Shown here piece after piece: positions 1 to 64,000 of a DNA stretch of 64,000 nucleotides. This stretch comes from Gemmiger sp. An194 (GTDB lineage Bacteria > Bacillota > Clostridia > Oscillospirales > Ruminococcaceae): positions 1 through 64,000 of the forward strand of contig NZ_NFKA01000002.1 in assembly GCF_002160145.1 (NCBI RefSeq), in the 5' to 3' direction. The notes below the pieces were generated by a model. The model was given only the letters and a program-made list of their open reading frames with translations. It searched no databases and was not told where the DNA came from. Every line of letters starts with the position of its first letter. The stretch's first letter is position 1. The translations under genes were made by a program, and so were the position numbers.

Positions 1-22
1 GTATTCCTTTCGGCATAGTAAA

Positions 23-71
23 GCACCCCATTTGTTATTCAGTATATCATACTGTCTAACAAATGGGGTGC
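23..71. terminator. Long hairpin downstream of the SulP gene
   Basis: A perfect 15-bp inverted repeat (23-37 with 57-71) encloses a further 6-bp inverted repeat (40-45 with 49-54). It lies 3' of the SulP gene on the minus strand. The T-tract on that strand is weak (TTTACT), so it could be a terminator, an mRNA-stabilising hairpin or part of a structured repeat. Nothing else is recognisable in bases 1-116. Confidence 0.45.
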
Positions 72-116
72 AGTTCACAGCCTGCCGCCTGGTTTATTCG
101 CTTATTTAAATTTCAC

Positions 117-1778
117 TCACAGCTGAACCGGAGTATCCACCAGAGGCAGCTGCTCCATGGTTTCGATGGCCTCAATGGCATCCCAGGCGAAGTTCTCCTC
201 GCCCAGCGCTGCCGCAAAGCCGGTGCGCTCCATCTCGTGCTTCACGTTGGGCTGCACGCCGCTGAACATCACCCGGATGCTGCGTCCGCGCAGGTCCGCC
301 AGCAGGGTCTCCAGCTCGCTGATGGCGCTCTCGTCAATGTAGGGCACGCCGCGCACCGAGAAGATCACGCCGTGGGTCTCCTCGCCCAGCTGGGCCATGG
401 CCTGGGTCAGCTGGTCCTGGGTGCCGAAGAAGAGCGGGCCGGTCAGGTAGACCACCTTCACATCGGTGCGCACCTGATCGGTGCCGTCGGCGTTTTTGCG
501 CTTCACATCGCTCACAGCGATCTTCAGATCGCAGCTCTTCAGCACGAACAGCAGCATGGCCGCCACGATGCCCACCAGAATGGCGATGACCAGGTCGAAC
601 AGCACGGTGGCCACCATGGTCACCAGGAACTGAGCCGCGGCGGACTTGAGCCGCTTGCGGAACAGCTCCCGAATGGCTGCCCAGTCATTCATGCGCCAGG
701 CGGTGACCATGAGCACGCCCGCCAGGCTGGCCAGCGGGATGCGGCCCATCACGCCGCCCAGCAGGAACATGGACAGGATCAGGGTGATTGAGTGGATCAC
801 GCTGACCATACGGGTGCGGCCGCCGCTCTTGATGGCAACCGAGGTACGGGCGATGGCCGCGGTGGCGGGCACGCCGCCCAGAATGGGAATAATGATGTTG
901 CCGATGCCCTGGGCCACCAGCTCACGGGTGGAGTTCAGGGGCTCGCCCTTCATTCGGCCGGCGGCCGCGCCGCACAGCAGGCTCTCGATCATACCCAGAG
1001 CCGCGATGGAAATGGCCGGAGCGATCAGGTTGGGCAGGGTGGAGATATCGATGCCGTTGAGCAGCAGGCTGTCCGGCGTCATGAGCTTCTGGGGGATGGC
1101 ACCCACCTCCGCCACGGCGGAGCTTTCAGCCGCAGGGTTCAGCACGAAGTTCAGCACCACGGCCACGATGATGGCCACCAGCGAGCCGGGCAGATACTTG
1201 GCCAGCTTTTTGGGCCACAGAATCATCACCGCCATGGCCAGCACCGCAAACAGCACTGCCTGGCCGTTGGGAGAAAAGCCCAGCTCCCTGTAGGAAAGCA
1301 GCTTCTGAATGGCGTTCTCGCCCTCGCTCACGGTGCCGAAGAAGTTGTCCACCTGGCCCAGAGCGATCACGATGGCGATGCCGGAGGTGAAACCGGTGAT
1401 GACCGGCACCGGGATGATGGACACCAGCTTGCCCACCCGCAGCAGTGCAGCCGCCAGCAGGATCACGCCGGTGAGCAGGCCGGCGGTGAGCACGCCCTGC
1501 ACCCCGTACTTGGCCGAGATGCCGATGAGAATGGCCGCCATGGCACCGGTGGGGCCGCTGATCTGGTAGGACGCACCGCCCAGAATGCCGATCACGATAC
1601 CGGCCATAATGGCGGTGATCATGCCGCTGGCTGCGTCCGCGCCGCTGCTCACGCCGAAGGCCAGAGCCAGGGGCAGAGCCACTGCCGCAACGGTAAGACC
1701 CGCCATCAGGTCCGCCAGGAACGCAGCACCGTTGTAGCCGGAAAATTCGCGCCGGAGATCCCCAAGATAGGTTTTCAT
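117..1778 (-). CDS. SulP family inorganic anion transporter with STAS domain
   Basis: A 553-residue integral membrane protein of the SulP/SLC26 family, which moves sulfate, bicarbonate or similar anions across the cytoplasmic membrane. Residues about 20-420 form a run of hydrophobic segments, including the QISGPTGAMAA motif typical of the family core. Residues about 440-540 form a STAS domain with the DESA position that corresponds to the usually conserved Asp/Ser site. The length matches bacterial SulP proteins. The start is supported by purine-rich GGAAGGAAAG upstream. It is a single-gene unit, and no carbonic anhydrase or sulfur gene adjoins it, so the substrate cannot be assigned. Confidence 0.9.
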   Translation of the reverse strand: MKTYLGDLRREFSGYNGAAFLADLMAGLTVAAVALPLALAFGVSSGADAASGMITAIMAGIVIGILGGASYQISGPTGAMAAILIGISAKYGVQGVLTAGLLTGVILLAAALLRVGKLVSIIPVPVITGFTSGIAIVIALGQVDNFFGTVSEGENAIQKLLSYRELGFSPNGQAVLFAVLAMAVMILWPKKLAKYLPGSLVAIIVAVVLNFVLNPAAESSAVAEVGAIPQKLMTPDSLLLNGIDISTLPNLIAPAISIAALGMIESLLCGAAAGRMKGEPLNSTRELVAQGIGNIIIPILGGVPATAAIARTSVAIKSGGRTRMVSVIHSITLILSMFLLGGVMGRIPLASLAGVLMVTAWRMNDWAAIRELFRKRLKSAAAQFLVTMVATVLFDLVIAILVGIVAAMLLFVLKSCDLKIAVSDVKRKNADGTDQVRTDVKVVYLTGPLFFGTQDQLTQAMAQLGEETHGVIFSVRGVPYIDESAISELETLLADLRGRSIRVMFSGVQPNVKHEMERTGFAAALGEENFAWDAIEAIETMEQLPLVDTPVQL

Positions 1779-1914
1779 TTTGATTCTTTCCTTCCTCTGT
1801 TTTTACCGCCCGGATACAAATAATATTAAATGAAGTCCGCAAGTTCAGCCGGGCAGCCGTTTTCAACCATACACCCGCCGGGGCGCTTTGTCAACCGAAA
1901 CCGTCTGTTTTCTC

Positions 1915-2190
1915 TCATATTCCGCTGAGGCCGTTGGTTTCCAGCAGATCCATAGCTACAGCAAAGTCCTTTTTGTCCACATACAGCTCATATCGAGTGT
2001 TATCCACCGAACGGGAGTAAAAATACCGGTCATGATAGTCCCGGTTCAGCCACTCTTCGGTATAGAAGATGAAATTCTCCGCAAGAATCTGCCGGGCCTG
2101 GCTCATGGTGTCCAACCGATAGCTTTCAAACACCAGGCATTTGCGCCAGGTCCAGGTAAGCCGCTGCAGCAGCGTTCGGGTATCCTTCAT
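1915..2190 (-). CDS. Hypothetical protein, 91 residues
   Basis: A small soluble protein starting MKDTRTLLQRLTWTWR and ending ETNGLSGI. The ATG at 2190 is chosen over a longer in-frame ORF because AAAGGAGG lies just upstream. It is rich in Tyr, Asp and Arg, with no signal peptide or membrane segment. The fold is not recognised. A weak resemblance to small DUF2007-like proteins, from the late DLLETNGL stretch, is only a guess. It lies between the SulP gene and pepT on the same strand, after the pepT terminator, so it is probably transcribed independently. Confidence 0.65.
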   Translation of the reverse strand: MKDTRTLLQRLTWTWRKCLVFESYRLDTMSQARQILAENFIFYTEEWLNRDYHDRYFYSRSVDNTRYELYVDKKDFAVAMDLLETNGLSGI

Positions 2191-2268
2191 ATCCTTTCCT
2201 CCTTTTCTGTGCTTGGGGTTACCTTCAGTATCGCACGTGCCCGCGGTGCTGTAAAGCCATCTGCACAA

Positions 2269-2305
2269 AAAAAGCCCGCTTTTTTCGGAAAAAAGCGGGC
2301 TTTTT
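2269..2305. terminator. Bidirectional rho-independent terminator after pepT
   Basis: A perfect 17-bp inverted repeat (2269-2285 with 2289-2305) with a 3-nt loop, GC core GCCCGC and A/T runs at both ends. It sits just after the pepT stop codon on the minus strand and separates pepT from the small downstream gene. Confidence 0.9.
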
Positions 2306-2311
2306 GCAAGC

Positions 2312-3532
2312 TTAATGTTCAGCGTAGATGGAGATGATGTTCAGGATGACCTGCACGCTCTGGTCCATCTTCTCGGCGGTGATGTACTCACAGGGACCGT
2401 GGAAGTTGAAGCCGCCGGTGCCCAGGTTGGGGCAGGGCAGCCCCATGAAGGACAGGCGCGCGCCGTCGGTGCCGCCGCGGATAGGCACGATGCGGGCCTC
2501 CAGACCAGCCTGGCGGATGGCCTTTTCGGCGTTCTCGACCAGGTGGAAGTGGGGCTTTACCTTCTCTTCCATGTTGTAGTAGCTGTCCTTCAGCTCCAGC
2601 ACCACGGTGCCCGCGCCGTGCTCGGCGTTCAAGCGGGCGGTGATTTCCTCCATCAGGGCCTTGCGGGCGGCGAACTTTTCACCGTCGTGGTCCCGGATGA
2701 TGTAGTGCAGTTTGGCGGTGGTCACATCGCCGCTCATCTGGTACAGATGGAAGAAGCCTTCAAAGCCCTCAGTGTGCTCGGGTACCTCCTCAGCGGGCAG
2801 GGCGGCGGCGAATTCCATGGCAATGGTCTGAGCGTTCTTCATCAGGTCCTTGGCGCTGCCGGGATGCACCGAGAAGCCATGCACGGTGACCACCGCGTCG
2901 GCGGCGTTGAAGTTCTGATATTCCAGCTCGCCCACGTCGCCGCCGTCCACCGTGTAGGCGAACTGAGCGCCGAAGCGATCCACATCAAAGAAGTCGGCAC
3001 CCTGGCCTACCTCTTCGTCCGGGGTGAAGCCGATGCACAGCTTGCCGTGGGGAATATTCTCCTTCTGGATGCGCTCCACCGCGGTCATGATCTCCGCAAT
3101 GCCGGCCTTGTCATCCGCGCCCAGCAGGGTGGTACCGTCGGCGGTGATCAGGGTCTGGCCCTTCCAGTTTGCCAGCTCGGGGAATTTTTCCACGGTCATA
3201 TATTCGCCGGTACCGGCAAACAGCACATCGCCGCCGTCGTAGTTCTCAAACACCTGGGGCTTCACGTTCTCGCCGGGGGCGGCGGGGGCGGTGTCCATAT
3301 GGGACACAAAGCCCAGAGCGGGCTTTTCCTCGTAGCCGGGGGTGGCGGGCAGCGTGCCGTACACATAGCACTTTTCATCCACCGCGGCATCGGCCACGCC
3401 CAGCTCCTTCAGCTGCTCCACCAGCAGGTGGGCCAGGTCGAACTGGCGGGCGGTGCTGGGATGGCTGGCGCTCTCCTCGTCGGAGGTGGTGTAGATGGTC
3501 ACATACTTCAAAAAGCGTTCATACGCGCGCAT
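2312..3532 (-). CDS. pepT: Tripeptide aminopeptidase PepT (peptidase T)
   Basis: A 406-residue M20-family metallopeptidase that removes the N-terminal residue from tripeptides in the cytoplasm. Visible motifs: SHMDTA (metal His78, Asp80), GADDKAG (bridging Asp140), PDEEVG (general base Glu173, metal Glu174), RGGTDGARLSFMG and NFHGPCEY near the C-terminus with the last metal His. The length equals typical PepT (about 408). The ATG at 3532 is preferred because AAAGGA precedes it; the longer in-frame ORF adds 53 non-homologous residues. Monocistronic, with a strong terminator downstream and transcribed divergently from the capE cluster. Confidence 0.97.
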   Translation of the reverse strand: MRAYERFLKYVTIYTTSDEESASHPSTARQFDLAHLLVEQLKELGVADAAVDEKCYVYGTLPATPGYEEKPALGFVSHMDTAPAAPGENVKPQVFENYDGGDVLFAGTGEYMTVEKFPELANWKGQTLITADGTTLLGADDKAGIAEIMTAVERIQKENIPHGKLCIGFTPDEEVGQGADFFDVDRFGAQFAYTVDGGDVGELEYQNFNAADAVVTVHGFSVHPGSAKDLMKNAQTIAMEFAAALPAEEVPEHTEGFEGFFHLYQMSGDVTTAKLHYIIRDHDGEKFAARKALMEEITARLNAEHGAGTVVLELKDSYYNMEEKVKPHFHLVENAEKAIRQAGLEARIVPIRGGTDGARLSFMGLPCPNLGTGGFNFHGPCEYITAEKMDQSVQVILNIISIYAEH

Positions 3533-3676
3533 GATTACACGTCCTTTCTTTTGCGGTCCTGTGGCCCCGCTGCGGGGCCGCCGGCCGCCTTGTAAGCTGC
3601 CTTTTATTCTAGCACAAAGCGGACAAAATAAAAAGTGCCCGCTGCACCCGCCCCCGGTCAAACCGGGTCGAAACAC

Positions 3677-3705
3677 TTGGAAAACAGGCATATTTATGGT
3701 ATTCT
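3677..3705 (+). promoter_or_regulatory. Predicted sigma-A promoter of the capE cluster
   Basis: TTGGAA (3677-3682), a 17-nt spacer and TATTCT (3700-3705), 64 bases before the first codon of the CapE-like gene. The overlapping TTATAA is an alternative -10. Confidence 0.5.
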
Positions 3706-3768
3706 TATAACGTATATGAGCATTTTGCCCCGCGTGGCTTGCAATAGGAACAGAACGGAGGCCTTTTT

Positions 3769-4815
3769 ATGGCAAACAGTTATTTCACCAACAAAACCCT
3801 TTTGATCACCGGCGGCACCGGCAGCTTCGGCAACACGGTGCTCAAGCACTTCCTGGCCAGCGACATCGGCGAGATCCGCATCTTCTCCCGCGATGAGAAG
3901 AAGCAGGACGACATGCGCCACGAGATCCAGCAGAAGCACCCCGAGCTGGCGGGCAAGCTGCGCTTTTACATCGGCGACGTGCGCGAGATCGACAGCGTGC
4001 GCAGCGCGGTGCGGGGCGTGGACTACATCTTCCATGCCGCGGCCCTGAAGCAGGTGCCCAGCTGCGAGTTCTTCCCCATGGAGGCCGTGCGCACCAACGT
4101 GATCGGTACCGACAACGTGCTCACCGCCGCCATCGACGCGGGCGTGAAAAAGGTGGTCTGCCTGTCCACCGACAAGGCCGCCTACCCCATCAACGCCATG
4201 GGCATCTCCAAGGCCATGATGGAAAAGGTGATCGGCGCCAAGGCGCGCACCGTGAAGGCGGAGGACACCACCATCTGCTGCACCCGTTACGGCAACGTGA
4301 TGTGCAGCCGGGGCAGCGTGATTCCCCTGTTCATCGACCAGATCAAGGCCGGCAAGCCCATCACCATCACCGATCCGGACATGACCCGTTTCCTGATGAA
4401 CCTGGACGAGGCGGTGGACCTGGTGCAGTTTGCCTTCGAGCATGCAAACCCGGGCGACCTGTTCGTGCAGAAGAGCGACGCCTCCACCATCGGCGATCTG
4501 GCCAAGGCGGTACAGAAGCTGTTCGGCGACACCGGCACCCAGATCATCGGCACCCGCCACGGCGAGAAGCTGTACGAGACCCTGATGACCAAGGAGGAGC
4601 GCATCCGCAGCGAGGACATGGGCGGCTACTACCGCGTGTCCGCCGACGGCCGCGACCTGAACTACGACAAGTTCGTGGTGAAGGGCCAGGTGCACACCGA
4701 GGCCGACGAGGCTTACACCAGCCACAACACCCGCCTGCTGAACGTGGACGAGACCGTGGAGAAGATCCTCACCACCGACTACGTGCGCGAGGCCCTGGAG
4801 AACTGGAAGAAATAA
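3769..4815 (+). CDS. capE: CapE-like UDP-GlcNAc 4,6-dehydratase/5-epimerase
   Basis: A 348-residue extended short-chain dehydrogenase that begins UDP-N-acetyl-L-fucosamine synthesis by converting UDP-GlcNAc to the 6-deoxy-4-keto sugar with C5 epimerisation. The nucleotide-binding loop TGGTGSFGN lies at about residues 13-21. The family signature STDKAAYPINAMGISK carries the Asp-Lys catalytic pair, with MxxxK where classical SDRs have YxxxK. It is first of four adjacent plus-strand genes in the order CapE, CapF, CapG, transferase, with a 21-base gap to the next. That context separates it from the related PseB and FlaA1 dehydratases. Confidence 0.9.
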   Translation: MANSYFTNKTLLITGGTGSFGNTVLKHFLASDIGEIRIFSRDEKKQDDMRHEIQQKHPELAGKLRFYIGDVREIDSVRSAVRGVDYIFHAAALKQVPSCEFFPMEAVRTNVIGTDNVLTAAIDAGVKKVVCLSTDKAAYPINAMGISKAMMEKVIGAKARTVKAEDTTICCTRYGNVMCSRGSVIPLFIDQIKAGKPITITDPDMTRFLMNLDEAVDLVQFAFEHANPGDLFVQKSDASTIGDLAKAVQKLFGDTGTQIIGTRHGEKLYETLMTKEERIRSEDMGGYYRVSADGRDLNYDKFVVKGQVHTEADEAYTSHNTRLLNVDETVEKILTTDYVREALENWKK

Positions 4816-4836
4816 ACGGAAAAGGAAGCCATTGCA

Positions 4837-5961
4837 ATGGATCTGAATACCCCTATCCTCATCACCGGCGCGGGCGGCTTCATCGGCAAAAATCTGGTGG
4901 CCACCCTGAAAACCGCCGGTTATACCGACCTGATGCTCTTTGAGCGGGACGATACCCCCGAGACCCTGGCGGAGTATGCCGCCAGGGCGGCCTTTGTGTA
5001 TCATCTGGCGGGCATCAACCGCCCCAAGGACCCCAGCGAGTTCTACGCGGGCAACGCGGGCCTGACCGAGACCCTGCTCAGCCTGCTGGACAAGGCGGGC
5101 AACAAGGCCCCGGTGCTGGTGACCTCCAGCATCCAGGCCGCGCTGGACAACGACTACGGCAAGAGCAAGGCCCAGGCCGAGCAGGCCATCTTTGCCCACG
5201 GCCAGGCCACCGGCGCGCCGGTGTATGTGTTCCGGCTGCCGGGCGTATTCGGCAAGTGGTGCCGCCCCAACTACAACAGTGTTGTGGCCACCTTCTGCCA
5301 CAACTCCGCCAATGGCCTGCCCCTCTCGGTGCGGGACCCGGAATACCGGCTGCCGCTGGTTTACATCGACGACGTGGTGGCCAGCTTTGTGGCCGCACTG
5401 GACGGCAATTGCACCCGCGAGGTCGACTACTGCGTGGTTCCGGTGGTGCACGAGACCACTCTGGGCCATCTGGCCGAGACCATCGAGGGCTTTGCCAAAA
5501 ACCGCGAGACCCTGGATGTGCCGGACCAGACCCCTGGCAGCCTGGAGCAGAAGCTCTACTCCACCTGGCTGTCCTACCTGCCTGCCGACCGGTTCTCCTA
5601 CCCGCTGAACATGCACTGCGACAACCGGGGCAGCTTCACGGAATTTCTGCACACTCCGGCCCACGGTCAGGTGAGCATCAATATTTCCAAGCCCGGCATC
5701 GTGAAGGGCAACCACTGGCACCACTCCAAGAACGAGAAGTTCCTGGTGGTGAAGGGCACCGGCGTGATCCGCTTCCGTGCGCTGGACAGCACCGAGGTCA
5801 TTGAATACCACGTTTCCGGCGACAAGCTGGAGGTGGTGGACATTCCCACCGGCTACACCCACAACATCGAGAATGTGGGCCAGGACGATATGGTCACCGT
5901 AATGTGGGCCAACGAGGTCTTCGACCCGGACCACCCGGACACCTTCTTCCTGCCCGTCTGA
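4837..5961 (+). CDS. capF: CapF-like bifunctional reductase/cupin epimerase (UDP-L-FucNAc pathway)
   Basis: A 374-residue two-domain enzyme. Residues 1 to about 245 are an NAD(P)-dependent SDR with ITGAGGFIGKN at the N-terminus. Residues about 250-374 are a metal-binding cupin with GNHWHHSKNEKFLVV. In characterised CapF/WbjC/FnlB proteins the cupin performs C3 epimerisation and the SDR reduces the 4-keto group, giving UDP-N-acetyl-6-deoxy-L-talosamine. Both domains look complete and in frame. It follows capE directly and precedes capG by 25 bases. Confidence 0.92.
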   Translation: MDLNTPILITGAGGFIGKNLVATLKTAGYTDLMLFERDDTPETLAEYAARAAFVYHLAGINRPKDPSEFYAGNAGLTETLLSLLDKAGNKAPVLVTSSIQAALDNDYGKSKAQAEQAIFAHGQATGAPVYVFRLPGVFGKWCRPNYNSVVATFCHNSANGLPLSVRDPEYRLPLVYIDDVVASFVAALDGNCTREVDYCVVPVVHETTLGHLAETIEGFAKNRETLDVPDQTPGSLEQKLYSTWLSYLPADRFSYPLNMHCDNRGSFTEFLHTPAHGQVSINISKPGIVKGNHWHHSKNEKFLVVKGTGVIRFRALDSTEVIEYHVSGDKLEVVDIPTGYTHNIENVGQDDMVTVMWANEVFDPDHPDTFFLPV

Positions 5962-5986
5962 TTCTTCATAAAGGAGCGCGCTTTTT

Positions 5987-7126
5987 ATGAGCAAACTGAA
6001 ACTGATGACCATCGTGGGCACCCGGCCGGAGATCATCCGCCTTGCCGCCGTGATCAAAAAATGCGACAAATACTTTGACCAGATTCTGGTGCACACCGGC
6101 CAGAACTACGACTACACCCTGAACGGCATCTTCTTTGAGGACCTGGGCCTGCGGGCGCCGGATCACTACCTGAACGCGGTGGGCGAGGACCTGGGCGAGA
6201 CCATCGGCAACATCATCGCCAAGAGCTACAAGCTGATGGTGGAATTAAAGCCCGATGCTCTGCTGATTCTGGGCGACACCAACAGCTGTCTGTCCGCCAT
6301 TTCCGCCAAGCGGCTGCACATTCCCATCTTCCACATGGAGGCGGGCAACCGGTGCTTTGACGAGTGCCTGCCCGAGGAGACCAACCGCCGCATCGTGGAC
6401 CACATCGCGGATGTGAACCTGTGCTACTCCGAGCACGCCCGCCGCTACCTGAATGCCGAGGGCACCGCCAAGGAGCGTACCTATGTGACCGGCAGCCCCA
6501 TGGCCGAGGTCCTGCGGGCAAACCTTGCCCAGATCGAGGCCTCCGATGTGCTGGAACGTCTGGGTCTGGAGCCCAAAAAGTACATGCTGCTCAGCGCCCA
6601 CCGGGAGGAGAACATCGACACCGAGAAAAACTTTGTGGCCCTGTTCTCGTCCATCAACGCGCTGGCGGAAAAATACAACATGCCCATTCTCTACTCCTGC
6701 CATCCCCGCAGCCGCAAGCGGCTGGAGGTCATGAACTTCCAGCTGGACGAGCGGGTGCGCCTGCACGAGCCTCTGGGCTTCCACGACTACAACCACCTGC
6801 AGATGAACGCCTATTGCGTGGTAAGCGACTCCGGCACCCTGCCCGAGGAGTCCAGCTTCTTCACCAGCATCGGCAAGCCCTTCCCGGCGGTGTGCATCCG
6901 CACCTCCACCGAGCGCCCCGAGGCGCTGGACAAGGGCTGCTTCATTCTGGCGGGCATCACCGCCGGCGGCGTGGAGCAGGCGGTGGAGACCGCCGTGGCC
7001 ATGAACGACAACGGCGACATCGGCATTCCCGTGCCCAACTATGTGGAGGATGTGTCCACCAAGGTGGTCAAGATCATCCAGAGCTACGTGGGCGTGGTCA
7101 ACAAGATGGTGTGGCGCAAATACTAA
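5987..7126 (+). CDS. capG: CapG-like UDP-sugar 2-epimerase (UDP-L-FucNAc synthase)
   Basis: A 379-residue non-hydrolysing epimerase of the WecB fold that finishes UDP-L-FucNAc synthesis by inverting C2 of UDP-6-deoxy-L-TalNAc. Family landmarks are VGTRPEIIRLAAV at the N-terminus, GDTNSCL, HMEAGNRCFDECLPEETNR and the nucleotide-binding SDSGTLPEESSF. AAAGGAGCG precedes the ATG. The motif spelling EAGNRCFDE and the operon position fit CapG/WbjD/FnlC better than WecB, the UDP-GlcNAc to UDP-ManNAc enzyme, though WecB cannot be excluded by sequence alone. Confidence 0.9.
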   Translation: MSKLKLMTIVGTRPEIIRLAAVIKKCDKYFDQILVHTGQNYDYTLNGIFFEDLGLRAPDHYLNAVGEDLGETIGNIIAKSYKLMVELKPDALLILGDTNSCLSAISAKRLHIPIFHMEAGNRCFDECLPEETNRRIVDHIADVNLCYSEHARRYLNAEGTAKERTYVTGSPMAEVLRANLAQIEASDVLERLGLEPKKYMLLSAHREENIDTEKNFVALFSSINALAEKYNMPILYSCHPRSRKRLEVMNFQLDERVRLHEPLGFHDYNHLQMNAYCVVSDSGTLPEESSFFTSIGKPFPAVCIRTSTERPEALDKGCFILAGITAGGVEQAVETAVAMNDNGDIGIPVPNYVEDVSTKVVKIIQSYVGVVNKMVWRKY

Positions 7127-7156
7127 GCCGCCCCACACAACAGGAGCGTTTACACA

Positions 7157-8389
7157 GTGAAACGAATTTTAGTGGTGAGCCAGCACTTCTGGCCGGAGCC
7201 CTTCCGCATCAACGATATTGTGGAGGGGTTTGTTGAGGACGGCCTGGAGGTGGATGTGCTGTGCGGCCTGCCCAACTATCCCAAAGGCGAGTGGTTTTCC
7301 GGTTACAAATACACCGGTCCCCGCCGGGAGGAATACAAGGGCGCGCAGGTGTTCCGGGCCGGGGAAATCCCCCGCAAGGGCAATTCCGGGGCCATGATCT
7401 TTTTGAATTATGTGAGCTGGCCCTTTTTCGCCCTGTTCAGCCTGTGGCGGCTGAAGGGCCCCTATGACGCGGTGCTCTGCTACAATACCAGCCCGGTGCT
7501 GATGAACTTCCCGGCCATTGTGTATGCAAAGCTCCATCGTATCCCCTTCACCAGCTACGTGCTGGACATCTGGCCGGAAAACCTGTACAGTGTGCTGCCG
7601 GTGCAGAATGGCCTTCTGCGCCGCATCGCCAGCGCGGTGAGCGACTGGCATTACAAACGGGCCGAGCAGCTCATCGCCATGAGCCCCTCTTTGAAGGAGC
7701 GGCTGATGGAGCGCACCGGCAAGGGCGCCGGCCGGGTGGCGGTGATCCCCCAGCACTGCGAGGATTTTTATGCCATTCCCCAGCCGGATGAGGCGCTGGC
7801 GGAGCGATATGCGGGCCGGTTCAATCTGGTGTTCACCGGCAACTTCAGCCCGGCCCAGAGCCTGGACACGGTGATCAGAGCCGCGGTGAAGGCCCGGAGC
7901 ATGGGCGCGGAGAACCTGCGTCTTCTGATGGTGGGCGACGGCATGAGCCGACAGGCGCTGGAGGCGCTGACCGACGAACTGAACGCCCGGGACACGGTGG
8001 TGTTCACCGGCAGTGTGCCCCCATCAAAGGTACCCCGCTACACCACGCTGGCGGATGGACTTGTGGCTTCTCTGAGCGCCAGCCCGGACCTGGGCATGAC
8101 GGTGCCCGCCAAGATCGCCAGCTATATGGCGGCGGCAAAGCCGCTGCTGGCCAGCATGGACGGCGAGGGCGCCCGGGCGGTGGAGGCTGCCGGGTGCGGC
8201 TTTGCCAGCCCCGCCCAGGATTCCGACGCGCTGGCCAACAATATGCTGGCGCTGTATCGGGCCGGTAAGGCCGAGCGCTGTGCACTGGGTCAGAAGGCCT
8301 TTGCCTGGTATCAGGCGAACTACCGCCGCCGGGCGGTGCTGGACCAGCTGGAAGCGTTTTTGATTCCAGGCGAAAAAACAAACGTTTGA
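7157..8389 (+). CDS. GT4 glycosyltransferase, WbuB-like (probable FucNAc transferase)
   Basis: A 410-residue GT-B enzyme with a GTG start and upstream AGGAGCG. The N-terminus VVSQHFWPEPFRINDI and the GLPNYPKG, YNTSPV and DIWPENLYSV stretches are characteristic of the WbuB group, which transfers L-FucNAc onto lipid-linked intermediates. The C-terminal half carries the donor-site region VPAKIASYMAAAKPLLAS; the canonical E-x7-E is not obvious. Position straight after the three UDP-L-FucNAc genes supports L-FucNAc as donor, an inference from context. Confidence 0.85.
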   Translation: MKRILVVSQHFWPEPFRINDIVEGFVEDGLEVDVLCGLPNYPKGEWFSGYKYTGPRREEYKGAQVFRAGEIPRKGNSGAMIFLNYVSWPFFALFSLWRLKGPYDAVLCYNTSPVLMNFPAIVYAKLHRIPFTSYVLDIWPENLYSVLPVQNGLLRRIASAVSDWHYKRAEQLIAMSPSLKERLMERTGKGAGRVAVIPQHCEDFYAIPQPDEALAERYAGRFNLVFTGNFSPAQSLDTVIRAAVKARSMGAENLRLLMVGDGMSRQALEALTDELNARDTVVFTGSVPPSKVPRYTTLADGLVASLSASPDLGMTVPAKIASYMAAAKPLLASMDGEGARAVEAAGCGFASPAQDSDALANNMLALYRAGKAERCALGQKAFAWYQANYRRRAVLDQLEAFLIPGEKTNV

Positions 8390-8399
8390 GGTGAATCCC

Positions 8400-9110
8400 T
8401 TGAAGATACTCGTGATCATTCCCTGCTATAACGAGGCGGAGAACATCTGCCGGGTGGTGAAGCGGCTGAAGGCCACCTGCCCGGATGTGGACTATCTGGT
8501 GGTGAACGACTGCTCCACCGACGACAGCGTCCGCATCCTGCGGGAAAACGGCTACAACTATCTGGACCTGCCGCTGAATCTGGGCATCGGCGGCGGTGTG
8601 CAGAGCGGTTATCTGTATGCCACAGCCAACGGCTACGACATCACCGTTCAGATGGATGGCGACGGTCAGCATGACCCCCAATATCTGTACGATGTGATCC
8701 GCCCCGTGGCCGAGGGCAGGCTGGACATGTGCATCGGCAGCCGCTTCATCAAAAAGGAGGGCTTCCAGACCAGCTTCATGCGGCGGGTAGGCATCCGTTT
8801 TCTGAGCTTCATGATCCGGCTGCTCACCGGCCAGCGTGTGCTGGATGTAACCAGCGGCTACCGGGCCTGCGGCAAGCAGATGACCGCCCTCTTCGCGAAG
8901 CACTACGCCCAGGATTACCCGGAGCCGGAGGCCATCGTTACGGCCATCTGCAACGGCTACAAGGTGGGCGAGGTGCCGGTGGTCATGGAGGAGCGCCAGG
9001 GCGGCGTATCGTCCATCCGGGCCTTTAAGAGCGTGTACTACATGATCAAGGTCAGCCTGGCGCTCGTCATTCACCGGCTGAGCGCCATTCAAAAAGGAGG
9101 AAAAGGATGA
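8400..9110 (+). CDS. GT2 glycosyltransferase, polyprenyl-phosphate sugar synthase type (DPM1-like)
   Basis: A 236-residue GT-A enzyme with IIPCYNEAENI at the N-terminus, VNDCSTDDS, and the metal-binding QMDGDGQHDP. This group usually loads a sugar onto undecaprenyl phosphate at the cytoplasmic face. There is no C-terminal membrane domain. The TTG at 8400 is chosen because GAGGTG ends six bases before it; a GTG at 8391 is the in-frame alternative. Its last four bases overlap the start of the DUF2304 gene (ATGA), so the two are translationally coupled. Confidence 0.85.
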   Translation: MKILVIIPCYNEAENICRVVKRLKATCPDVDYLVVNDCSTDDSVRILRENGYNYLDLPLNLGIGGGVQSGYLYATANGYDITVQMDGDGQHDPQYLYDVIRPVAEGRLDMCIGSRFIKKEGFQTSFMRRVGIRFLSFMIRLLTGQRVLDVTSGYRACGKQMTALFAKHYAQDYPEPEAIVTAICNGYKVGEVPVVMEERQGGVSSIRAFKSVYYMIKVSLALVIHRLSAIQKGGKG

Positions 9111-9475
9111 GCCCGGTATTCCAAGGCCTGCTTTTGGTGGGCGATCTTGTTTTTCTGTTTCTCATCTTTGTGATGGTCAAGAACGGCCGGCTCAGCGTCC
9201 GGTTCAGCCTGCCCTGGCTGGGGCTGGGCGCGGGCATGCTGGTGCTGGCCATCTGGCCGGAGGTCGCCAAGATCCTGCGCAGCCTGGTGCAGGTGGAGGT
9301 GGTCTCCAACATGGTGTTCATCATGCTGTTTTGCTTTGTGCTGCTGGTGCTGCTCATTCTGTGCGCAGTGGTCAGCGAGTACAATGAACGGCTCAAACGC
9401 CTGACCCAGACAAACGCCATGCTGGAGCATCGGGTGCGCCAGCTGGAGGAGCAAATGCAACGTACCGGCCGGTAA
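9107..9475 (+). CDS. DUF2304 small membrane protein
   Basis: A 122-residue protein with three hydrophobic segments (about 5-24, 34-50 and 65-90) and a charged, heptad-like tail (residues 92-120, NERLKRLTQTNAMLEHRVRQ) likely to form a coiled coil. It matches the DUF2304 pattern of small membrane partners next to polyprenyl-phosphate GT2 enzymes. The ATGA overlap with the upstream GT2 suggests a one-to-one complex, possibly anchoring the soluble transferase. AAGGAGG precedes the ATG. The biochemical function of the family is not established. Confidence 0.8.
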   Translation: MSPVFQGLLLVGDLVFLFLIFVMVKNGRLSVRFSLPWLGLGAGMLVLAIWPEVAKILRSLVQVEVVSNMVFIMLFCFVLLVLLILCAVVSEYNERLKRLTQTNAMLEHRVRQLEEQMQRTGR

Positions 9476-9523
9476 CAACCATCGGGCCTGTCCGTCTATT
9501 TTGGTATACAAACAACATGCGCA

Positions 9524-9559
9524 GCTGCCGGGCCTCGGTTTCGATCGGGGCCCGGCAGC
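9524..9559. other. Intergenic GC-rich hairpin
   Basis: A perfect 11-bp inverted repeat (9524-9534 with 9549-9559) with a 14-nt loop, directly before the ribosome site of the next gene. There is no T-tract, so it is not a standard terminator; an mRNA-processing or translation-modulating hairpin is possible. Confidence 0.4.
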
Positions 9560-9574
9560 CCCGCCAAAGGATTG

Positions 9575-11362
9575 ATGCATTTCATGATGGCCTTGCTGCT
9601 CCATCTTTTTTTATTTTCCGCTTTTTTTCTGGGCTGGTGTCTCTGGCTGTTCCACCGGCTGCGGCTTCCGGCGGAGCAAACGCCGGTGGTCGCCATGTGC
9701 GCCCTTTCGGTGGTCACCTATCTGTTCGGGCTGGTGAACCTGTTCGGACTGATCCAGCCGATCTTGTACGCCGGAGGAATCCTGCTGGGGCTGTGGACGC
9801 TTTTCCGGCAGGGTCCGAAGCTGCTGCGGCGCTTTGTCACCCTGCCCATGATCGGCTTCGGCCTGGTGTGCGGCTGGTTCATGCTGCTTTTGCGCGGCGC
9901 CGCCGTGGAAGGGCATGACAATTTTGCCCACTGGGCCATCGTGGCCAAAAGCATCCTGACCCACAACGCCTTCCCCACCGCCGCAAACACCGCGGTGGAA
10001 TACGTGAGCTACCCGCCGGGAACCGCCGTCTGGATCAAGCTGGTGTGTGATCTGCTGGGCACCTCGGACGGCACCATGCTGTTTGCCCACATCATCCTGA
10101 ACATGGCCTGCATTCTGGCGCTGATCCCGCTGTGCCGCCGGTCGCTGCCGGTGGGGGCCGCTCTGGTAGCCTACGGCATCTTCTCTTTCCTGCAGTTCAA
10201 CGGCTGCGGCAGCCTGATGGTGGACTACCTGTTCACCCTGCTGGTGCTGGCCACCGCCGCGGTGATTCTCGCCTGTCAGAAGGAGCATCCCGCCGGCGGT
10301 CTGACCGGTGCGCTGGTCCTGCTCTGCTTCACCACTCTGGTGAAAAACAGCGGACTGATCTTTGCGGTCATCGGTCTTGTTCTGGCCCTCTGGGCGGTCT
10401 GGCACAGCGGCTTCTCCCGCAAGATCCGCTGGATCTGGAGCGGTCTGCTGACCCTTGCCCCTGTCGGTGTATGGGCACTCTGGCTGCTGCGGGTTCAGCT
10501 GGTATACGGCGAAACCTCTTCCAAGCACGCGGTCTCGGTGGAGAACTACGCCCAGCAGATCAGCGAAAAAAGCGCGGCGGATATCGCCGCCTTTCAGCAA
10601 AGCTTTTTCACCTACTGGCTGCACCCGGGCTACAGCGGCGTGGTCTTCTTCTGGATCACCGTCGCTTTGTGCATCGCGGTCCCGCTGCTGCTTTCGGCAA
10701 TGGGCCGCATTGACAAAAAGCGCGCCCTGCTCTATGTCTGCGGCAGTCTGGGGACGCTGGCGTTTTATCTTTTCACCCTGTATCTGACCTATCTGTTATC
10801 CATGAGCCGGGAGGAGATGCTGGTTCTTGCCAGCCTTCCCCGCTACATCGTGTGCTTCTGCGCCGCCATCACCGGGCTTATGCTGATGGCGCTGCTGTGG
10901 CATCTGCAGGGGCACAAGGCACGCCCCTGGGCGGGCGGAGTTATTCTTGCCTGCTGCCTGTACGCTCTGTTCGTCTGCCAGCCCGGTTCCCTGCGCTGCC
11001 TTTACAGCAGGCAGGATTACCAGAATAACGCCGAACAGGCCCCCTGGATCGAGCTGCGGGAGGAATACGGCCTGCCGGAAGGGGCCAGCTATCTGTTCTA
11101 CACCAACGGCTCCCCGGTGGACGGCTGGACCGGCCTGATGGTGGCCCGCTATGTGTTCAACACCGACCACGCGGCGCTCTGGCAGCTGCGGGACGACGGT
11201 CCCTATCTGGCCGCTGCTTTTGAGGAATACGAGTATGTGGTGTTCAAATCCCCGGATGCGCAGAGCGATGCGGAGCTGGAGCGCTGGGGCTTTGACCCGG
11301 CTTCCACTCCCTATCTGGACCGGGGAACCTTCATTCAGCGGCAGCAGGAGCTGGGCTCCTGA
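9575..11362 (+). CDS. Large multi-spanning membrane protein, probable GT-C glycosyltransferase
   Basis: A 595-residue protein with about 11-13 hydrophobic segments. The first extracytoplasmic loop contains GHDNFAHWAIVAKS and the following VSYPPGTAVWIK, the acidic plus tryptophan pattern seen in PMT/ArnT-like GT-C enzymes that use polyprenyl-phosphate sugars outside the membrane. The C-terminal 120 residues are soluble. It sits after a polyprenyl-phosphate sugar synthase pair (GT2 plus DUF2304), which could supply its donor. It resembles the protein at 46390-48270 in length, layout and the HWA loop. The start follows AAAGG; TTG at 9572 is adjacent. Confidence 0.75.
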   Translation: MHFMMALLLHLFLFSAFFLGWCLWLFHRLRLPAEQTPVVAMCALSVVTYLFGLVNLFGLIQPILYAGGILLGLWTLFRQGPKLLRRFVTLPMIGFGLVCGWFMLLLRGAAVEGHDNFAHWAIVAKSILTHNAFPTAANTAVEYVSYPPGTAVWIKLVCDLLGTSDGTMLFAHIILNMACILALIPLCRRSLPVGAALVAYGIFSFLQFNGCGSLMVDYLFTLLVLATAAVILACQKEHPAGGLTGALVLLCFTTLVKNSGLIFAVIGLVLALWAVWHSGFSRKIRWIWSGLLTLAPVGVWALWLLRVQLVYGETSSKHAVSVENYAQQISEKSAADIAAFQQSFFTYWLHPGYSGVVFFWITVALCIAVPLLLSAMGRIDKKRALLYVCGSLGTLAFYLFTLYLTYLLSMSREEMLVLASLPRYIVCFCAAITGLMLMALLWHLQGHKARPWAGGVILACCLYALFVCQPGSLRCLYSRQDYQNNAEQAPWIELREEYGLPEGASYLFYTNGSPVDGWTGLMVARYVFNTDHAALWQLRDDGPYLAAAFEEYEYVVFKSPDAQSDAELERWGFDPASTPYLDRGTFIQRQQELGS

Positions 11363-11411
11363 AAGCCCCGGCAGTCTCTTGGATTCAACGATTTCGGTGT
11401 GAGGTGCATGC

Positions 11412-12887
11412 ATGGATTTTAACACATTGGTCTTTTTGGGCTTTTTTGCGGGAGTTGCGGTGCTCACCTACTGTGTCCCCCGCCCGGCAAAGCCCTACCT
11501 CTGGCTGCTGGCCAGCTATGCCTTCTATCTGTATAAACCGGAAAACGCCCGACTGGTGTTTATCCTCATCAGCGTAACCGTGGTGACCTGGGTGTGCGCC
11601 CTGGCCATGGACAGTGTTCCCCAACAGGCCACGCGGCGGCTGTTTCTGGTGGTCTCGCTGGGTGTTTGCTGCGGGTTTCTGTTCTTTTTCAAGTACTTCA
11701 ACTTCTTCGGTGAGCTGCTGGGCGGCATCACCGGCCTGTTCGGCGGCGCGGCACCTCATCTGGATCTGATCGCCCCGCTGGGTCTTTCCTACTTTACCTT
11801 CCAGAGCCTGGGGTATGTGATCGATGTGTATCTGCACCAGACCAAGGCCGAGCGCAACCCGCTGAAATACGCGCTGTTCGTGAGCTTTTTCCCCTGCATC
11901 TTCACCGGCCCCATCGAGCGCAAGGAGCACCTGATGGCTCAGTTCGAGCATCCCCGCCGGTTTGACTATGACCGGGTGGCGGGCGGTTTGTTCCGGGTGC
12001 TGTGGGGTTATGTGAAAAAGATGGTCATTGCGGACAACATCGGCGTATTTGTGCGGGCGGTCTATTCCGCACCGGACCAGCACACCGGCCCTTATCTGCT
12101 GGCGGCCAGCCTGCTGTTCAGCTACCAGATCTACATGGACTTCTCCGGCTGCTGCGATATCGCCATCGGCGCGGGCCGGATGCTGGGCTTTGATCTTCTG
12201 GAAAACTTCAACCGTCCCTTTGCCGCCAAGACCTACACCGAGCTGTGGAACCGGTGGCACATGAGCCTGACCAACTGGTTCAAGGACTACATCTTCACGC
12301 CCCTCTCCTTCTATAACCGGGGCGCGGAGGGCTTTCTGGGCAAGCTGCAGGGCTGGTTCAACATCTTTATCATCTTCCCCATCAGCGGCCTGTGGCACGG
12401 CGCCAGTCTGGGCTATGTGATCTGGGGCGTTCTGAACGGCCTGTTCATGGTGGTGGGCAAGGCCACTGCCAAAAAGCGCCGCAAGCTGGCCAAGAAAAAC
12501 CCGCTGTATCAGGTTCCTCATCTGCAGGGATTCATCCAGCGGTGCTGCGTGTACCTGCTGTTCACCGCCTGCATCGTCTTCTTTGCGGCCGATCTTTATG
12601 GCGGTCAGGCGGGCATCGTGTTCGCCGGTCTGTTCACCGGCTGGGGGCAGGCAGGCCTTGCCCAGCTGGCCAGCGGCTTTGCGGCGCTGGGTCTGGGCGG
12701 CAGTACCGTTCTCATGCTGGTGGCCAGCAGCCTGGTTGTGGAACTGATCGAAGCCCGCGGCCCGGTGGCTCAGTGGATTCGCACCCAGCGGGCCTGGGTG
12801 CGCTGGCCGCTGTATTACGGGCTCTGCCTGCTGCTGCTGTTCTTCGGCGTATTCGGCCAGTCGGCCTATATCTACCAGCAATTCTAA
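11412..12887 (+). CDS. MBOAT family O-acyltransferase (AlgI/PatA/DltB type)
   Basis: A 491-residue multi-spanning membrane protein that passes acyl, usually acetyl, groups across the membrane for polysaccharide O-acylation. Diagnostic stretches: ASYAFYLYK at the N-terminus, LGLSYFTFQSLGYVIDVY, GPIERKEHL, YMDFSGCCDIAIG, NRWHMSLTNWFKDYIF and the catalytic-His motif GLWHGASLGYVIWG. The length matches AlgI. GAGGTG precedes the ATG. The following gene encodes an SGNH-like protein, giving the usual two-component acylation arrangement for the polymer made by this cluster. Confidence 0.92.
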   Translation: MDFNTLVFLGFFAGVAVLTYCVPRPAKPYLWLLASYAFYLYKPENARLVFILISVTVVTWVCALAMDSVPQQATRRLFLVVSLGVCCGFLFFFKYFNFFGELLGGITGLFGGAAPHLDLIAPLGLSYFTFQSLGYVIDVYLHQTKAERNPLKYALFVSFFPCIFTGPIERKEHLMAQFEHPRRFDYDRVAGGLFRVLWGYVKKMVIADNIGVFVRAVYSAPDQHTGPYLLAASLLFSYQIYMDFSGCCDIAIGAGRMLGFDLLENFNRPFAAKTYTELWNRWHMSLTNWFKDYIFTPLSFYNRGAEGFLGKLQGWFNIFIIFPISGLWHGASLGYVIWGVLNGLFMVVGKATAKKRRKLAKKNPLYQVPHLQGFIQRCCVYLLFTACIVFFAADLYGGQAGIVFAGLFTGWGQAGLAQLASGFAALGLGGSTVLMLVASSLVVELIEARGPVAQWIRTQRAWVRWPLYYGLCLLLLFFGVFGQSAYIYQQF

Positions 12888-12902
12888 GGAGGTGCGGCGA
12901 TC

Positions 12903-14222
12903 TTGACCAATCAACCCAAGCGCAAAAAAAAGCGCAGCCTTGTGCGCACGCTCCTGTATCGCTTCTTCACCGGGCTGGAGATTCTGATCAAATTCTGCTT
13001 TTTCATTCCCATTCTGCTGTTCATGGTCTGGTTCAGCCATAAGGTGGACATCAGCGGCCTGTTCCAGGGCGAGTTGGCTCCCCGCGAGGTGGCCAACATG
13101 CTGCTGGCAGGTGACACCGTTTCCAATTACGACAAGATGGACGAGCGGGCGGTGCTGGAGCTGTATGTACAGAATCTGCCGGAGGAGCAGGTGCCGGAAA
13201 CCATTGCTCTTGGCTCCAGCCGGGTGCTGCAGCTGCAGCAGGAGCTGGTGAGCGGCAGCTTTTTCAACATGGGCCTGAGCGGCGCCTCCGCCATGGATGT
13301 GATGAACTGCTTCTATCTGCTGGACAAGGAGGGCAAGCTGCCCAAAAACCTGATCATCGAGGTTGACCCCTGGCTGTTCAACGGCGAGAATCCCACTCTG
13401 AACCAGCAGGCCGACACGGAACTCTTTCCGGAATTTTTGCAGAACGCTCTTGGCATTGAAAGCGATTATCAGGAGCCGGACAAGCTGGAGCTGTGGAAGG
13501 CACTGATCGACCCGGCCTACTTCCAGGGCAACGTGAAATATGCTCTGAAGCAGCGAGCCACCGGCGAGACCACCACCGAGGACGGCGAAAGCATTCCCTT
13601 CCAGCCGGTGAGCGGTGATCTGGACCAGCTGGAATACAACGCCAAAGCCCCGGACGGCACTGTGGTCTATCAGGCGGATTTTCGCAACTGGAATTACGAC
13701 CAGATAATGGCCGAGGTACTGGATCAGGCGGGCACCCTGGACGGACTGCACGGCTTTTCCCAGATGGACCCCTACTGGACCGATCTGTTCGAGCGTTTTG
13801 TAAGCTATGTGCAAAGCAAGAATGTGAACGTGGTCTTGCTGCTCACGCCCTATCACCCCTTCATCATCAAATATGTCCACGACAATCCCCAGGGCTTTGA
13901 GGGCTTCTTTGATGTGGAACCCTGGCTGCGCAGCTTTGCCCAGGAGCACAACATTCCCCTGTACGGCAGCTACCATGCCAGCCGCATCGGCGTGCCGGAA
14001 AGCCTGTTCTACGACGGCCTGCACTGCAAGCCGGAGGCCCTCAAGCTGTACTTCCCCGGCATCGAGGCCGCGCTGCAGGGCCTGCAGACCTCCTATGAGG
14101 CTCAGTATCTGGAAACCTACGGGGCGGACAATGCCGATCTGGTGACCAACGCCCTGGTGGGCACCACCGCCGACTGCCTGGTGGTGGACGAGGAATGGTT
14201 TGCCAAGGCCAGCACCTCCTGA
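12903..14222 (+). CDS. Membrane-anchored SGNH-hydrolase-like protein (AlgJ/DltD-like acylation partner)
   Basis: A 439-residue protein with a basic N-terminus, one membrane anchor (about residues 22-42) and an extracytoplasmic domain. Candidate catalytic elements are ALGSSRVLQ (block I Ser), NMGLSGAS, and YDGLHCKPEA near the C-terminus, which supplies the DxxH dyad. This arrangement is seen in AlgX/AlgJ, PatB and DltD partners of MBOAT proteins. It starts at TTG after AAGGAGGTG, 15 bases from the MBOAT gene. The acceptor polymer is probably the FucNAc-containing glycan of this locus, an inference from position. Confidence 0.75.
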   Translation: MTNQPKRKKKRSLVRTLLYRFFTGLEILIKFCFFIPILLFMVWFSHKVDISGLFQGELAPREVANMLLAGDTVSNYDKMDERAVLELYVQNLPEEQVPETIALGSSRVLQLQQELVSGSFFNMGLSGASAMDVMNCFYLLDKEGKLPKNLIIEVDPWLFNGENPTLNQQADTELFPEFLQNALGIESDYQEPDKLELWKALIDPAYFQGNVKYALKQRATGETTTEDGESIPFQPVSGDLDQLEYNAKAPDGTVVYQADFRNWNYDQIMAEVLDQAGTLDGLHGFSQMDPYWTDLFERFVSYVQSKNVNVVLLLTPYHPFIIKYVHDNPQGFEGFFDVEPWLRSFAQEHNIPLYGSYHASRIGVPESLFYDGLHCKPEALKLYFPGIEAALQGLQTSYEAQYLETYGADNADLVTNALVGTTADCLVVDEEWFAKASTS

Positions 14223-14246
14223 TCTCCGTTCCTCCTGTACAACAAC

Positions 14247-14294
14247 AAAAGCCCCGCTTCACGCGCTGTTGCAGCGCTGTGAAGCGGGGCTTTT
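14247..14294. terminator. Bidirectional terminator between convergent units
   Basis: A perfect 16-bp stem (14247-14262 with 14279-14294) beginning AAAAGCCCC and ending GGGGCTTTT, with a second 6-bp stem inside the loop (14263-14268 with 14272-14277). It separates the plus-strand polymer cluster from the minus-strand iron importer. Confidence 0.92.
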
Positions 14295-14306
14295 CTCTGT
14301 TTAAGC

Positions 14307-15332
14307 TTAAGCGTTCAAGCCAAGACCGGTTTCCAGGTCAGACAGCATCCGGTCCAGAGCAGTAATGCCGCCTTCCGCCGTGTACCATACCGCCGGGTTG
14401 GCCAGATGGACCACGTGGCCCTCCTGCGCCGCCTGGGTCTTGTTCACCAGCTCATTGTCCATGATCTCCTGGGCCAGCTTGGCGCCATCGGTGCCGATGG
14501 CCGCGTCACGGTCCATCACAAAGATGTACTGGGGGTCCTTTTCCACAATGAACTCGAAGGAAGCCTCATTGCCGTGGGTGGAGGTGTCGATGTTGGCATC
14601 CACGCCGATGTTCTCAAAGCCGATCTCCCGGCCGATCAGCGAGCAGCGGCCGTCGTTGCCCAGCACGTTATAGCTGCCGCTGGTGCACATGCCCACAATG
14701 GCGGTCTTGCCGGCAGCGAACTCCTGCAGAGCGGCAATGCGGCCGTCAAAGCCCGCCATCAGCTCCTTCGCCTTGCTTTCCAGCCCGAACAGAGAGGCAA
14801 CGGTGGCGGCGTTCTGGCGCACGCTCTCCACCACGCCCAGTTCGGTATCGGTGGAAAGATAGATCACCGGCGCGATCTCGTTCAGAGCATCGTAGGAGGA
14901 GGCCAGGCGGACGCCGATGAAGATCACGTCCGGATCGCTGGCCATCACCGCCTCCAGATCGGCCTCCTTGATGGTGCCCAGGTTGGCCACCGCTTTATCC
15001 TCCATATAGCTCTGCAGGTAATCCAGACTGGTGGAGGCGCTGCCCACCACCCGGCCGCCCAGGCCCAGTGCATCCAGAATGTCCAGGCTGGCCATATCCA
15101 GCACTGCGATCCGCTGAGGATCGTAGGGAACCGTCAGGTCCACGGTTTCCTTGCTGCCGTTCAGGCTCCGGATGGTTATTTCCTGCTGTGCGGCAGAGGA
15201 GGAACCGGATGCAGCCGCCTCACTTTCGCTTTTGGGGGACGCCATTGCGGCCAGGTCTGCCGCGATGCCGCCGCAGGCGGTCATGGAAAGGGCCAGCAAG
15301 CCGGCCAGCGCCAGGGAAAGATATTTTTTCAT
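14307..15332 (-). CDS. Siderophore-type ABC transporter substrate-binding lipoprotein
   Basis: A 341-residue periplasmic-binding-fold lipoprotein. The signal peptide ends in the lipobox LSMTAC (Cys20), followed by a Ser/Ala-rich linker. The mature domain has RIAVLDMASLDILDALGLG, GTIKEADLEAVMASDPDVIF and VMDRDAAIG, typical of class III binding proteins such as YclQ, CeuE and FhuD that capture ferric siderophores. It is the last gene of a four-gene minus-strand operon with two permeases and an ATPase. The ligand cannot be read from sequence; catecholate/petrobactin-type is the best guess from YclNOPQ-like order. Confidence 0.88.
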   Translation of the reverse strand: MKKYLSLALAGLLALSMTACGGIAADLAAMASPKSESEAAASGSSSAAQQEITIRSLNGSKETVDLTVPYDPQRIAVLDMASLDILDALGLGGRVVGSASTSLDYLQSYMEDKAVANLGTIKEADLEAVMASDPDVIFIGVRLASSYDALNEIAPVIYLSTDTELGVVESVRQNAATVASLFGLESKAKELMAGFDGRIAALQEFAAGKTAIVGMCTSGSYNVLGNDGRCSLIGREIGFENIGVDANIDTSTHGNEASFEFIVEKDPQYIFVMDRDAAIGTDGAKLAQEIMDNELVNKTQAAQEGHVVHLANPAVWYTAEGGITALDRMLSDLETGLGLNA

Positions 15333-15374
15333 GGGAAATTTCTCCTTTGATGGAAGATTTGTTTGAAATGTGCG

Positions 15375-16127
15375 TCAGTAATAGATGGACAGCGGCCTGC
15401 CCTTCACGGTCTGGACCTCAAACTCCACTCCGTAGATGTCGGACAGATTCTCCTTGGTGATCACCTCGTGCACCGGGCCGAACTTGGCGATGCCGCCGTC
15501 CTTGAAGGCGCAGATGTAATCGGAGTAGAAGGCCGCATAGTTGATCTCGTGCAGCACCAGAATCACGGTTTTGCCCAGCTCGTCGCAAAGGCGACGCACC
15601 GTCTTCATCAGATTGGTAGCGTGGTAGATGTCCAGATTGTTGGTGGGCTCGTCCAACAGGATGTACTCGGTGTCCTGGGCGATGACCATGGCGATCAGCG
15701 CCCGCTGCCGCTGCCCGCCGGAGAGCTCATCCAGAAACCGGTCCTGGAATTCCTCCAGCTCCATATAGGCAATGGCCCGGTCGATGATCTCTGTGTCCTC
15801 GGCGGTGAGCCGGCTGCCGGAATAAGGGAAGCGGCCGAAGGCCACCAGCTCCCGCACCGTGAGCTTCATCTGAATGTTGTTGGACTGGGTGAGAATGGCC
15901 AGCCGTCGGGCCAGCTCCCGGCTCTTCCAATGGCCGATGTGAGTGCCGTCCAGCTCCACCAGGCCCTCGTCCTGGGCAATGAGCCGGGAGATCATGCTCA
16001 TCACGGTGGACTTGCCCGCCCCGTTGGGGCCGATCAGTGAGGTCACCTTGCCCTTCGGAATGGAAAAGCTCACCCCGTTCACCACAGTCCTGCCCTGATA
16101 ACGCTTGGTCAATCCTTGAATCTTCAT
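15375..16127 (-). CDS. Siderophore ABC transporter ATP-binding protein
   Basis: A 250-residue ABC ATPase of the FepC/YclP group powering iron-complex import. Walker A is GPNGAGKST, the Q-loop area reads LTQSNNIQMKL, the signature is LSGGQRQRAL, Walker B EYILLDEPTNNLD, and the switch His is in LVLHEINYA. The ATG at 16127 is preferred (AGAAGGTG five bases upstream); a GTG at 16133 overlaps the permease stop. The close spacing implies translational coupling with the upstream permease. Confidence 0.93.
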   Translation of the reverse strand: MKIQGLTKRYQGRTVVNGVSFSIPKGKVTSLIGPNGAGKSTVMSMISRLIAQDEGLVELDGTHIGHWKSRELARRLAILTQSNNIQMKLTVRELVAFGRFPYSGSRLTAEDTEIIDRAIAYMELEEFQDRFLDELSGGQRQRALIAMVIAQDTEYILLDEPTNNLDIYHATNLMKTVRRLCDELGKTVILVLHEINYAAFYSDYICAFKDGGIAKFGPVHEVITKENLSDIYGVEFEVQTVKGRPLSIYY

Positions 16128-16129
16128 GG

Positions 16130-17107
16130 TCACACCTTCTTTCTTGCCAAAAGCAGATAGAGGAAATAAAGTCCGCCGCCCACCGTGATGAACACGCTCA
16201 CCGGCACGGTGTAGGAATACACATGCTCCACAATGAGCTGACCGCCCACCAGCACCGCCATGCCGAACAGGGCGGAACCGGCGATCAGCTGGGTGTGCCG
16301 GTAGGTGCTCAGCAGCTGGCGGGAGAGGTTGGCGATGATCAGCCCCAGAAAGGAGATGGGGCCCACCATGGCGGTGGCCACCGCGATGCAGAGAGCTACT
16401 CCCAGCAGCAGGCGGCGGATGCAGCGGTCGTAGTCCACGCCCAGGTTGATGGCCTGGTCCTTGCCCAGAGTCAGCACATCCAGCAGGGCAAGCTCCCGCC
16501 GCAGGGCAAAGGCCACCCCTGCCAGCAGCAGCACCGAGAACAGCAGAATCTCGGAGTTGATGTTGCTGAAGCTGGCCACCAGGGTGCTCAGCAGGCTGTC
16601 GTACTCGTTGGGGTCCATCACCCGGGTGAGGGTGGTCTGGATGCTGCCGAAAAAGGAGGTGAGCACCGTGCCCACCAACAGCACATACAGCACGTTGTGG
16701 CGGGTCATGCGGAAGATCCAGCTATACAGCACCGTGGCCGCAATGCCCATCAGCACCACATCCACCCCGAAGGCCAGATTGGCGTTGGTGGCCACCACAC
16801 TGGCCGATCCCAGAAAGAACACCACCGCGGTGTGGATGAGGGTGTACAGCGCGTTCATGCCCAGCAGACAGGGGGTAACGATGGTGTTGTTGATCACCGA
16901 CTGGAACACAATGGACGCCCCACCGATGGACACCGCCGTGACGGCCATAGCCGCCAGCTTGGGGGCGCGGATCTTCATGGAATAAGCAAACAGGCGGGCG
17001 TTGGCCGGGTCGGTATTGACCAGCAGATAACCCGCGGCACAGATCAGCGCCAGCACCGCCAGAATCAGCAGCTTGCGCCGGTTGGACCGGATGGCAGCAG
17101 TATTCAT
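16130..17107 (-). CDS. Siderophore ABC transporter permease (YclO/FecD type)
   Basis: A 325-residue FecCD-family permease with about nine to ten membrane segments. The first lies at residues 10-30 (LLILAVLALICAAGYLLV), and the coupling region is VGPISFLGLIIANLSRQLLS near residue 255. It pairs with the upstream permease to form a heterodimeric channel. Its ATG overlaps the stop of the upstream permease (ATGA), and its own stop lies beside the start of the ATPase gene. Confidence 0.93.
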   Translation of the reverse strand: MNTAAIRSNRRKLLILAVLALICAAGYLLVNTDPANARLFAYSMKIRAPKLAAMAVTAVSIGGASIVFQSVINNTIVTPCLLGMNALYTLIHTAVVFFLGSASVVATNANLAFGVDVVLMGIAATVLYSWIFRMTRHNVLYVLLVGTVLTSFFGSIQTTLTRVMDPNEYDSLLSTLVASFSNINSEILLFSVLLLAGVAFALRRELALLDVLTLGKDQAINLGVDYDRCIRRLLLGVALCIAVATAMVGPISFLGLIIANLSRQLLSTYRHTQLIAGSALFGMAVLVGGQLIVEHVYSYTVPVSVFITVGGGLYFLYLLLARKKV

Positions 17108-18141
17108 GCTTCGCAGCCTCCTTCCTTTGCCGGCACGGGGCAGCAGCTCTGCGCCGGAGCCGTGAGCCGGATGGACTTGCGGCCGTTGCGCAGCCGGTAA
17201 AACAGCAGGCCGATAAACAGCACACTGCCCAGAATGCCCACGATCAGCTCGATGGGCAGCTCATAGGGCGCGATCACCACCCGGCCGATCATGTCGCACA
17301 CCAGCACAAAGATGGCACCGAACAGGGCGGTATCCGCCAGAGTGCCGCGGATCTTATCGCCCTTGAACAGGGCCACCAGATTGGGCACGATCAAACCGAT
17401 ATAGGAGATGGAGCCCACGACCACCACCACGCTGGCGGTGATCATGGCCGAGATGCTCAAGCCCATGAACAGCACCAGATTGTATGGCACGCCCAGGTTT
17501 TTGGAAAAATCCCGGCCCAGGCCCACAATGTTGAAGTGGTTGGCGAACACAAAGGCCAGCACGATCAGCGGAGCGGTGAGCCATACGATCTCGTACCGGC
17601 CCTTGATGACCAGGGAAAAATGTCCCACCAGCCAGGAGGACAGCGCCTGGGTCATCTCGTACTGATAAGCCAGATAGCTGGTCACACCGCCGATCACATT
17701 GCCGAACATGATGCCCACCAGCGGCACCATGACCGCATCCTTGAACCGGATGCGCTGGATGAACCACACAAATACCCAGGTGCCCGCAATGGCGGCGGCA
17801 AAAGCGAACAGCGCCCGCCCCCACAGGGTGGAATTCGGCAGGAACAACAGGGCAAACAGAATGCCCAGCTGGGCGGAAGAGATGGTCGCCCCGGTGGTGG
17901 GGGATACAAATTTATTGCTGCACAGCTGCTGCATAATCAGTCCTGCCACACTCATGCCCGCGCCGGTGCACAGAATGGCCAGCAGCCGGGGCAGGCGGGA
18001 CAGAAGAAAGATCTCCCAGGTGTGGGCATCGCCCTGTATAAGCGCTCGCAGCTCCAGATCGATCACGCCCACAAACAGGGACACGGCGGCCAATATTGCC
18101 AGAATCGCCGCAAGCACTGCAGTGATCCGGTTGGATTTCAT
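17104..18141 (-). CDS. Siderophore ABC transporter permease (YclN/FecC type)
   Basis: A 345-residue FecCD-family permease, first gene of the importer operon. Features are the family stretch GAGMSVAGLIMQQLCSNKFVSPTTGA at about residues 60-86 (split membrane segments), and the coupling helix GSISYIGLIVPNLVALFKGD. The length is normal for the family plus a short Cys/Pro-containing tail. AAGGAGGG precedes the ATG. A metal-regulator-like palindrome lies 26-43 bases upstream, indicating iron or manganese control. Confidence 0.93.
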   Translation of the reverse strand: MKSNRITAVLAAILAILAAVSLFVGVIDLELRALIQGDAHTWEIFLLSRLPRLLAILCTGAGMSVAGLIMQQLCSNKFVSPTTGATISSAQLGILFALLFLPNSTLWGRALFAFAAAIAGTWVFVWFIQRIRFKDAVMVPLVGIMFGNVIGGVTSYLAYQYEMTQALSSWLVGHFSLVIKGRYEIVWLTAPLIVLAFVFANHFNIVGLGRDFSKNLGVPYNLVLFMGLSISAMITASVVVVVGSISYIGLIVPNLVALFKGDKIRGTLADTALFGAIFVLVCDMIGRVVIAPYELPIELIVGILGSVLFIGLLFYRLRNGRKSIRLTAPAQSCCPVPAKEGGCEA

Positions 18142-18166
18142 GGATGGTACCCTCCTTATCGCGTAA

Positions 18167-18184
18167 GGTTAATTTAAGCTAACC
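18167..18184 (-). promoter_or_regulatory. DtxR/IdeR-like operator palindrome of the siderophore importer
   Basis: An 18-bp imperfect palindrome (GGTTAATTTAAGCTAACC) whose half-sites match except at one position pair set. The GGTTA and TAACC ends resemble the TTAGGTTAGnCTAACCTAA consensus of DtxR/IdeR metallorepressors more than a Fur box. It lies immediately upstream of the first permease gene. No clear -35/-10 pair was identified nearby. Confidence 0.55.
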
Positions 18185-18268
18185 ACTTTTCATAAAGTAA
18201 GCGCGGCCCGGGGCAGCTGGTCTTGTCTGCCGGGCACCGCGCATTGCATGAGTGAGTATAGCATGAAA

Positions 18269-18308
18269 AAAAGCAGCCGCGCAATCAAATTCTTGCGCGG
18301 CTGCTTTT
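18269..18308. terminator. Terminator downstream of luxS
   Basis: A perfect 16-bp stem (18269-18284 with 18293-18308) with an 8-nt loop, GC core GCAGCCGCGC and A/T runs on both flanks. It follows the 3' end of the luxS operon-like unit on the minus strand and insulates it from the iron importer promoter. Confidence 0.92.
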
Positions 18309-18331
18309 GCAATCTTGCTGTTTAAACAAGT

Positions 18332-18799
18332 TCAGGCCTGATAATCATACTGCAGCATGGGCCCGGTCCAGTGCTCCAGCACCTTGCACATATCCGCCGC
18401 CGTGGCCTTGGCACCGGGCAGGTCGTGCTCCAGGTAGTTGCCGCACTCCTTGCGCTCGCTGCCGGGGATCTTGCCCTCAAAGTCGGCGATGAAGGCAAAA
18501 CACTCCCGCACCAGAGCAATGGCCTGCTCCCCGCTCATGGCATCCCGGGTGAGGAAGTAAAAGCCGGTGCGGCAGCCCATGGGGCCCACGTAGATGATCT
18601 GGTCGCTGTAGGCGGAGTTGCGCACATAGGTGGCGAACAGATGCTCGAAGGTGTGCATGGCGGGACTGGGCAGATACACGCCCCCGTTGGGCTTGACCAT
18701 GCGGATGTCGTAGGTGATCACGTCGCCGTCCACCCGGGAAACATACATGCCCTTTTCCAGCTTGTCGTGGTCGACGGTAAAACTTGCGATGGTTTTCAT
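18332..18799 (-). CDS. luxS: S-ribosylhomocysteine lyase LuxS
   Basis: A 155-residue metalloenzyme that cleaves S-ribosylhomocysteine to homocysteine and DPD, the precursor of autoinducer-2, in the activated methyl cycle. The metal site is HTFEH (His49, His53) plus Cys119; Glu52 and Cys76 in GPMGCRTGFY are the catalytic residues. The length is standard. It is the distal gene of a minus-strand run with a phosphodiesterase and an O-antigen-polymerase-like protein. No pfs (SAH nucleosidase) gene is nearby. Confidence 0.97.
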   Translation of the reverse strand: MKTIASFTVDHDKLEKGMYVSRVDGDVITYDIRMVKPNGGVYLPSPAMHTFEHLFATYVRNSAYSDQIIYVGPMGCRTGFYFLTRDAMSGEQAIALVRECFAFIADFEGKIPGSERKECGNYLEHDLPGAKATAADMCKVLEHWTGPMLQYDYQA

Positions 18800-18813
18800 G
18801 GGAATCCTCCTGC

Positions 18814-19356
18814 TCAGTAGGCGATGCTGCCCAGCACCTGACCGTCAATGGTCTTGGTGGTGAACAGGCCGTTTTCATAGATCATATAACTGTGGGAGCC
18901 GTCCTTGGGAATGGATACGCTGCCCGGGTTCAGAATCAGGGTATCGCCCTGCCATTCGGCGTGCTTCACATGCACATGGCCGAACACAAAGGCACTGTGG
19001 GCAGGCATGGGAGGCAGGTTCTCCGGGTTGAACTTGTGGCCGTGGGTGGCAAACAGGCACTTGCCCTCCTCCAGCCAGAGGGTGGTATAATCGGCCATCA
19101 CCGGGAATTCCAGCACCATCTGGTCCACCTCGGCCTCGCAGTTGCCCCGCACCGCGATGATCTTCTCCTTCAGGCCGTTCAGCATGGGGATCACCTTTTT
19201 GGGTGCATAGCCCTCGGGCAGGTCGTTGCGAGGGCCGTGATACAGCAGATCCCCCAGCAGCAGAATGCGGTCCGGCTGCTCGGCCTGAATGCGCTCCATC
19301 AGTTTTTCACAATAATAGGCCGAACCGTGCAGGTCGGACGCGATCAGAAGCTTCAT
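18814..19356 (-). CDS. YfcE/MJ0936-type metallophosphoesterase
   Basis: A 180-residue calcineurin-like phosphodiesterase with all metal-site motifs: SDLHG (Asp8, His10), GDLLYHGPRN, GNCE, THGH and GHVHV. Family members hydrolyse small phosphodiesters in vitro; the physiological substrate is unknown. It sits between luxS (14-base gap) and a polymerase-like membrane protein, with which it overlaps by four bases (ATGA), so the three are probably one transcript. Confidence 0.92.
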   Translation of the reverse strand: MKLLIASDLHGSAYYCEKLMERIQAEQPDRILLLGDLLYHGPRNDLPEGYAPKKVIPMLNGLKEKIIAVRGNCEAEVDQMVLEFPVMADYTTLWLEEGKCLFATHGHKFNPENLPPMPAHSAFVFGHVHVKHAEWQGDTLILNPGSVSIPKDGSHSYMIYENGLFTTKTIDGQVLGSIAY

Positions 19357-20690
19357 ACGTTTACGACTCCTTTGAAATGGATTTTCGTTTTTTCCTCTGT
19401 CTTTTCAAAACCGGGCTGACGCTGCGGCCAGAAAAGCACCCCGCACAGCAGCCAGACGGTCACATTCATGCAGGCCCACAGCACATGGGTCTCCATGGTG
19501 GCGTGGCAGAGCATCACCAGACAGCACACCGCCTCGGTGGCCAGGCCTTCCTTGAGCAGCCGCCACATCAACAGGGCAAAGCCCAGCCAGATCAGGGCGC
19601 TGGCCACCGGACCGGCCACGATCCAGTAATACAGGTAGGCATTGTCCACCAGCATATCCGCCCCGGGCATCTGGCCCGCAATGGCAAACGGCATGGTGGT
19701 AAGGCCCTGCCAGCCCAGTGAGATGCGGGTGCTGAAAAGACTGTCCAGTCGGGCCAGCAGCGGGTTCTCCGGATTCCAGCCAAGGGCAAGGCCCATACTG
19801 GCGGCAAAGGCCAGCAGCGGCGCAGCCGTGAGCAGCAGCCGTACCGGCAGCGGACGCAGCACGCCGGGCCAAATGTGCACCACCAGCAAAGCGGCGATGA
19901 GCAGCACCAGGCAGATGGTGGCAGCCCGGCTGTCCGGCCCGAAGTTGCAGAATACCGTCAGCGCTGCCAGCAGGGCAAAGTCGAACCATTTCAGTCGCTT
20001 TCCCCCCCGCAGGCACACATACATCAGCGCAAGAGCCAGCAGGCAGGCCCCGAAGAAATTGTACCAGCCATAGCCGAAGCTGTTCCGGTAGCGGCCGGTG
20101 CCCAGCTCCTGCACGGTATCGATCACACCTGCCACCGAGCTGAGCGCCACAACACCCACGCTGAGCGCTCCCACCGGCAGCACCAGCTTCAGCGCCCGGC
20201 GCAGCGGCACATCCTTGGCTGCCAGCGCAAACAGCAGCGCCATCATCATCCACTTATTATGGTTGTTCATAAACACCCAGCGGATCACAAACAGCACACA
20301 GAAGGCAGCCGCCAGCTGGCGGCCGTCGTACCGGGTGCAAAGCAAAATCTTGACCAGCAGGCAAAGCACCACCAGATGGTCCAGCGCCATGGTACCGTAT
20401 TCAAACAGCCAGGGCAGACGGTCCCGATACAGGCTGTTCACAAAAAAGATCTCGAACTGGTAGACCGCCGCGGCCACGATAAACAGCCAGGGCGCCAGCG
20501 CCTGCCGGACATCGCCCAGCCAGCCGCCGAACAGCTGCCGCTGCACCGTCAGCTGTCTGCCCAAATCAAACCAGGGGGCTTCCATGGGGCGGCGCAGCGT
20601 CTGCCAGGCATACCACATGCAGCCCAGCGCAAGCCCCAGCACGGCAAGATTCGCATAGCCGTAAAGGCAGTCGATGATAAAAGAATGCAA
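19353..20690 (-). CDS. Polytopic membrane protein, O-antigen ligase/polymerase-like
   Basis: A 445-residue protein with about eleven hydrophobic segments and a large loop around residues 290-345 (LLARLDSLFSTRISLGWQGL). This layout, and the Arg-bearing loop FSTRISLGW, resembles Wzy/WaaL-type polymerases (O-antigen ligase superfamily), which share little sequence. It starts at TTG after AAAGGAG. Being coupled to a phosphodiesterase and luxS is unexpected for a polymerase. An alternative is a general hypothetical membrane protein. Confidence 0.6.
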   Translation of the reverse strand: MHSFIIDCLYGYANLAVLGLALGCMWYAWQTLRRPMEAPWFDLGRQLTVQRQLFGGWLGDVRQALAPWLFIVAAAVYQFEIFFVNSLYRDRLPWLFEYGTMALDHLVVLCLLVKILLCTRYDGRQLAAAFCVLFVIRWVFMNNHNKWMMMALLFALAAKDVPLRRALKLVLPVGALSVGVVALSSVAGVIDTVQELGTGRYRNSFGYGWYNFFGACLLALALMYVCLRGGKRLKWFDFALLAALTVFCNFGPDSRAATICLVLLIAALLVVHIWPGVLRPLPVRLLLTAAPLLAFAASMGLALGWNPENPLLARLDSLFSTRISLGWQGLTTMPFAIAGQMPGADMLVDNAYLYYWIVAGPVASALIWLGFALLMWRLLKEGLATEAVCCLVMLCHATMETHVLWACMNVTVWLLCGVLFWPQRQPGFEKTEEKTKIHFKGVVNV

Positions 20691-20705
20691 GGGTCCTTCT
20701 CCTTT

Positions 20706-20744
20706 AAAAAACAGGGTGGCAGAGCCCGCGCCGCAGGCTCTGCC
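20706..20744 (-). terminator. Probable terminator after the PglD/NahK fusion gene
   Basis: A perfect 9-bp stem GGCAGAGCC/GGCTCTGCC (20718-20726 with 20736-20744), followed on the minus strand by a TTTTTT run five bases later. The T-run adjoins the AAAGGAG ribosome site of the next gene, so termination may be partial. Confidence 0.6.
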
Positions 20745-20765
20745 CTCTGCCGCGTCCTGCGCGGC

Positions 20766-22391
20766 TCAGCTGTATTTCTTCACAATGTCCTGCATGGCCT
20801 CAAACTGCTGCTCCATATCCTGCACCAGCTTGAACTGGGTGCGGGCGCGGATCAGGTTATGGGTGGGATACTGGGTCTTGAAATAGGTATCCCCCTGCAG
20901 GTAGTCGGTCAAAAAGCGCATACCGCACTCCAGCGTCAGCAGCTTTGCACCCCAGGCCAGATTCGCCTTCTCATTTTCGGTGAGCACATCGCCTGCGGTT
21001 TCCAGATAGCCCTTGGTGTAGGCCTCGAACAGATCGATGTCGAAGTTCACCTTGGCAAGATCCGGCTCGTCCTCAGCGGCATGGGTGGCACCGAAGCGGA
21101 TGGAGTCACCGAAGTCATTGAGAGCAAGGCCGGGCATGATGGTATCCAGATCAATGATGCAGATGCCCTCGCCGGTCTTCTCGTCGAACAGGATGTTGTT
21201 CAGCTTGGTGTCGTTGTGGGTGACCCGCAGAGGCAGGGTACCCGCCCGCAGCTGGCTCATGAGCACGCTGCAGTCCGCCGCATGGTCCAGCACAAACTGG
21301 ATCTCATCCTTGCAGGTACGGGCACGGTTTTTCACATCCCGGCGCAGCGCCTGTTTAAAATTCTTCAGCCGGTCCTCGGTGTCGTGGAACTTGGGAATGG
21401 TCTCGTACAGGGTATCCGCCGGGTAGCCGTCCAGCTGCTTGAGGAAGCGGCCAAAGCTGCGGGCGGACTGATAGAACTGCTCCGGGCACTCCACACTCTG
21501 GTAGCAGACCGAATCCGGAATAAAGTTATAGCACCGCCAGGGCAGGCCATCGGTATCCTCGAAATAGTTTTCCCCGGCTTTGGTCTTGATATAGCTCAGG
21601 GTCTCCCGGTCCGGGTCACCGCCGGCGGCTCGGATGCTCTGGCGCAGGTACTCGGTCACGCCGAAGATGTTCTCCATCACCTCGCGAGGCTTTTTGAACA
21701 CATTGATGTTGATGCGCTGCAGCACGTAGCTCAGCTCTTCCTCACCGTTCTCGCCGGGCATGAACACCGCGTAGGTCTCGTTGATGTGGCCCGCGCCGAA
21801 GGGCTGCACATAGCTGCACTGGTTGCCGAAGCCGAAGGCGTACAGCGCATCCTCCAGCATGCGGCTGTCCACACCGTCGATCTTGCGGCGCTTGGCAAAG
21901 ATCACCTCGCCCGCCTCCACCTTGCGGTGGGCCTCCACATGGCAGTTGGCCTTGACCACGCTGCCCAGACCGATGTGGGCGCCCTCGTCCACCACCGTAT
22001 CGTGGTCAATGATGGCGCCGCTGTTCACCAGGCAGCCCAGACCCAGCTTGCTGTGGGTGTTGATCACGGCCCGCTGCATCACAAAGCTGCCCGCGCCGAT
22101 CTCGGCACTGGGGCTGACCACCGCGCTGGGATGGATGATGGTGGGCACCACAAAATCTGCCTCCAGCAGCTTTTTTACCCAGTGCAGCCGCATCTTGTTG
22201 TTGCCGAAGGCGGCCACCGCACAGGGGTATTCCTTGCGGAAGTCCTTGTAGTCCACCAGCTTGCCGATGACGCAGGCCTCCTTGCAGGCATCGTCCAGCA
22301 TGGCAATTTTATCAAACTGGCGGGTCGCCATGGCGGATTCGTAGACCATATGGCCAAAACCGCCTGCGCCCAGAATCAATAAGTTCGGCAT
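20766..22391 (-). CDS. Fusion of PglD-like sugar acyltransferase and NahK-like sugar 1-kinase
   Basis: A 541-residue two-domain protein. Residues 1 to about 185 match the PglD/NeuD family: a Rossmann-like start (LILGAGGFGHMVYESA) followed by left-handed beta-helix hexapeptides, with IIDHDTVVDEGAHIGLG holding the expected catalytic His. Residues about 205-541 match the APH-fold kinase group of N-acetylhexosamine 1-kinase: PFGAGHINETYAV, YVLQRININVFK, VMENIFGVTEYL, THNDTKLNN (His392, Asp394) and IDLDT (Asp414, Asp416). Both halves keep their key residues and the frame is continuous, so a bifunctional enzyme that acylates and/or 1-phosphorylates an amino sugar is plausible. The substrate is unknown. 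Transcribed from its own promoter. Confidence 0.82.
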   Translation of the reverse strand: MPNLLILGAGGFGHMVYESAMATRQFDKIAMLDDACKEACVIGKLVDYKDFRKEYPCAVAAFGNNKMRLHWVKKLLEADFVVPTIIHPSAVVSPSAEIGAGSFVMQRAVINTHSKLGLGCLVNSGAIIDHDTVVDEGAHIGLGSVVKANCHVEAHRKVEAGEVIFAKRRKIDGVDSRMLEDALYAFGFGNQCSYVQPFGAGHINETYAVFMPGENGEEELSYVLQRININVFKKPREVMENIFGVTEYLRQSIRAAGGDPDRETLSYIKTKAGENYFEDTDGLPWRCYNFIPDSVCYQSVECPEQFYQSARSFGRFLKQLDGYPADTLYETIPKFHDTEDRLKNFKQALRRDVKNRARTCKDEIQFVLDHAADCSVLMSQLRAGTLPLRVTHNDTKLNNILFDEKTGEGICIIDLDTIMPGLALNDFGDSIRFGATHAAEDEPDLAKVNFDIDLFEAYTKGYLETAGDVLTENEKANLAWGAKLLTLECGMRFLTDYLQGDTYFKTQYPTHNLIRARTQFKLVQDMEQQFEAMQDIVKKYS

Positions 22392-22473
22392 TGGGTTTTC
22401 CCCTTTCTGTTTGCCCGGCTGCCGCGCACAGCGGCAGATCCGGTGAAAATCTGTCAGAAATCAATGTAACTCT

Positions 22474-22502
22474 ATTATAGTAAAAGAAACACCCCAATAC
22501 AA
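22474..22502 (-). promoter_or_regulatory. Promoter of the PglD/NahK fusion gene
   Basis: On the minus strand: TTGTAT (22497-22502), a 17-nt spacer and TATAAT (22474-22479). The -35 box falls in the apex of the terminator hairpin of the preceding XRE gene. Confidence 0.65.
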
Positions 22503-22519
22503 GGTATCGGGGTGTTTTT
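22487..22519. terminator. Terminator of the XRE membrane regulator gene
   Basis: A stem of about 14 bp with one mismatch (22487-22500 with 22504-22517) and a 3-nt loop, flanked by T-rich sequence on the minus strand. It overlaps the promoter of the downstream fusion gene. Confidence 0.8.
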
Positions 22520-22548
22520 CCTATTGACCTGCCAATTCTCAAACTGGT

Positions 22549-23604
22549 TCACCAGCTGCCGCCGCCCTGCATGAACACAGCCGCCAGCAGCTGCAGCACC
22601 ATCAGTGCCGCCGCCCCCGACAGCATGACCGCACCGCTTTTGTTTATTTTCCATTCCCGGCCCTCCGCCGCCATCCGCTTGGCCCGGCCGGTCTGGCACA
22701 GCAAAAAGACGATGCCCAGGCAGACGCCCGGCAGCATGGTAGCCATCTGCGCTATGGCCCCCGGGCTGTTGTTGGGGATGCGGAACACCCCCGCACAGAA
22801 AAGACAGAGGAAGAATTGTGCTCCAAACAACCCGCTCCACCAGAGCACCGGCTTTGCCTGCTGGGTCTGGATATCCTTTGCCAGCTCGCGCCCCGGCTTC
22901 GCTTTGGCCGCAAGACCGGGATACCCGGTCACCAGATTCCGGCCGTATTTGTACTGGGCGCAGCCGATGGCTCCCAGCAGCACGACCGCCTGAATCACGA
23001 TCAGAACGCCAAAGCTCCATCCACCGGGAACAAAGGCCAGCGGCACCGCGATCAGACTGATGCCCGCCGTGGTCAGCTGGACCCACAGGTCCATGGCCCG
23101 CACCAGGGCCTCCAGCTTTTTTTCGTCGTAGGCCGCGTCCGGGTCATAGCCCGCCAGCATGGTATAGTCGCCGCTGGAGGTCATCATGGCCAGAATCGGG
23201 TGCAGGCTGCCGCCGCACAAAAACAGCAGCACCGGCAAAAGTACCCAGTCCAGCTGCTCCCGCGCTGCCCCCAGCACAAACAGCCCAAGCTGTATAGCCA
23301 GTGCCAGCCAGAAGGCAAATCGGGTGGCCTTTTGCCAGGCGGCACAGCGTCGGCGGAACGAGGCATCCGGGTCCAGCCCGCCCACCAGCTCATCCAGGCC
23401 GCAGCCCAGCGCCGCGGTCAGCTGCTGCAGAGTGGCCAGATCCGGCTGGGTGCGGTTTTGCTCCCAGCGGCTCACCGCCTGCCGGGTCACAAACAGCTGC
23501 TCGGCCAGCTGCTGCTGGCTCAGCCCCGCCGCCCGGCGCAGAGCCGCCAGCCTTCCGCCAAAGTCCTGACTCTGCTCTGTTTTTGTTTGCTGCTGTTCGC
23601 TCAT
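22549..23604 (-). CDS. XRE-family regulator with C-terminal membrane domain
   Basis: A 351-residue protein. Residues about 14-70 are a helix-turn-helix of the XRE/Cro type (LAALRRAAGLSQQQLAEQLF, then VTRQAVSRWEQNRTQPDLAT). Residues about 100-345 contain around seven hydrophobic segments. This is a membrane-tethered one-component regulator; its signal and targets are unknown. The ATG at 23604 is chosen because homology begins there; the in-frame upstream extension overlaps the neighbouring terminator and lacks a ribosome site. No other gene is in the unit. Confidence 0.82.
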   Translation of the reverse strand: MSEQQQTKTEQSQDFGGRLAALRRAAGLSQQQLAEQLFVTRQAVSRWEQNRTQPDLATLQQLTAALGCGLDELVGGLDPDASFRRRCAAWQKATRFAFWLALAIQLGLFVLGAAREQLDWVLLPVLLFLCGGSLHPILAMMTSSGDYTMLAGYDPDAAYDEKKLEALVRAMDLWVQLTTAGISLIAVPLAFVPGGWSFGVLIVIQAVVLLGAIGCAQYKYGRNLVTGYPGLAAKAKPGRELAKDIQTQQAKPVLWWSGLFGAQFFLCLFCAGVFRIPNNSPGAIAQMATMLPGVCLGIVFLLCQTGRAKRMAAEGREWKINKSGAVMLSGAAALMVLQLLAAVFMQGGGSW

Positions 23605-23715
23605 GGTATTGCCCCGCTTTCCAACCGGTGTTGTTCCGTTTTTCTGCCCCCAGTATAGCACCGGCCCACGGCGCGCCGCAAGCAACAGCCTGTTGCCTGC
23701 CTTCTTCGGGCACAG

Positions 23716-23743
23716 AAAAAGGCGGGAGCCGGTGGCTCCCGCC
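23716..23743 (-). terminator. Terminator of the Bax-inhibitor-1 gene
   Basis: A perfect 10-bp stem GGCGGGAGCC/GGCTCCCGCC (23721-23730 with 23734-23743), with a TTTTT run following on the minus strand, 19 bases after the stop codon. Confidence 0.9.
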
Positions 23744-23761
23744 TGGGTCATGCGATTTAAA

Positions 23762-24487
23762 TCAATCCCGGCTGCGGCCGAAGATGCGCAGCAGATACAA
23801 AAACAGGTTGATGAAGTCCAGATACAGCTGCAGCGCCGCGAAGATGGAGGCCTTTTTCGCCATGGCCTCGTTGCCTGCATAGGCAAAGTACAGCGCCTTG
23901 ATCTTCTGGGTGTCGTAAGCGGTGTAGCAGGAGAAGATCACGATGCCCAGAACGCTGAACAGAATGCTGGAACCGCTCATAAAGAACATGCCGATCACGC
24001 TCACGATCATCAGCACGATCAGGCCCACCATCAGCGGGGTGCGCCAGCTGGTCAGGTCCCGCTTGGTCAGGTAGCCGTAGGCGGCCATCACGCCGAAGTA
24101 CAAAGCAGCCGCACCAAAGGCCATGAGCACATCGCCCATGTTATACAGCCACAGGTAGGAGCTGAACACCAGACCGTTCACCGCCGCATAGACGAAGAAC
24201 AGCGCCCGGGCCGAGCCCACGCTCATGCTGTGCAGCCGGGAGACCAGCGCCATGACCAGCACGATCTCCAGAATCGCCAGACCAAAGAAGGTGAAGCTGG
24301 AGCGCAGCAGATAGAAGCCGATATTGCTCATGTAGGCGACCAGCGACACACCGAAGGTGACCAGCAGACCCGCGAACATCCACAAAAATGTTTTTGCGGT
24401 GTAGTTGCTCAGGGTCTCGTACTGGAATTTTTCATTCATATAAACGGTGTTCGGGCTGGAATTGTTCCATTGATTGTAATCGTTCAT
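23762..24487 (-). CDS. Bax inhibitor-1/YccA family membrane protein
   Basis: A 241-residue protein with seven hydrophobic segments spanning residues about 30-230. The characteristic end of the family is visible: GIVIFSCYTAYDTQKIK, with the Asp pair region near residues 190-200, and the terminal FINLFLYLLRIFG. Bacterial members such as BsYetJ are pH-sensitive calcium leak channels or unknown-function membrane proteins that often interact with FtsH. Monocistronic, divergent from hemW with overlapping promoters. Confidence 0.93.
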   Translation of the reverse strand: MNDYNQWNNSSPNTVYMNEKFQYETLSNYTAKTFLWMFAGLLVTFGVSLVAYMSNIGFYLLRSSFTFFGLAILEIVLVMALVSRLHSMSVGSARALFFVYAAVNGLVFSSYLWLYNMGDVLMAFGAAALYFGVMAAYGYLTKRDLTSWRTPLMVGLIVLMIVSVIGMFFMSGSSILFSVLGIVIFSCYTAYDTQKIKALYFAYAGNEAMAKKASIFAALQLYLDFINLFLYLLRIFGRSRD

Positions 24488-24525
24488 ATCATCAGATCCT
24501 TTCTTTGAGACTGATTATACCGTAT

Positions 24526-24554
24526 ATTATATCTGGATTTGTAAATAAAATCAA
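24526..24554 (-). promoter_or_regulatory. Promoter of the Bax-inhibitor-1 gene
   Basis: On the minus strand: TTGATT (24549-24554), 17-nt spacer, TATAAT (24526-24531). It overlaps the hemW promoter on the other strand, so the two RNA polymerase footprints compete. Confidence 0.65.
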
Positions 24555-24567
24555 AATCTTTTATAAT
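24539..24567 (+). promoter_or_regulatory. Promoter of hemW
   Basis: TTGTAA (24539-24544), 17-nt spacer, TATAAT (24562-24567), 37 bases before the hemW start codon. Confidence 0.75.
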
Positions 24568-24603
24568 GACTTTGTGACAAGATCCCCAAAAGGAGCGTTT
24601 TCC

Positions 24604-25695
24604 ATGGCCTTCGGTCTTTATCTTCATATCCCCTATTGCCTGGCAAAATGCCGCTACTGCGATTTTTATTCCAGGGGCGGCAGCCGGGGCGTTCCGCCGG
24701 AATACGTGGACGCACTGGTGCGCCGGATGGACAGCTTTCGCCGTCAGGGCCTTTTGCCGGAGCATCCGGACACGGTGTACTTCGGCGGCGGTACCCCCAG
24801 CCTGTTAACACCGGAGCAGGCCGCCCGGCTGATCTCTGCCGCCTGCCCTGCCCCCGGCGCGGAGGTGACGCTGGAGGCAAACCCGGAAACCGTGACCGAG
24901 GCCAACCTCACCGGCTTTTTGCAGGCGGGAGTGAACCGGCTGAGCCTGGGGGTGCAGACCGCCTTTGACGAGAGTCTGGCCCGGCTGGGCCGCCCCCACA
25001 CCGCCGCTCAGAGCCGACAGGCCTTTGCGGCAGCAAAGAGGGCAGGCTTTGCCAACATCAGCGGCGATATTATGATGGCCCTGCCCCGGTATACACGGGA
25101 GGAGTTCGACGCTACCCTGGAGCTGATCGCCTCCGGGGGCGCTACCCACATCTCGGCCTATCTGTTAAAGATCGAGCCGGGCACCGCCTTCGGCAAAAAT
25201 CCCCCCGCCGGACTGCCGGATGAGGACGCCGCCGCGGATTTCTACCTCTACGGGGTGGAGCAGTTGGAAAAAGCAGGCTTTGCCCAGTACGAGATCAGCA
25301 ACTTTGCCCGCCCCGGCTTTGAGGGGCAGCACAACCTGCTGTACTGGAACTGTCAGGACTATCTGGGTCTTGGTCCCGCGGCTCACAGCTGCGTAAACAA
25401 CAAACGCTTTTACTGGCCCGGCGATACTCGCGCCTTTCTGGACCCGGACTGCCAGCCGGTGCAGGATGGCGGCTGCGGCGCGGAGGATTACATTCTGCTG
25501 CAGCTGCGGCTGGCCAGCGGCCTGGATCTGAACGACTTGAAAGAACAATACAATGTGGAATTTTCACGAAAACAATTGCATTTTGTAAAACAATGTGTAG
25601 CCGCCGGATATGCCCGATTCCAGAATAACGTGCTCACTCTTACCCCTGCCGGGCTGATTATCCAGAACAGCATCCTGTGCGAGCTGCTGGGCTGA
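24604..25695 (+). CDS. hemW: HemW, radical SAM heme chaperone (formerly HemN-like)
   Basis: A 363-residue radical SAM protein. CLAKCRYC near the N-terminus (Cys12, Cys16, Cys19) binds the [4Fe-4S] cluster, and YFGGGTPSLL follows as the SAM-binding element. The length and C-terminal winged-helix region fit HemW, a heme chaperone, rather than true coproporphyrinogen dehydrogenase HemN, which is longer. No heme biosynthesis gene is nearby. The ATG at 24604 follows AAAAGGAGCG; the longer ORF has no support. Confidence 0.92.
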   Translation: MAFGLYLHIPYCLAKCRYCDFYSRGGSRGVPPEYVDALVRRMDSFRRQGLLPEHPDTVYFGGGTPSLLTPEQAARLISAACPAPGAEVTLEANPETVTEANLTGFLQAGVNRLSLGVQTAFDESLARLGRPHTAAQSRQAFAAAKRAGFANISGDIMMALPRYTREEFDATLELIASGGATHISAYLLKIEPGTAFGKNPPAGLPDEDAAADFYLYGVEQLEKAGFAQYEISNFARPGFEGQHNLLYWNCQDYLGLGPAAHSCVNNKRFYWPGDTRAFLDPDCQPVQDGGCGAEDYILLQLRLASGLDLNDLKEQYNVEFSRKQLHFVKQCVAAGYARFQNNVLTLTPAGLIIQNSILCELLG

Positions 25696-25747
25696 AACCT
25701 GCATTTGCTGCTTTTCAGCCAATCCCCACCGGGAATATTATATGCAC

Positions 25748-25793
25748 AAAAAGCCGCCCGCCTTCGGTTTGTTCCGAGGATGAGCGGCTTTTT
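25748..25793. terminator. Bidirectional terminator between hemW and the beta-CASP gene
   Basis: A stem AAAAAGCCGC/GCGGCTTTTT (25748-25757 with 25784-25793) with an additional CCTTCGG/CCGAGG pairing inside. It lies between two convergent genes and can serve both. Confidence 0.85.
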
Positions 25794-25849
25794 CAGGTAT
25801 TTTTATTTACAAAACGTATATTTTCTATCGTTTTCTACGGAAATTCGGG

Positions 25850-27454
25850 TCAATCCTCCCACTTTTCGCACAGGGCTTCCACCTGACTTGCCATGCGGGC
25901 CAGCTCCTTGTTGGCGTGGCCTTCCTTGGCCTTGATGATGTTCAGCAGGCGATGGCCGGCATCCAGCAGGCGGCGGAACACCGGGTTCTGGCTGCGCAGG
26001 CCGGCCTTCTTCTCCTCGATGCGCTTGCGGTTGCCCAGCGCCAGGCAGTGGCCGCTCACCAGATCGTAGACCGCGCCGTTGTAGGGAGCGCTGGCGGAAT
26101 AGCCCAGCTCGGCCATCAGCCGGTTGGCGAAGATATCGCAGACGGTGTCCTCGCCGTGGGTCACGAACACATGCTGGGGCTTGTAGTCCTTGAAGGCAGC
26201 GGCCCAGCGCATCAGGCCCTCGTTGTCCGCGTGGCCGGATACGCCCGCCAGCACCTTGATCTGGGCCCGCACCTCGATGGTCTCACCGAACAGCCGGACC
26301 TCCTTTGCCCCCTCCACCAGGGCGCGGCCCAGAGTGCCGGGGCTCTGGTAGCCCACGAAGAGCACGGTGCTCTGGGGCTGCCACAGGTTGTGCTTCAGGT
26401 GGTGGCGGATACGCCCCGCCTCGCACATGCCGCTGGCGGAAAGAATCACCTTTCGGCTCTGGTCAAAGTTGATGGCCTTGGAATCGTCGCTGCTCACGGC
26501 CAGCTTCAGGCCCTTGAAGCTGATGGGGTTCACCCCCTGCAGCACCAGCGCCCGGGCCTCCTCGTCGTAGCATTCCGCCCACTGATCCCGGAAGATGTGG
26601 GTGGCCTCCACGGCCAGCGGACTGTCCACATAGACGGTGAAGTCGCCGTACCCCTTCACCAGATTCTGCTCCTTGATCTGGCGCAGGAAATACAGCATCT
26701 CCTGGGTGCGGCCCACCGCGAAGCTGGGAATTACCAGATTTCCGCCCCGGTCGAAGGTGTCCTGAATGACTCCTGCCAGCTCGGCCACATAGTCCGGACG
26801 GGGGCCGTGGCTTCGGTCGCCGTAGGTGGATTCCATCACCACATAGTCCGCCTCGCTCAGGTACTGGGGGTCCTTGAGCAGAGGCTGGTGGTCGTTGCCG
26901 ATGTCGCCGGAGAAGACCAGCTTTTTGGTGACTTCGCCCTCGGTGACCCACAGCTCGATGCTGGCCGAGCCCAGCAGGTGGCCCACATCCGCAAAGCGGC
27001 CCTTCACGCCGGGAGCTACATCGAAGGTCTCGCCGTAATCAATGGGTTCAAACAGCTTCAGCGCGTCCTCCGCATCCTGCATGGTATAGATGGGCTCGTA
27101 TTCCGCCGCGCCCGAGCGCTTGGCCTTGCGGTTGCGCCATTCCGCCTCAAATTCCTGGATGTGGGCGGAGTCGCGCAGCATGATGTTGCACAGCTCGGCG
27201 GTGGCGGTAGTGGCGAACACCGCCCCCCGGTACCCGTTTTTCACCAGCAGCGGAATGCGGCCGGAATGGTCGATGTGGGCGTGGGTGAGCAGCAGGCTGT
27301 CGACCTGGCCGGGTGCCAGCGGCAGAGGCTGATTTTCATAAATGTCCTTGCCCTGCTCCATGCCGCAGTCGATCATGATGTTCTGGTCGTTTGCCTGAAG
27401 CAGATAACAGCTTCCGGTGACCTCATGGGCTGCGCCCAAAAATGTAAGCTTCAT
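25850..27454 (-). CDS. MBL-fold beta-CASP RNA-processing metallohydrolase
   Basis: A 534-residue metallo-beta-lactamase/beta-CASP protein of the YSH1/RMMBL group. Motifs in order: THAHIDHSG (metal site), SGDIGNDHQPLL, the beta-CASP segment with VYVDSPLAVEAT, ASGMCEAGRIRHHLK, and VSGHADNEGLMRW with a final THGE. Such proteins are RNases or DNA/RNA repair factors; the exact substrate is not known. The C-terminal 60 residues are basic and helical. The ATG at 27454 begins the conserved domain (MKLTFLGAAHEVTGSCYLL); an upstream in-frame ATG adds 13 residues. Single-gene unit. Confidence 0.9.
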   Translation of the reverse strand: MKLTFLGAAHEVTGSCYLLQANDQNIMIDCGMEQGKDIYENQPLPLAPGQVDSLLLTHAHIDHSGRIPLLVKNGYRGAVFATTATAELCNIMLRDSAHIQEFEAEWRNRKAKRSGAAEYEPIYTMQDAEDALKLFEPIDYGETFDVAPGVKGRFADVGHLLGSASIELWVTEGEVTKKLVFSGDIGNDHQPLLKDPQYLSEADYVVMESTYGDRSHGPRPDYVAELAGVIQDTFDRGGNLVIPSFAVGRTQEMLYFLRQIKEQNLVKGYGDFTVYVDSPLAVEATHIFRDQWAECYDEEARALVLQGVNPISFKGLKLAVSSDDSKAINFDQSRKVILSASGMCEAGRIRHHLKHNLWQPQSTVLFVGYQSPGTLGRALVEGAKEVRLFGETIEVRAQIKVLAGVSGHADNEGLMRWAAAFKDYKPQHVFVTHGEDTVCDIFANRLMAELGYSASAPYNGAVYDLVSGHCLALGNRKRIEEKKAGLRSQNPVFRRLLDAGHRLLNIIKAKEGHANKELARMASQVEALCEKWED

Positions 27455-27573
27455 ATCCTGCGGGGCCTCCTTTTTTGCCGCCCGCATTTGCACTCAAACG
27501 AGGCGGCGCGGGCCGGTCCTGTCGTTACCTTTATTATAGCCTTCGCCCCCGGCGCTTACAAGCAAATCACCAA

Positions 27574-27671
27574 AACGAAAAGCAAACAGATTGTAAATTT
27601 TAGGCAATACCGCACAATTTCATGCAAAAATGTGCGTAAAATCGCCTGATGCAATCTGTTTGCTTTTCGTT
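27574..27671. repeat. 98-bp palindromic element with shared core motif
   Basis: A perfect 20-bp inverted repeat (27574-27593 with 27652-27671) surrounds a second stem CGCACA/TGTGCG (27611-27616 with 27631-27636). The left half contains a 25-nt motif (27598-27622) that recurs with two mismatches at 48298-48322. It occupies the gap between the beta-CASP gene start and the ABC operon end, and may also end the ABC transcript. It looks like a MITE- or REP-type structured repeat; no transposase is present. Confidence 0.7.
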
Positions 27672-27685
27672 GATTTTTCTGCTTC

Positions 27686-28249
27686 CTATGGAATTTCCAC
27701 GCTGGCGCCGCCGAATGCCTCGGCCTCCTGCTCGTCGTGGGTGATGAGCAGCAGCCAGCGATCCTCCAGCATCCGGCGCACCCAGTCCATGGCCCGCTGG
27801 CGCGTTTCCTCGTCCAGCCCCTTGAAGGGCTCGTCCAGAATCACGCCCTCTGCCGGGGCCAGCACCGCCCGGGCCAGCGCCACCCGCCGGGCCTGCCCGC
27901 CGGACAGCTGCCGCGCGGGCTTGGACCAGTCCTCTTCGCAAAGGCCCAGCGCCGCCAGCGCCGCTTCGATCTCGTTCCGGTGCAGCTGGGGGCAGCACAG
28001 GGCCACATTGCCCACCGCCGTGAGCTGGCCGCAGAGCCGGTCCTCCTGGAACTGGGCCACGATCCGGCCATCGGTTTCCACCCGGCCCGCATCCGGCGTT
28101 TCCAGCCCCAGCAGCAGCCGGGCCAGAGTGGTTTTGCCCCGGCCGGAAGGCGCCATCAGCACATTGGTACCCTCCAGGGTCAGATTCAGGTCCCGCAGCA
28201 CCCACTGGTCCCCGTAGCGTTTGCTCACGCCGTTCAGAACCGCCTTCAT
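27686..28249 (-). CDS. NitT/TauT-type ABC transporter ATP-binding protein (short)
   Basis: A 187-residue ABC ATPase of the SsuB/TauB group. It has Walker A PSGRGKTT, Q-loop AQFQEDRL, signature LSGGQARRVALA, Walker B GVILDEPFKGLD and the switch His in LLITHDEQEAEA. It is about 60 residues shorter than typical SsuB (about 250), ending soon after the H-loop, so the regulatory C-terminal extension is absent. All catalytic elements remain, so it is likely functional. Its ATG overlaps the permease stop (ATGA). Confidence 0.88.
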   Translation of the reverse strand: MKAVLNGVSKRYGDQWVLRDLNLTLEGTNVLMAPSGRGKTTLARLLLGLETPDAGRVETDGRIVAQFQEDRLCGQLTAVGNVALCCPQLHRNEIEAALAALGLCEEDWSKPARQLSGGQARRVALARAVLAPAEGVILDEPFKGLDEETRQRAMDWVRRMLEDRWLLLITHDEQEAEAFGGASVEIP

Positions 28250-29004
28250 GCGACGCCTCCTTCCAGCCGCCTGCCCGCCGCTCGCAGCAGCCGCAGGAAC
28301 AGGGTCTCAAACGCGCCGCTCACCAGCACGATCACCGCCGTCCAGGCAAACAGCTCACCGGTCTCCAGATAAAGCTTTGCCTGGTACAGCGCCTCGCCGA
28401 TGCTGCCGCTCGGCAGGCCGATGACCTCGGCGGCGATGCCGCTCTTCCAGGCAAGGCCCATGCCCACAGTGCAGCTCTGCACAAAATAGGGCCAGACCTG
28501 GGGCAGCCAGATGGCTCCCAGCGCTCGGGAAAAGGGAATGCGGAACACCTTCGCCATCTCCAGCAGCTGCCGGTCGGTCTGCTGGATGCCCTCCAGCACC
28601 GCGGTGTACACCACCGGCAGCACCATCAGAAAGCTGATGAGCACCGCCAGGTTGGCGCTGCGTACCCAAAGTAAGGCCAAAATGATGAAGCTGGCCACCG
28701 GCACCGCCTTGATCAGCTGCATCAGCGGCCGGATCAGCACCCGCACCGGCTCCAGCCAGGCGCTGGCCGCTGCCAGCACCACGCCCGCCGCCAGCGCGCC
28801 GAAAAAGCCCGCCAGAATGCGCAGGGCGCTGAAGCCCACCCGCTGCCAGAACGCAGCGGTGGGCAGAAGGCCCGCCAGCGTTTCCAGGGTTTCCAGCGGG
28901 GAAGCCAGCAGAAACTTCTGGGGAATCATCATGGCCCCAAACTGCCAGACCGCCACCCAGAACAGGATGGCGGCCGCTTGTTTTGCTCGTTTATTCCACT
29001 CCAT
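28246..29004 (-). CDS. NitT/TauT-type ABC transporter permease
   Basis: A 252-residue BPD-type permease of the SsuC/TauC group with about six hydrophobic segments. The EAA loop is recognisable as EMAKVFRIPFSRALGAIWLP. It belongs with the adjacent binding protein and ATPase to import a small organic solute (sulfonate, pyrimidine precursor, nitrate-like or similar). The ATG at 29004 overlaps the 3' end of the binding-protein gene in another frame; a further upstream start at 29031 is possible. Confidence 0.9.
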   Translation of the reverse strand: MEWNKRAKQAAAILFWVAVWQFGAMMIPQKFLLASPLETLETLAGLLPTAAFWQRVGFSALRILAGFFGALAAGVVLAAASAWLEPVRVLIRPLMQLIKAVPVASFIILALLWVRSANLAVLISFLMVLPVVYTAVLEGIQQTDRQLLEMAKVFRIPFSRALGAIWLPQVWPYFVQSCTVGMGLAWKSGIAAEVIGLPSGSIGEALYQAKLYLETGELFAWTAVIVLVSGAFETLFLRLLRAAGRRLEGGVA

Positions 29005-30061
29005 AGTAGAAGTCGTCGCCCGGCAGCGCACCGCCTACCGAGGCGGCATCCTGCTGGTACAGCACATCCAGATAGCCGCTCAGGGCCTGCTTCATGTCCT
29101 CACCGGCCATGTAGGTGATGTTGCAGGCGGGCAGCGCCTTCTCGGCCAGGGGAGCCTTGGCCACGATGCCATACTCCGCCACCAGCTGGGCTGCGTCGGC
29201 CGTGTTCTCGGTCACCCACTCAATGCTGCTGCGGTAGTCCGCCAGGAAGACCTCCAGCTCCAACTGATGCTGCTGGGCGTAATCGCTGCGCACGGCCAGT
29301 ACGCCGGTGATCAGCTGGGAATCCGGGTCGATCTTGTTCCATTCCTCGGTCAGGTCCAGTGCCACGGTCAGGCCCTCCACCTGGGCCTGGGCGGCGGTCA
29401 CATAGGGCTGAGGCAGAACTGCCACGGCGCCCTCGCCCGCGCTCTGCAGCATGGCCAGCACCTCGGTGGCCTCGCTCTTGTACTCGATGGTCACATCCTT
29501 GGCCGGGTCGATGCCGTTTTCGCTGAGGATGTAGTTGAGCACATACTCAGGGGTAGTGCCCTTGCCGGTGGAGTAGATGGTCTTGCCGGCCAGGTCGGCC
29601 ACGCTGGCCACCTCGTCGCCGGTGGTTACCACATACAGAACACCCAGGGTGTTCACCGCGGCCAACTGAATTTTCCCCTCAGTCTTCTGGTAGAGGGTTG
29701 CGGCCAGGTTGGCGGGGATGGCCGCCGCGTCCAGCTCGCCCTTGGTGAGCAGCGGCACGATCTCATCGGCCGCGCCGTACATGGTCACCTCGTACAGGGG
29801 GCTCTCCATGCTCTCCTGGTCCTTCATCAGCTTGACCATGCCCATGGTGGTGGGGCCCTGCAGGCCCGCAATGCGCATGGCATCACCGGAATACGGCGTG
29901 CTCGCCGCGGAGGCAGCAGAAGCGCTCTCCGCCTGGCTGGAGGCAGGCACGCTGGACGCAGCCTGCGAGGAAGCGGTGCTGCCGGAAGCAGCGGTGCCGC
30001 CGCAGGCTGCCAGGCTCAGGGCCATTGCGGCCGCCATTACCATGCTCAACAAACGTTTCAT
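28991..30061 (-). CDS. NitT/TauT-type ABC transporter substrate-binding lipoprotein
   Basis: A 356-residue lipoprotein with signal peptide and lipobox LSLAAC, a Ser/Ala-rich linker (residues about 22-50), and an NMT1/SsuA-like domain starting MRIAGLQGPTTMGMVKLM. GKTIYSTGKGTTPEYVLNYIL and AAIPANLAATLYQ fit this class. It is first in a three-gene operon with permease and ATPase. The ligand is not determinable from motifs. AGAAGGAGAG precedes the chosen ATG (30061); the longer ORF is unsupported. It is divergent from a Crp/Fnr regulator that could control it. Confidence 0.9.
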   Translation of the reverse strand: MKRLLSMVMAAAMALSLAACGGTAASGSTASSQAASSVPASSQAESASAASAASTPYSGDAMRIAGLQGPTTMGMVKLMKDQESMESPLYEVTMYGAADEIVPLLTKGELDAAAIPANLAATLYQKTEGKIQLAAVNTLGVLYVVTTGDEVASVADLAGKTIYSTGKGTTPEYVLNYILSENGIDPAKDVTIEYKSEATEVLAMLQSAGEGAVAVLPQPYVTAAQAQVEGLTVALDLTEEWNKIDPDSQLITGVLAVRSDYAQQHQLELEVFLADYRSSIEWVTENTADAAQLVAEYGIVAKAPLAEKALPACNITYMAGEDMKQALSGYLDVLYQQDAASVGGALPGDDFYYGVE

Positions 30062-30105
30062 GAAAAGTTCTCTCCTTCTGGGCAATCCTTCCGGTAGGTT
30101 CCGGT

Positions 30106-30134
30106 TTGCCTTTTTATTTGTATTCTACTATAAT
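30106..30134 (+). promoter_or_regulatory. Promoter of the Crp/Fnr regulator gene
   Basis: TTGCCT (30106-30111), 17-nt spacer, TATAAT (30129-30134), 58 bases before the start codon, in the 130-bp divergent region shared with the NitT/TauT importer. Confidence 0.7.
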
Positions 30135-30191
30135 AAAAGAAATTATGCCGTTGCGGCGGCAACCAACCACCCGCACAAAGGAGCCAATGCC

Positions 30192-30899
30192 ATGCGCAAT
30201 TCCATTCTACTGGAGGATCACCTTCCCATCCTGCTGCAAACCACCCTGTTCCGTGGGCTGACCCTGGCGGAGCTGCGCATGACCATGGAGTGCTTCCAGC
30301 CTGCCGCCCGCGCCTTTTCCAAGGGCGAGATCGTACTGCTTTCCGGCTATGAGATACAGGATGTGGGCATCGTGCTGGCCGGTCAGGTGGAGGCGGTGAA
30401 AAACACGCCGGACGGCGGCAGCGTGGCCATCACCCTGATGGAGCCGGGCAGCCTGTTCGGCGACGTGCTCAGCGGCAGCAGCACCAAAAGCCCGGTCACG
30501 GTGATCGCCAAGACCGACTGTCAGGTACTGTTCGTGCCCTACCAGAAGATCCTGCATCCCTGCGCCCGGATGCACGGCAGTCATTTTCAGCTGATGCAGA
30601 ATCTGGTGTGCACCATCTCGGACAAATACTTTGCCCTGAACCGCCGGGTGGACCTGCTGATTTTAAAGAGCCTGCGCAGCAAGCTGTGTGCCTATCTGCT
30701 GGAGGAGGCCGCCCGGGCCGGGGCCGACACCTTCACCATCCCCTTCTCCCGTGCCGGTCTGGCAGATTACCTGAACTGCGAGCGCAGCGCGCTCAGCCGG
30801 GAGATCTCCCGCATGCGGGACGAGGGCCTGATCGAGACCTATAAAAACAGCTTCAAGCTGTTGAATAAGGCGGAGCTGACCCGCCAATATCACTGTTAA
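30192..30899 (+). CDS. Crp/Fnr family transcriptional regulator
   Basis: A 235-residue regulator. Residues about 20-135 are a cyclic-nucleotide-binding-like beta-roll (FSKGEIVLLSGYEIQDVGIV, then EPGSLFGDVLSG). Residues about 160-225 contain a winged helix with FSRAGLADYLNCERSALSREISRMRDEG as the DNA-reading part. The Fnr N-terminal Cys cluster is absent; isolated Cys residues do not form that motif, so it is unlikely to be an oxygen-sensing iron-sulfur protein. The ATG at 30192 follows AAAGGAGCC. Divergent placement suggests it regulates the adjacent ABC importer. Confidence 0.9.
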   Translation: MRNSILLEDHLPILLQTTLFRGLTLAELRMTMECFQPAARAFSKGEIVLLSGYEIQDVGIVLAGQVEAVKNTPDGGSVAITLMEPGSLFGDVLSGSSTKSPVTVIAKTDCQVLFVPYQKILHPCARMHGSHFQLMQNLVCTISDKYFALNRRVDLLILKSLRSKLCAYLLEEAARAGADTFTIPFSRAGLADYLNCERSALSREISRMRDEGLIETYKNSFKLLNKAELTRQYHC

Positions 30900-30916
30900 A
30901 AGGAGAGATTTCTGCC

Positions 30917-31882
30917 ATGAAAACCCCTGTTTTATACATCGTAATCCCCTGCTACAACGAGCAGGAGGTGCTGCCGGTGACCAGCGGCATGTTCCTGGAA
31001 AAGATCAACAGCCTGATCGCCAAAGGCCGCGTGGCCCCCGAGAGCCGGGTGGTTTTTGTGAACGACGGCTCCAAGGACAACACCTGGAGCATCATTCAGG
31101 AGCTGGCGAAAAGTGACGAGCATTTTGAGGGCATCTGCCTTTCCCGCAACCGGGGCCACCAGAACGCCCTGCTGGGCGGCCTGATGACCGTGAAGGACCG
31201 GTGCGACATCACCATCAGCATCGACTGCGACGGCCAGGACGACATCAACGCCATGGATGCCATGGTGGATGCCTACTGGGAGGGCTGCGAGGTGGTGTAC
31301 GGCGTGCGCTCCAAGCGGGACACCGACACCTTCTTCAAGCGCTTCACCGCCGAGGGCTTCTACAAGCTGATGAACTGGATGGGCGCGCAGGTGGTATTCA
31401 ACCACGCGGACTACCGGCTGATGAGCAGCCGGGTGCTGAACGAGTTCGCCAACTTCAGGGAGGTCAACATCTTCCTGCGAGGCATGGTACCGCTGGTGGG
31501 CTTCAAGAGCACCAGCGTATACTACGAGCGGGCCGAGCGCATCGCGGGCGAGAGCCACTACCCGCTGAAAAAAATGCTGGCCCTGGCCTTCGACGGCATC
31601 ACCAGCCTGTCGGTGAAGCCCATCCGACTGATCACCGGCTTCGGTGCACTCATCTCCGTTGTAAGTTTCCTCGGGGTCATCTGGGCCATGATCGAAGCCA
31701 TTCTGGGCCGCACGGTGGCTGGCTGGGCCTCCACCACCAGCATTGTCTGCTTCATGGGCGGCATCCAGCTGCTGTGCCTGGGCGTGATCGGTGAATACAT
31801 CGGTAAAATCTATCTGGAAACCAAACAGCGGCCCCGGTTCATCATCGGGGAGACCACCTTCCAGGATGAGGAGGCCAAATGA
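30917..31882 (+). CDS. GT2 glycosyltransferase with C-terminal membrane segments (GtrB/YkcC-like)
   Basis: A 321-residue polyprenyl-phosphate glycosyltransferase. The GT-A domain (residues 1 to about 225) has IPCYNEQEVLP, VNDGSKDNTW and the metal motif SIDCDGQDD. Two membrane helices follow (about 235-257 and 268-292), with the family ending GVIGEYIGKIYLETK. Such enzymes make undecaprenyl-phosphate glucose or related donors for extracytoplasmic GT-C transferases. AGGAGAG precedes the ATG. Its stop overlaps the next gene's start (ATGA). Confidence 0.92.
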   Translation: MKTPVLYIVIPCYNEQEVLPVTSGMFLEKINSLIAKGRVAPESRVVFVNDGSKDNTWSIIQELAKSDEHFEGICLSRNRGHQNALLGGLMTVKDRCDITISIDCDGQDDINAMDAMVDAYWEGCEVVYGVRSKRDTDTFFKRFTAEGFYKLMNWMGAQVVFNHADYRLMSSRVLNEFANFREVNIFLRGMVPLVGFKSTSVYYERAERIAGESHYPLKKMLALAFDGITSLSVKPIRLITGFGALISVVSFLGVIWAMIEAILGRTVAGWASTTSIVCFMGGIQLLCLGVIGEYIGKIYLETKQRPRFIIGETTFQDEEAK

Positions 31883-32571
31883 ACAAGATCACCTGGAAGG
31901 GCAGCGTACTGCTGGGGCCCATTCCCCCGGTGCTGGTCAGCTGCGGCACACCGGAAGCCCCCAATGTGTTCACCGTGGCCTGGGCTGGCATCGTGAACAC
32001 CCACCCGCCCCGGGTCTCCATCTCGGTGCGGCCCAGCCGCCACAGCTACGGGCTGATCCGGCAGAGCGGCGAATTCGTCATCAACCTGCCCACCACCGCC
32101 CTGGCCCGGGCCGTGGACTGGTGCGGCGTGAAAAGCGGCCGGGACGTAAACAAATTCGAGGCCATGGGCCTGACCGCCCTGCCTGCCAGCCAGGTGGGCT
32201 GCCCTCTGGTGGGGGAAAGCCCGGTGAACCTGGAATGCAAGGTGTTCCAGCAAATCCCGCTGGGCACCCACGATCTGTTTCTGGCGGATGTGGTGGCTGT
32301 GAACGTGAGCGAAAATCTGCTGGACGCGGCAGGCAAGCTGCATCTGGAGCGGGCGGGCCTTCTGGCCTACGCCCACGGCCAGTATTACAGCCTGGGCGAG
32401 GAACTGGGCACCTTTGGCTGGAGCGTGCGCAAAAAGCAGCCCCCGGCCAAAAAGGGAGCGGCGCCCAAAAAGCCCGCCTCTGAAAAGGCGCCCCGCCGAG
32501 CGGGTGAGGCGAAGCGCGGCCCGGCACCCAAAAAGGCAGGCCATGCCCCCCGCAGACCCAAAAAGAAATAA
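31879..32571 (+). CDS. Flavin reductase-like (flavoredoxin) protein with basic C-terminal tail
   Basis: A 230-residue protein. Residues 1 to about 180 match the FMN-binding split-barrel flavin reductase/flavoredoxin family (NVFTVAWAGIVNTHPPRVSI, GEFVINLPTTALA, LAYAHGQYYSLGEELG). Residues about 185-230 are a low-complexity tail with repeated PKK, AKK and RRP units, very Lys/Arg/Pro/Ala-rich and not part of the family. The tail could bind nucleic acid or anionic cell-surface polymer. The gene overlaps the upstream GT2 by four bases, so expression is coupled although no functional link is known. Confidence 0.85.
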   Translation: MNKITWKGSVLLGPIPPVLVSCGTPEAPNVFTVAWAGIVNTHPPRVSISVRPSRHSYGLIRQSGEFVINLPTTALARAVDWCGVKSGRDVNKFEAMGLTALPASQVGCPLVGESPVNLECKVFQQIPLGTHDLFLADVVAVNVSENLLDAAGKLHLERAGLLAYAHGQYYSLGEELGTFGWSVRKKQPPAKKGAAPKKPASEKAPRRAGEAKRGPAPKKAGHAPRRPKKK

Positions 32572-32584
32572 ATCCGCACAAAAC

Positions 32585-32628
32585 AAAGACCGCCGGTCTT
32601 CCCTCTTCGGGGAAAACCGGCGGTCTTT
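32585..32628. terminator. Bidirectional terminator between convergent units
   Basis: A perfect 12-bp stem AAAGACCGCCGG/CCGGCGGTCTTT (32585-32596 with 32617-32628) with extra TCTTCCC/GGGGAA pairing in the loop. It separates the flavin reductase gene from the convergent minus-strand polymer operon. Confidence 0.9.
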
Positions 32629-32642
32629 TCTTTATGCCTGTC

Positions 32643-32915
32643 TTACTTGTCCAGCAGGTCCGCTTCCTCGGGGTGTTTTTCGAACCACTTGGCGGCATAG
32701 CTGCAGCTGGTGCGGGCCTTGCGGCCGCTGGCGCGCAGCTGGGCCACGCACTGCTCCATCAGCTGACCGGCCATGCCCTGGCCCCGCAGCTCCTCGCCCA
32801 CGAAGGTGTGGTCGATGTCCACCACGCCGGGCGCCACCTGGGGGAAGGTGATCCGGGCCAGTTCCCGGGTCTCGTCGCCGTATACGATGCTGTTTTCGTT
32901 GATCTTGAATTCCAT
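32643..32915 (-). CDS. Small GNAT-family N-acetyltransferase (YjdJ/Gcn5-related)
   Basis: A 90-residue minimal acetyltransferase of the YjdJ-like GNAT group. The acetyl-CoA loop is GEELRGQGMAGQLME, preceded by the beta-strand VVDIDHTFV. The acceptor is unknown. The ATG at 32915 follows GAGGTG with six bases spacing; a GTG at 32924 is the longer alternative. It is the last gene before the operon terminator. Confidence 0.88.
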   Translation of the reverse strand: MEFKINENSIVYGDETRELARITFPQVAPGVVDIDHTFVGEELRGQGMAGQLMEQCVAQLRASGRKARTSCSYAAKWFEKHPEEADLLDK

Positions 32916-32962
32916 AGGGTACACCTCTCTTTTGGGGTATTGTTCTGCCGGTCAAGGACCGG

Positions 32963-33167
32963 TCAGTCGTCGAATTCCACGGTGCGGCCACAGCGGATGC
33001 AGCCGCCCTTGCCCTTCCAGCGGGGCAGCACGCCGGGGTAACCGCAATGAGGGCAGCGCAGGCCGAAGCGTTTGACCATCCAGGCAGCCGCCGGCGATCA
33101 CCAGCGCCATGCCCGCCCAGAAGGCCAGGATGGCGAACCGGGCCCTGCGGCGCGAAAGCTTTTTCAT
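32963..33167 (-). pseudogene. Frameshifted small TM plus zinc-ribbon protein
   Basis: The start at 33167, with AAAGGA upstream, opens a basic N-terminus and one membrane helix (FAILAFWAGMALVIAGG). In the +1 frame, from about 33090 to the stop at 32963, the sequence reads MVKRFGLRCPHCGYPGVLPR and continues with CIRCG, a four-cysteine zinc ribbon. Joined at about 33085-33095, the two halves form a sensible protein of about 67 residues. In the original frame the reading continues as low-information sequence to 32952. A natural one-base frameshift, a sequencing error, or two separate small ORFs are possible. Function unknown. Confidence 0.6.
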
Positions 33168-33182
33168 TGCATATCCTTTCTT

Positions 33183-35027
33183 TTACAAGGCGGTCTGCGG
33201 GTCCTTCAGGTTCCGCAGATCGGCACTCTCGGAAAAGTCCTCCCGGTCCAGGGTCAGGCTGGGATTGTAGTAAGGGTCGTGGGTCAGGCCGTAGCGGGTG
33301 AAACGGTCGGTCAGGCGGTCCTGCTCTGCGGCAAAACGCACCTTCTTGGTCTTATCCTTCTCATCATTTCCACGGCTCTTGCTCTCGTAGTGGTACAGCC
33401 GTGCGTAGGGGGTCCAGATGATCCGGTAGCCCGCATCCCGTACCCGCAAACAGAAGTCCACATCGTTGAAGGCCACGGCAAAGCCCTCGTCCAGGCCGCC
33501 CACCTCGTCGTATACCTCGCTGCGCACCAGCAGGCAGGCGGCGGTGACGGCGGAAAAATCCTGCACGGTAGCCATACGGAACATGTAGCCGCTGCCGCCG
33601 GCCTTTTTGTACTTGTGGCTATGGCCCGCGTAGCCGCCCAGACCGGTGATGATGCCCGCGTGCTGGATGGTATCGTCCGGGTAATAGAGCATGGCGCCGC
33701 AGATGGCCGCGCCGGGACGACTGGCCTGCATGAGCATCTCGGTAAGCCACTGGCCGTCGATGATCTCCACATCGTTGTTGAGCAGCAGCAGATATTCGCC
33801 CTTGGCGAACTTGCGGCCGAAGTTGTTGATGGCGGAGAAGTTGAACCCGCCCTCGTACTTCACCACCTGCAGATGCTCGAACCGCTCCCTGGCCTTTTCA
33901 TAGTATTCGAAGGTGGCCGGGTCGGTGGAGTTATTCTCGATCACGATGACCTCAAACCGCTGCCAGGTGGTTTTCCGGTAGATGGACAGCAGGCATTTTT
34001 CCAGATCCTCGGTGTGGTCCTTGTTGGGAATCAGAATGCTCACCAGCGGCTCGCCGGGGATGACCCAGTCCACCTTGTAGGTGCTGGGGAAGATGCCGTC
34101 CTTCACTTCGCCCTGCTGGCCGGTACGCTGCAGATGGTCCGCGATGGCCTTCTTCGCCGCCTTGGCCACATAGGGCTTTGCCGCCACACCGCCGCTGGTG
34201 CTGGCCTCATGCACCCGCCAGTAATAAAGAACCTGGGGGATGTGGCAGATCTGACCAGGCTCCAGCCGCTCCAGCAGCCGCAGGAACAGGTCGTGGTCCT
34301 GGCTGCCGTCGCATTCCGGCCGCTCGCCGCCCACCGCCAGAAATTCCGACCGGCGGAACACCGCCAGATGGCAGATGTAGTTGCAGCAGAGCAGATAGTC
34401 CGGGGCATAGTTTGGCTTGAAGTGGCCCACCATGGGCTTCTCGATCTTCTTGGTGAACAGGGCCTCGTCGCTGTACAGGAAGGCTGCGCCGGTCTCGGCG
34501 ATGGCCTTCTGCACGGTGTAGATGGCATGGGGGGCCAGCACATCGTCGTGGTCCGCCAGGGCCAGATATTCCCCGGTGGCCAGCGCCGCCGCATGGTTGG
34601 TGTTGTGGCTGATGCCCTTGTTCTCGATCGCCTTGTACCGGATGCGCTCGCCCGCCTTCTGGGCCGCCTCGTCCACCAGTTTTTTCACCGCCGGGCGGTG
34701 AGCGTCGTCGGAGGCGTCCGCCAGACACAGCTCCCAGCCGGGGCTGGTCTGGTTCAGCACACTGTCCAGCAGCTGGCGCAGGAAGGGCTCCGGCGTATTG
34801 TACAGCGGCACACAGATGGAAATCACTGGCCCCGGCGCGCCCTGGGCACACTCCTGGCGCTGGGCCTCCAGCACCTGCTTTTTGGGCAGATAGCGGGCCT
34901 TTTTGCCGAAGAAGCGCCGCTTGATAAAGCCGACAGTCCGGCGCAGCACCGGCCCGGGGCCCTCCTCCTTCAGCACCTGGAGGGTATAGCCCATCAGCTC
35001 TTTAATGCGTTTCAGTTTCAGATTCAA
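33183..35027 (-). CDS. Double-domain GT2 glycosyltransferase (rhamnan/rhamnosyltransferase type), copy 1
   Basis: A 614-residue cytoplasmic enzyme with an N-terminal helical region (1-65) and two GT-A modules. Module 1 (about 68-290) has ISICVPLYNTPEPFLRQLL and LADHDDVL. Module 2 (about 315-575) has VSILIPNKDHTEDLEKCLLS, LLLLNNDVEII and FNDVDFCLRV. This arrangement is typical of chain-assembling transferases for rhamnose-rich or O-antigen polymers exported by Wzm/Wzt. It starts at TTG after AGAGGA. It is a tandem paralogue of the next gene upstream, with near-identical DNA in part of module 2. Confidence 0.9.
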   Translation of the reverse strand: MNLKLKRIKELMGYTLQVLKEEGPGPVLRRTVGFIKRRFFGKKARYLPKKQVLEAQRQECAQGAPGPVISICVPLYNTPEPFLRQLLDSVLNQTSPGWELCLADASDDAHRPAVKKLVDEAAQKAGERIRYKAIENKGISHNTNHAAALATGEYLALADHDDVLAPHAIYTVQKAIAETGAAFLYSDEALFTKKIEKPMVGHFKPNYAPDYLLCCNYICHLAVFRRSEFLAVGGERPECDGSQDHDLFLRLLERLEPGQICHIPQVLYYWRVHEASTSGGVAAKPYVAKAAKKAIADHLQRTGQQGEVKDGIFPSTYKVDWVIPGEPLVSILIPNKDHTEDLEKCLLSIYRKTTWQRFEVIVIENNSTDPATFEYYEKARERFEHLQVVKYEGGFNFSAINNFGRKFAKGEYLLLLNNDVEIIDGQWLTEMLMQASRPGAAICGAMLYYPDDTIQHAGIITGLGGYAGHSHKYKKAGGSGYMFRMATVQDFSAVTAACLLVRSEVYDEVGGLDEGFAVAFNDVDFCLRVRDAGYRIIWTPYARLYHYESKSRGNDEKDKTKKVRFAAEQDRLTDRFTRYGLTHDPYYNPSLTLDREDFSESADLRNLKDPQTAL

Positions 35028-35074
35028 TGGAGGTTCCTCTCCTTTGATGGATTTGGGATTGGTTGGATACAGCC

Positions 35075-36952
35075 TTATTTCAGGCCGTAATTTTCAAACA
35101 ACAGATTGAAATGCCGGTTGTAGTAAGGGTCGCCCTTCTGGATAAGTGCGGAATACTTCTCGATGAAGTTCGCCTTTTCCCGTTCGTAACGCTTGGCGTT
35201 CTCGCTCAGGGTATCCAGACCGCGGCTCTTGCTTTCGTGGTGATAGGCCTCGGCAAAGGGGGTGAACACATTGAGCATCCCCTGCTGCCAGAGCTTCAGG
35301 CACAGGTCGATGTCGTTGTAGGCCACGGCGAAATTTTCCTCGTCCAGACCGCCGCAGGCATCGTAGAGGGAGGCCTTCACCATCAGGCAGGCGCCGGTCA
35401 CCGCCATCAGATCCTGCGGGGTGGCCAGTCGGTACAGATCGCCCGCCGAGGCCCGGGGGTGGCTTTTGTGGCTGTGGCCCGCGGTGCCGTTGATGCCCAG
35501 GAACACGCCGGCGTGCTGGATGGTATCGTCCGGGAAACAGAGTTTGGCACCCACACAGCCCACATCCGGCCGCTGACTGTACATGAGCATCTCGGCTAAA
35601 AAGCCCTCGCTGAGCAACTCCACATCGTTGTTTAAAAGCAGCAGCTGCTCGCCCTTGGCGAATTTGCGGCCGAAGTTGTTGATGGCGGAGAAGTTGAATC
35701 CACCCTCGTATTTCACCACCTGCAGATTCGCAAACTGCTGCTTCGCCTTCTCGTAATAGGCGAAGGTGGCCGGGTCGGTGGAGTTGTTCTCGATCACGAT
35801 CACCTCAAACCGGCTGTAGCCCGCGTATTTGTACAGGCTTTCCAGGCAGCGGGACAGGTCCTCCACATGGTCCTTGTTGGGGATCATGATGCTGATGAGT
35901 GGGGTGCCGGTGAGCTGATAGCTGACCCGGTAGGCGCCGGGGCAGCCCGGAATGCGCGCCGCCTCGCCCGCAAGACCCATCCGTTTCAGGTGGCCGTTGA
36001 TGGCCCGCTCGCCCGCCGCCAGCGCGTAGGGCTTGGCATCCATGGAGGAGGCGGTGGAGGCGGCATGGCTGCGCCAGATATAGAGCGCATAGGGGATGTG
36101 CACGATCTTTTTGGCTTTTTCGGTGAGCCGCAGGATCAGCTCGAAGTCCTGGCTGCCGTCGTACTCCGCCCGCTCTCCGCCGCCGGTGGCCTCGAACAGC
36201 CCCCGGGAAAAGGCGGCCAGATGGGTGATGTAGTTGCAGCCCCGCAGGTAGTCCGGCTCAAAGTCCGGCTTGAAGTGGTAGTCCACCAGATGCTTTAAAT
36301 CCGCGCTGAGCACGATCTCATCCGAGTAGACGAAATCCGCCCCCGCCACGGCGGCTTTTGCCACCTCGTGCAGGGCGTTGCGGTAGAGCACATCGTCGTG
36401 GTCCAAAAGGGTCAGCCAGTCGCCATCCGCCAGCGCAAAGCCCTGGTTGGTGTTGCCCGCGATGCCCTGATTCTCCGCCAGCTTTTTGTAGGTGATGCGC
36501 CCGTCCTTTGCAGCATAACGCCGGGCCACCGCACCCACATTGGCGTGGGCCTCATCCGAGGCGTCGGCCAGCACCAGCTGCCAGTTCTGGTAGCTCTGGC
36601 CGGTCACGCTCTCGATCATCTGCTTCAGAAAGGGCAGTGGAGTGTTATAAAGGGGCACCACCACGCTGATCTTCGGCCCGCCGGGCACGCCCTCGGCCCG
36701 CTGACGCTTGAGCATGCGGCGGGTGGGCAGGTCCGCCCGGTACTGCCAGGTATCCCGGTGCAGCGCCAGATTCACCCGGAAGCTGATCTCCCGCCACAGG
36801 GCCTGGCCGCCCTCCTCTTTGGCCACCTGGGCGCACCAGGCGGCCAGCTGCTTCACATGGGCCGGGTCCAGCAGGCGCTTCGCCATGCCGCCCACGCTGT
36901 CCTTCTGGGCAACGTCCGCGGGCAGGGGCTGGTTGTTGTTTTGCTTTGCCAT
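35075..36952 (-). CDS. Double-domain GT2 glycosyltransferase (rhamnan/rhamnosyltransferase type), copy 2
   Basis: A 625-residue paralogue of the downstream gene with the same two-module plan. Module 1 has ISVVVPLYNTPLPFLKQMIE and LLDHDDVLYRN. Module 2 has ISIMIPNKDHVEDLSRCLES, LLLLNNDVELLS and YNDIDLCLKL. Both modules keep the acidic DxD-like motifs, so both may be active and build a disaccharide repeat. The ATG at 36952 is preferred (AAAGGA nine bases upstream); an ATG at 36961 is too close to the site. It follows the Wzm/Wzt exporter genes with a hairpin between. Confidence 0.9.
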   Translation of the reverse strand: MAKQNNNQPLPADVAQKDSVGGMAKRLLDPAHVKQLAAWCAQVAKEEGGQALWREISFRVNLALHRDTWQYRADLPTRRMLKRQRAEGVPGGPKISVVVPLYNTPLPFLKQMIESVTGQSYQNWQLVLADASDEAHANVGAVARRYAAKDGRITYKKLAENQGIAGNTNQGFALADGDWLTLLDHDDVLYRNALHEVAKAAVAGADFVYSDEIVLSADLKHLVDYHFKPDFEPDYLRGCNYITHLAAFSRGLFEATGGGERAEYDGSQDFELILRLTEKAKKIVHIPYALYIWRSHAASTASSMDAKPYALAAGERAINGHLKRMGLAGEAARIPGCPGAYRVSYQLTGTPLISIMIPNKDHVEDLSRCLESLYKYAGYSRFEVIVIENNSTDPATFAYYEKAKQQFANLQVVKYEGGFNFSAINNFGRKFAKGEQLLLLNNDVELLSEGFLAEMLMYSQRPDVGCVGAKLCFPDDTIQHAGVFLGINGTAGHSHKSHPRASAGDLYRLATPQDLMAVTGACLMVKASLYDACGGLDEENFAVAYNDIDLCLKLWQQGMLNVFTPFAEAYHHESKSRGLDTLSENAKRYEREKANFIEKYSALIQKGDPYYNRHFNLLFENYGLK

Positions 36953-36972
36953 TTCGCACATTCCTTTTGAAA

Positions 36973-37020
36973 ACAGCCAAGGGAAAGCAGAGGAGCCTTC
37001 TCCCCCGCCGCCTTGGCTGT
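36973..37020 (-). terminator. Intercistronic hairpin between wzt and the GT2 pair
   Basis: A 10-bp perfect inverted repeat (36973-36982 with 37011-37020) with a long GC-rich loop, followed on the minus strand by a short T-rich stretch. It may be a leaky terminator that lowers glycosyltransferase expression relative to the exporter. Confidence 0.45.
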
Positions 37021-37027
37021 AATGTTG

Positions 37028-37780
37028 TTACATCTTATCGTCTTCCCGGGTGGTCTGCTTGTAAGCCTCGCAGACCTCCTCGGTGGGGCCGTTCATCTTG
37101 ATGCGGCCGTGCTCCAGCCAGGCCACCTTGTTGCACATGCGCTCGATCTGCTCGATGGAGTGGCTCACCAGAATCACAGTGGTGCCGCCGCTCATCAGCT
37201 TCTGCATGCGCTGTTCGCACTTTTCCTGGAACAGGAAGTCGCCCACCGCCAGGATCTCGTCGGCAATGAGTACATCCGGCTTGGTGATGGTGGCCACCGC
37301 AAAGGCAAGGCGGGCCACCATGCCGCTGGAGTAGTTCTTCAGCGGCACATCCAGGAAGTCCCGCAGCTCGCTGAACTCCACGATCTCCTCAAAATGAGCG
37401 TCGATGTATTTGGGGCTGAAGCCCAGAACAGTACCGTTCAGGTAGATGTTCTCCCGGGCGGTCAGGTCCATGTCAAAGCCCGCGCCCAGCTCGATCAGGG
37501 GCGCCACGGTGCCCCGCACCTTGCAGCTGCCGCTGCTGGGCTTGTAAACGCCGGAAATGACCTTGAGCAGGGTGGATTTGCCGCTGCCGTTCAGGCCGAT
37601 CAGGCCGTAAAAGTCGCCGGGCTGCACCTGCAGGCTCACATCCTTCAGGGCGAAGAACTCATCAAACCGCAGTTTCCCCTTGACCAGCTGCAAAAAATAT
37701 TCCTTCAGGCTCTCGCTTTTTTCCTTGGCCAGGTTGAAGCGCATGGAAACGTTGTTGACTTCAATAATGGGCTGCTGCAA
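37028..37780 (-). CDS. Polysaccharide/teichoic acid ABC exporter ATP-binding protein (Wzt/TagH-like)
   Basis: A 250-residue ATPase of the polysaccharide exporter group. Walker A is GLNGSGKST, the family stretch GTVAPLIELGAGFDMDLTARENIYLNG is present, the signature is KNYSSGMVARLAFA, Walker B is DVLIADEILAVGD, and the switch His is in VILVSHSIEQIE. There is no C-terminal sugar-binding extension, so substrate recognition is TagH/KpsT-like rather than E. coli O9-type. TTG start after AAGGAGG. It pairs with the adjacent permease to flip an undecaprenyl-linked glycan. Confidence 0.94.
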   Translation of the reverse strand: MQQPIIEVNNVSMRFNLAKEKSESLKEYFLQLVKGKLRFDEFFALKDVSLQVQPGDFYGLIGLNGSGKSTLLKVISGVYKPSSGSCKVRGTVAPLIELGAGFDMDLTARENIYLNGTVLGFSPKYIDAHFEEIVEFSELRDFLDVPLKNYSSGMVARLAFAVATITKPDVLIADEILAVGDFLFQEKCEQRMQKLMSGGTTVILVSHSIEQIERMCNKVAWLEHGRIKMNGPTEEVCEAYKQTTREDDKM

Positions 37781-37794
37781 TTTCCCGCGCCTCC

Positions 37795-38589
37795 TTACAT
37801 ATACAGAACAAATTTATCCTGGGTCTTCTTGAACACCAGAACGCCCAGCGCCAGCATGACCAGCGCCCACACGCCGCAGATCAGAATCTGCGCGCCGCTC
37901 AGCAGCTGGCCGTACATCACGGTATCGCGGAAGGCGGTGATGTACTGATACAAGGGGTTCAGGGCGATCAGACCCTCCAGCAGGGCATTGCCGAACTGCT
38001 CAGGGGTATAGAAGATGGCAGAGAACCACATGAGGATGGTGGTGAATACCTCCCACAGATGGATCACATCCCGGAAGAACACCGCCATAGCGGCCAGAAT
38101 CATACCGATGCCCAGGCTGAACACCGCCAGCGTGAGCAGCGGATACAGCCCCAGCAGGATGGTGGGGTGCAGCGGCGCCCGGGTAATGAGCATTACGATG
38201 ATCAGGGCGATAAAGCTGAACAGGCAGTTCACCAGACCGAAGCAGATTTTCTGCAGCGGGAAGATGTATTTCGGGATATACACCTTGCGCAGCAGCATGG
38301 CATTGTTCATCACGCTGGACATGGCCATGGTGGTGGACTCACGGAAGAAGTTGAACAGCAGCTGACCGATCACCAGATATACGGCGAAATTGTCGATGCC
38401 TTCGCCCCGCATGCCTGCCATGAGGGTGTTGAAGATCACGAACATCACCGCGCACATCATCAGCGGGTTGAGCACGCTCCAGGCCACACCCAGCACGCTG
38501 CGGCGGTATTTCAGCTTGAAATCACGGCTGATCAGATTGTACAGCAGGTAGCGGTAGCGCAGAAAATCCTGCACATAAAGTTTCAGCAT
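37795..38589 (-). CDS. Polysaccharide ABC exporter permease (Wzm/TagG-like)
   Basis: A 264-residue ABC-2 type permease with six hydrophobic segments. The N-terminus LYVQDFLRYRYLLYNLISRDFKLKYRRSVLG is the typical amphipathic gate-helix region of Wzm/TagG proteins, followed by GVAWSVLNPLMMCAVMFVIF. It lies 15 bases upstream of the ATPase gene and forms the membrane half of the exporter. Confidence 0.94.
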   Translation of the reverse strand: MLKLYVQDFLRYRYLLYNLISRDFKLKYRRSVLGVAWSVLNPLMMCAVMFVIFNTLMAGMRGEGIDNFAVYLVIGQLLFNFFRESTTMAMSSVMNNAMLLRKVYIPKYIFPLQKICFGLVNCLFSFIALIIVMLITRAPLHPTILLGLYPLLTLAVFSLGIGMILAAMAVFFRDVIHLWEVFTTILMWFSAIFYTPEQFGNALLEGLIALNPLYQYITAFRDTVMYGQLLSGAQILICGVWALVMLALGVLVFKKTQDKFVLYM

Positions 38590-38601
38590 ACCGGTGCTCC
38601 C

Positions 38602-39168
38602 TTACCACTTTTTGAAATAATCAAAGTTCTGGGCGGCAAAGGGCTCATGCTTTTTGTCCTTCTCGCTCAGCAGATACTCACAGCCGCAGTCCGGCCACTC
38701 CACATTCACGGTGGGATCGTTGTAGGGGATGCCGCCCTCGGCGGTGGGATCGTAGTAATCGGTGCACTTGTAGCAGAACTCGGCCTCGTCGCTCAGCACC
38801 AGGAAACCGTGGGCAAAGCCCTGGGGCACGTAGAACTGCTTTTTGTTCTCGGCGCTCAGGGTCACGCCGGCCCATTTGCCGAAGGTGGCGCTGTTCGGGC
38901 GGCAGTCCACCGCCACATCGAACACCTCGCCCTTAGTCACCCGAACCAGCTTGCCCTGGGTGTGCTCCTTCTGGAAGTGCAGACCACGCAGCACGCCCCG
39001 GCTGGACTTGGACTGGTTGTCCTGTACGAATTCATCGGTGATACCGGCAGCGGCGAACTCTTCCTTCTGGAAGGTCTCCATAAAATAACCGCGGGCGTCG
39101 CCGAATACAGCAGGCTCGATCACAACCACACCGGGCAGTTCAGTTTGAACAAACGTAAATTTTCCCAT
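38602..39168 (-). CDS. rfbC: dTDP-4-dehydrorhamnose 3,5-epimerase (RfbC/RmlC) family
   Basis: A 188-residue cupin epimerase that inverts C3 and C5 of dTDP-4-keto-6-deoxyglucose. Family motifs are DARGYFMETF, SKSSRGVLRGLHFQKEH (active-site His), FDVAVDCR, VPQGFAHGFLVL (catalytic region) and YKCTDYYDP. Normal length. The ATG at 39168 starts the domain; the longer ORF is spurious. Its neighbours FdtA and FdtB use the same kind of dTDP-keto-sugar, but RfbA, RfbB and RfbD are not in the window. Confidence 0.95.
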   Translation of the reverse strand: MGKFTFVQTELPGVVVIEPAVFGDARGYFMETFQKEEFAAAGITDEFVQDNQSKSSRGVLRGLHFQKEHTQGKLVRVTKGEVFDVAVDCRPNSATFGKWAGVTLSAENKKQFYVPQGFAHGFLVLSDEAEFCYKCTDYYDPTAEGGIPYNDPTVNVEWPDCGCEYLLSEKDKKHEPFAAQNFDYFKKW

Positions 39169-39208
39169 TTTCACCTGTCTCCTTGTTCTGGTTTTGGCGT
39201 TCAGAGGC

Positions 39209-39640
39209 TCAGATGCTTTGCCGGGCGATTTCCGCCCGGAAGGCCTCGTAGTCGCGAATATATTCTTCTCCGTCGTAATGCTCGCTGCAAAGCACCAGCA
39301 GCACACTGTCCGGCGAAAAATCGTACATATCCTTCCACACCATGCGGGGGATGTAAATGCCGGTGTTGGGCTGATCCAGGTGATAGACCTGCTCGCGGCC
39401 CAGGCCGTCGTCTACCCGCACCTTGCTCTTGCCCGCCACGTTCACCAGCACGAACTCGGTGTTCCGGTTTGCGTGCTGGCCCCGCATCACGGTGGCATCA
39501 CTGCCGTAGATGTAGAACACTCGCTGGATGGCAAAGGGCACATCCCGCTGGCCCTCCACCACGATCAGGCTGCCCCGCTCGTCGCCCAGATCGCCGAAGC
39601 GCAGCAGCTTCACCTTATCGTAATTTGTATTCTGTTTCAT
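39209..39640 (-). CDS. fdtA: dTDP-4-keto-6-deoxyhexose 3,4-ketoisomerase (FdtA/QdtA type)
   Basis: A 143-residue cupin of the WxcM-like group that moves the keto group of dTDP-4-keto-6-deoxyglucose from C4 to C3. FGDLGDERGSLIVVE, RVFYIYG and RGQHANRNTEFVLVNV (with the active-site His) match FdtA, TylX and QdtA. GIYIPRMVWKDMYDF follows. It cannot be told from sequence whether the galacto (FdtA) or gluco (QdtA) product forms. It lies directly downstream of the aminotransferase, its usual partner. Confidence 0.9.
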   Translation of the reverse strand: MKQNTNYDKVKLLRFGDLGDERGSLIVVEGQRDVPFAIQRVFYIYGSDATVMRGQHANRNTEFVLVNVAGKSKVRVDDGLGREQVYHLDQPNTGIYIPRMVWKDMYDFSPDSVLLVLCSEHYDGEEYIRDYEAFRAEIARQSI

Positions 39641-39653
39641 CGGCTGCTTTTCC

Positions 39654-40754
39654 TCACGGCTCCCACTGGTTGATGGCGTCGATCACATAGCGCTGCTCTT
39701 CTTCGGTCATGCCGTTGTACATAGGCAGACTGAGCACCTCGCCGGCGTAGCGCTCGGCGATGGGGAAATCCCCCACGCCGAAGCCCAGATAGGCATACGC
39801 CTCGGACAGGTGCGGCGGAATGGGATAATGGATGATGGTGCCGATGCCCTTTTCCTTCAGATAGGCGGCCAGCGCGTCGCGCCCGCCGGGCACATGCACC
39901 ACGTACTGATGCCAGGTGCAGTCCGCACCGGGGCGGATCTTGGGCAGCTGCACATGGGGATTCTTCAATTTTCTGTTGTAGGTCTCGGCGATGGTGCAGC
40001 GCTCGGCGTTGAAGTCGTCCAGATGAGTCAGCTTCACCCGCAAAAGGCCCGCCTGCAGCTCGTCCAGCCGGGAGTTGGTGCCCACCACCTGGTTGTGGTA
40101 GCGCTTTTCGCTGCCGTAGTTGCGGTAGACCCGGAATTTTTGTGCCAGCTCGTCGCTGTTCGTCACGATGCAACCCGCGTCGCCAAAGGCGCCGCAGCCC
40201 TTGGTGGGATAGAACGAGAAGCAGCCCACATCGCCGAAGGTGCCCACGGTCTGGCCCTGCCAGTGGTTGCCGTGGCTCTGGGCGCAGTCCTCCACCACCT
40301 TCAGATCATGGGCCTTTGCAATGGCCATGATACGGGTCATGTCGCAGGACTGGCCATACAGATGCACCGCCAGAATGGCTTTGGTTTTGGGGGTGATCGC
40401 AGCCTCGATCTTTTCCGCGTCGATGTTGTCGTATTCGTCCGGCTCCACGAACACCGGGGTGGCCCCGTTCATGGAGATGCCCATCACGCAGGCAATGTAG
40501 GCATTGGAGCAGACGATCACCTCATCGCCCGCGCCCACACCCAGCAGCCGGAAGCTGATCCACAGCGCGTCCAGCCCGCTGGCCAGACCCACGCAGTGCT
40601 TTGCGCCGATGTATTCGGCCCATTCCTTTTCAAAGGCCTCCACCTCTTTGCCAAGCACATACCAGCCGCTGCGCAGCACCTGCAGGGCCTTTTCCTCATA
40701 CTCCGCCGCGTGCAGGCTGTACTGGCGGCCCAGATCGTTGGGCATGATGTTCAT
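39654..40754 (-). CDS. fdtB: DegT/DnrJ/EryC1 PLP aminotransferase (FdtB/QdtB type)
   Basis: A 366-residue PLP-dependent sugar aminotransferase that should aminate C3 of the dTDP-3-keto-6-deoxyhexose from the ketoisomerase, giving Fuc3N or Qui3N. Motifs: GSGWYVLGKEVEAFEKEW-like N-terminal region, VKVVEDCAQSHG-like Asp region, and FSFYPTKGCGAFGDAGCIVT containing the PLP lysine. GTNSRLDELQAGLLRVKL follows. The ATG at 40754 begins the domain. It is the first gene of a minus-strand operon. Confidence 0.93.
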   Translation of the reverse strand: MNIMPNDLGRQYSLHAAEYEEKALQVLRSGWYVLGKEVEAFEKEWAEYIGAKHCVGLASGLDALWISFRLLGVGAGDEVIVCSNAYIACVMGISMNGATPVFVEPDEYDNIDAEKIEAAITPKTKAILAVHLYGQSCDMTRIMAIAKAHDLKVVEDCAQSHGNHWQGQTVGTFGDVGCFSFYPTKGCGAFGDAGCIVTNSDELAQKFRVYRNYGSEKRYHNQVVGTNSRLDELQAGLLRVKLTHLDDFNAERCTIAETYNRKLKNPHVQLPKIRPGADCTWHQYVVHVPGGRDALAAYLKEKGIGTIIHYPIPPHLSEAYAYLGFGVGDFPIAERYAGEVLSLPMYNGMTEEEQRYVIDAINQWEP

Positions 40755-40822
40755 CAACGCAATTCCCTCCCGCTGTGTGTAACCGTCCCGCCGGTGCGGC
40801 AGGACAAACATATTCATGGTAT

Positions 40823-40851
40823 ATTTTACCCCATCCCGCCCCAAAGCGCAA
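40823..40851 (-). promoter_or_regulatory. Promoter of the fdtB-led polymer operon
   Basis: On the minus strand: TTGCGC (40846-40851), 17-nt spacer, TAAAAT (40823-40828), about 70 bases before the chosen start codon. Confidence 0.6.
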
Positions 40852-40913
40852 CAGCAATTCCTGTAAAAGGCTCTGAGGCGCTGGGACGCGGCTTTTACCG
40901 CTTTGCCGAAGGC

Positions 40914-40959
40914 GCAAAAAAGGCCCGCCGCCCCGGGAATTCGCTTTTCCCGGGGCGGC
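40914..40959 (-). terminator. Terminator of the dacF gene
   Basis: A perfect 13-bp stem (40927-40939 with 40947-40959) of GCCGCCCCGGGAA type, with outer GGCC pairings and a T-run on the minus strand (complement of 40914-40921). It follows the dacF stop codon. Confidence 0.88.
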
Positions 40960-40994
40960 AGGCCGCCTGCTTTTATTGAATGTGGTTTACACGC

Positions 40995-42428
40995 TCAGCG
41001 CCGGGGCAGATCGGTGCGGCCGTCGTACCCCTCTTTGGGGGAGGAGCGGCGCACATCCAGCGTGCGCACCGGCGTGGAACCGGCCGGGCCGCTGCGGGTA
41101 ATAATCTGGAAATCCGCGGGCAGTCCGGTCTCCTGCGCCCGCTTTGCGGCGAGGCTCTGCAGCCCGCCGCCGCTGCGCACCAGACGCACCGCCAGCAGAA
41201 TGGCAACCGCTGCCGCAGCCACCGCCACACCGATGCCAAGGTACATCCGCCCGTCACCCACGGTCTTCTGAGGTACGTAAGTATTCGCCTGCAGGATCTG
41301 CTCCAGACCGCTCACCGAAAGGCTCACCGTGCGCAGAGCCGTGGGCTGGAGGGCATTTTCCGCCAGAAGATAGGTAACCGTGGCCGAAAAGCCCTGCCCC
41401 AGCACATACTGCTCGGGAATGTTGAACTGGGCGGTCACATCCGCCTCGGTGAAGGCATCGTTCAGCAGCACCTCGGCCCCCTGGGCGGCCACCTGCACAT
41501 TGCCCAGGCTCTCGAAGCCGCCGCCCACCAGCGGCACCTGGTAGGTATCCTGCGGGCTGGCGATGGTCACCCGCCGGTAATGGGCGAAGGCGTAGTCCAG
41601 CAGAGCCGCGGCATCCTTGTAGTTACCGTTGAGGCCCACGGATTTCAGCACCACCACGATCAGGTTCAGGCCATTCTGCTGGGCATAGCCCACATAGGTG
41701 TAGCCCGCCTGGTCGTGGAAACCGCTCTTTCCGCCTTTTTCATAGGCCCGGTACAGCAGTGGCCCGCCTACCCGCAACCAGTCGGTGCAGTGGAAGGCCC
41801 GCTCGGGCTGCATGTTGGTGGCAGGCATGCGCCATTCCTCGTTGCGGCAGAATACATCCATAAAGCCCGGCTGCTGCATGGCCCAGCGGGTCAGGTTCGC
41901 CATATCCCGGGCGCTGGTGTAATGGTCTTCTTCATACAGGCCGTGGGGGTTGGTATAATGGGTATTGGTCAGGCCCAGCTCCTGGGCCTTTGCGTTCATT
42001 TTTGCCACGCCGCTGGCGATGGTGCCGTCGTCCCCGAAGTATTCCGCCAGAGCGTTGGCGCCATCGTTGGCGCTCTCCATCTGGGTGCCGTAGATCACAT
42101 CCTCCAGCTCCACCACCTCGCCGGGCAGAAGGGCAATGTGAGTGGAATTGGATTGCAGGCTGTGGGCAACATCATAGTCGATGGTCAGCTGGGCGGACCA
42201 GTCGCCCTGCGCCTTTTCCATGGTCAGGCCCAGCGTCATGATCTTGGTGATCGAAGCCGGATACAGCACCTCGTCCGGGTTCTTTTCCATGATGATCTGG
42301 CCGGTGTCCGCGTCCATGACCACATAGGCCTCACAGGTCACCTGGGGCAGGTCCTCCGCTGCAGCGGAAGGGGCCAGCACAGCTGCGCCAAGCACAGCGG
42401 CCGCCAATATTGAAACCAGTTTTTTCAA
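40995..42428 (-). CDS. dacF: D-alanyl-D-alanine carboxypeptidase (DacF/PBP5 family)
   Basis: A 477-residue S11-family penicillin-binding protein trimming peptidoglycan pentapeptides. Signal peptide at residues 1-25 (LAPSAAAED). The active-site serine motif is SITK, followed by SAND and KGGKSGFHDQAG, the KTG-equivalent spelled KSG. The PBP5 C-terminal beta domain spans about 280-375. A C-terminal membrane helix (about 395-418) anchors it, followed by a basic 55-residue cytoplasmic tail. Such a long tail is unusual for the family. Monocistronic. Confidence 0.92.
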   Translation of the reverse strand: MKKLVSILAAAVLGAAVLAPSAAAEDLPQVTCEAYVVMDADTGQIIMEKNPDEVLYPASITKIMTLGLTMEKAQGDWSAQLTIDYDVAHSLQSNSTHIALLPGEVVELEDVIYGTQMESANDGANALAEYFGDDGTIASGVAKMNAKAQELGLTNTHYTNPHGLYEEDHYTSARDMANLTRWAMQQPGFMDVFCRNEEWRMPATNMQPERAFHCTDWLRVGGPLLYRAYEKGGKSGFHDQAGYTYVGYAQQNGLNLIVVVLKSVGLNGNYKDAAALLDYAFAHYRRVTIASPQDTYQVPLVGGGFESLGNVQVAAQGAEVLLNDAFTEADVTAQFNIPEQYVLGQGFSATVTYLLAENALQPTALRTVSLSVSGLEQILQANTYVPQKTVGDGRMYLGIGVAVAAAAVAILLAVRLVRSGGGLQSLAAKRAQETGLPADFQIITRSGPAGSTPVRTLDVRRSSPKEGYDGRTDLPRR

Positions 42429-42502
42429 ACCGAATACATCCTTTATCTGTTGGTTTTGCCGTTTGCTTTCGCAATTTTGCGATACACTGCTTTAACTGAT
42501 TT

Positions 42503-42532
42503 ATTATAGCCTACCGCCCGCCCCCGGTTCAA
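42503..42532 (-). promoter_or_regulatory. Promoter of dacF
   Basis: On the minus strand: TTGAAC (42527-42532), 18-nt spacer, TATAAT (42503-42508), about 75 bases before the dacF start codon. Confidence 0.6.
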
Positions 42533-42653
42533 GTTCTGCACAAAATTTCCACAGAATGTTTGCATCCCTGTGCACGACGGCGGTGGTTTTTATGCTATGA
42601 TACAGTCAAATCCTGCAAGCCGGTGCGCTTGCCGAAACGGAGGCTTCCTTTTT

Positions 42654-43237
42654 ATGGAATATCATTCCGATCCCATCACCGCCCGCAAGGCCGCCCTGCG
42701 CGCCCGGGCCCGGTCTGTTCTGGGCCAGGCAGACCCTGAGCAGACCGCCTCCTGGGGCCGTGCCATGGCTGAATATCTGACGAAACGTGAATTATGGCAG
42801 CAGGCCGGGTCGGTGTTCTGCTTTGTGAGCACCGCCCGCGAGCCCTCCACCCGGCCGCTGCTGGAGTTGGCGCTGGCCCAGGGCAAGACCCTTTGCGTGC
42901 CCGCACCGGGCCGGAGGGCTTCATGGAGGCGGTGCCCATCACCAGCCTGAACCAACTGGCTCCCGCCCGCTTCGGCCTGCTGGAGCCCGCACCCGATCTG
43001 CCCGCCCTTGACCCCGGACGGCTGGACCTGGTGATCGCTCCCTGCCTGATGGCCGCTCCCGACGGACGGCGACTGGGCCAGGGCGGCGGCTACTACGACC
43101 GTTTTCTGCCCCGCTGCCGCTGCCCGGCGGTGCTGCTCTGCCCTGCCGCACTGGTACAAAACGACCTGCCCGCCGAATCCCACGACCGCCGGGCAGACCT
43201 TGTGCTCACCGAGCAGGGCTTTCTCTTGGAAGGCTAA
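42654..43237 (+). pseudogene. 5-formyltetrahydrofolate cyclo-ligase, frameshifted
   Basis: The ATG at 42654, preceded by ACGGAGG, opens the normal N-terminus of the family (ARKAALRARARSVLG, then TLCVPAPG). Reading then shifts by -1 at about 42905: the second part in frame with 43237 continues FMEAVPITSLNQLAPARFG, LVIAPCLMAAPDGRRLGQGG and the ATP-site motif GGGYYDRFL, to a normal C-terminus. Together they make one complete protein of about 194 residues. So a single-base deletion (or assembly error) splits it. If real, the strain would lose this folate-salvage enzyme unless a second copy exists. Confidence 0.85.
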
Positions 43238-43809
43238 ATATTCAGCATCGGCCCCAGCTGACGGCCCCGCAGGGCGGATTCCAGCGTGTCGCCGATCAGG
43301 GAAAAATCACTTTGCAGGCTGCTGGGCTTTTTCAGGTAATCGTCCTGGGCAAAGGGCACTATATAATAATGTTTGCGGTTGGTCAGCGCCGCCAGGTTGG
43401 CAAAGCTGGCCGCCAGCCCGTCGTTGGTGGAAAGGGCGATGACCACCGGCCTGCCGCTGCGCAGCATGCTTTTTGCCCCCAGAGTGACCGGCGTGTCGCT
43501 GATGCCGTGGGCCAGCTTGGCCAGAGTGTTGCCGGTGCAGGGGGCAATGACCATCGCCTGGGCCATGTTTTTCGGCCCCAGCGGCTCGGCGCCCTGCAGG
43601 GTCTCGATGGGCGGCATGCCGCACAGCTGCTCCAGCCGCCGTTTCCAGTCTGCCGCCGCGCCGAATCGGGTATCCAGCCCGGCAGCATTGAAGCTCATCA
43701 GCGGCAGCACCCGCACTCCGCTTTTCACCAGCTCCTCCATGCGCGGCAAGATGCTCTCGAAGGTGCAGAAGCTGCCGCACAGCGCCCACACCACAGTTTT
43801 TTCGTTCAT
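43234..43809 (-). CDS. dpaB: Dipicolinate synthase subunit B (SpoVFB)
   Basis: A 191-residue flavoprotein-like subunit that, with DpaA, oxidises dihydrodipicolinate to dipicolinic acid in the mother cell during sporulation. Features: VVWALCGSFCTFESI at the N-terminus, IAPCTGNTLAKLAHGI and RPVVIALSTNDGLA with the UbiX/Dfp-type nucleotide fold, and KHYYIVPFAQDDYLKKPSS. The ATG at 43809 overlaps the dpaA stop (ATGA); a GTG at 43815 is also possible. Its 3' end overlaps the convergent folate gene by four bases. Confidence 0.94.
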   Translation of the reverse strand: MNEKTVVWALCGSFCTFESILPRMEELVKSGVRVLPLMSFNAAGLDTRFGAAADWKRRLEQLCGMPPIETLQGAEPLGPKNMAQAMVIAPCTGNTLAKLAHGISDTPVTLGAKSMLRSGRPVVIALSTNDGLAASFANLAALTNRKHYYIVPFAQDDYLKKPSSLQSDFSLIGDTLESALRGRQLGPMLNI

Positions 43810-44606
43810 ACGCACACTCCCTCCTCACGCAGCATGGCCAGCACCGTGTCGGCCACAAATTCCCCGGCAGTCACCGGCGCACAGCGAGCCGGCAGGCTCA
43901 GCGCCCGGATGGCCCGGAGCCCCAGCGCCTCCGCCGCCTCCAGATCCACCCCGCCGGGCAGGCTGGCCAAATCGATCACCAGACTGCCCGGTGCCAGTGC
44001 CGCCAGCTCCCGCCGTTCCAATACCGGCGCCGGGATGGTGTTCACCACCGTCTCAAAGCCGGGCAGCAGCTGCTCCAGCTGTTCCAGCCCGCAGGCAGTC
44101 AGGCCCTGACTTTCGGCCTGGGCTCGCTGGCCGGGGCTGCGGGCCGCCACCGTGACCCTGACCCCCAGTGCCGCCAGCCGCACCGCCAGCGCCGCGCCGC
44201 ACCGGCCGTAGCCCAGCACCAGCACCGGGCTGTTCCAGAGCGTGCGGGTACGGTTCTGCAGCAGCAGGGCGATGCAGCCCTCGGCAGTGGGCACCGCGTT
44301 CAGCACTGCCAGCTCCTCCCGCTCCAGATAATCCCCCAGCGGCACCCCCGCCCCTTCGGCAGCCTGCCGGGCAGCCGGGCTCACCCTGCCGCCATAGGCT
44401 CTCGCGCCGGGCTTTGCCCCTGCCAGCAGCCGGACCAGCTCCTCGCTCTCACCGCTCAGCGGCATGGGCAGCAGGATCACATCCGCCGTCGCCAGCCGTT
44501 CCCGCCCCACCACCTGCCAGCCCTGCTGGCGCAGGCGGTCCGCCGCGGCCCGCTGGCGGGCATCCGTACCCAGCACGGCAAACACCGTTTTCTTTTCGTT
44601 TGCCAT
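43806..44606 (-). CDS. dpaA: Dipicolinate synthase subunit A (SpoVFA)
   Basis: A 266-residue NAD(P)-binding subunit of dipicolinate synthase. The N-terminal domain is VFAVLGTDARQRAAADRL; the nucleotide-binding loop is VLVLGYGRCGAALA at about residue 150, and TIPAPVLERRELAAL and IDLASLPGGVDLEAA follow. It is shorter than B. subtilis SpoVFA (297) by trimming of loops. Presence of dpaAB is strong evidence that the organism can form spores. Confidence 0.94.
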   Translation of the reverse strand: MANEKKTVFAVLGTDARQRAAADRLRQQGWQVVGRERLATADVILLPMPLSGESEELVRLLAGAKPGARAYGGRVSPAARQAAEGAGVPLGDYLEREELAVLNAVPTAEGCIALLLQNRTRTLWNSPVLVLGYGRCGAALAVRLAALGVRVTVAARSPGQRAQAESQGLTACGLEQLEQLLPGFETVVNTIPAPVLERRELAALAPGSLVIDLASLPGGVDLEAAEALGLRAIRALSLPARCAPVTAGEFVADTVLAMLREEGVCV

Positions 44607-44662
44607 CGTTTGCGCTCCCCCTTTTGTGTGGATGCGCGGCCAAAGACCGCGCTGCTTTTGCC

Positions 44663-44692
44663 CATGCTATGCCTGCCCGGCTGCAAGTGTGC
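44663..44692 (-). promoter_or_regulatory. Possible sigma-K promoter of dpaA
   Basis: On the minus strand: GCACAC (44687-44692), 15-nt spacer, CATAGCATG (44663-44671), close to the sigma-K consensus (AC at -35, CATAnnnTA at -10). In B. subtilis the homologous genes are sigma-K controlled. Confidence 0.35.
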
Positions 44693-44791
44693 GGCCTCAC
44701 TTTGCCTTGGCATTTTGGTAAAAAAAACGGTTCGTTTTTCGCCAAAACGGAAAAATTCATCGAACACATCCCAAAAAATGCCCTTAAAGTG

Positions 44792-44820
44792 TTTATTTTG
44801 TGGAGCAAAAATTATATAAT
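44792..44820 (+). promoter_or_regulatory. Promoter of murC
   Basis: TTTATT (44792-44797), 17-nt spacer, TATAAT (44815-44820), about 120 bases before the murC start. Confidence 0.55.
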
Positions 44821-44940
44821 GATAGCTACAGAAATCCATATTCGGCGCGTTTTGCGTGCCGGGCACATGTGCGGCGGCTCCCCCGGGCCGCCGGGACCCT
44901 TTTTTCGGGATACCATCATGCTAAGGAGAGGTGGACCATA

Positions 44941-46314
44941 ATGAACTTCCTGAGCGGCTTTAATTCCAACTTGCTGGACGGCGTAAAGCGCCTCCATTTC
45001 ATCGGCATCGGCGGCAGCGGTATGTATCCGCTGGTGCAGATCCTGCATGCCCGGGGCTATACCATCACCGGAAGTGATGTGAACGAGGGCAGCATCATCG
45101 ACTCGGAGCGGGCCATGGGCATCGAGGTGTTCATGGGGCACGACGCCAAAAACGTGCTGGGCGCGGATATGATCGTGTATTCCGCCGCCATTCACAAGGA
45201 CAACCCCGAGCTGCGGGAGGCGGATGCCCGGGGCATTCCCATGCTGGAGCGCAGCGTCCTGCTGGGCTATGTGAGCCGGCTGTACCCCCGCAGCATCTGC
45301 GTGGCGGGCACCCACGGCAAGACCACTGCCACCTCCATGATCACCAGCCTGCTGGAACTGGCCGGGCAGGACCCTGCCGCGGTGATCGGCGGCAAGCTGC
45401 CCCTGATCGGCGGTTACGGCAAGAACGGCAGCGGCAACACCATTGTGATCGAGGCCTGTGAGTTCGCCGAGACCTTTTTGCACCTCACGCCGGACATTGC
45501 GGTGCTGCTGAACATCGACAACGACCATCTGGACTACTACGGCACCATGGGCCAGTTGAAGTTTGCCTTCAAGAAGTTCGCCCTGATGGCCCGCCACACC
45601 ATCGTGGCCAATGCGGACGATACCAACGTGGTGCAGGTGATCAACAGCCTGGATCGCACCGTGCGCACCTTCGGCATTCAAGCGGAGGCAGACTACCAGG
45701 CGGTGAACATCCGCGAGCATAAGCCCGGCTTCTATGAGTTCGATGTGCTGGAGTGGGGCTACCCGGTGGCCCACCTGAAGCTGAGCGCCCCCGGTTACCA
45801 CAACATCTACAACGCGCTGGCCATGACCGCCTGCTGCTTCACCGTTGGCCTGACCGGCGAGGACGCCGCCGCTGCCTCCGAGAGCTTCAAGGGTGCGGGC
45901 CGCCGGTTCGAGATCCTGGGTGAGTTCAACGGCGTGACCGTGGCGGACGACTACGCCCACCATCCCACCGAGATCGCCGCCACCCTGAAGACCGCCCACG
46001 CGTTGGGCTACAACAAGGTATGGGCGGTGCATCAGCCCTTCACCTACAGCCGCACCCGCGAGCTGCTGGATGATTTCGCCCAGGTTCTGGCGGACACCGA
46101 TCATGTGGTACTGACCCCCATCATGGGCAGCCGCGAGGTGGACGACGGCAGCGTGAAGAGCGAGGACCTGGCCGCCAAGATCCCCGGCAGCGTGGTGGTT
46201 GCCGGTCTGAAGGAGGCCGCCGACTACGTGAAGGAGCACGCACAGCCCGGTGATTTCGTGATCACCATGGGCTGCGGCGACATCTACAAGGCCGCTCACA
46301 TGATGCTGGAATAA
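44941..46314 (+). CDS. murC: UDP-N-acetylmuramate--L-alanine ligase MurC
   Basis: A 457-residue Mur ligase adding L-alanine to UDP-MurNAc in the cytoplasm. N-terminal UDP-binding loop RLHFIGIGGSGMYPL, ATP-binding VAGTHGKTTATSM, metal-site VIEACEFAETFLHL and NIDNDHLDYYG, and the C-terminal ligase domain with VADDYAHHPTEI. Normal length. The ATG at 44941 is supported by AAGGAGAGG; the longer ORF is upstream leader. Single gene, well terminated. Confidence 0.97.
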   Translation: MNFLSGFNSNLLDGVKRLHFIGIGGSGMYPLVQILHARGYTITGSDVNEGSIIDSERAMGIEVFMGHDAKNVLGADMIVYSAAIHKDNPELREADARGIPMLERSVLLGYVSRLYPRSICVAGTHGKTTATSMITSLLELAGQDPAAVIGGKLPLIGGYGKNGSGNTIVIEACEFAETFLHLTPDIAVLLNIDNDHLDYYGTMGQLKFAFKKFALMARHTIVANADDTNVVQVINSLDRTVRTFGIQAEADYQAVNIREHKPGFYEFDVLEWGYPVAHLKLSAPGYHNIYNALAMTACCFTVGLTGEDAAAASESFKGAGRRFEILGEFNGVTVADDYAHHPTEIAATLKTAHALGYNKVWAVHQPFTYSRTRELLDDFAQVLADTDHVVLTPIMGSREVDDGSVKSEDLAAKIPGSVVVAGLKEAADYVKEHAQPGDFVITMGCGDIYKAAHMMLE

Positions 46315-46334
46315 TTTCTTTGCAAAACAAAAAC

Positions 46335-46370
46335 GCCCGGAACATCCTGCGATGTTCCGGGCATTTTTTG
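46335..46370 (+). terminator. Terminator of murC
   Basis: A perfect 12-bp stem GCCCGGAACATC/GATGTTCCGGGC (46335-46346 with 46351-46362), 4-nt loop, then ATTTTTTG. A-rich sequence on the other side allows use by the convergent gene too. Confidence 0.93.
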
Positions 46371-46389
46371 TTTTATTCTTCGGTCAGGC

Positions 46390-48270
46390 TCAGCCCTCGG
46401 CCAGGGCGGGCCAGACCCGGGCCAGCTGCACGCCGTCCTCTGCGGTCTGCACTGCGTAGAGCGCGCCGCCCACAATGTCGGTCGGGTCAGCAAACAGCTC
46501 GCTGTATTTGCCCGCAAAGGAGGGGCTGATCTGGTACAGATACACGTAGGTATAGCCCTCGTCGGTCAGGGTCTCGGCCCACTGCTCGGCACTCACCTCA
46601 TTGGCCCAGGCGGCCCAGTCCCCTTCGGTGTTGAAGTTATAACCGGCGGAGGAATCGATGGCCTGGGGATAGAAGCTGTAGTGGGCGCAGAGCACCTCGT
46701 AGGAGGCGGTGTCCTCCGCCACAAAATACAGCTTGTCGTTCTCGCCCCATTCCATCGGGAAGGATTGCGGGGTAAAGTAAGCCGCCCGCTGCTGCTGTTC
46801 CTGGGCCGCGCCCTTGGCCGGGGCCACCAGACGCTGGATCTCAGCGCTGGTGCCGGGCATCACCAGCAGCGCCGCCGCCAGCACGCAGCCCGGGCCCAGC
46901 AGCCGCTTGCCCTCGGCCCGGCCCCAGGCACCCAGCGCCAGATACGCCGCCAGCAGCACCACCGCCAGCAGCCAGCTGCCCAGATACCGCTCCAGGCTGG
47001 CCACCCGAGTGGCCTCGTAGTCCGAGAACTGGAAGAAGTACAGATACAAAAGCCCGATGCTGTACACCGCAAAGCCGGCCGCGAGCCCCAGGCTCAGCCG
47101 CCGCAGACTGGGTTCCAGCCGGGGCAGTACCCGCCGCAGCGCCCAGACCACCGTAAGCCCCAGTACCAGCCAGGCCACCGGGGAAAGGGGCAGCACACTT
47201 TCATTTTTTACCGGCAGGAACAGATGCTCCAGGAATGCCGACAGGGTCAGGGTCCACTTTTCCGGCCAGGGGCCTGCCAGGGCAAGCAGCCGTTCCAGCG
47301 TGTTGCCGCTGCCGCCCGCGGTGAGGCCCTGCATGGCCACCACGATGCCCCAGCTCAGCCGGGCCAGTACCAGAGCAGCCGCCGGGAAGGCCAGCTGCAC
47401 CGCACACTGACGCACCGCGCCGGGCTGACCGCCCGCCCGGGCCAGGCGCAGGCCGTCCCAGGCCACAAAGCCCAGAGCCGCCAGCGCGAAGATCACGCCG
47501 CTCTCCTTGGTGAGCACCAGCACCGCAGTGCCCAGGCTCAGCTGCAGGGTCACAAAGCCCTGCAGCCGCCGGGTACTCAGCCAGGCGTACAGCAGATAGG
47601 CAAACAGCAGCGCCAGGGTGCCGTCCACACACAGATCGCTGTAAAACTGTCCGTAAAAGGCCAGAGGCAGCAGGAACACGCCCGCAAAGCCCGCCAGCGC
47701 ACCGCCCAGCCGCTTCCAGCCAAACCGGGACAGCACCGGCAAAAGCAGGCTCACCTGGAACAGCATCATGGCCCGGTAGAGATAGCCCTCGGTGAAGCCG
47801 GGGGGCAGGCGGACGAACAGGTATTCCAGCAGGGCCAGCGCCGGGGGATATTCCCCGAAGCCCGCCTCCGACGCATGCCAGACACTGAGCTGGTCGTGAT
47901 TGGTCATGATCTTGACGGTATAGGCCCAGTGGCTGAATTCATCGTTGCCGATGGCCAGCCGCCCCGACTGCATCCAGGCAATGAAAAACACCATGCCCAC
48001 CAGCACCACCGCGCCGGGGGTCAGCCACCGGTGCACAAACAGCTGTTTGCGGCGCACCGCCTGCACCACCAGCCAGACACCAGCCGCGCCGCCCAGAAGG
48101 CTCACTGCCCCAAGGCTCCACAGAAGCGGGCCCGCCAGCCCGAACAGATACATCACAAGAATGCCGATGAACAGAGCCGGGGCGAAGGTCTGCTCCAGCC
48201 TGCGGCCGAACTGGACCGCCAACGCCAGAGCGATGACCACAAACACCGCCACCCAATACAGATAAATCAC
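46390..48270 (-). CDS. Large multi-spanning membrane protein, probable GT-C glycosyltransferase
   Basis: A 626-residue protein with about twelve hydrophobic segments and a soluble C-terminal region of about 130 residues. The first long outer loop has GNDEFSHWAYTVKIMT and GEYPPALALLEYLF, the acidic/Trp pattern of GT-C enzymes and close to GHDNFAHWAIVAKS at 9575-11362. The GTG at 48270 is taken as start because membrane sequence begins there; the longer ORF would cross the palindromic repeat. Single-gene unit; substrate unknown. Confidence 0.72.
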   Translation of the reverse strand: MIYLYWVAVFVVIALALAVQFGRRLEQTFAPALFIGILVMYLFGLAGPLLWSLGAVSLLGGAAGVWLVVQAVRRKQLFVHRWLTPGAVVLVGMVFFIAWMQSGRLAIGNDEFSHWAYTVKIMTNHDQLSVWHASEAGFGEYPPALALLEYLFVRLPPGFTEGYLYRAMMLFQVSLLLPVLSRFGWKRLGGALAGFAGVFLLPLAFYGQFYSDLCVDGTLALLFAYLLYAWLSTRRLQGFVTLQLSLGTAVLVLTKESGVIFALAALGFVAWDGLRLARAGGQPGAVRQCAVQLAFPAAALVLARLSWGIVVAMQGLTAGGSGNTLERLLALAGPWPEKWTLTLSAFLEHLFLPVKNESVLPLSPVAWLVLGLTVVWALRRVLPRLEPSLRRLSLGLAAGFAVYSIGLLYLYFFQFSDYEATRVASLERYLGSWLLAVVLLAAYLALGAWGRAEGKRLLGPGCVLAAALLVMPGTSAEIQRLVAPAKGAAQEQQQRAAYFTPQSFPMEWGENDKLYFVAEDTASYEVLCAHYSFYPQAIDSSAGYNFNTEGDWAAWANEVSAEQWAETLTDEGYTYVYLYQISPSFAGKYSELFADPTDIVGGALYAVQTAEDGVQLARVWPALAEG

Positions 48271-48297
48271 TTGCTTCTCACTTCCCGTGCGTTTTTG

Positions 48298-48400
48298 TTT
48301 TAGGCAACATCGCACAATTTCAGGTGGTGGAGCGCGCCGGAAATTTTGGCGTGATACGCCGCCTGAGCCGACAGGCGTGAATTGTGCGGTGTTGCCTTTA
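48298..48400. repeat. Palindromic element with 19-20 bp terminal inverted repeats
   Basis: Ends at 48303-48322 and 48378-48396 are near-perfect inverted repeats of GGCAACAnCGCACAATTnCA type. The interior forms two more hairpins (GGCGTGATACGCC at 48348-48360, CGCCTG/CAGGCG at 48360-48377). The left 25 nt match 27598-27622 with two differences. About 100 bp, non-coding, between genes: a MITE-like or REP/BIME-like mobile structure is likely. No target-site duplication was identified. Confidence 0.75.
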
Positions 48401-48433
48401 TCATACCACGAAGCGAGCGGCAATTCCACAGGC

Positions 48434-48479
48434 AACGAAGAACGCCGCCCCGGATTTTACCGGAACGGCGTTCTTCGTT
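48434..48479. terminator. Hairpin 3' of the mazF gene
   Basis: A perfect 14-bp stem (48434-48447 with 48466-48479) with an 18-nt loop. The T-tract on the minus strand is missing, so terminator function for mazF is plausible but not certain. Confidence 0.5.
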
Positions 48480-48489
48480 ATTTTGTGGT

Positions 48490-48846
48490 TCACATGCTCA
48501 CAAGCCCCACGCTGATGCCCAGGGCCTGGTCCACCCGGCGCTGGTCGCTCTCGCTCAGACGACCCGCCTTTTCCCGCAGACGGCGCTTGTCCAGCGTGCG
48601 GATCTGCTCCAGCAGAACAATGCTGTTGCGGGTCAGGCCGCAGGTCTGGGCCTGCAGGCCGATGTGGGTGGGCAGATGGGTTTTGTCCTGCTTTGATGTA
48701 ATGGCCGCCGCAATCACGGTGGGGCTGTGGCGGTTGCCCACATCGTTCTGCAGAATCAGCACCGGGCGGATTCCGCCCTGCTCCGAGCCCACCACCGGGC
48801 TCAGGTCCGCGTAAAACACTTCGCCTCTATGCACTTCCATGGTCAT
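48490..48846 (-). CDS. mazF: MazF/EndoA-type mRNA interferase toxin
   Basis: A 118-residue endoribonuclease of the PemK/MazF family. RGEVFYADLSPVVGSEQGG, RPVLILQNDVGNRHSPTVI and THIGLQAQTCGLTRNSIVLL match Gram-positive EndoA, which cleaves single-stranded RNA in the cytoplasm. The usual antitoxin gene (MazE/EndoAI) does not precede it; acpS does. The start at 48846 follows GGAGGG; the ATG at 48840 is also possible. An antitoxin elsewhere, or regulation by another partner, is needed if the toxin is active. Confidence 0.92.
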   Translation of the reverse strand: MTMEVHRGEVFYADLSPVVGSEQGGIRPVLILQNDVGNRHSPTVIAAAITSKQDKTHLPTHIGLQAQTCGLTRNSIVLLEQIRTLDKRRLREKAGRLSESDQRRVDQALGISVGLVSM

Positions 48847-48954
48847 ACTCCCTCCAGTGATCCGCCCCGAAGCACGGCGCACGCCTATGTGCCCCCGCCG
48901 CTGCGGGGCTGTTTGGATGTGTTCTGGTGGTAGTATGCCCGCCTTGCCCGGCGC

Positions 48955-49335
48955 TTAATCGCTGGTTTGCTCCAGAATCGTGAAGGCCTGGGCAAGACCG
49001 CCGTCGTGGCTCAGACTCAGGTGGGCGGTGAGCCGGTTTTCTTTCAGCCATGCCGCCGCCTGCCCGGTAAGGGCGTAATAGGGCGCGCCGCTTTCAGCGC
49101 GCAGCACCTGGATCTCACAAAGGGCGAAGCCGCCGATGCCGGTGCCGCAGGCCTTTAAAAAGGCCTCCTTGGCGGCAAAGTTCGCGCCGGCGCTTTCCGG
49201 CTGCTTGCGGGGAGAGAGGCTCAGCAGAAAGGCCCGCTCCTCCTCGCCGAACACCCGCCGCAGAAAGGCCGGGCTGGCCAGGCTTTTTTCCATTCGGTCG
49301 GTGCGCACCAGATCGGTGCCGATGCCGTAGATCAT
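48955..49335 (-). CDS. acpS: Holo-[acyl-carrier-protein] synthase AcpS
   Basis: A 126-residue phosphopantetheinyl transferase that activates ACP using CoA. MIYGIGTDLV carries the metal-binding Asp, and NFAAKEAFLKACGTG is the second metal and CoA motif. LSLSHDGGLAQAF closes the fold. Length is standard. It lies 108 bases upstream of mazF; in many Clostridia alr and an antitoxin gene lie between these genes, but here they do not. Confidence 0.95.
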   Translation of the reverse strand: MIYGIGTDLVRTDRMEKSLASPAFLRRVFGEEERAFLLSLSPRKQPESAGANFAAKEAFLKACGTGIGGFALCEIQVLRAESGAPYYALTGQAAAWLKENRLTAHLSLSHDGGLAQAFTILEQTSD

Positions 49336-49415
49336 TGGCTGTTCCCCCTCGCTTGCCCCGCCGGGGCCGTTTCTCGCTTTTTATTATACGGAACCGCCGG
49401 GCGGGGCGCAAGCGG

Positions 49416-51218
49416 TCAGTCCCGCTGGGCCAGGCCCTCCAAAATGGAAAACCGGCGCAGCATGCGCAGCGAGACCAGCAGCGCCAAAGCGCTCACCGCT
49501 CCCACGCAGACCACCGGGGTGAGCAGCGCCGCCGGGCTGAGGGAGCGAAGCAGCGGGATATCCAGCACCCGGTCCGTCAGAAGCCAGGCGAGGACGAGGC
49601 CCGCCGGAACTCCCCACACCATTCCCCGAATGCCATAACCCAGACACTCCCAGGCCAGCATACGGGCCAGCTGGCGGCGGCTCATGCCCGCAGACAGCAG
49701 CAGCGACAGTTCCCGCCGCCGCTGCAGCATGCCGCTGCTGACGGTGCTCAAGATGTTGGCCGTGCTGGTGAGCAGCACCACCGCCGCAAAGCCGCCGCAG
49801 AACACCGTGAGCAGAATGCGCACCCCGCTGCCCAGCAAAACGGTCTGTCCGGTGGGAGTGTAGTCCTGAAGCTCATACTGAAGCCCACGCCCGGCCAGAA
49901 TCGGCTCCACCGCCCGGGTAATCTCCCGACCGTCGCGGACATCCCAATAGACCGCATAGCTGCGAACCTCCCCCTGCCCGAAGGAGATGCCGCTGGCTTC
50001 AAAGGCGCTGCGGCTGGTAACCAGCACCAGCGTGAACCGGTCGTCCTCCGCGCCCTTTTGCCTGATTCCGCCGGGCAGCGGTGCGTCACTGGTTCCGGCC
50101 ACCACCATTTGCGGTCCGGCATATTTCCAAAGCAGCGTTTCCTCGCCCAGCTCCTCCGGAGAAAGATCGGAAGCCGCTTTCGCCCAGACCACCGGAACCA
50201 TGCCCTCTTCACCGGCCAGCGGCTGGCCGTACCAGCTTTCAAAATCCTCGTCCTCCAGCACGATCTGGAGAGTGTTGAGCATCCGCTCTTCCCGCACCCC
50301 GTAAAACTTTTCCATCAGCTCGGTCACCGTGCCGGGCTTATCCGGAACCGCTTCGGCCACCTCCCGCAGCAGCTCTTCGGGATACTGGCCGCTCTGGTCT
50401 CCCCAGAGGTAGACCCGGTAGGAAAAGGGCGCGTGGCTCACGTCGTAGTTACGGATCAGCGCCCGGTTGAAGGTGAAGGCCATCAGGATCAGCGCAGCGC
50501 TCACCGCAAGGCCCAGGCTCAGCACCCGGTACCGGCCGGGCGTCCGCTGCCGGGCCCGCTTTGCCAGCAGGCGCACCGCACTGGCCGGGGCATGTTTTTC
50601 CTTTTGTTTGGGCACATTTTGCAGCTGGGGCCGCATGGCCTGCATGGGGGAAAGCCGTGCCGCCCGCCGGGCGGGGCCCCAGGCGGCCAGCAGCAGCGCC
50701 AGCGCACACCAGAGCGCCGCGGCCGCCAGACGATCTGCCTGAACCGCCATTCGGATGCCCTGCCCGTTGGTGATGGTCTGGATGCCCTGGGTCTGGTTCA
50801 TGGCAAAGAACCCCACCTGCAGACCTAACATCGCGAAAAGCATTCCCAGCGGAATGGCCACCACACCCAGCAGGGCCGCCTCCAGCAGCACGCTGGCCCG
50901 CAGCTGGGCCGGGGTGGCCCCCACGCTGGCCAGCTGGCCCAGCATCCGGGTACGCCGCTCCAGCGAGAGCCAGAACCCGCCCCGGATCATCAGCGCGGTA
51001 CCCGCCAGCAACACGCACAGCAGCAGCTTCACCGCCGCCATCGCAACCAGTGCGAACTCGCTGTAATATTTCACATTCAGGGTGTACACCAGGGAATCGC
51101 CCCCCAGCAGCACTGCGCTTAACAGCACCGCGCTGAGCAGCACGCTCAGAAAGGCAAACCCGGTGCTCGCCTTTCCCCGCAGCAGCTGGCGCACCGTGAC
51201 CGACCAGATGGCTCTCAT
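49416..51218 (-). CDS. FtsX-type ABC transporter permease
   Basis: A 600-residue permease with two FtsX/MacB-core-like halves. The first membrane helix is at about 18-42, three more lie at about 60-190, and the second module is at about 445-595 (LLGSGVRILLTVFCGGFAAVVLL, LARMLAWECLGYG). Between them lies an extracytoplasmic domain of roughly 200 residues. It resembles permeases of BceAB/LolCDE-like exporters. It overlaps the ATPase gene (ATGA) and belongs to an operon with a two-component system, suggesting antimicrobial-peptide or envelope-stress function. Confidence 0.85.
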   Translation of the reverse strand: MRAIWSVTVRQLLRGKASTGFAFLSVLLSAVLLSAVLLGGDSLVYTLNVKYYSEFALVAMAAVKLLLCVLLAGTALMIRGGFWLSLERRTRMLGQLASVGATPAQLRASVLLEAALLGVVAIPLGMLFAMLGLQVGFFAMNQTQGIQTITNGQGIRMAVQADRLAAAALWCALALLLAAWGPARRAARLSPMQAMRPQLQNVPKQKEKHAPASAVRLLAKRARQRTPGRYRVLSLGLAVSAALILMAFTFNRALIRNYDVSHAPFSYRVYLWGDQSGQYPEELLREVAEAVPDKPGTVTELMEKFYGVREERMLNTLQIVLEDEDFESWYGQPLAGEEGMVPVVWAKAASDLSPEELGEETLLWKYAGPQMVVAGTSDAPLPGGIRQKGAEDDRFTLVLVTSRSAFEASGISFGQGEVRSYAVYWDVRDGREITRAVEPILAGRGLQYELQDYTPTGQTVLLGSGVRILLTVFCGGFAAVVLLTSTANILSTVSSGMLQRRRELSLLLSAGMSRRQLARMLAWECLGYGIRGMVWGVPAGLVLAWLLTDRVLDIPLLRSLSPAALLTPVVCVGAVSALALLVSLRMLRRFSILEGLAQRD

Positions 51219-51898
51219 GGACGGATCACCTCGTCTCTCTGCAGGCGGCCGTCTCCGATCACCAGCACCCGCTGGGCCTGCTGGGCCAGCTCCCGGTCGT
51301 GGGTGATCATCAGAATGGTCTGGCCGGTCCCCTTGTGGATGGCCCGCAGCAGCTCCATTACCTGGGCGGTGTTGGCTCCGTCCAGATTGCCGGTGGGCTC
51401 GTCCGCCAGCAGCAGGGCGGGCCGGGTGATCAGCGCCCGCCCCAGGCTCACCCGCTGCTGCTGCCCGCCGGACAGCTGGTCCGGGAAGGCATCCAGCTTG
51501 CCCTCAATGCCCAGCTGCTCCACGATGCCCTCCAGCTGGCCCGGCGCCGGGCGGCGGCCGTCCAGCAGCAGGGGCAGCAGCAGGTTTTCCTTTACGGTGA
51601 GCAGCGGGATCAGGTTATAGAACTGATACACCAGCCCGATCTGGCGGCGGCGGAAAACCGCCAGCGTTTCGTCCGGCTGGTTTGCCAGGTCCATGCCGCT
51701 CAGCCGCACCGTGCCGCCGGTGGGCCGGTCCACCCCACCCAGCAGGTGCATCAGGGTGGATTTGCCCGATCCGGACGGCCCCACAATGGCCACGAACTGG
51801 CCCTTCTCCACGGTAAAACTCACATCGTCCAGGGCTTTTACCTGATTTGCCCCGGTCCCATAGATCTTTGTCAGATGTTCCACTTCCAGAAACGGCAA
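51215..51898 (-). CDS. ABC transporter ATP-binding protein (LolD/MacB/BceA type)
   Basis: A 227-residue ATPase that drives the FtsX-type permease. Walker A is GPSGSGKST, the family-typical LLGGVDRPTGGTV follows, the Q-loop reads GLVYQFYNLIP, the signature is LSGGQQQRVSLG, Walker B is LLLADEPTGNLD, and the switch His is in ILMITHDRELA. The TTG at 51898 is favoured: AGGAGGTG lies eight bases upstream, while the GTG at 51907 lies within that site. Confidence 0.93.
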   Translation of the reverse strand: MPFLEVEHLTKIYGTGANQVKALDDVSFTVEKGQFVAIVGPSGSGKSTLMHLLGGVDRPTGGTVRLSGMDLANQPDETLAVFRRRQIGLVYQFYNLIPLLTVKENLLLPLLLDGRRPAPGQLEGIVEQLGIEGKLDAFPDQLSGGQQQRVSLGRALITRPALLLADEPTGNLDGANTAQVMELLRAIHKGTGQTILMITHDRELAQQAQRVLVIGDGRLQRDEVIRP

Positions 51899-51973
51899 GC
51901 GGACCACCTCCTTTCCTGCCCAAAGAATACCCCGCCCCGGTGACAGGCCGGTGACGGCCCGCTGACGGTTTCG

Positions 51974-52960
51974 TCACCGGAACAGCCGCAGCCGAAAAAG
52001 CGGGCCCTCCGGGGTGTTTTCGGCGGTCACGTCCCCCTGCTGACCTCGGGCGATGCTGCGGGCCAGCGGCAGACCGATGCCCACGCTGCCCGGGCTGGCC
52101 GAGGCACCCCGCCAGAACCGCTCGAACAACCGGGGCAGCTCCTCCTCCGGAATGGCCGAGCCCTCATTCTGCACCCGGAATTCAAAATACAGCGCCTGGC
52201 AGCTGCACTCAACCCGCACCCGGCCACCGGGCGGGGTGTGCTCGGCGGCGTTTTTTAAAAGGTTCGCCAACGCCTCGGCGGTCCATTCCAGGTCGCAGAC
52301 GCAGAAAAGCCCCTCCGGGCAATCCGCCTGCAGCTCCACCCCGCGCTTTAAATAAAACTCCGCCAGACCGCCCGCCGCCCGCTGGAGCACCTGCCGAGCG
52401 GGATGCTCCTTCTTTTCAAAGGGCACCACTCCCGCATCCAGCCGGGAAAGGCGCAGCAGCGCCTCCACCAGCCAGCGAATGCGGCCGGTCTGGGTCTCGA
52501 TCTGGGCAAGGCCCTCCTCCGCTTCCCCGGGCGGCAGCTCCTCCCGCAGGAAATCGCATTGCAGCAGAATGGCCGAAAGGGGCGTGCGCAGCTGGTGGGC
52601 GATGTCACTCAGGCTGTCCGCCAGAAAGCGCTTGTCCGCCTCCAGCGCCGCCGCCTGTTGCTGCAGAATGCTGGTGATTTTATAAAGATCGTCCTGCAAG
52701 GCACTCAGCTCCCCCGGGGTCTGGCCGCTGAGCCGGGGCGGCTGGCCCCCGGTGTAGACCTGAGCCAGATATTCCGACAGCTGCCCAATGCGCCGGTACC
52801 GCCGCAGGGTGTATACCACGGCAAGGGCGGTGAGCGCCCCGCCCAGAAGCAGTGCGGCGACCATGCCGGGCACACCCCAGACAAGGCTCTGGCCGATGGC
52901 CGCAGCCGCCGTCAGAGCCAGCATGACCGCCAGCATCCGGTAAAACTCCCTGCTATGCAT
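51974..52960 (-). CDS. Sensor histidine kinase with minimal sensor
   Basis: A 328-residue kinase. Two membrane helices (about 9-25 and 31-52) are joined by only a few residues, so there is no extracytoplasmic sensor domain. A linker precedes the dimerisation domain with SDIAHQLRTPLSAI (phospho-accepting His122). The ATPase domain has NLLKNAAEHTPPGG, RFWRG and GSVGIGLPLARSI (N, F and G boxes). This intramembrane-sensing layout often pairs with ABC transporters that act as the true sensor. The ATG at 52960 overlaps the regulator gene end. Confidence 0.92.
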   Translation of the reverse strand: MHSREFYRMLAVMLALTAAAAIGQSLVWGVPGMVAALLLGGALTALAVVYTLRRYRRIGQLSEYLAQVYTGGQPPRLSGQTPGELSALQDDLYKITSILQQQAAALEADKRFLADSLSDIAHQLRTPLSAILLQCDFLREELPPGEAEEGLAQIETQTGRIRWLVEALLRLSRLDAGVVPFEKKEHPARQVLQRAAGGLAEFYLKRGVELQADCPEGLFCVCDLEWTAEALANLLKNAAEHTPPGGRVRVECSCQALYFEFRVQNEGSAIPEEELPRLFERFWRGASASPGSVGIGLPLARSIARGQQGDVTAENTPEGPLFRLRLFR

Positions 52961-53624
52961 CCGGCTCCTCCTCCCAGCGGTAGCCCAGGCCCCGCACCGT
53001 GGCAATGTGCCAGCCGCAGCCCTCCGCCAGCTTTTCCCGCAGCCGCTTCACGGTGACGGTGAGGGTGTTGTCGTTCACAAAATTGCCCTCCTGGTCCCAC
53101 AGCGCCTGCAGCAGCTGGCCCCGCTCCAGAATCTGGCCGGGATTGGAAAGAAACACCAGCAGCAGCCGGTATTCCTGCGCCGTGAGGGGAATCTGGGCTT
53201 CGCCCACAAACACCCGGGCGCTGCGCCGGTCCACCGTGAGCCCGCCGAAGCACAGCAGCTCCGGCCCCTTGCGGCGGCGCAGCACCGCCTTCACCCGGCT
53301 GATCAGCTCCCCGGCCCGGAAGGGCTTGATGATGTAATCGTCCGCGCCGCCTTCCAGCGCACGGACCACACTTCCCTCATCCGCCCGAGCGGTGAGGATC
53401 AGAATGGCTGCATCGCCCCGCTGGCGCAGCGCACAGCAGACCTCTTCGCCGCTGCCGTCCGGCAGGCCCAGATCCACCAGCGCCGCGTCGAAGCTTTCCC
53501 GTTCCATGGCAGCCAGCGCCCCGGCCATCGTGGCGGCAGCCGTGACAAGCCAACCCTGGCGCTCCAGCAGCTTTTGCAGCGGCAGTACGATGGCCGCCTC
53601 GTCCTCCACAAGCAGAAGTTTCAT
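52953..53624 (-). CDS. OmpR/PhoB-family response regulator
   Basis: A 223-residue regulator. The receiver domain has acidic DE at residues 8-9, phospho-acceptor Asp51 in ALVDLGLPDGSG, and Lys in IIKPFRAGE. The C-terminal winged helix (about 125-220) contains QIPLTAQEYRLLLVFLSNPG and LTVTVKRLREKL. It is first gene of the operon regulator, kinase, ATPase, permease and is expected to control it. Confidence 0.95.
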   Translation of the reverse strand: MKLLLVEDEAAIVLPLQKLLERQGWLVTAAATMAGALAAMERESFDAALVDLGLPDGSGEEVCCALRQRGDAAILILTARADEGSVVRALEGGADDYIIKPFRAGELISRVKAVLRRRKGPELLCFGGLTVDRRSARVFVGEAQIPLTAQEYRLLLVFLSNPGQILERGQLLQALWDQEGNFVNDNTLTVTVKRLREKLAEGCGWHIATVRGLGYRWEEEPDA

Positions 53625-53722
53625 CCGTTTCCTTCCCCCTTTTCTGTTTTCGTATTGCCTTAATTATACCGGAAAATCCGCCGCTTCGGGTGACGGGACT
53701 GTCACTTTCCCGGCCCGGCCGC

Positions 53723-53751
53723 TTGCCCGGGGCTGGCATCCATGCTACAAT
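53723..53751 (+). promoter_or_regulatory. Promoter of the 53.8-kb GT-C-like gene
   Basis: TTGCCC (53723-53728), 17-nt spacer, TACAAT (53746-53751) with a preceding TG (extended -10), 62 bases before the start codon. Confidence 0.65.
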
Positions 53752-53813
53752 ACAGTCGCGGCTGTGCGCCTGCTCGGGCGATAGGCCGCAACTGATATCA
53801 CCGAGGTGGCATT

Positions 53814-55310
53814 ATGAAAAATCTGCTCACGCGGCGGTACACCCTGCCGCTTTTCTGCCTTTTATGTTCGTTTGCGGTTCTGGCGGTTTGCTCCCGTTCC
53901 AGCCCGCTCTATGCCACCAATGACTGGGTGGACGCCAACATCTACTTCACCATCGGGCGGGGGATGCACCAGGGCCTGATGCCCTACCGGGACCTGCTGG
54001 ACCACAAGGGCCCGCTGCTGTATCTGCTGCACTGGGCCGCGGCTGCGGTGAGCAGCACCAGCTTCTTCGGCGTATGGCTGCTGGAGGTACTTGCCGGATG
54101 GGCTTTTCTCTATGCCAGCGCCCGCAGCCTGCTTTTGTACTGCGGCCGGGGCTGGACCTTCTTTTCGCTGCCGCTGCTGGCCGCCTGCGTTTACGCCAGC
54201 CCCGCCTTTGCCCAGGGCGACAGCGCCGAGGAATTCTGCCTGCCGCTGCTGGCCATTGCCCTGTATTTCTTTCTGGCCTGCTTCGGGCCCGGCAAACAGC
54301 TTCCGTCTTTCTGGGTCTTCGCACTGAACGGCGCTGCCGCCGGGGCCATCTTCTGGATCAAGTTCACCCTGTTGGGGCTGCACTTTGCCTGGATGGCCTG
54401 CTTTGCCTTTCTGATCTGGATCGGCCATCGGTCCTTCGGCCGGGCACTGGCCGCCTGCGGCGCTTTTCTGGGCGGAATGGCCGTCATCTCGGTGCCCATC
54501 CTGCTGCCCTATGCACTGGGCGGCGCGCTGCCGGACCTGTTCCAGACCTATTTCGGGGCAAACCTCACCTCCTACGCCACCACCCCCACCCACTGGAGCA
54601 CCCCGCTGTACAATCTGGTGATGAGCGGCCTCAGTACCGCGCTGGCCAACCCGGTGTGGGCGGTGCTGGCACTTGTTGGCGGCGTGTTCTTCGTGCTCCG
54701 GCGCGGCGTTCTGCACCCCGCAGCCAAGGCGGCGCTGCTTGCCCTCGTGTTCTTTTCCGGCTTTTTCATTTGGGCCGGTTCCATGGGCTGGCCCTATTAC
54801 GGCTTTCCTCTTTCGGTCTACGCCGTGCTGGGCTTTGCCTGCCTGGGCAGTCTGGTGCAGAAGCTGCCCGCCCGGCTGCCCCGGAATGTGGTTCAAATCG
54901 GCTTTGTGCCCGCGCTGGCCCTCAGCCTGGCATTGTGCCTGGCCTTCAGCCCCAATGTGTCCTTCATGGAGCTGAAAAAGGAGGATCTGGTGCAGACCAA
55001 ATTTGCTGCCATTATTCAGCAGGAGGGCGGTCAGTCCCTTTTGAACTACGGCTTTCTGGACGGCGGGTTCTATCTTTCCAGCGGCATCACTCCCTCCTGC
55101 CGGTTCTTCTGCCGCATCAACCTGCCCAACTACCAGGAGCTGGAGGCGCCGGTGCGCCAGATGGTGGAAGAGGGCTATTTTGATTTCATCGTGATCCGCG
55201 AGGAGGGCCCGCTGCCCGGCATGGAGGAGCACTACGAGCTGGTGTGCACCGAATACCAGACCTACGACGGTGTGCTGCTGCCCTACAGTCTGTTCTGCCG
55301 GATCGGCTGA
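53814..55310 (+). CDS. Multi-spanning membrane protein, probable GT-C glycosyltransferase
   Basis: A 498-residue protein with about ten to eleven hydrophobic segments. The first outer loop reads [20 protein letters not shown] then [19 protein letters not shown], a well-known pattern of PMT-superfamily-like proteins encoded in Clostridia and Lachnospiraceae glycan loci. A 60-residue soluble C-terminus follows. ACCGAGGTGG precedes the ATG. The sugar transferred and acceptor are unknown. It stands alone upstream of ireB. Confidence 0.75.
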
Positions 55311-55370
55311 AAACCACTGCGCATTTTCAACATTCCCACGCATATTTTTGCACTTTTGCATCAGTCAGCC

Positions 55371-55399
55371 TTGCAATCCACGGCCAAATGGGGTATACT
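55371..55399 (+). promoter_or_regulatory. Promoter of ireB
   Basis: TTGCAA (55371-55376), 17-nt spacer, TATACT (55394-55399), 39 bases before the start codon. Confidence 0.75.
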
Positions 55400-55438
55400 G
55401 TATCTAAATTGATTTCTGCAAAAAAGGGGGGCCGTTTT

Positions 55439-55684
55439 ATGTCTGATCCTACCGCTGTATTCTCCATTTATGACGACCGTGACCGGGAGATACGTGCCGT
55501 TGTGCAGGAGGTCTACGACGCGCTGAAGGAAAAGGGGTACAACCCCATCAACCAGCTGGTGGGCTATATCCTTTCCGAGGACCCCACCTACATCACCACC
55601 TACAAAAACGCCCGCTCGCTGATCCGCCGCGTGGACCGCGACGATCTGCTGCAGGCGCTGGTTCGCAACTACATCAATCCCTGA
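55439..55684 (+). CDS. ireB: IreB family regulatory phosphoprotein (UPF0297)
   Basis: An 81-residue small protein of the UPF0297/DUF965 family, named for enterococcal IreB, a substrate of the IreK Ser/Thr kinase influencing cephalosporin resistance. Signature: [20 protein letters not shown] then [19 protein letters not shown]. Length is standard. The usual neighbours (ruvX-like YqgF, DUF1292) are absent here. The ATG at 55439 follows AAAAAGGGGGG. Confidence 0.93.
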
Positions 55685-55690
55685 TCCTTC

Positions 55691-55725
55691 AAACCGGTTC
55701 CGTGCGCCGCACGGGGCCGGTTTTT
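55691..55725 (+). terminator. First terminator after ireB
   Basis: A GC-rich stem (about 55691-55706 with 55710-55725) with small internal bulges, AAACCGG/CCGGTTTTT at the base. The following TTTTT supports termination on the plus strand. Confidence 0.85.
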
Positions 55726-55732
55726 CCTTTGT

Positions 55733-55762
55733 GCCCGGGCTTTGCAAAGCCCGGGCTTTTTG
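55733..55762 (+). terminator. Second, tandem terminator after ireB
   Basis: A perfect 12-bp palindrome GCCCGGGCTTTG/CAAAGCCCGGGC (55733-55744 with 55745-55756), then TTTTTG. It has almost no loop, so a few central pairs must open. It overlaps the promoter of the next gene. Confidence 0.85.
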
Positions 55763-55769
55763 TTATACT
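55742..55769 (+). promoter_or_regulatory. Promoter of the glycosyltransferase run at 55.8 kb
   Basis: TTGCAA (55742-55747), 16-nt spacer, TATACT (55764-55769). The -35 box lies at the centre of the second ireB terminator palindrome. Confidence 0.6.
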
Positions 55770-55834
55770 ATAGACTGTATTATTGCGGGCGAAAACAGGT
55801 ATCTGTTTTGCCCGCACAAAGCGAGGTGCTTTTT

Positions 55835-56953
55835 ATGGCGGCTGTGCGTGTGCTCCACTGCGTGGCGGGGCTGGCCCACGGCGGGTATGAAAGCCTGATT
55901 ATGAACCTGTACCGCTGCATCGACCAAGATGCGGTGCAGTTCGATTTTATCAGCTCCTTTCCCGGCGTGTACGAAAGCGAGATCGAGGCGCTGGGCGGTG
56001 TGATCCACCGCATCCCCTTCATCACTCAGAAGGGCCCCTTCGTCTACACCCATGCGCTGGACCGGGTGCTCACCGAAAGCCCCCGCTACCCCATCGTACA
56101 TTCCCACATGGATAAATTCAGCGGCCTTGTGATGCGCGAGGCCAAAAAGGCCGGCATCCCGGTGCGCATTGCCCACAGCCACAACACCCAGAACGAGGGC
56201 GGGTTTGCCTTCCAGGTGGTCAAGGACTACTACGGCAAAATGGTACTGCCCAACGCCACTCATCTGTTCGCCTGCTCCAAAGCGGCGGCGGACTGGATGT
56301 TCGGCCCCGAGTCGGCCCGGGCGCATATCGTGCTCAACGGCATCGACCCGGAGCGCTTTGCGGTGAGCGAGGTGGCCCGCGCCAGTGTGCGGGAGGAGTT
56401 CGGCCTTTCGGACGAATGCCTGGTGTTCGGCCATGTGGGCCGGTTCACCCCCCAGAAAAACCACGACCGGATTCTGGATATCTTTTCCGTGCTTCACAAA
56501 AAAGCACCAAACAGCGCCCTGCTGCTGGCGGGCACCGGCCCTCTGCTGGACGAGATGCGCCAGAAGGCCGCCCGGCTGGGCCTTGCGGACTGCGTTCATT
56601 TTCTGGGCAGCCGGGAGGATGTTCCCCGGCTTTTGCAGGGCATGGACGGCTTTCTGTTCCCCTCGCTGCACGAGGGTCTGCCGGTGACCCTGATCGAGGC
56701 CCAGGCCTCCGGCCTGCCGGTCACCGCCGCCTCCACCATCACCAGCGAGGTGTGCGTGACCCCGCTGGTACGCCAGCTTTCGCTGGAGGATTCCGACGAG
56801 CATTGGGCGGACACCGCACTGGAGCAGGCGGTGCAGAACCGCCCGGTGCGATCTTCGCCCCGGGCGCAGATCGCCGCGGCGGGGTACGACATCCGCCAGA
56901 CCGCCGACTGGCTGACCAACTTCTATCTGGGCCTGGCCCATTCCAACGACTGA
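55835..56953 (+). CDS. GT4 glycosyltransferase (EpsF-like)
   Basis: A 372-residue GT-B enzyme. The N-terminal acceptor domain begins VLHCVAGLAHGGYESLIMNL, and HSHMDKFSGLVMREAKKAGI follows. The donor domain has FGHVGRFTPQKNHDRILDIF, LAGTGPL, and FLFPSLHEGLPVTLIEAQASG with the conserved E-x7-E. It resembles B. subtilis EpsF and related exopolysaccharide transferases. The ATG at 55835 is supported by GAGGTG; first gene of the eight-gene run. Confidence 0.92.
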   Translation: MAAVRVLHCVAGLAHGGYESLIMNLYRCIDQDAVQFDFISSFPGVYESEIEALGGVIHRIPFITQKGPFVYTHALDRVLTESPRYPIVHSHMDKFSGLVMREAKKAGIPVRIAHSHNTQNEGGFAFQVVKDYYGKMVLPNATHLFACSKAAADWMFGPESARAHIVLNGIDPERFAVSEVARASVREEFGLSDECLVFGHVGRFTPQKNHDRILDIFSVLHKKAPNSALLLAGTGPLLDEMRQKAARLGLADCVHFLGSREDVPRLLQGMDGFLFPSLHEGLPVTLIEAQASGLPVTAASTITSEVCVTPLVRQLSLEDSDEHWADTALEQAVQNRPVRSSPRAQIAAAGYDIRQTADWLTNFYLGLAHSND

Positions 56954-56972
56954 ATCCCGGGAGGATGCTTTT

Positions 56973-57953
56973 ATGAATCAAACGCCCCTTGTCTCGGTGG
57001 TGGTACTGGTGTACAACACCGGCGATTACCTGCGCCCCTGCCTGGAGAGCATCGCCGCCCAGACCTACCACAATCTGGAGGTGCTGATGATCGACAACGG
57101 CAGCCAGGACGGCTCCGGCCAGGTGTGCGACGAATACGCCGCGAAGGACAGCCGCTTTCGCACCATCCACCAGGAAAACCTGGGCATCATCGGCGGCCGG
57201 GGCACCGGCGTGACCCACAGCCGGGGCGAATACCTGGCCTTTGTGGACGGCGACGACCTGCTGCACCCGGAGATGCTCCAGCTGCTGCTGGACGAGTGCC
57301 TCAAGACCGATCTGCCGGTGAGCTGCTGCCGGTTCATTCCCTTTTTCGGCCCGCCGCCGGAGCCCGGCCCCTGCCCGGACGACTGCCTCACCTTCGAGAG
57401 CCCGGCCCATCTGGACGCCCTGATGCACGACAAGCGAGTGGAATACAGCCTGTGCAACAAGCTATACGCCCGCCATCTGTTCGACAATATCCCCTTCTAT
57501 TCCCCGGTGGTCTACAACGAGGATCTATATCTGAACTGGAACATTCTGCAGCACGCCCGGGGCATGGCCTTTGCGGATTTCATCGGCTACTACTACCGCC
57601 AGCACGCGGCCTCCACCACCCACCGGCCCCTGAAGGACCGGGTGCTCACCGACCAGATCTTCGTGGCCCGCACCATTCTGGACACCGCCCGCGGCGGCCC
57701 GCTGGAGGCATCGGCTGAGGCCTTCTATTACGAGAAGCTGCTCTATCTGAACAGCATGATCCTGCGCCAGGCAAACGCGAAGGATTTTACCGCCGAGCAC
57801 CGCTCGCTGAAAAAGGAGATCCGGGCAAGCCTTGGCAAGGCGCTGAAGAACCCGCATCTTTCCCGCGCGATGAAGCTGGCTGCCCTGCTCTCCTGCTGGG
57901 GCGGCGTATTCTACGCCGGGCTGTGCCGGCTGATGCTCACCGACCGGCGCTGA
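56973..57953 (+). CDS. GT2 glycosyltransferase (EpsJ/CPS type)
   Basis: A 326-residue GT-A enzyme. SVVVLVYNTGDYLRPCLESI, IDNGSQDGSG and FVDGDDLLHPEM (metal DxD-like) are clear. The C-terminal 90 residues are helical, ending in a hydrophobic patch (residues about 298-316). Typical of capsule or exopolysaccharide repeat-unit assembly. GGGAGGATG precedes the ATG; 19 bases from the previous gene. Confidence 0.92.
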   Translation: MNQTPLVSVVVLVYNTGDYLRPCLESIAAQTYHNLEVLMIDNGSQDGSGQVCDEYAAKDSRFRTIHQENLGIIGGRGTGVTHSRGEYLAFVDGDDLLHPEMLQLLLDECLKTDLPVSCCRFIPFFGPPPEPGPCPDDCLTFESPAHLDALMHDKRVEYSLCNKLYARHLFDNIPFYSPVVYNEDLYLNWNILQHARGMAFADFIGYYYRQHAASTTHRPLKDRVLTDQIFVARTILDTARGGPLEASAEAFYYEKLLYLNSMILRQANAKDFTAEHRSLKKEIRASLGKALKNPHLSRAMKLAALLSCWGGVFYAGLCRLMLTDRR

Positions 57954-57978
57954 CCGGCCGTGTTCTGAGGTTTTTTGC

Positions 57979-59214
57979 ATGAAACTGCTTTGCATTCTGG
58001 ACAGTGTGGAATTTCCCCTCGCCCCCACCCCGGCCATTGCCCGGCGGGCGGCAGCGCTGCTGGCGCAGCAAGGGCACACGGTCCATTTTCTGGAACTGTA
58101 TGACGGCGAGACCGTCCCCCCTGAGCAGCCCGGCTGCACCCGGACCCTGCTGCCCTTTGCGGACGAGCGGGTGATGAACCGGGTGCTGGAATTCGGCAAC
58201 CCGGGTGGCACCCCGGTGCCGCTGCGGCTGTTGAAGCTCTGCGCCCATCCGGCGGCGGCGCTGGCCGCGGTGCGGCAGATCGCCCTGAAAAAGCCCCGGC
58301 GCATCTCAGCGGCGAAAAAAGCCATCGAGGCGCTGGACCGTCAATATCACTTTGATGCGGCGGTGGCGGTGGCTGCCCCCTACGCGGGCAGCTTCGCGCT
58401 GGCCGCTGCCGATTTCGGCGGCAAAAAGGCCAGCTGGCAGATGGACCCCTATGCGGCCAACCACAGCTACTCCGCCCCCGGCGCATTTGAGCGGGAGAAG
58501 GAGCTGCTGGCGGCACTGGACGCGGTGTTCATCGCCCCGGCGATGAACCAATATTACGCCCCCGGCGCACCGCTGGAAAGCTATGCGGCCAAGGCCCGTG
58601 TGCTGGACTTCCCCAGTCTGGTTCCCCCGCCCCCTGCGCCTCATGTGCAGAGGGAAGGCGGGCGGCTGCGCTGCGTGTTCGTGGGCAGTCTGTACCCCAC
58701 CCTGCGCACCCCCCACTACGCGCTGGAGCTGTTCTGCGCGCTGAACGACCCGAAGCTGGAGCTGGTGTTCGTGGGCGGCGGCTGGGAGAACTACCCCGCC
58801 GACCTGCTGGAGCCCTACCGGAAGATTCTGGGCGACCGGCTGATCGTCACCGGTCCGCTGCCCGCTGTCCGAGCGGCGGAGGAGGTGGCCAAAGCGGATG
58901 TGCTACTAAGCCTGGGCAACGGGGTGGACAACCAGGTGCCCAGCAAGATCTTTGAATACTTCGCGGCGGGCCGGCCGGTGCTGCATCTGGCCAAGCTGAA
59001 AAACGACCCCTGCCGCCCCTACTTTAACCGCTGGCCCCTGGCCCTGACCCTGCTGGAATCCGAGGGCGCCGGGCCGGAGGTCCTTGCCCGGCTTTCGGCC
59101 TTTCTGGCCGAAAAGGGGCGCAGCCGCCTGCCCTTTGAGGAAGCGGCACGGCTTTTTGAATCCAACACGCCCCAGGCGGCGGCCCGCTGCCTGGAGGAAA
59201 CCCTTGGAGGCTGA
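57979..59214 (+). CDS. GT-B glycosyltransferase (GT4-like)
   Basis: A 411-residue putative GT-B enzyme. N-terminal LCILDSVEFPLAPTPAIARR precedes a linker region of low similarity. The C-terminal half has LRCVFVGSLYPTLRTPHY, LVFVGGGWENYP and QVPSKIFEYFAAGRPVLHL, the donor-site region. The canonical E-x7-E motif is not obvious, so the assignment rests on fold-like patterns. Neighbours on both sides are glycosyltransferases. Confidence 0.78.
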   Translation: MKLLCILDSVEFPLAPTPAIARRAAALLAQQGHTVHFLELYDGETVPPEQPGCTRTLLPFADERVMNRVLEFGNPGGTPVPLRLLKLCAHPAAALAAVRQIALKKPRRISAAKKAIEALDRQYHFDAAVAVAAPYAGSFALAAADFGGKKASWQMDPYAANHSYSAPGAFEREKELLAALDAVFIAPAMNQYYAPGAPLESYAAKARVLDFPSLVPPPPAPHVQREGGRLRCVFVGSLYPTLRTPHYALELFCALNDPKLELVFVGGGWENYPADLLEPYRKILGDRLIVTGPLPAVRAAEEVAKADVLLSLGNGVDNQVPSKIFEYFAAGRPVLHLAKLKNDPCRPYFNRWPLALTLLESEGAGPEVLARLSAFLAEKGRSRLPFEEAARLFESNTPQAAARCLEETLGG

Positions 59215-59217
59215 ACC

Positions 59218-60483
59218 ATGACGGTATTCTGGCTTTTGAATTTTCTGCCCCCGCCCATGGCCCGGGCGCTGGACCTGCCGGTGCAGGCCAGCGGCAGCTG
59301 GGTGATGGCCCTGCAGCAGGCGCTGGAGAAGCAGCCGGTGCGGCTCATCCTGTGCGCCTACAGCCCGGCGGTGAGCGAGACCCAGCGGCGGGAGATCGGC
59401 GGGGCGGTGTATCTGGCCCTGCCCGCCGCGGGCGGCAAGGAGGCCCTGCAGGCGGCGCTGGCCGCCGAGCAACCGGACCTGTTGCAGATCTTCGGCACCG
59501 AGAACGACCACGCGGTGTGGGCGCTGGAAAGCTTTGCGCCCCAGAAAACATTGCTTTATATCCAGGGACTGGCCGGGCCCTGCGGCGAGCACATGGCCGA
59601 CGGCCTGCCGCCCCGCTTTCTGCGCCGCCAGCGGCTCAAGGAGCGCCTGGCCGCCAAAACCGGCGGCGCCACCGTGCGCCAGCTGCGGGAGGGCCTTTTG
59701 GAAAAGGGCGAAGCGGAGAAAAAGGCCTTTCTGCTGGCTCAGAACCTGCTGGGCCGCACCGAATGGGACAAGACCTTTGCCGCCTCGGTGAACCCTGCCG
59801 CCCGGTATTACAAGCTGAATGAGATTCTCCGCCCGGCCTTTTATCAGGGCGGCTGGCAGCGGGATGTGCTGCGCCGTCCCCGCATTTTTGTGAGCCAGGG
59901 CAACATTCCCCTGAAGGGACTGCATCGGGTGATCGAGGCGCTGCCCGCCATCGCCGCCCGTTACCCGGATGTGCAGGTGGATGTGGCGGGCTGGCCCCCG
60001 CCCCAGAAGGGCGTGCTGCTGCGCCCGGTGATGAACTGGCTGGCGGAGTATTCCGGCTATCTGGATTCTCTGGCCCGCCGTCTGGGCGTGGCCGACCGCA
60101 TCCGCTACACCGGTGTGCTGAGCGCCGACGCCATGAAGACCTGCTTTTTGCAAAGCAGCGTCTTTCTGATGCCCAGCAGCGTGGAGAACAGCCCCAACTC
60201 GCTGGGCGAGGCCATGCTTCTGGGCATGCCCTGCGCCGCCGCGAATGTGGGCGGCATCCCCAGCATGCTGGAAAGTGGCAAGGAAGGCCTGCTCTTCGAC
60301 CCCGCCCAGCCCGGCCAGCTGGCCGAGACGGTGCTGGCGCTGCTGGACGATCCCATCGCTGCCGAGGCCATGGGCAAGGCCGCCCGGGCCCGGGCGCTGG
60401 CGGACCACGACCCCAAGGCCATTGCCGCCGCGCAGATGGCCCTTTACAACCAGCTTTGCGAAGCAAAGGAGGTCAGACCGTGA
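59218..60483 (+). CDS. GT4 glycosyltransferase
   Basis: A 421-residue GT-B enzyme. The donor domain reads RIFVSQGNIPLKGLHRVIEA, VDVAGWPPPQKG, and FLMPSSVENSPNSLGEAMLLG, then CAAANVGGIPSML, with the conserved acidic motif. The N-terminal domain has LLQIFGTENDHAVWALES, which fits an acceptor-binding module. Its stop overlaps the GTG of the next gene by three bases. The gap from the previous gene is only three bases, so the run is translationally coupled. Confidence 0.9.
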   Translation: MTVFWLLNFLPPPMARALDLPVQASGSWVMALQQALEKQPVRLILCAYSPAVSETQRREIGGAVYLALPAAGGKEALQAALAAEQPDLLQIFGTENDHAVWALESFAPQKTLLYIQGLAGPCGEHMADGLPPRFLRRQRLKERLAAKTGGATVRQLREGLLEKGEAEKKAFLLAQNLLGRTEWDKTFAASVNPAARYYKLNEILRPAFYQGGWQRDVLRRPRIFVSQGNIPLKGLHRVIEALPAIAARYPDVQVDVAGWPPPQKGVLLRPVMNWLAEYSGYLDSLARRLGVADRIRYTGVLSADAMKTCFLQSSVFLMPSSVENSPNSLGEAMLLGMPCAAANVGGIPSMLESGKEGLLFDPAQPGQLAETVLALLDDPIAAEAMGKAARARALADHDPKAIAAAQMALYNQLCEAKEVRP

Positions 60484-61430
60484 ACCAGCCCTTGGTGACG
60501 GTACTCATCACCACCTACAATCAGGAACGCTACATCGGCACGGCCATCGACAGTGTGCTGGCCCAGAAGACCGATTTTCCCTTTGAAATCTACATCTCCG
60601 AGGACTGCGGCTCGGACGGCACCCGCGCCATTCTGCAGGATTATGCTGCCCGCTTCCCCGAGATTATCCGGCTGAACCTGCGCGAGGAAAACGTGGGCAT
60701 CAGCCGCAACTGGTACCAGGGCCTGTGCGCCGCCAAGGGCCAGTATGTCTGTACCCTGGAGGGCGACGACTGGTGGCGGGACGACCACAAGCTGCAAAAG
60801 CAGGTGGATTTTCTGCGCGCTCACCCGGACTATCTGGCGGTGAGCCACACCCTGCTTCTTACTGACGACGCAGGCAACACCTACGGCACCCTGCCGGACG
60901 ATGCGCGCATTCTGGGCAAGGACGCCACCATGGAGCTGTTCCTTTCCGGCGTGACCTATTCCTGCACCGCCTGCCTTGTGAAAAACATCTTTGACCCGGC
61001 TGACAAGGCCCTTTACGACTACGTGACCGCCAACCGCAGCATCGCGGACTTTGCTTTGTGCATGCTGTATCTGGACCGGGGCAAGGTGTTTGTGATGGAC
61101 GAGGCCCTTTCCGCCTACCGGGTGGCGGGCACCGACGAAAACCACCAGAACTACAACGGCACCCAGAGTGCCCTGAAAAAATACGCGGATTTTCTGGATG
61201 TGGTGAACGCCAGCCGCCGCTACTGGCAGGGCAAATACTCCTTTGCCAAGTGCCTGTGCGCAGGCAGCTTTTACCCCTTCATCGACCGAATCAAATACGG
61301 CGATCTCGGGCCCTTTGTGCGGCTGATGGGCGGCATGGCCCTCTCCGCAAAGGCACTGTTCCCCTTTTACTTTATCGGCCGGTGCCTTGCGCTGGTCATC
61401 CGCAAATTCACGGGAGGGAGAAACCCATGA
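60480..61430 (+). CDS. GT2 glycosyltransferase
   Basis: A 316-residue GT-A enzyme. VTVLITTYNQERYIGTAID, ISEDCGSDGTRAI and CTLEGDDWWRDDHKLQKQVD form the catalytic region; the EGDDWW motif is the metal site and the family usually transfers hexoses in capsule clusters. The C-terminus has a hydrophobic amphipathic stretch (residues about 280-307). GTG start with AAAGGAGG upstream; GTGA overlap with the previous gene and ATGA overlap with the next. Confidence 0.9.
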   Translation: MNQPLVTVLITTYNQERYIGTAIDSVLAQKTDFPFEIYISEDCGSDGTRAILQDYAARFPEIIRLNLREENVGISRNWYQGLCAAKGQYVCTLEGDDWWRDDHKLQKQVDFLRAHPDYLAVSHTLLLTDDAGNTYGTLPDDARILGKDATMELFLSGVTYSCTACLVKNIFDPADKALYDYVTANRSIADFALCMLYLDRGKVFVMDEALSAYRVAGTDENHQNYNGTQSALKKYADFLDVVNASRRYWQGKYSFAKCLCAGSFYPFIDRIKYGDLGPFVRLMGGMALSAKALFPFYFIGRCLALVIRKFTGGRNP

Positions 61431-62440
61431 ATCAGCCTTCCATCAGCGTGATCGTGCCGGTCTACAAGGCCGAGGGCACTCTGGAAAAGTGCGCCCGGAG
61501 CATCCTCTGCCAGGCGCCCGCCGACCTGGAGCTGATTTTAGTGGACGACGGCAGCCCGGACGGAAGCGGCGCGCTGTGCGACCGGCTTGCTGAGCAGGAC
61601 GGCCGGGTGCGGGTGATCCATCAAAAGAACGCCGGGGCCAGCGCCGCCCGCAACGCGGGCCTGGACGCCGCCGCCGGGCGGTATCTGCAATTTGTGGACG
61701 CGGATGACTGGGTGCTGCCCGGTCTGTACAAAACTGCGCTGCCCATTCTGGACGAGGGCGCGGACGTACTGTTTTTCGGGGTGGAGAACATCGGCTACAC
61801 GCCGGAACCGCCCCTGCCGGATGCAGCCTACGAGAGCCTCACAGAACTGGCAGACCAGTTCGAGCGGTATCTGGTGACCACCGGCCAGTTCGCGGCCCCC
61901 TACAATAAGATCTACAAGGCCCATGTGATCGGGCCGGTGCGCTTTGACCCGGCTCTCAAGATCAACGAGGACCTTCTGTTCAACCTGCTGGCCCTGCGGC
62001 GCTGCGGGCCGGTGCGGTTCATTCCCACCAACTTCTATGCCTGCGACCACACCGGCGAGGGCTCGCTCTCCCGGTCGCTGCGTGCGGACCTGCTGGACGC
62101 CGAGCAGGCCACCCGGGCGGCACTGCTCGCGTTCGCTGCCCATTACGGGCTGGATGAGGCCGGCGCTCAGGCTCTGGCCGCTGCCCGGCAGGGCAACGTG
62201 GCCGTGGCTCAGATGTCGGTGCTGATGAGCCGGAAGGGTCCCCTTTCCCTGCGGGGCTACCGGAAGGCCTTTGCCCGGATGCTGGCCCTGCCCGCTGCCC
62301 GCAAGACGCTGGCTGACTGGCTGGCGGCGGACCAAAACCGGCTGATGGCCCTGCCCTACCGTATCTGCGTGGGGCTGCGGCTGGCCCTGCCCATGGCGCT
62401 CTGGTGCTGGCTGCGGTGCAGCACCAGCCATGCCCTATGA
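61427..62440 (+). CDS. GT2 glycosyltransferase
   Basis: A 337-residue GT-A enzyme. ISVIVPVYKAEGTLEKCARS, ILVDDGSPDGSGALCDRLA, ARNAGLDAAAGRYLQFVDAD and the metal site DADDW are present. A hydrophobic segment near the C-terminus (CVGLRLALPMALWCWL) may bind the membrane. The ATG at 61427 overlaps the previous stop and follows GGGAGGG. Confidence 0.92.
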   Translation: MNQPSISVIVPVYKAEGTLEKCARSILCQAPADLELILVDDGSPDGSGALCDRLAEQDGRVRVIHQKNAGASAARNAGLDAAAGRYLQFVDADDWVLPGLYKTALPILDEGADVLFFGVENIGYTPEPPLPDAAYESLTELADQFERYLVTTGQFAAPYNKIYKAHVIGPVRFDPALKINEDLLFNLLALRRCGPVRFIPTNFYACDHTGEGSLSRSLRADLLDAEQATRAALLAFAAHYGLDEAGAQALAAARQGNVAVAQMSVLMSRKGPLSLRGYRKAFARMLALPAARKTLADWLAADQNRLMALPYRICVGLRLALPMALWCWLRCSTSHAL

Positions 62441-62470
62441 TTCTTTTTTCCCAAGGAGGCAAACATATTT

Positions 62471-63472
62471 ATGGCGGCTGTATTGAGCTGTATCATGCCC
62501 GTGTACAACGGGGAGGAATATCTTGAAAAAAGCGTACAGAGCGTGCTGGACCAGAGTTTTGCCTGGTTCGAGCTGATTCTGGTGAACGACGGTTCCACCG
62601 ACCGCACCGCTGATCTCTGCGCCGAGTTCGCCCGCAAGGATGAGCGGGTTCGGGTGCTGACCCAGCCCAACAAAGGCGCGGCGGCGGCCCGGAACGCGGG
62701 CATTCAGGCGGCCGAGGGCCGTTACATCACCTTTGTGGACGCGGACGACATGCTGCTGCCCAAGGCCTTTGAAAAGACCGTGCAGGCCATGGAGAACCGG
62801 GAGCTGGATCTGGTGAGCTTCAACTTCTCCTTCTGCAGCGACACCGGCTTCACCGAGGCGGTCTACCCGGCCTTTGCCGCCGCCTCGCTGGAGGAGTTCT
62901 GGCCCCACTTCATCGACTACTACCGGGCCAATCAGTTCTTCTCGCTGTGCAACAAGGTCTACCGCACCCAGCTCATCAAGGGGCTGGGCCTGAAGCTGGA
63001 CGAGACCCTGCGCACCGGCGAGGACATCCAGTTCAACTTTTCCTACTTTGCCAACCTGGGCAAGATGGAGCATCTGGACGGCATCTACTACGAATACTGG
63101 CGGCATGCCCAGACTCTGACCCGCGCCGCCACTCTGGACAATATGGAGACCAGCCAGCGGGTGCTGCACGGGGTGCGGCGCTTTCTGGAGCAGTGCGGCC
63201 AGAGCGAATTGTATCCCCAGCTGGCCGCCGCTCAGCTGCCCTGGGACGCCGTGAACTTCTTCGACCTGCTCACCGACTCCTCCAAGCCCTATACCCTGGA
63301 GGAGCGCAAGGCCGGGCTGGAAAAGCTGTTCGCAAACCCCATGTGGCACACCGCCCTGATGACCCAATTGGAGGGCCGGGAGGGCCTTTACAACGGCTGG
63401 CTGCGCAAAGCCGCCGCCAAGAAAAACGCCGGGCGCGCCCTGCTGCCCCTGCGCCTGAAGGGCAAGCGCTGA
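62471..63472 (+). CDS. GT2 glycosyltransferase
   Basis: A 333-residue GT-A enzyme. LSCIMPVYNGEEYLEKSVQS, ILVNDGSTDRTADLCAEFA, ARNAGIQAAEGRYITFVDAD and FVDADDM are present, and the C-terminal part carries NKVYRTQLIKG and TGEDIQFN, typical of CPS transferases that place galactose- or GalNAc-type sugars. CAAGGAGG precedes the ATG. Confidence 0.92.
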   Translation: MAAVLSCIMPVYNGEEYLEKSVQSVLDQSFAWFELILVNDGSTDRTADLCAEFARKDERVRVLTQPNKGAAAARNAGIQAAEGRYITFVDADDMLLPKAFEKTVQAMENRELDLVSFNFSFCSDTGFTEAVYPAFAAASLEEFWPHFIDYYRANQFFSLCNKVYRTQLIKGLGLKLDETLRTGEDIQFNFSYFANLGKMEHLDGIYYEYWRHAQTLTRAATLDNMETSQRVLHGVRRFLEQCGQSELYPQLAAAQLPWDAVNFFDLLTDSSKPYTLEERKAGLEKLFANPMWHTALMTQLEGREGLYNGWLRKAAAKKNAGRALLPLRLKGKR

Positions 63473-63500
63473 CCCGAACGATCAAAGAAGGAGGCATTCC

Positions 63501-64000
63501 ATGCCCGCCATCAGCATTATCACCACCGTATACGACGCCAAGGACTATCTGCCCCTGACCGTACAGAGCATTCTAAACCAGAGCTTTGCCGATTTTGAGC
63601 TGATCCTCGTGGACGACGGCAGCCCCAACGGCTGCGGCGAGCTCTGTGATCAGCTGGCGAAAACCGACCCCCGCATCCGGGTGGTACACAAGAAAAACGG
63701 CGGGCCTGCATCCGCCGCCAACGCCGGGCTGGACGCCGCCACCGGCGACTACATCAGCTATGTGGATTCCGACGATCTGCTGCATCCGGATTTTCTGAAA
63801 ACCCTGTACAGCACCGTGAAGGAAAGCGGCTGCCCGCTGGCATCCTGCGGCGCGGTGTGCATCGACGAGGAGGGCAATTTTCTCGAGCGGGGCGTGACCC
63901 TGCCCGAGGAATTCCTGGGCCGCCACGACGCGCTGGAGCAGTTTCTGGACGTGTTCAAGAACGGCGGCATGTACTCCATGGTCACCTGGAACAAGCTGTA
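63501..64000 (+). CDS. GT2 glycosyltransferase, cut by the window end
   Basis: Partial: 166 codons to the end of the window with no stop. ISIITTVYDAKDYLPLTVQS, ILVDDGSPNGCGELCDQLA, AANAGLDAATGDYISYVDSD and SYVDSDDLLHPDF are the catalytic GT-A features. AGGAGGC precedes the ATG at 63501. It continues the run of transferases; the rest of the gene and probably more of the cluster lie outside. Confidence 0.9.
   Translation, partial: MPAISIITTVYDAKDYLPLTVQSILNQSFADFELILVDDGSPNGCGELCDQLAKTDPRIRVVHKKNGGPASAANAGLDAATGDYISYVDSDDLLHPDFLKTLYSTVKESGCPLASCGAVCIDEEGNFLERGVTLPEEFLGRHDALEQFLDVFKNGGMYSMVTWNKL

Follow-up and report, generated by a model that had tools for sequence, protein, structure and literature searches.

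A natural fusion of a short PglD-type acyltransferase and a NahK-like N-acetylhexosamine 1-kinase in Gemmiger sp. An194 and related bacteria

Does a single reading frame that joins a sugar acyltransferase to a sugar kinase encode a genuine two-domain protein, and what would such a protein do? The question is raised by a gene on the minus strand (22391–20766) of the window, by which we mean the whole stretch of 64,000 nucleotides of Gemmiger sp. An194 analysed here. The frame is uninterrupted from ATG to stop (541 codons), and profile and PDB searches indicate a short PglD-type acyltransferase followed by an N-acetylhexosamine 1-kinase. An earlier note, made from the letters alone, had called this a natural fusion and knew of no description of the combination, and both statements hold: the full-length fusion was found in 24 of the 297 genomes of the window genome's family (its own included; 61–100% identity, no stops), which span 10 of the 126 genera, and in at least six further genomes from a genome-contig scan (one Onthovicinus and five Lachnospiraceae by record title), while no account of it was found in the open-access literature, as judged from search listings. 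An assembly or annotation join of two genes is refuted and carries a negligible probability, as the frame is open across the junction in all of these genomes. The best 80 of the 598 candidates of the contig scan comprise 6 fusions and 74 stand-alone kinases, and this set may miss records close to the window's genome. One of the six, from Lachnoclostridium sp. An169, is in a record that is not marked as a MAG. Of the five genomes searched in the window's own genus, four have the fusion; the one without it measures 1.7 Mb and is 88% complete. At E ≤ 1e-150, samples of 394 genomes of the order and 398 genomes of the phylum contained 2 and 1 carriers, respectively, the window's own genome being counted in both.

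The two domain identities proposed earlier, a PglD-type left-handed beta-helix (LbH) and a NahK-like kinase, were recovered by Pfam, PDB search and model alignment. Pfam matched PglD_N at residues 3–75 (E 1.8e-12) and APH at residues 196–449 (E 2.8e-16), and Hexapep at residues 119–147 with 24.8 bits, below its cut-off of 27; the PglD_N domain and the LbH that characterise the TIGR03570 family are both present in the N half. In the PDB sequence search, NahK (4ocu) was by far the best match (E 8.6e-97 over residues 180–537), and the N-terminal part matched acyltransferases, with the acetyltransferase domain of Neisseria PglB (4m98, E 4.5e-22) ahead of PerB, PglD and VioB. An AlphaFold model built with 17 fusion sequences (mean pLDDT 89, pTM 0.67; the mutual placement of the halves is not reliable from this monomer model) combines an N domain of nucleotide-binding type with 14 two-residue beta-helix strands, the last of which ends at residue 164, and with a kinase from about residue 177. 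Using VIA-align, model residues 1–168 align to the acetyltransferase domain of Neisseria PglB with Z 26.4, and model residues 174–541 align to NahK 4ocu with Z 46.0 (353 residues aligned, 47% identity), the predicted APH-type fold being alignable across the whole kinase domain. The domain limits differ slightly from the earlier estimates of about 185 and 205, as the helix of the model ends at 164 and the kinase starts at about 174–177. We divide the protein into residues 1–165 (21897–22391, minus strand), containing the PglD_N nucleotide-binding fold (about 1–80) and a short LbH of about 4 2/3 turns (about 85–164), a linker of residues 166–176 (21864–21896, minus), and the NahK-type kinase with APH fold, residues 177–541 (20769–21863, minus).

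All key residues named in the earlier note are present. The acyl half has D129-H130-D131 (21999–22007, minus), in which H130 matches the catalytic His of PglD-type enzymes (His125 in PglD, His142 in Pcryo_0637), and A138-H139-I140-G141. The kinase half has H392-N393-D394 (HND; 21210–21218, minus), the kinase catalytic loop, and I413-D414-L415-D416-T417 (21141–21155, minus), of which DLDT (D414–T417) is presumably the metal-binding motif. On the plus strand, an open frame of 835 aa (19875–22382) covers the fusion in antisense together with part of the following gene; it probably results from high GC and codon use and is not a gene.

Phylogeny and selection were used to look at the history of the two halves. 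In a quickly built kinase-half tree, which contains 30 fusions and 31 of the 81 stand-alone rows, all 30 fusions fall on one side of a single branch (one change, SH-aLRT 81), next to a long stand-alone branch (L027); the Lachnospiraceae fusions are nested inside (support 82) and look like they were gained by transfer. The N-domain tree (24 fusions and 18 stand-alones, with many open forks) is less clean and requires two changes for the fusions, so that a single fusion origin fits the data with the kinase tree as the one that argues for it. No short-PglD relative was found in the flanking DNA of the 74 stand-alone NahKs (L058–L131; tblastn, E ≤ 1e-4), and no NahK was found at E ≤ 1e-20 in the regions around stand-alone PglDs (L132–L148), except in L145, where it is the fusion itself. 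Both halves are under purifying selection, with dN/dS of 0.022–0.036 (N half) and 0.032–0.049 (kinase) against three congeners, and 0.149 and 0.177, respectively, against a more distant genus. The linker (20 codons; dN/dS 0, 0, 0.30 and 0.38) is as a whole not clearly constrained; its residues R168, I171 and G173 are unchanged in 24 of 24 fused N-domains and are not kept in four aligned stand-alone short forms.

The acyl half is a member of a short PglD subfamily, in which the helix is predicted to have about 4 2/3 turns and the C-terminal loop that closes over CoA would be lacking. In Pcryo_0637 (PMC8040287), the beta-helix has six turns and its oxyanion hole is made by a Gly amide; the C-terminal stretch, which contains a cis-proline, folds back when CoA is bound. 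An Asp pair holds base and ribose in Pcryo_0637 as well as in PglD. The modelled N half has neither the six turns (it falls short by about 1 1/3) nor the CoA-closing loop. H130, D129, D131, H139, D33 and D34 are kept in all 24 fused N-domains aligned, and the catalytic His and both flanking Asp are unchanged also in the four stand-alone short forms. In contrast to Pcryo_0637, residue 148, which a gap-free count from the catalytic His assigns to the position of its oxyanion-hole Gly, is Ala in 22 and Ser in 2 of the 24, and a third ligand residue, a Ser in the reference, is Gly in the fusion. The unchanged D33-D34, together with the role of this Asp pair in Pcryo_0637 and PglD, favours a nucleotide-sugar substrate, whereas the shortened helix and missing CoA loop leave acetyl transfer not assured: if the model is right, bound acetyl-CoA would lack support at its outer end, or else the N half has some other function.

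Stand-alone relatives stop where the fused half stops. We fetched 17 regions for stand-alone PglDs (L132–L148), and the gene caller recovered the relative in 14 (none in L138, L142 and L146), including 13 short forms (called lengths 147–184 aa, with L133 and L135 the shortest because a late called start removes about the first 25 residues) and one full-length PglD (L147, 225 aa). The short PglD of L140 (167 aa) aligns without gaps to fusion residues 1–164. Against NCBIfam TIGR03570 (NeuD/PglB/VioB; cut-off 160.8 bits), fusion residues 3–165 score 124.3 bits (profile positions 1–169 of 202) and five stand-alone short forms score 99.7–138.4 bits, all below the cut-off, as compared to 186.5 bits for L147, which is from the same bacterial family. 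Judged by these scores, the curated profile would miss the short PglD subfamily.

The fusion is a second NahK paralogue, since a separate NahK is present in most genomes that have it, frequently in the vicinity of GH112. Of the 24 family genomes with the fusion, 20 also encode a stand-alone NahK, and 14 of these 20 have a GH112 match within 10 kb on the same contig (three of the 14 are GH112 fragments, as read from the coordinates). Congener G025 has the fusion, the stand-alone NahK and GH112; G000, G261 and G137 (98 to >99% complete) have the fusion with no match for stand-alone NahK or GH112, and so does G052, but this genome is 66% complete. GH112 matches occur in 24 of the 30 fusion genomes, in 4 of 10 genomes with stand-alone NahK only (absent from the other 6), and in 0 of 14 control genomes. 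A genetic link between fusion and GH112 is not seen in the three near-complete genomes, although this feature says little because stand-alone NahKs may lack GH112 too; a stand-alone NahK is not always the one serving lacto-N-biose/galacto-N-biose (LNB/GNB) breakdown, and GH112 is an imperfect divider. HND and DLDT are each at least 97% conserved in the 30 fusions and in the 81 stand-alone NahK rows. With equal motifs, the two paralogues probably share the same chemistry, and their use may differ.

We then considered the genomic neighborhood of the fusion in the window. The earlier note gave the gene its own promoter, which is plausible: a terminator-like hairpin (14 pairs, 22487–22517, minus), which sets the fusion apart from its upstream neighbour, is overlapped and followed by a possible promoter with an intact TATAAT, TTGTAT-17-TATAAT (22474–22502, minus; read by eye), but its -35 matches only 3 of 6 positions where the scan requires 4, and neither of the two sites that the scan listed (1.2 expected) is this one. 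Another terminator-like hairpin (12 pairs, 9 GC; 20718–20744, minus) lies between the fusion and the next gene. The hairpins may bracket the fusion as a single-gene unit, to which they lend weak support since their number in the region (6) is near shuffle level (4.0). The next gene (19353–20690, minus) encodes a polytopic membrane protein with 9 hydrophobic segments, for which neither Pfam nor the PDB sequences (E ≤ 1) nor a Foldseek search with its model (pLDDT 61.5; E ≤ 0.001) gave a match; from its context, it is perhaps a glycan polymerase or ligase. It is followed by a YfcE-type phosphodiesterase gene (18814–19356, minus), which together with LuxS occupies 18332–19356 (minus). PADLOC gave no match.

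Other parts of the window contain putative sugar genes. Three genes like FnlA/CapE, WbcJ/CapF and WecB/CapG (3769–7126, plus; by NCBIfam, the WecB match is above cut-off and the FnlA and WbcJ matches are below) would form a UDP-L-FucNAc-type route; this CapEFG-like trio has no PglD and is 13.6 kb away from the fusion. Genes at 37028–40817 (minus) encode an ABC-2 transporter pair, RmlC, FdtA and a DegT aminotransferase (best NCBIfam match PseC, below cut-off), perhaps a dTDP-3-amino-sugar route, with no N-acetyltransferase among the five. At 11412–14222 (plus), an MBOAT gene (DltB-like, below NCBIfam cut-off) is paired with a gene that has no Pfam match and is SGNH-like by eye; glycan O-acylation is possible.

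We took 27 fusion loci (the window, 20 enlarged, and 6 from the contig scan) and drew 25 of them, leaving out L045 and L057, in which the gene caller shortened the fusion to ≤500 aa. A homologue of the membrane protein follows the fusion in 7 of the 25 drawn loci (window included). The commonest neighbour is the YfcE-type phosphodiesterase, found after the fusion, directly or past the membrane gene, in 14 of the 25, and it tracks the fusion across several genera.

Some short PglDs are encoded in clusters of CapE-CapF-CapG-like genes or in clusters with a fucosyltransferase, and one such cluster is seen again with the fusion where PglD would stand. In L132, L134 and L135, a CapE/FnlA-like dehydratase gene comes first, and the short PglD then separates the CapF-like from the CapG-like gene. 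L140 (from G012) has, in order, a GT10 fucosyltransferase, DUF6492, GT2, a stand-alone short PglD, and a membrane protein to which that of the window is 29% identical (E 3e-22). L040 (from G047) begins with a MatE-like flippase (below cut-off) and homologues of the GT10 and DUF6492 genes (59% and 63%), and continues with genes of GDP-fucose type (GDP-mannose dehydratase, an epimerase and one like mannose-1-phosphate guanylyltransferase), after which come the fusion and a homologue of the membrane protein. The cluster of L132 belongs to congener G261, and its CapG is 98% identical to the window's; PglD would have been gained or lost inside this CapEFG-like glycan cluster between G261 and the window. 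In L144, the short PglD follows an MBOAT and second gene (44% to the window pair at 11412–14222) and precedes an Acyl_transf_3 gene. Five genomes (G212, G142, G031, G266 and G046; L047, L048, L049, L051 and L145) have two acyl domains in tandem, the gene immediately upstream of the fusion, in the same orientation, being a stand-alone short PglD. In L052 and L053, the fusion is directly followed by a gene of the LytR-CpsA-Psr family, which ties glycopolymers to the wall. Most drawn fusion loci are not clearly within a glycan cluster, and some lie with housekeeping, transport or repair genes; many fusion loci have as neighbours only genes without an evident part in glycan synthesis, for example peptidase S66, oligopeptide permease, GH1 glycosidase or IMS-family DNA polymerase. 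Other short PglDs are found near purine- or leucine-synthesis-like genes (named by eye). PF02719 (dehydratase) and PF01041 (aminotransferase) were found in 30 of 30 fusion genomes and 14 of 14 controls, and do not discriminate.

We propose, with about an even chance of being right, that the fusion acts in the cytosol as an enzyme with two activities, presumably of one pathway, and supplies precursors for surface glycans. Its kinase half would phosphorylate free GlcNAc or GalNAc at C1 and yield the sugar-1-phosphate, which a separate uridylyltransferase would convert to UDP-HexNAc; the N half, probably trimeric, would bind a nucleotide sugar derived from the UDP-HexNAc pool and acetylate it (N- or O-), or sense it if the shortened helix cannot hold CoA. 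We judge the kinase step likely, while acetylation of a nucleotide sugar by the N half might equally be right or wrong. This reading is supported by the conservation of the full-length fusion, by purifying selection on both halves, by their predicted folds and conserved motifs, by the short PglDs in three CapE-CapF-PglD-CapG-like clusters, by the L140/L040 pair, by LytR-CpsA-Psr in L052 and L053, and by the finding that, of the four family genomes with the fusion and without a stand-alone NahK match, three lack GH112 at ≥98% completeness. It is weakened by the short helix, the missing CoA loop and the replaced oxyanion Gly and ligand Ser, by the many fusion loci outside clear glycan clusters with the CapEFG-like genes of the window at a distance, by the GH112 counts (frequent in fusion genomes, often absent with stand-alone NahK only), and by the consideration that cells with de novo synthesis of UDP-GlcNAc have no obvious need of salvage.

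Among the alternatives, the N half may no longer acetylate and may act as a trimer-forming nucleotide-sugar sensor that controls the kinase, giving feedback on HexNAc salvage; we regard this as doubtful. The shortened helix, the absent CoA loop and the Ala or Ser at the oxyanion position would suit a sensor that keeps its nucleotide-binding Asp pair, as would the three invariant linker residues, but the linker as a whole is not clearly constrained, and the catalytic His and its flanking Asp are unchanged also in the four stand-alone short forms aligned. Stand-alone short forms have no kinase to regulate, and they sit in three sugar-nucleotide clusters and, in five genomes, directly beside the fusion. 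If true, the fusion would be a feedback-controlled salvage kinase with a repurposed PglD domain that binds the end-product nucleotide sugar, a new use of the hexapeptide acyltransferase fold.

The earlier note had suggested a two-step route, in which both halves act on the same small sugar to make an acylated sugar-1-phosphate. The halves are kept in one chain in all 30 fusions of the tree, and GlmU is a precedent for an LbH domain that can acetylate a sugar-1-phosphate. This route is possible but unlikely, as D33-D34, whose counterparts hold base and ribose in relatives, do not change, some relatives of the N half cluster with UDP-sugar or glycosyltransferase genes, and NahK takes sugars that are already N-acetylated (PMC8106489).

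Of the functional readings, the least probable, and an improbable one in our view, casts the fusion as an enzyme of host-glycan (LNB/GNB) breakdown, comparable to Bifidobacterium NahK, and the N half as a passenger: the identity of the kinase half to NahK (47% over about 350 residues) and the frequent GH112 would fit, but three near-complete genomes have neither GH112 nor a stand-alone NahK, most others have a separate NahK often beside GH112, and the N half is under purifying selection.

Compared with known systems, the fusion unites two known kinds of enzyme in a new combination of domains and is not categorically new. Its kinase half resembles NahK/LnpB of Bifidobacterium longum (4ocj, 4ocu, 4wh1-3) in fold, HND and DLDT, but is fused behind an LbH domain, can be present without GH112, and mostly coexists with a separate paralogue. 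With the nucleotide-sugar N-acetyltransferases PglD, PglB-ATD, PerB, VioB and Pcryo_0637, the N half shares the PglD_N fold, the Asp pair and the catalytic His, but it has the shorter helix, no C-terminal CoA loop, a TIGR03570 score below cut-off and a fused kinase. Neisseria PglB, the closest solved match of the N half, also joins a PglD-like domain to another sugar enzyme, but the partner there is a glycosyltransferase, while here it is a kinase on the C-terminal side. GlmU likewise joins an LbH acetyltransferase to an enzyme of sugar-1-phosphate activation, in its case a uridylyltransferase, with a different partner and acyl subfamily.

The fusion would link amino-sugar salvage to surface-glycan tailoring in one chain, and would thereby serve as a Rosetta-stone clue to the role of the short PglD subfamily in these bacteria. 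It also sets a second NahK paralogue apart from the one near GH112, where annotation by homology would merge both as LNB/GNB enzymes.
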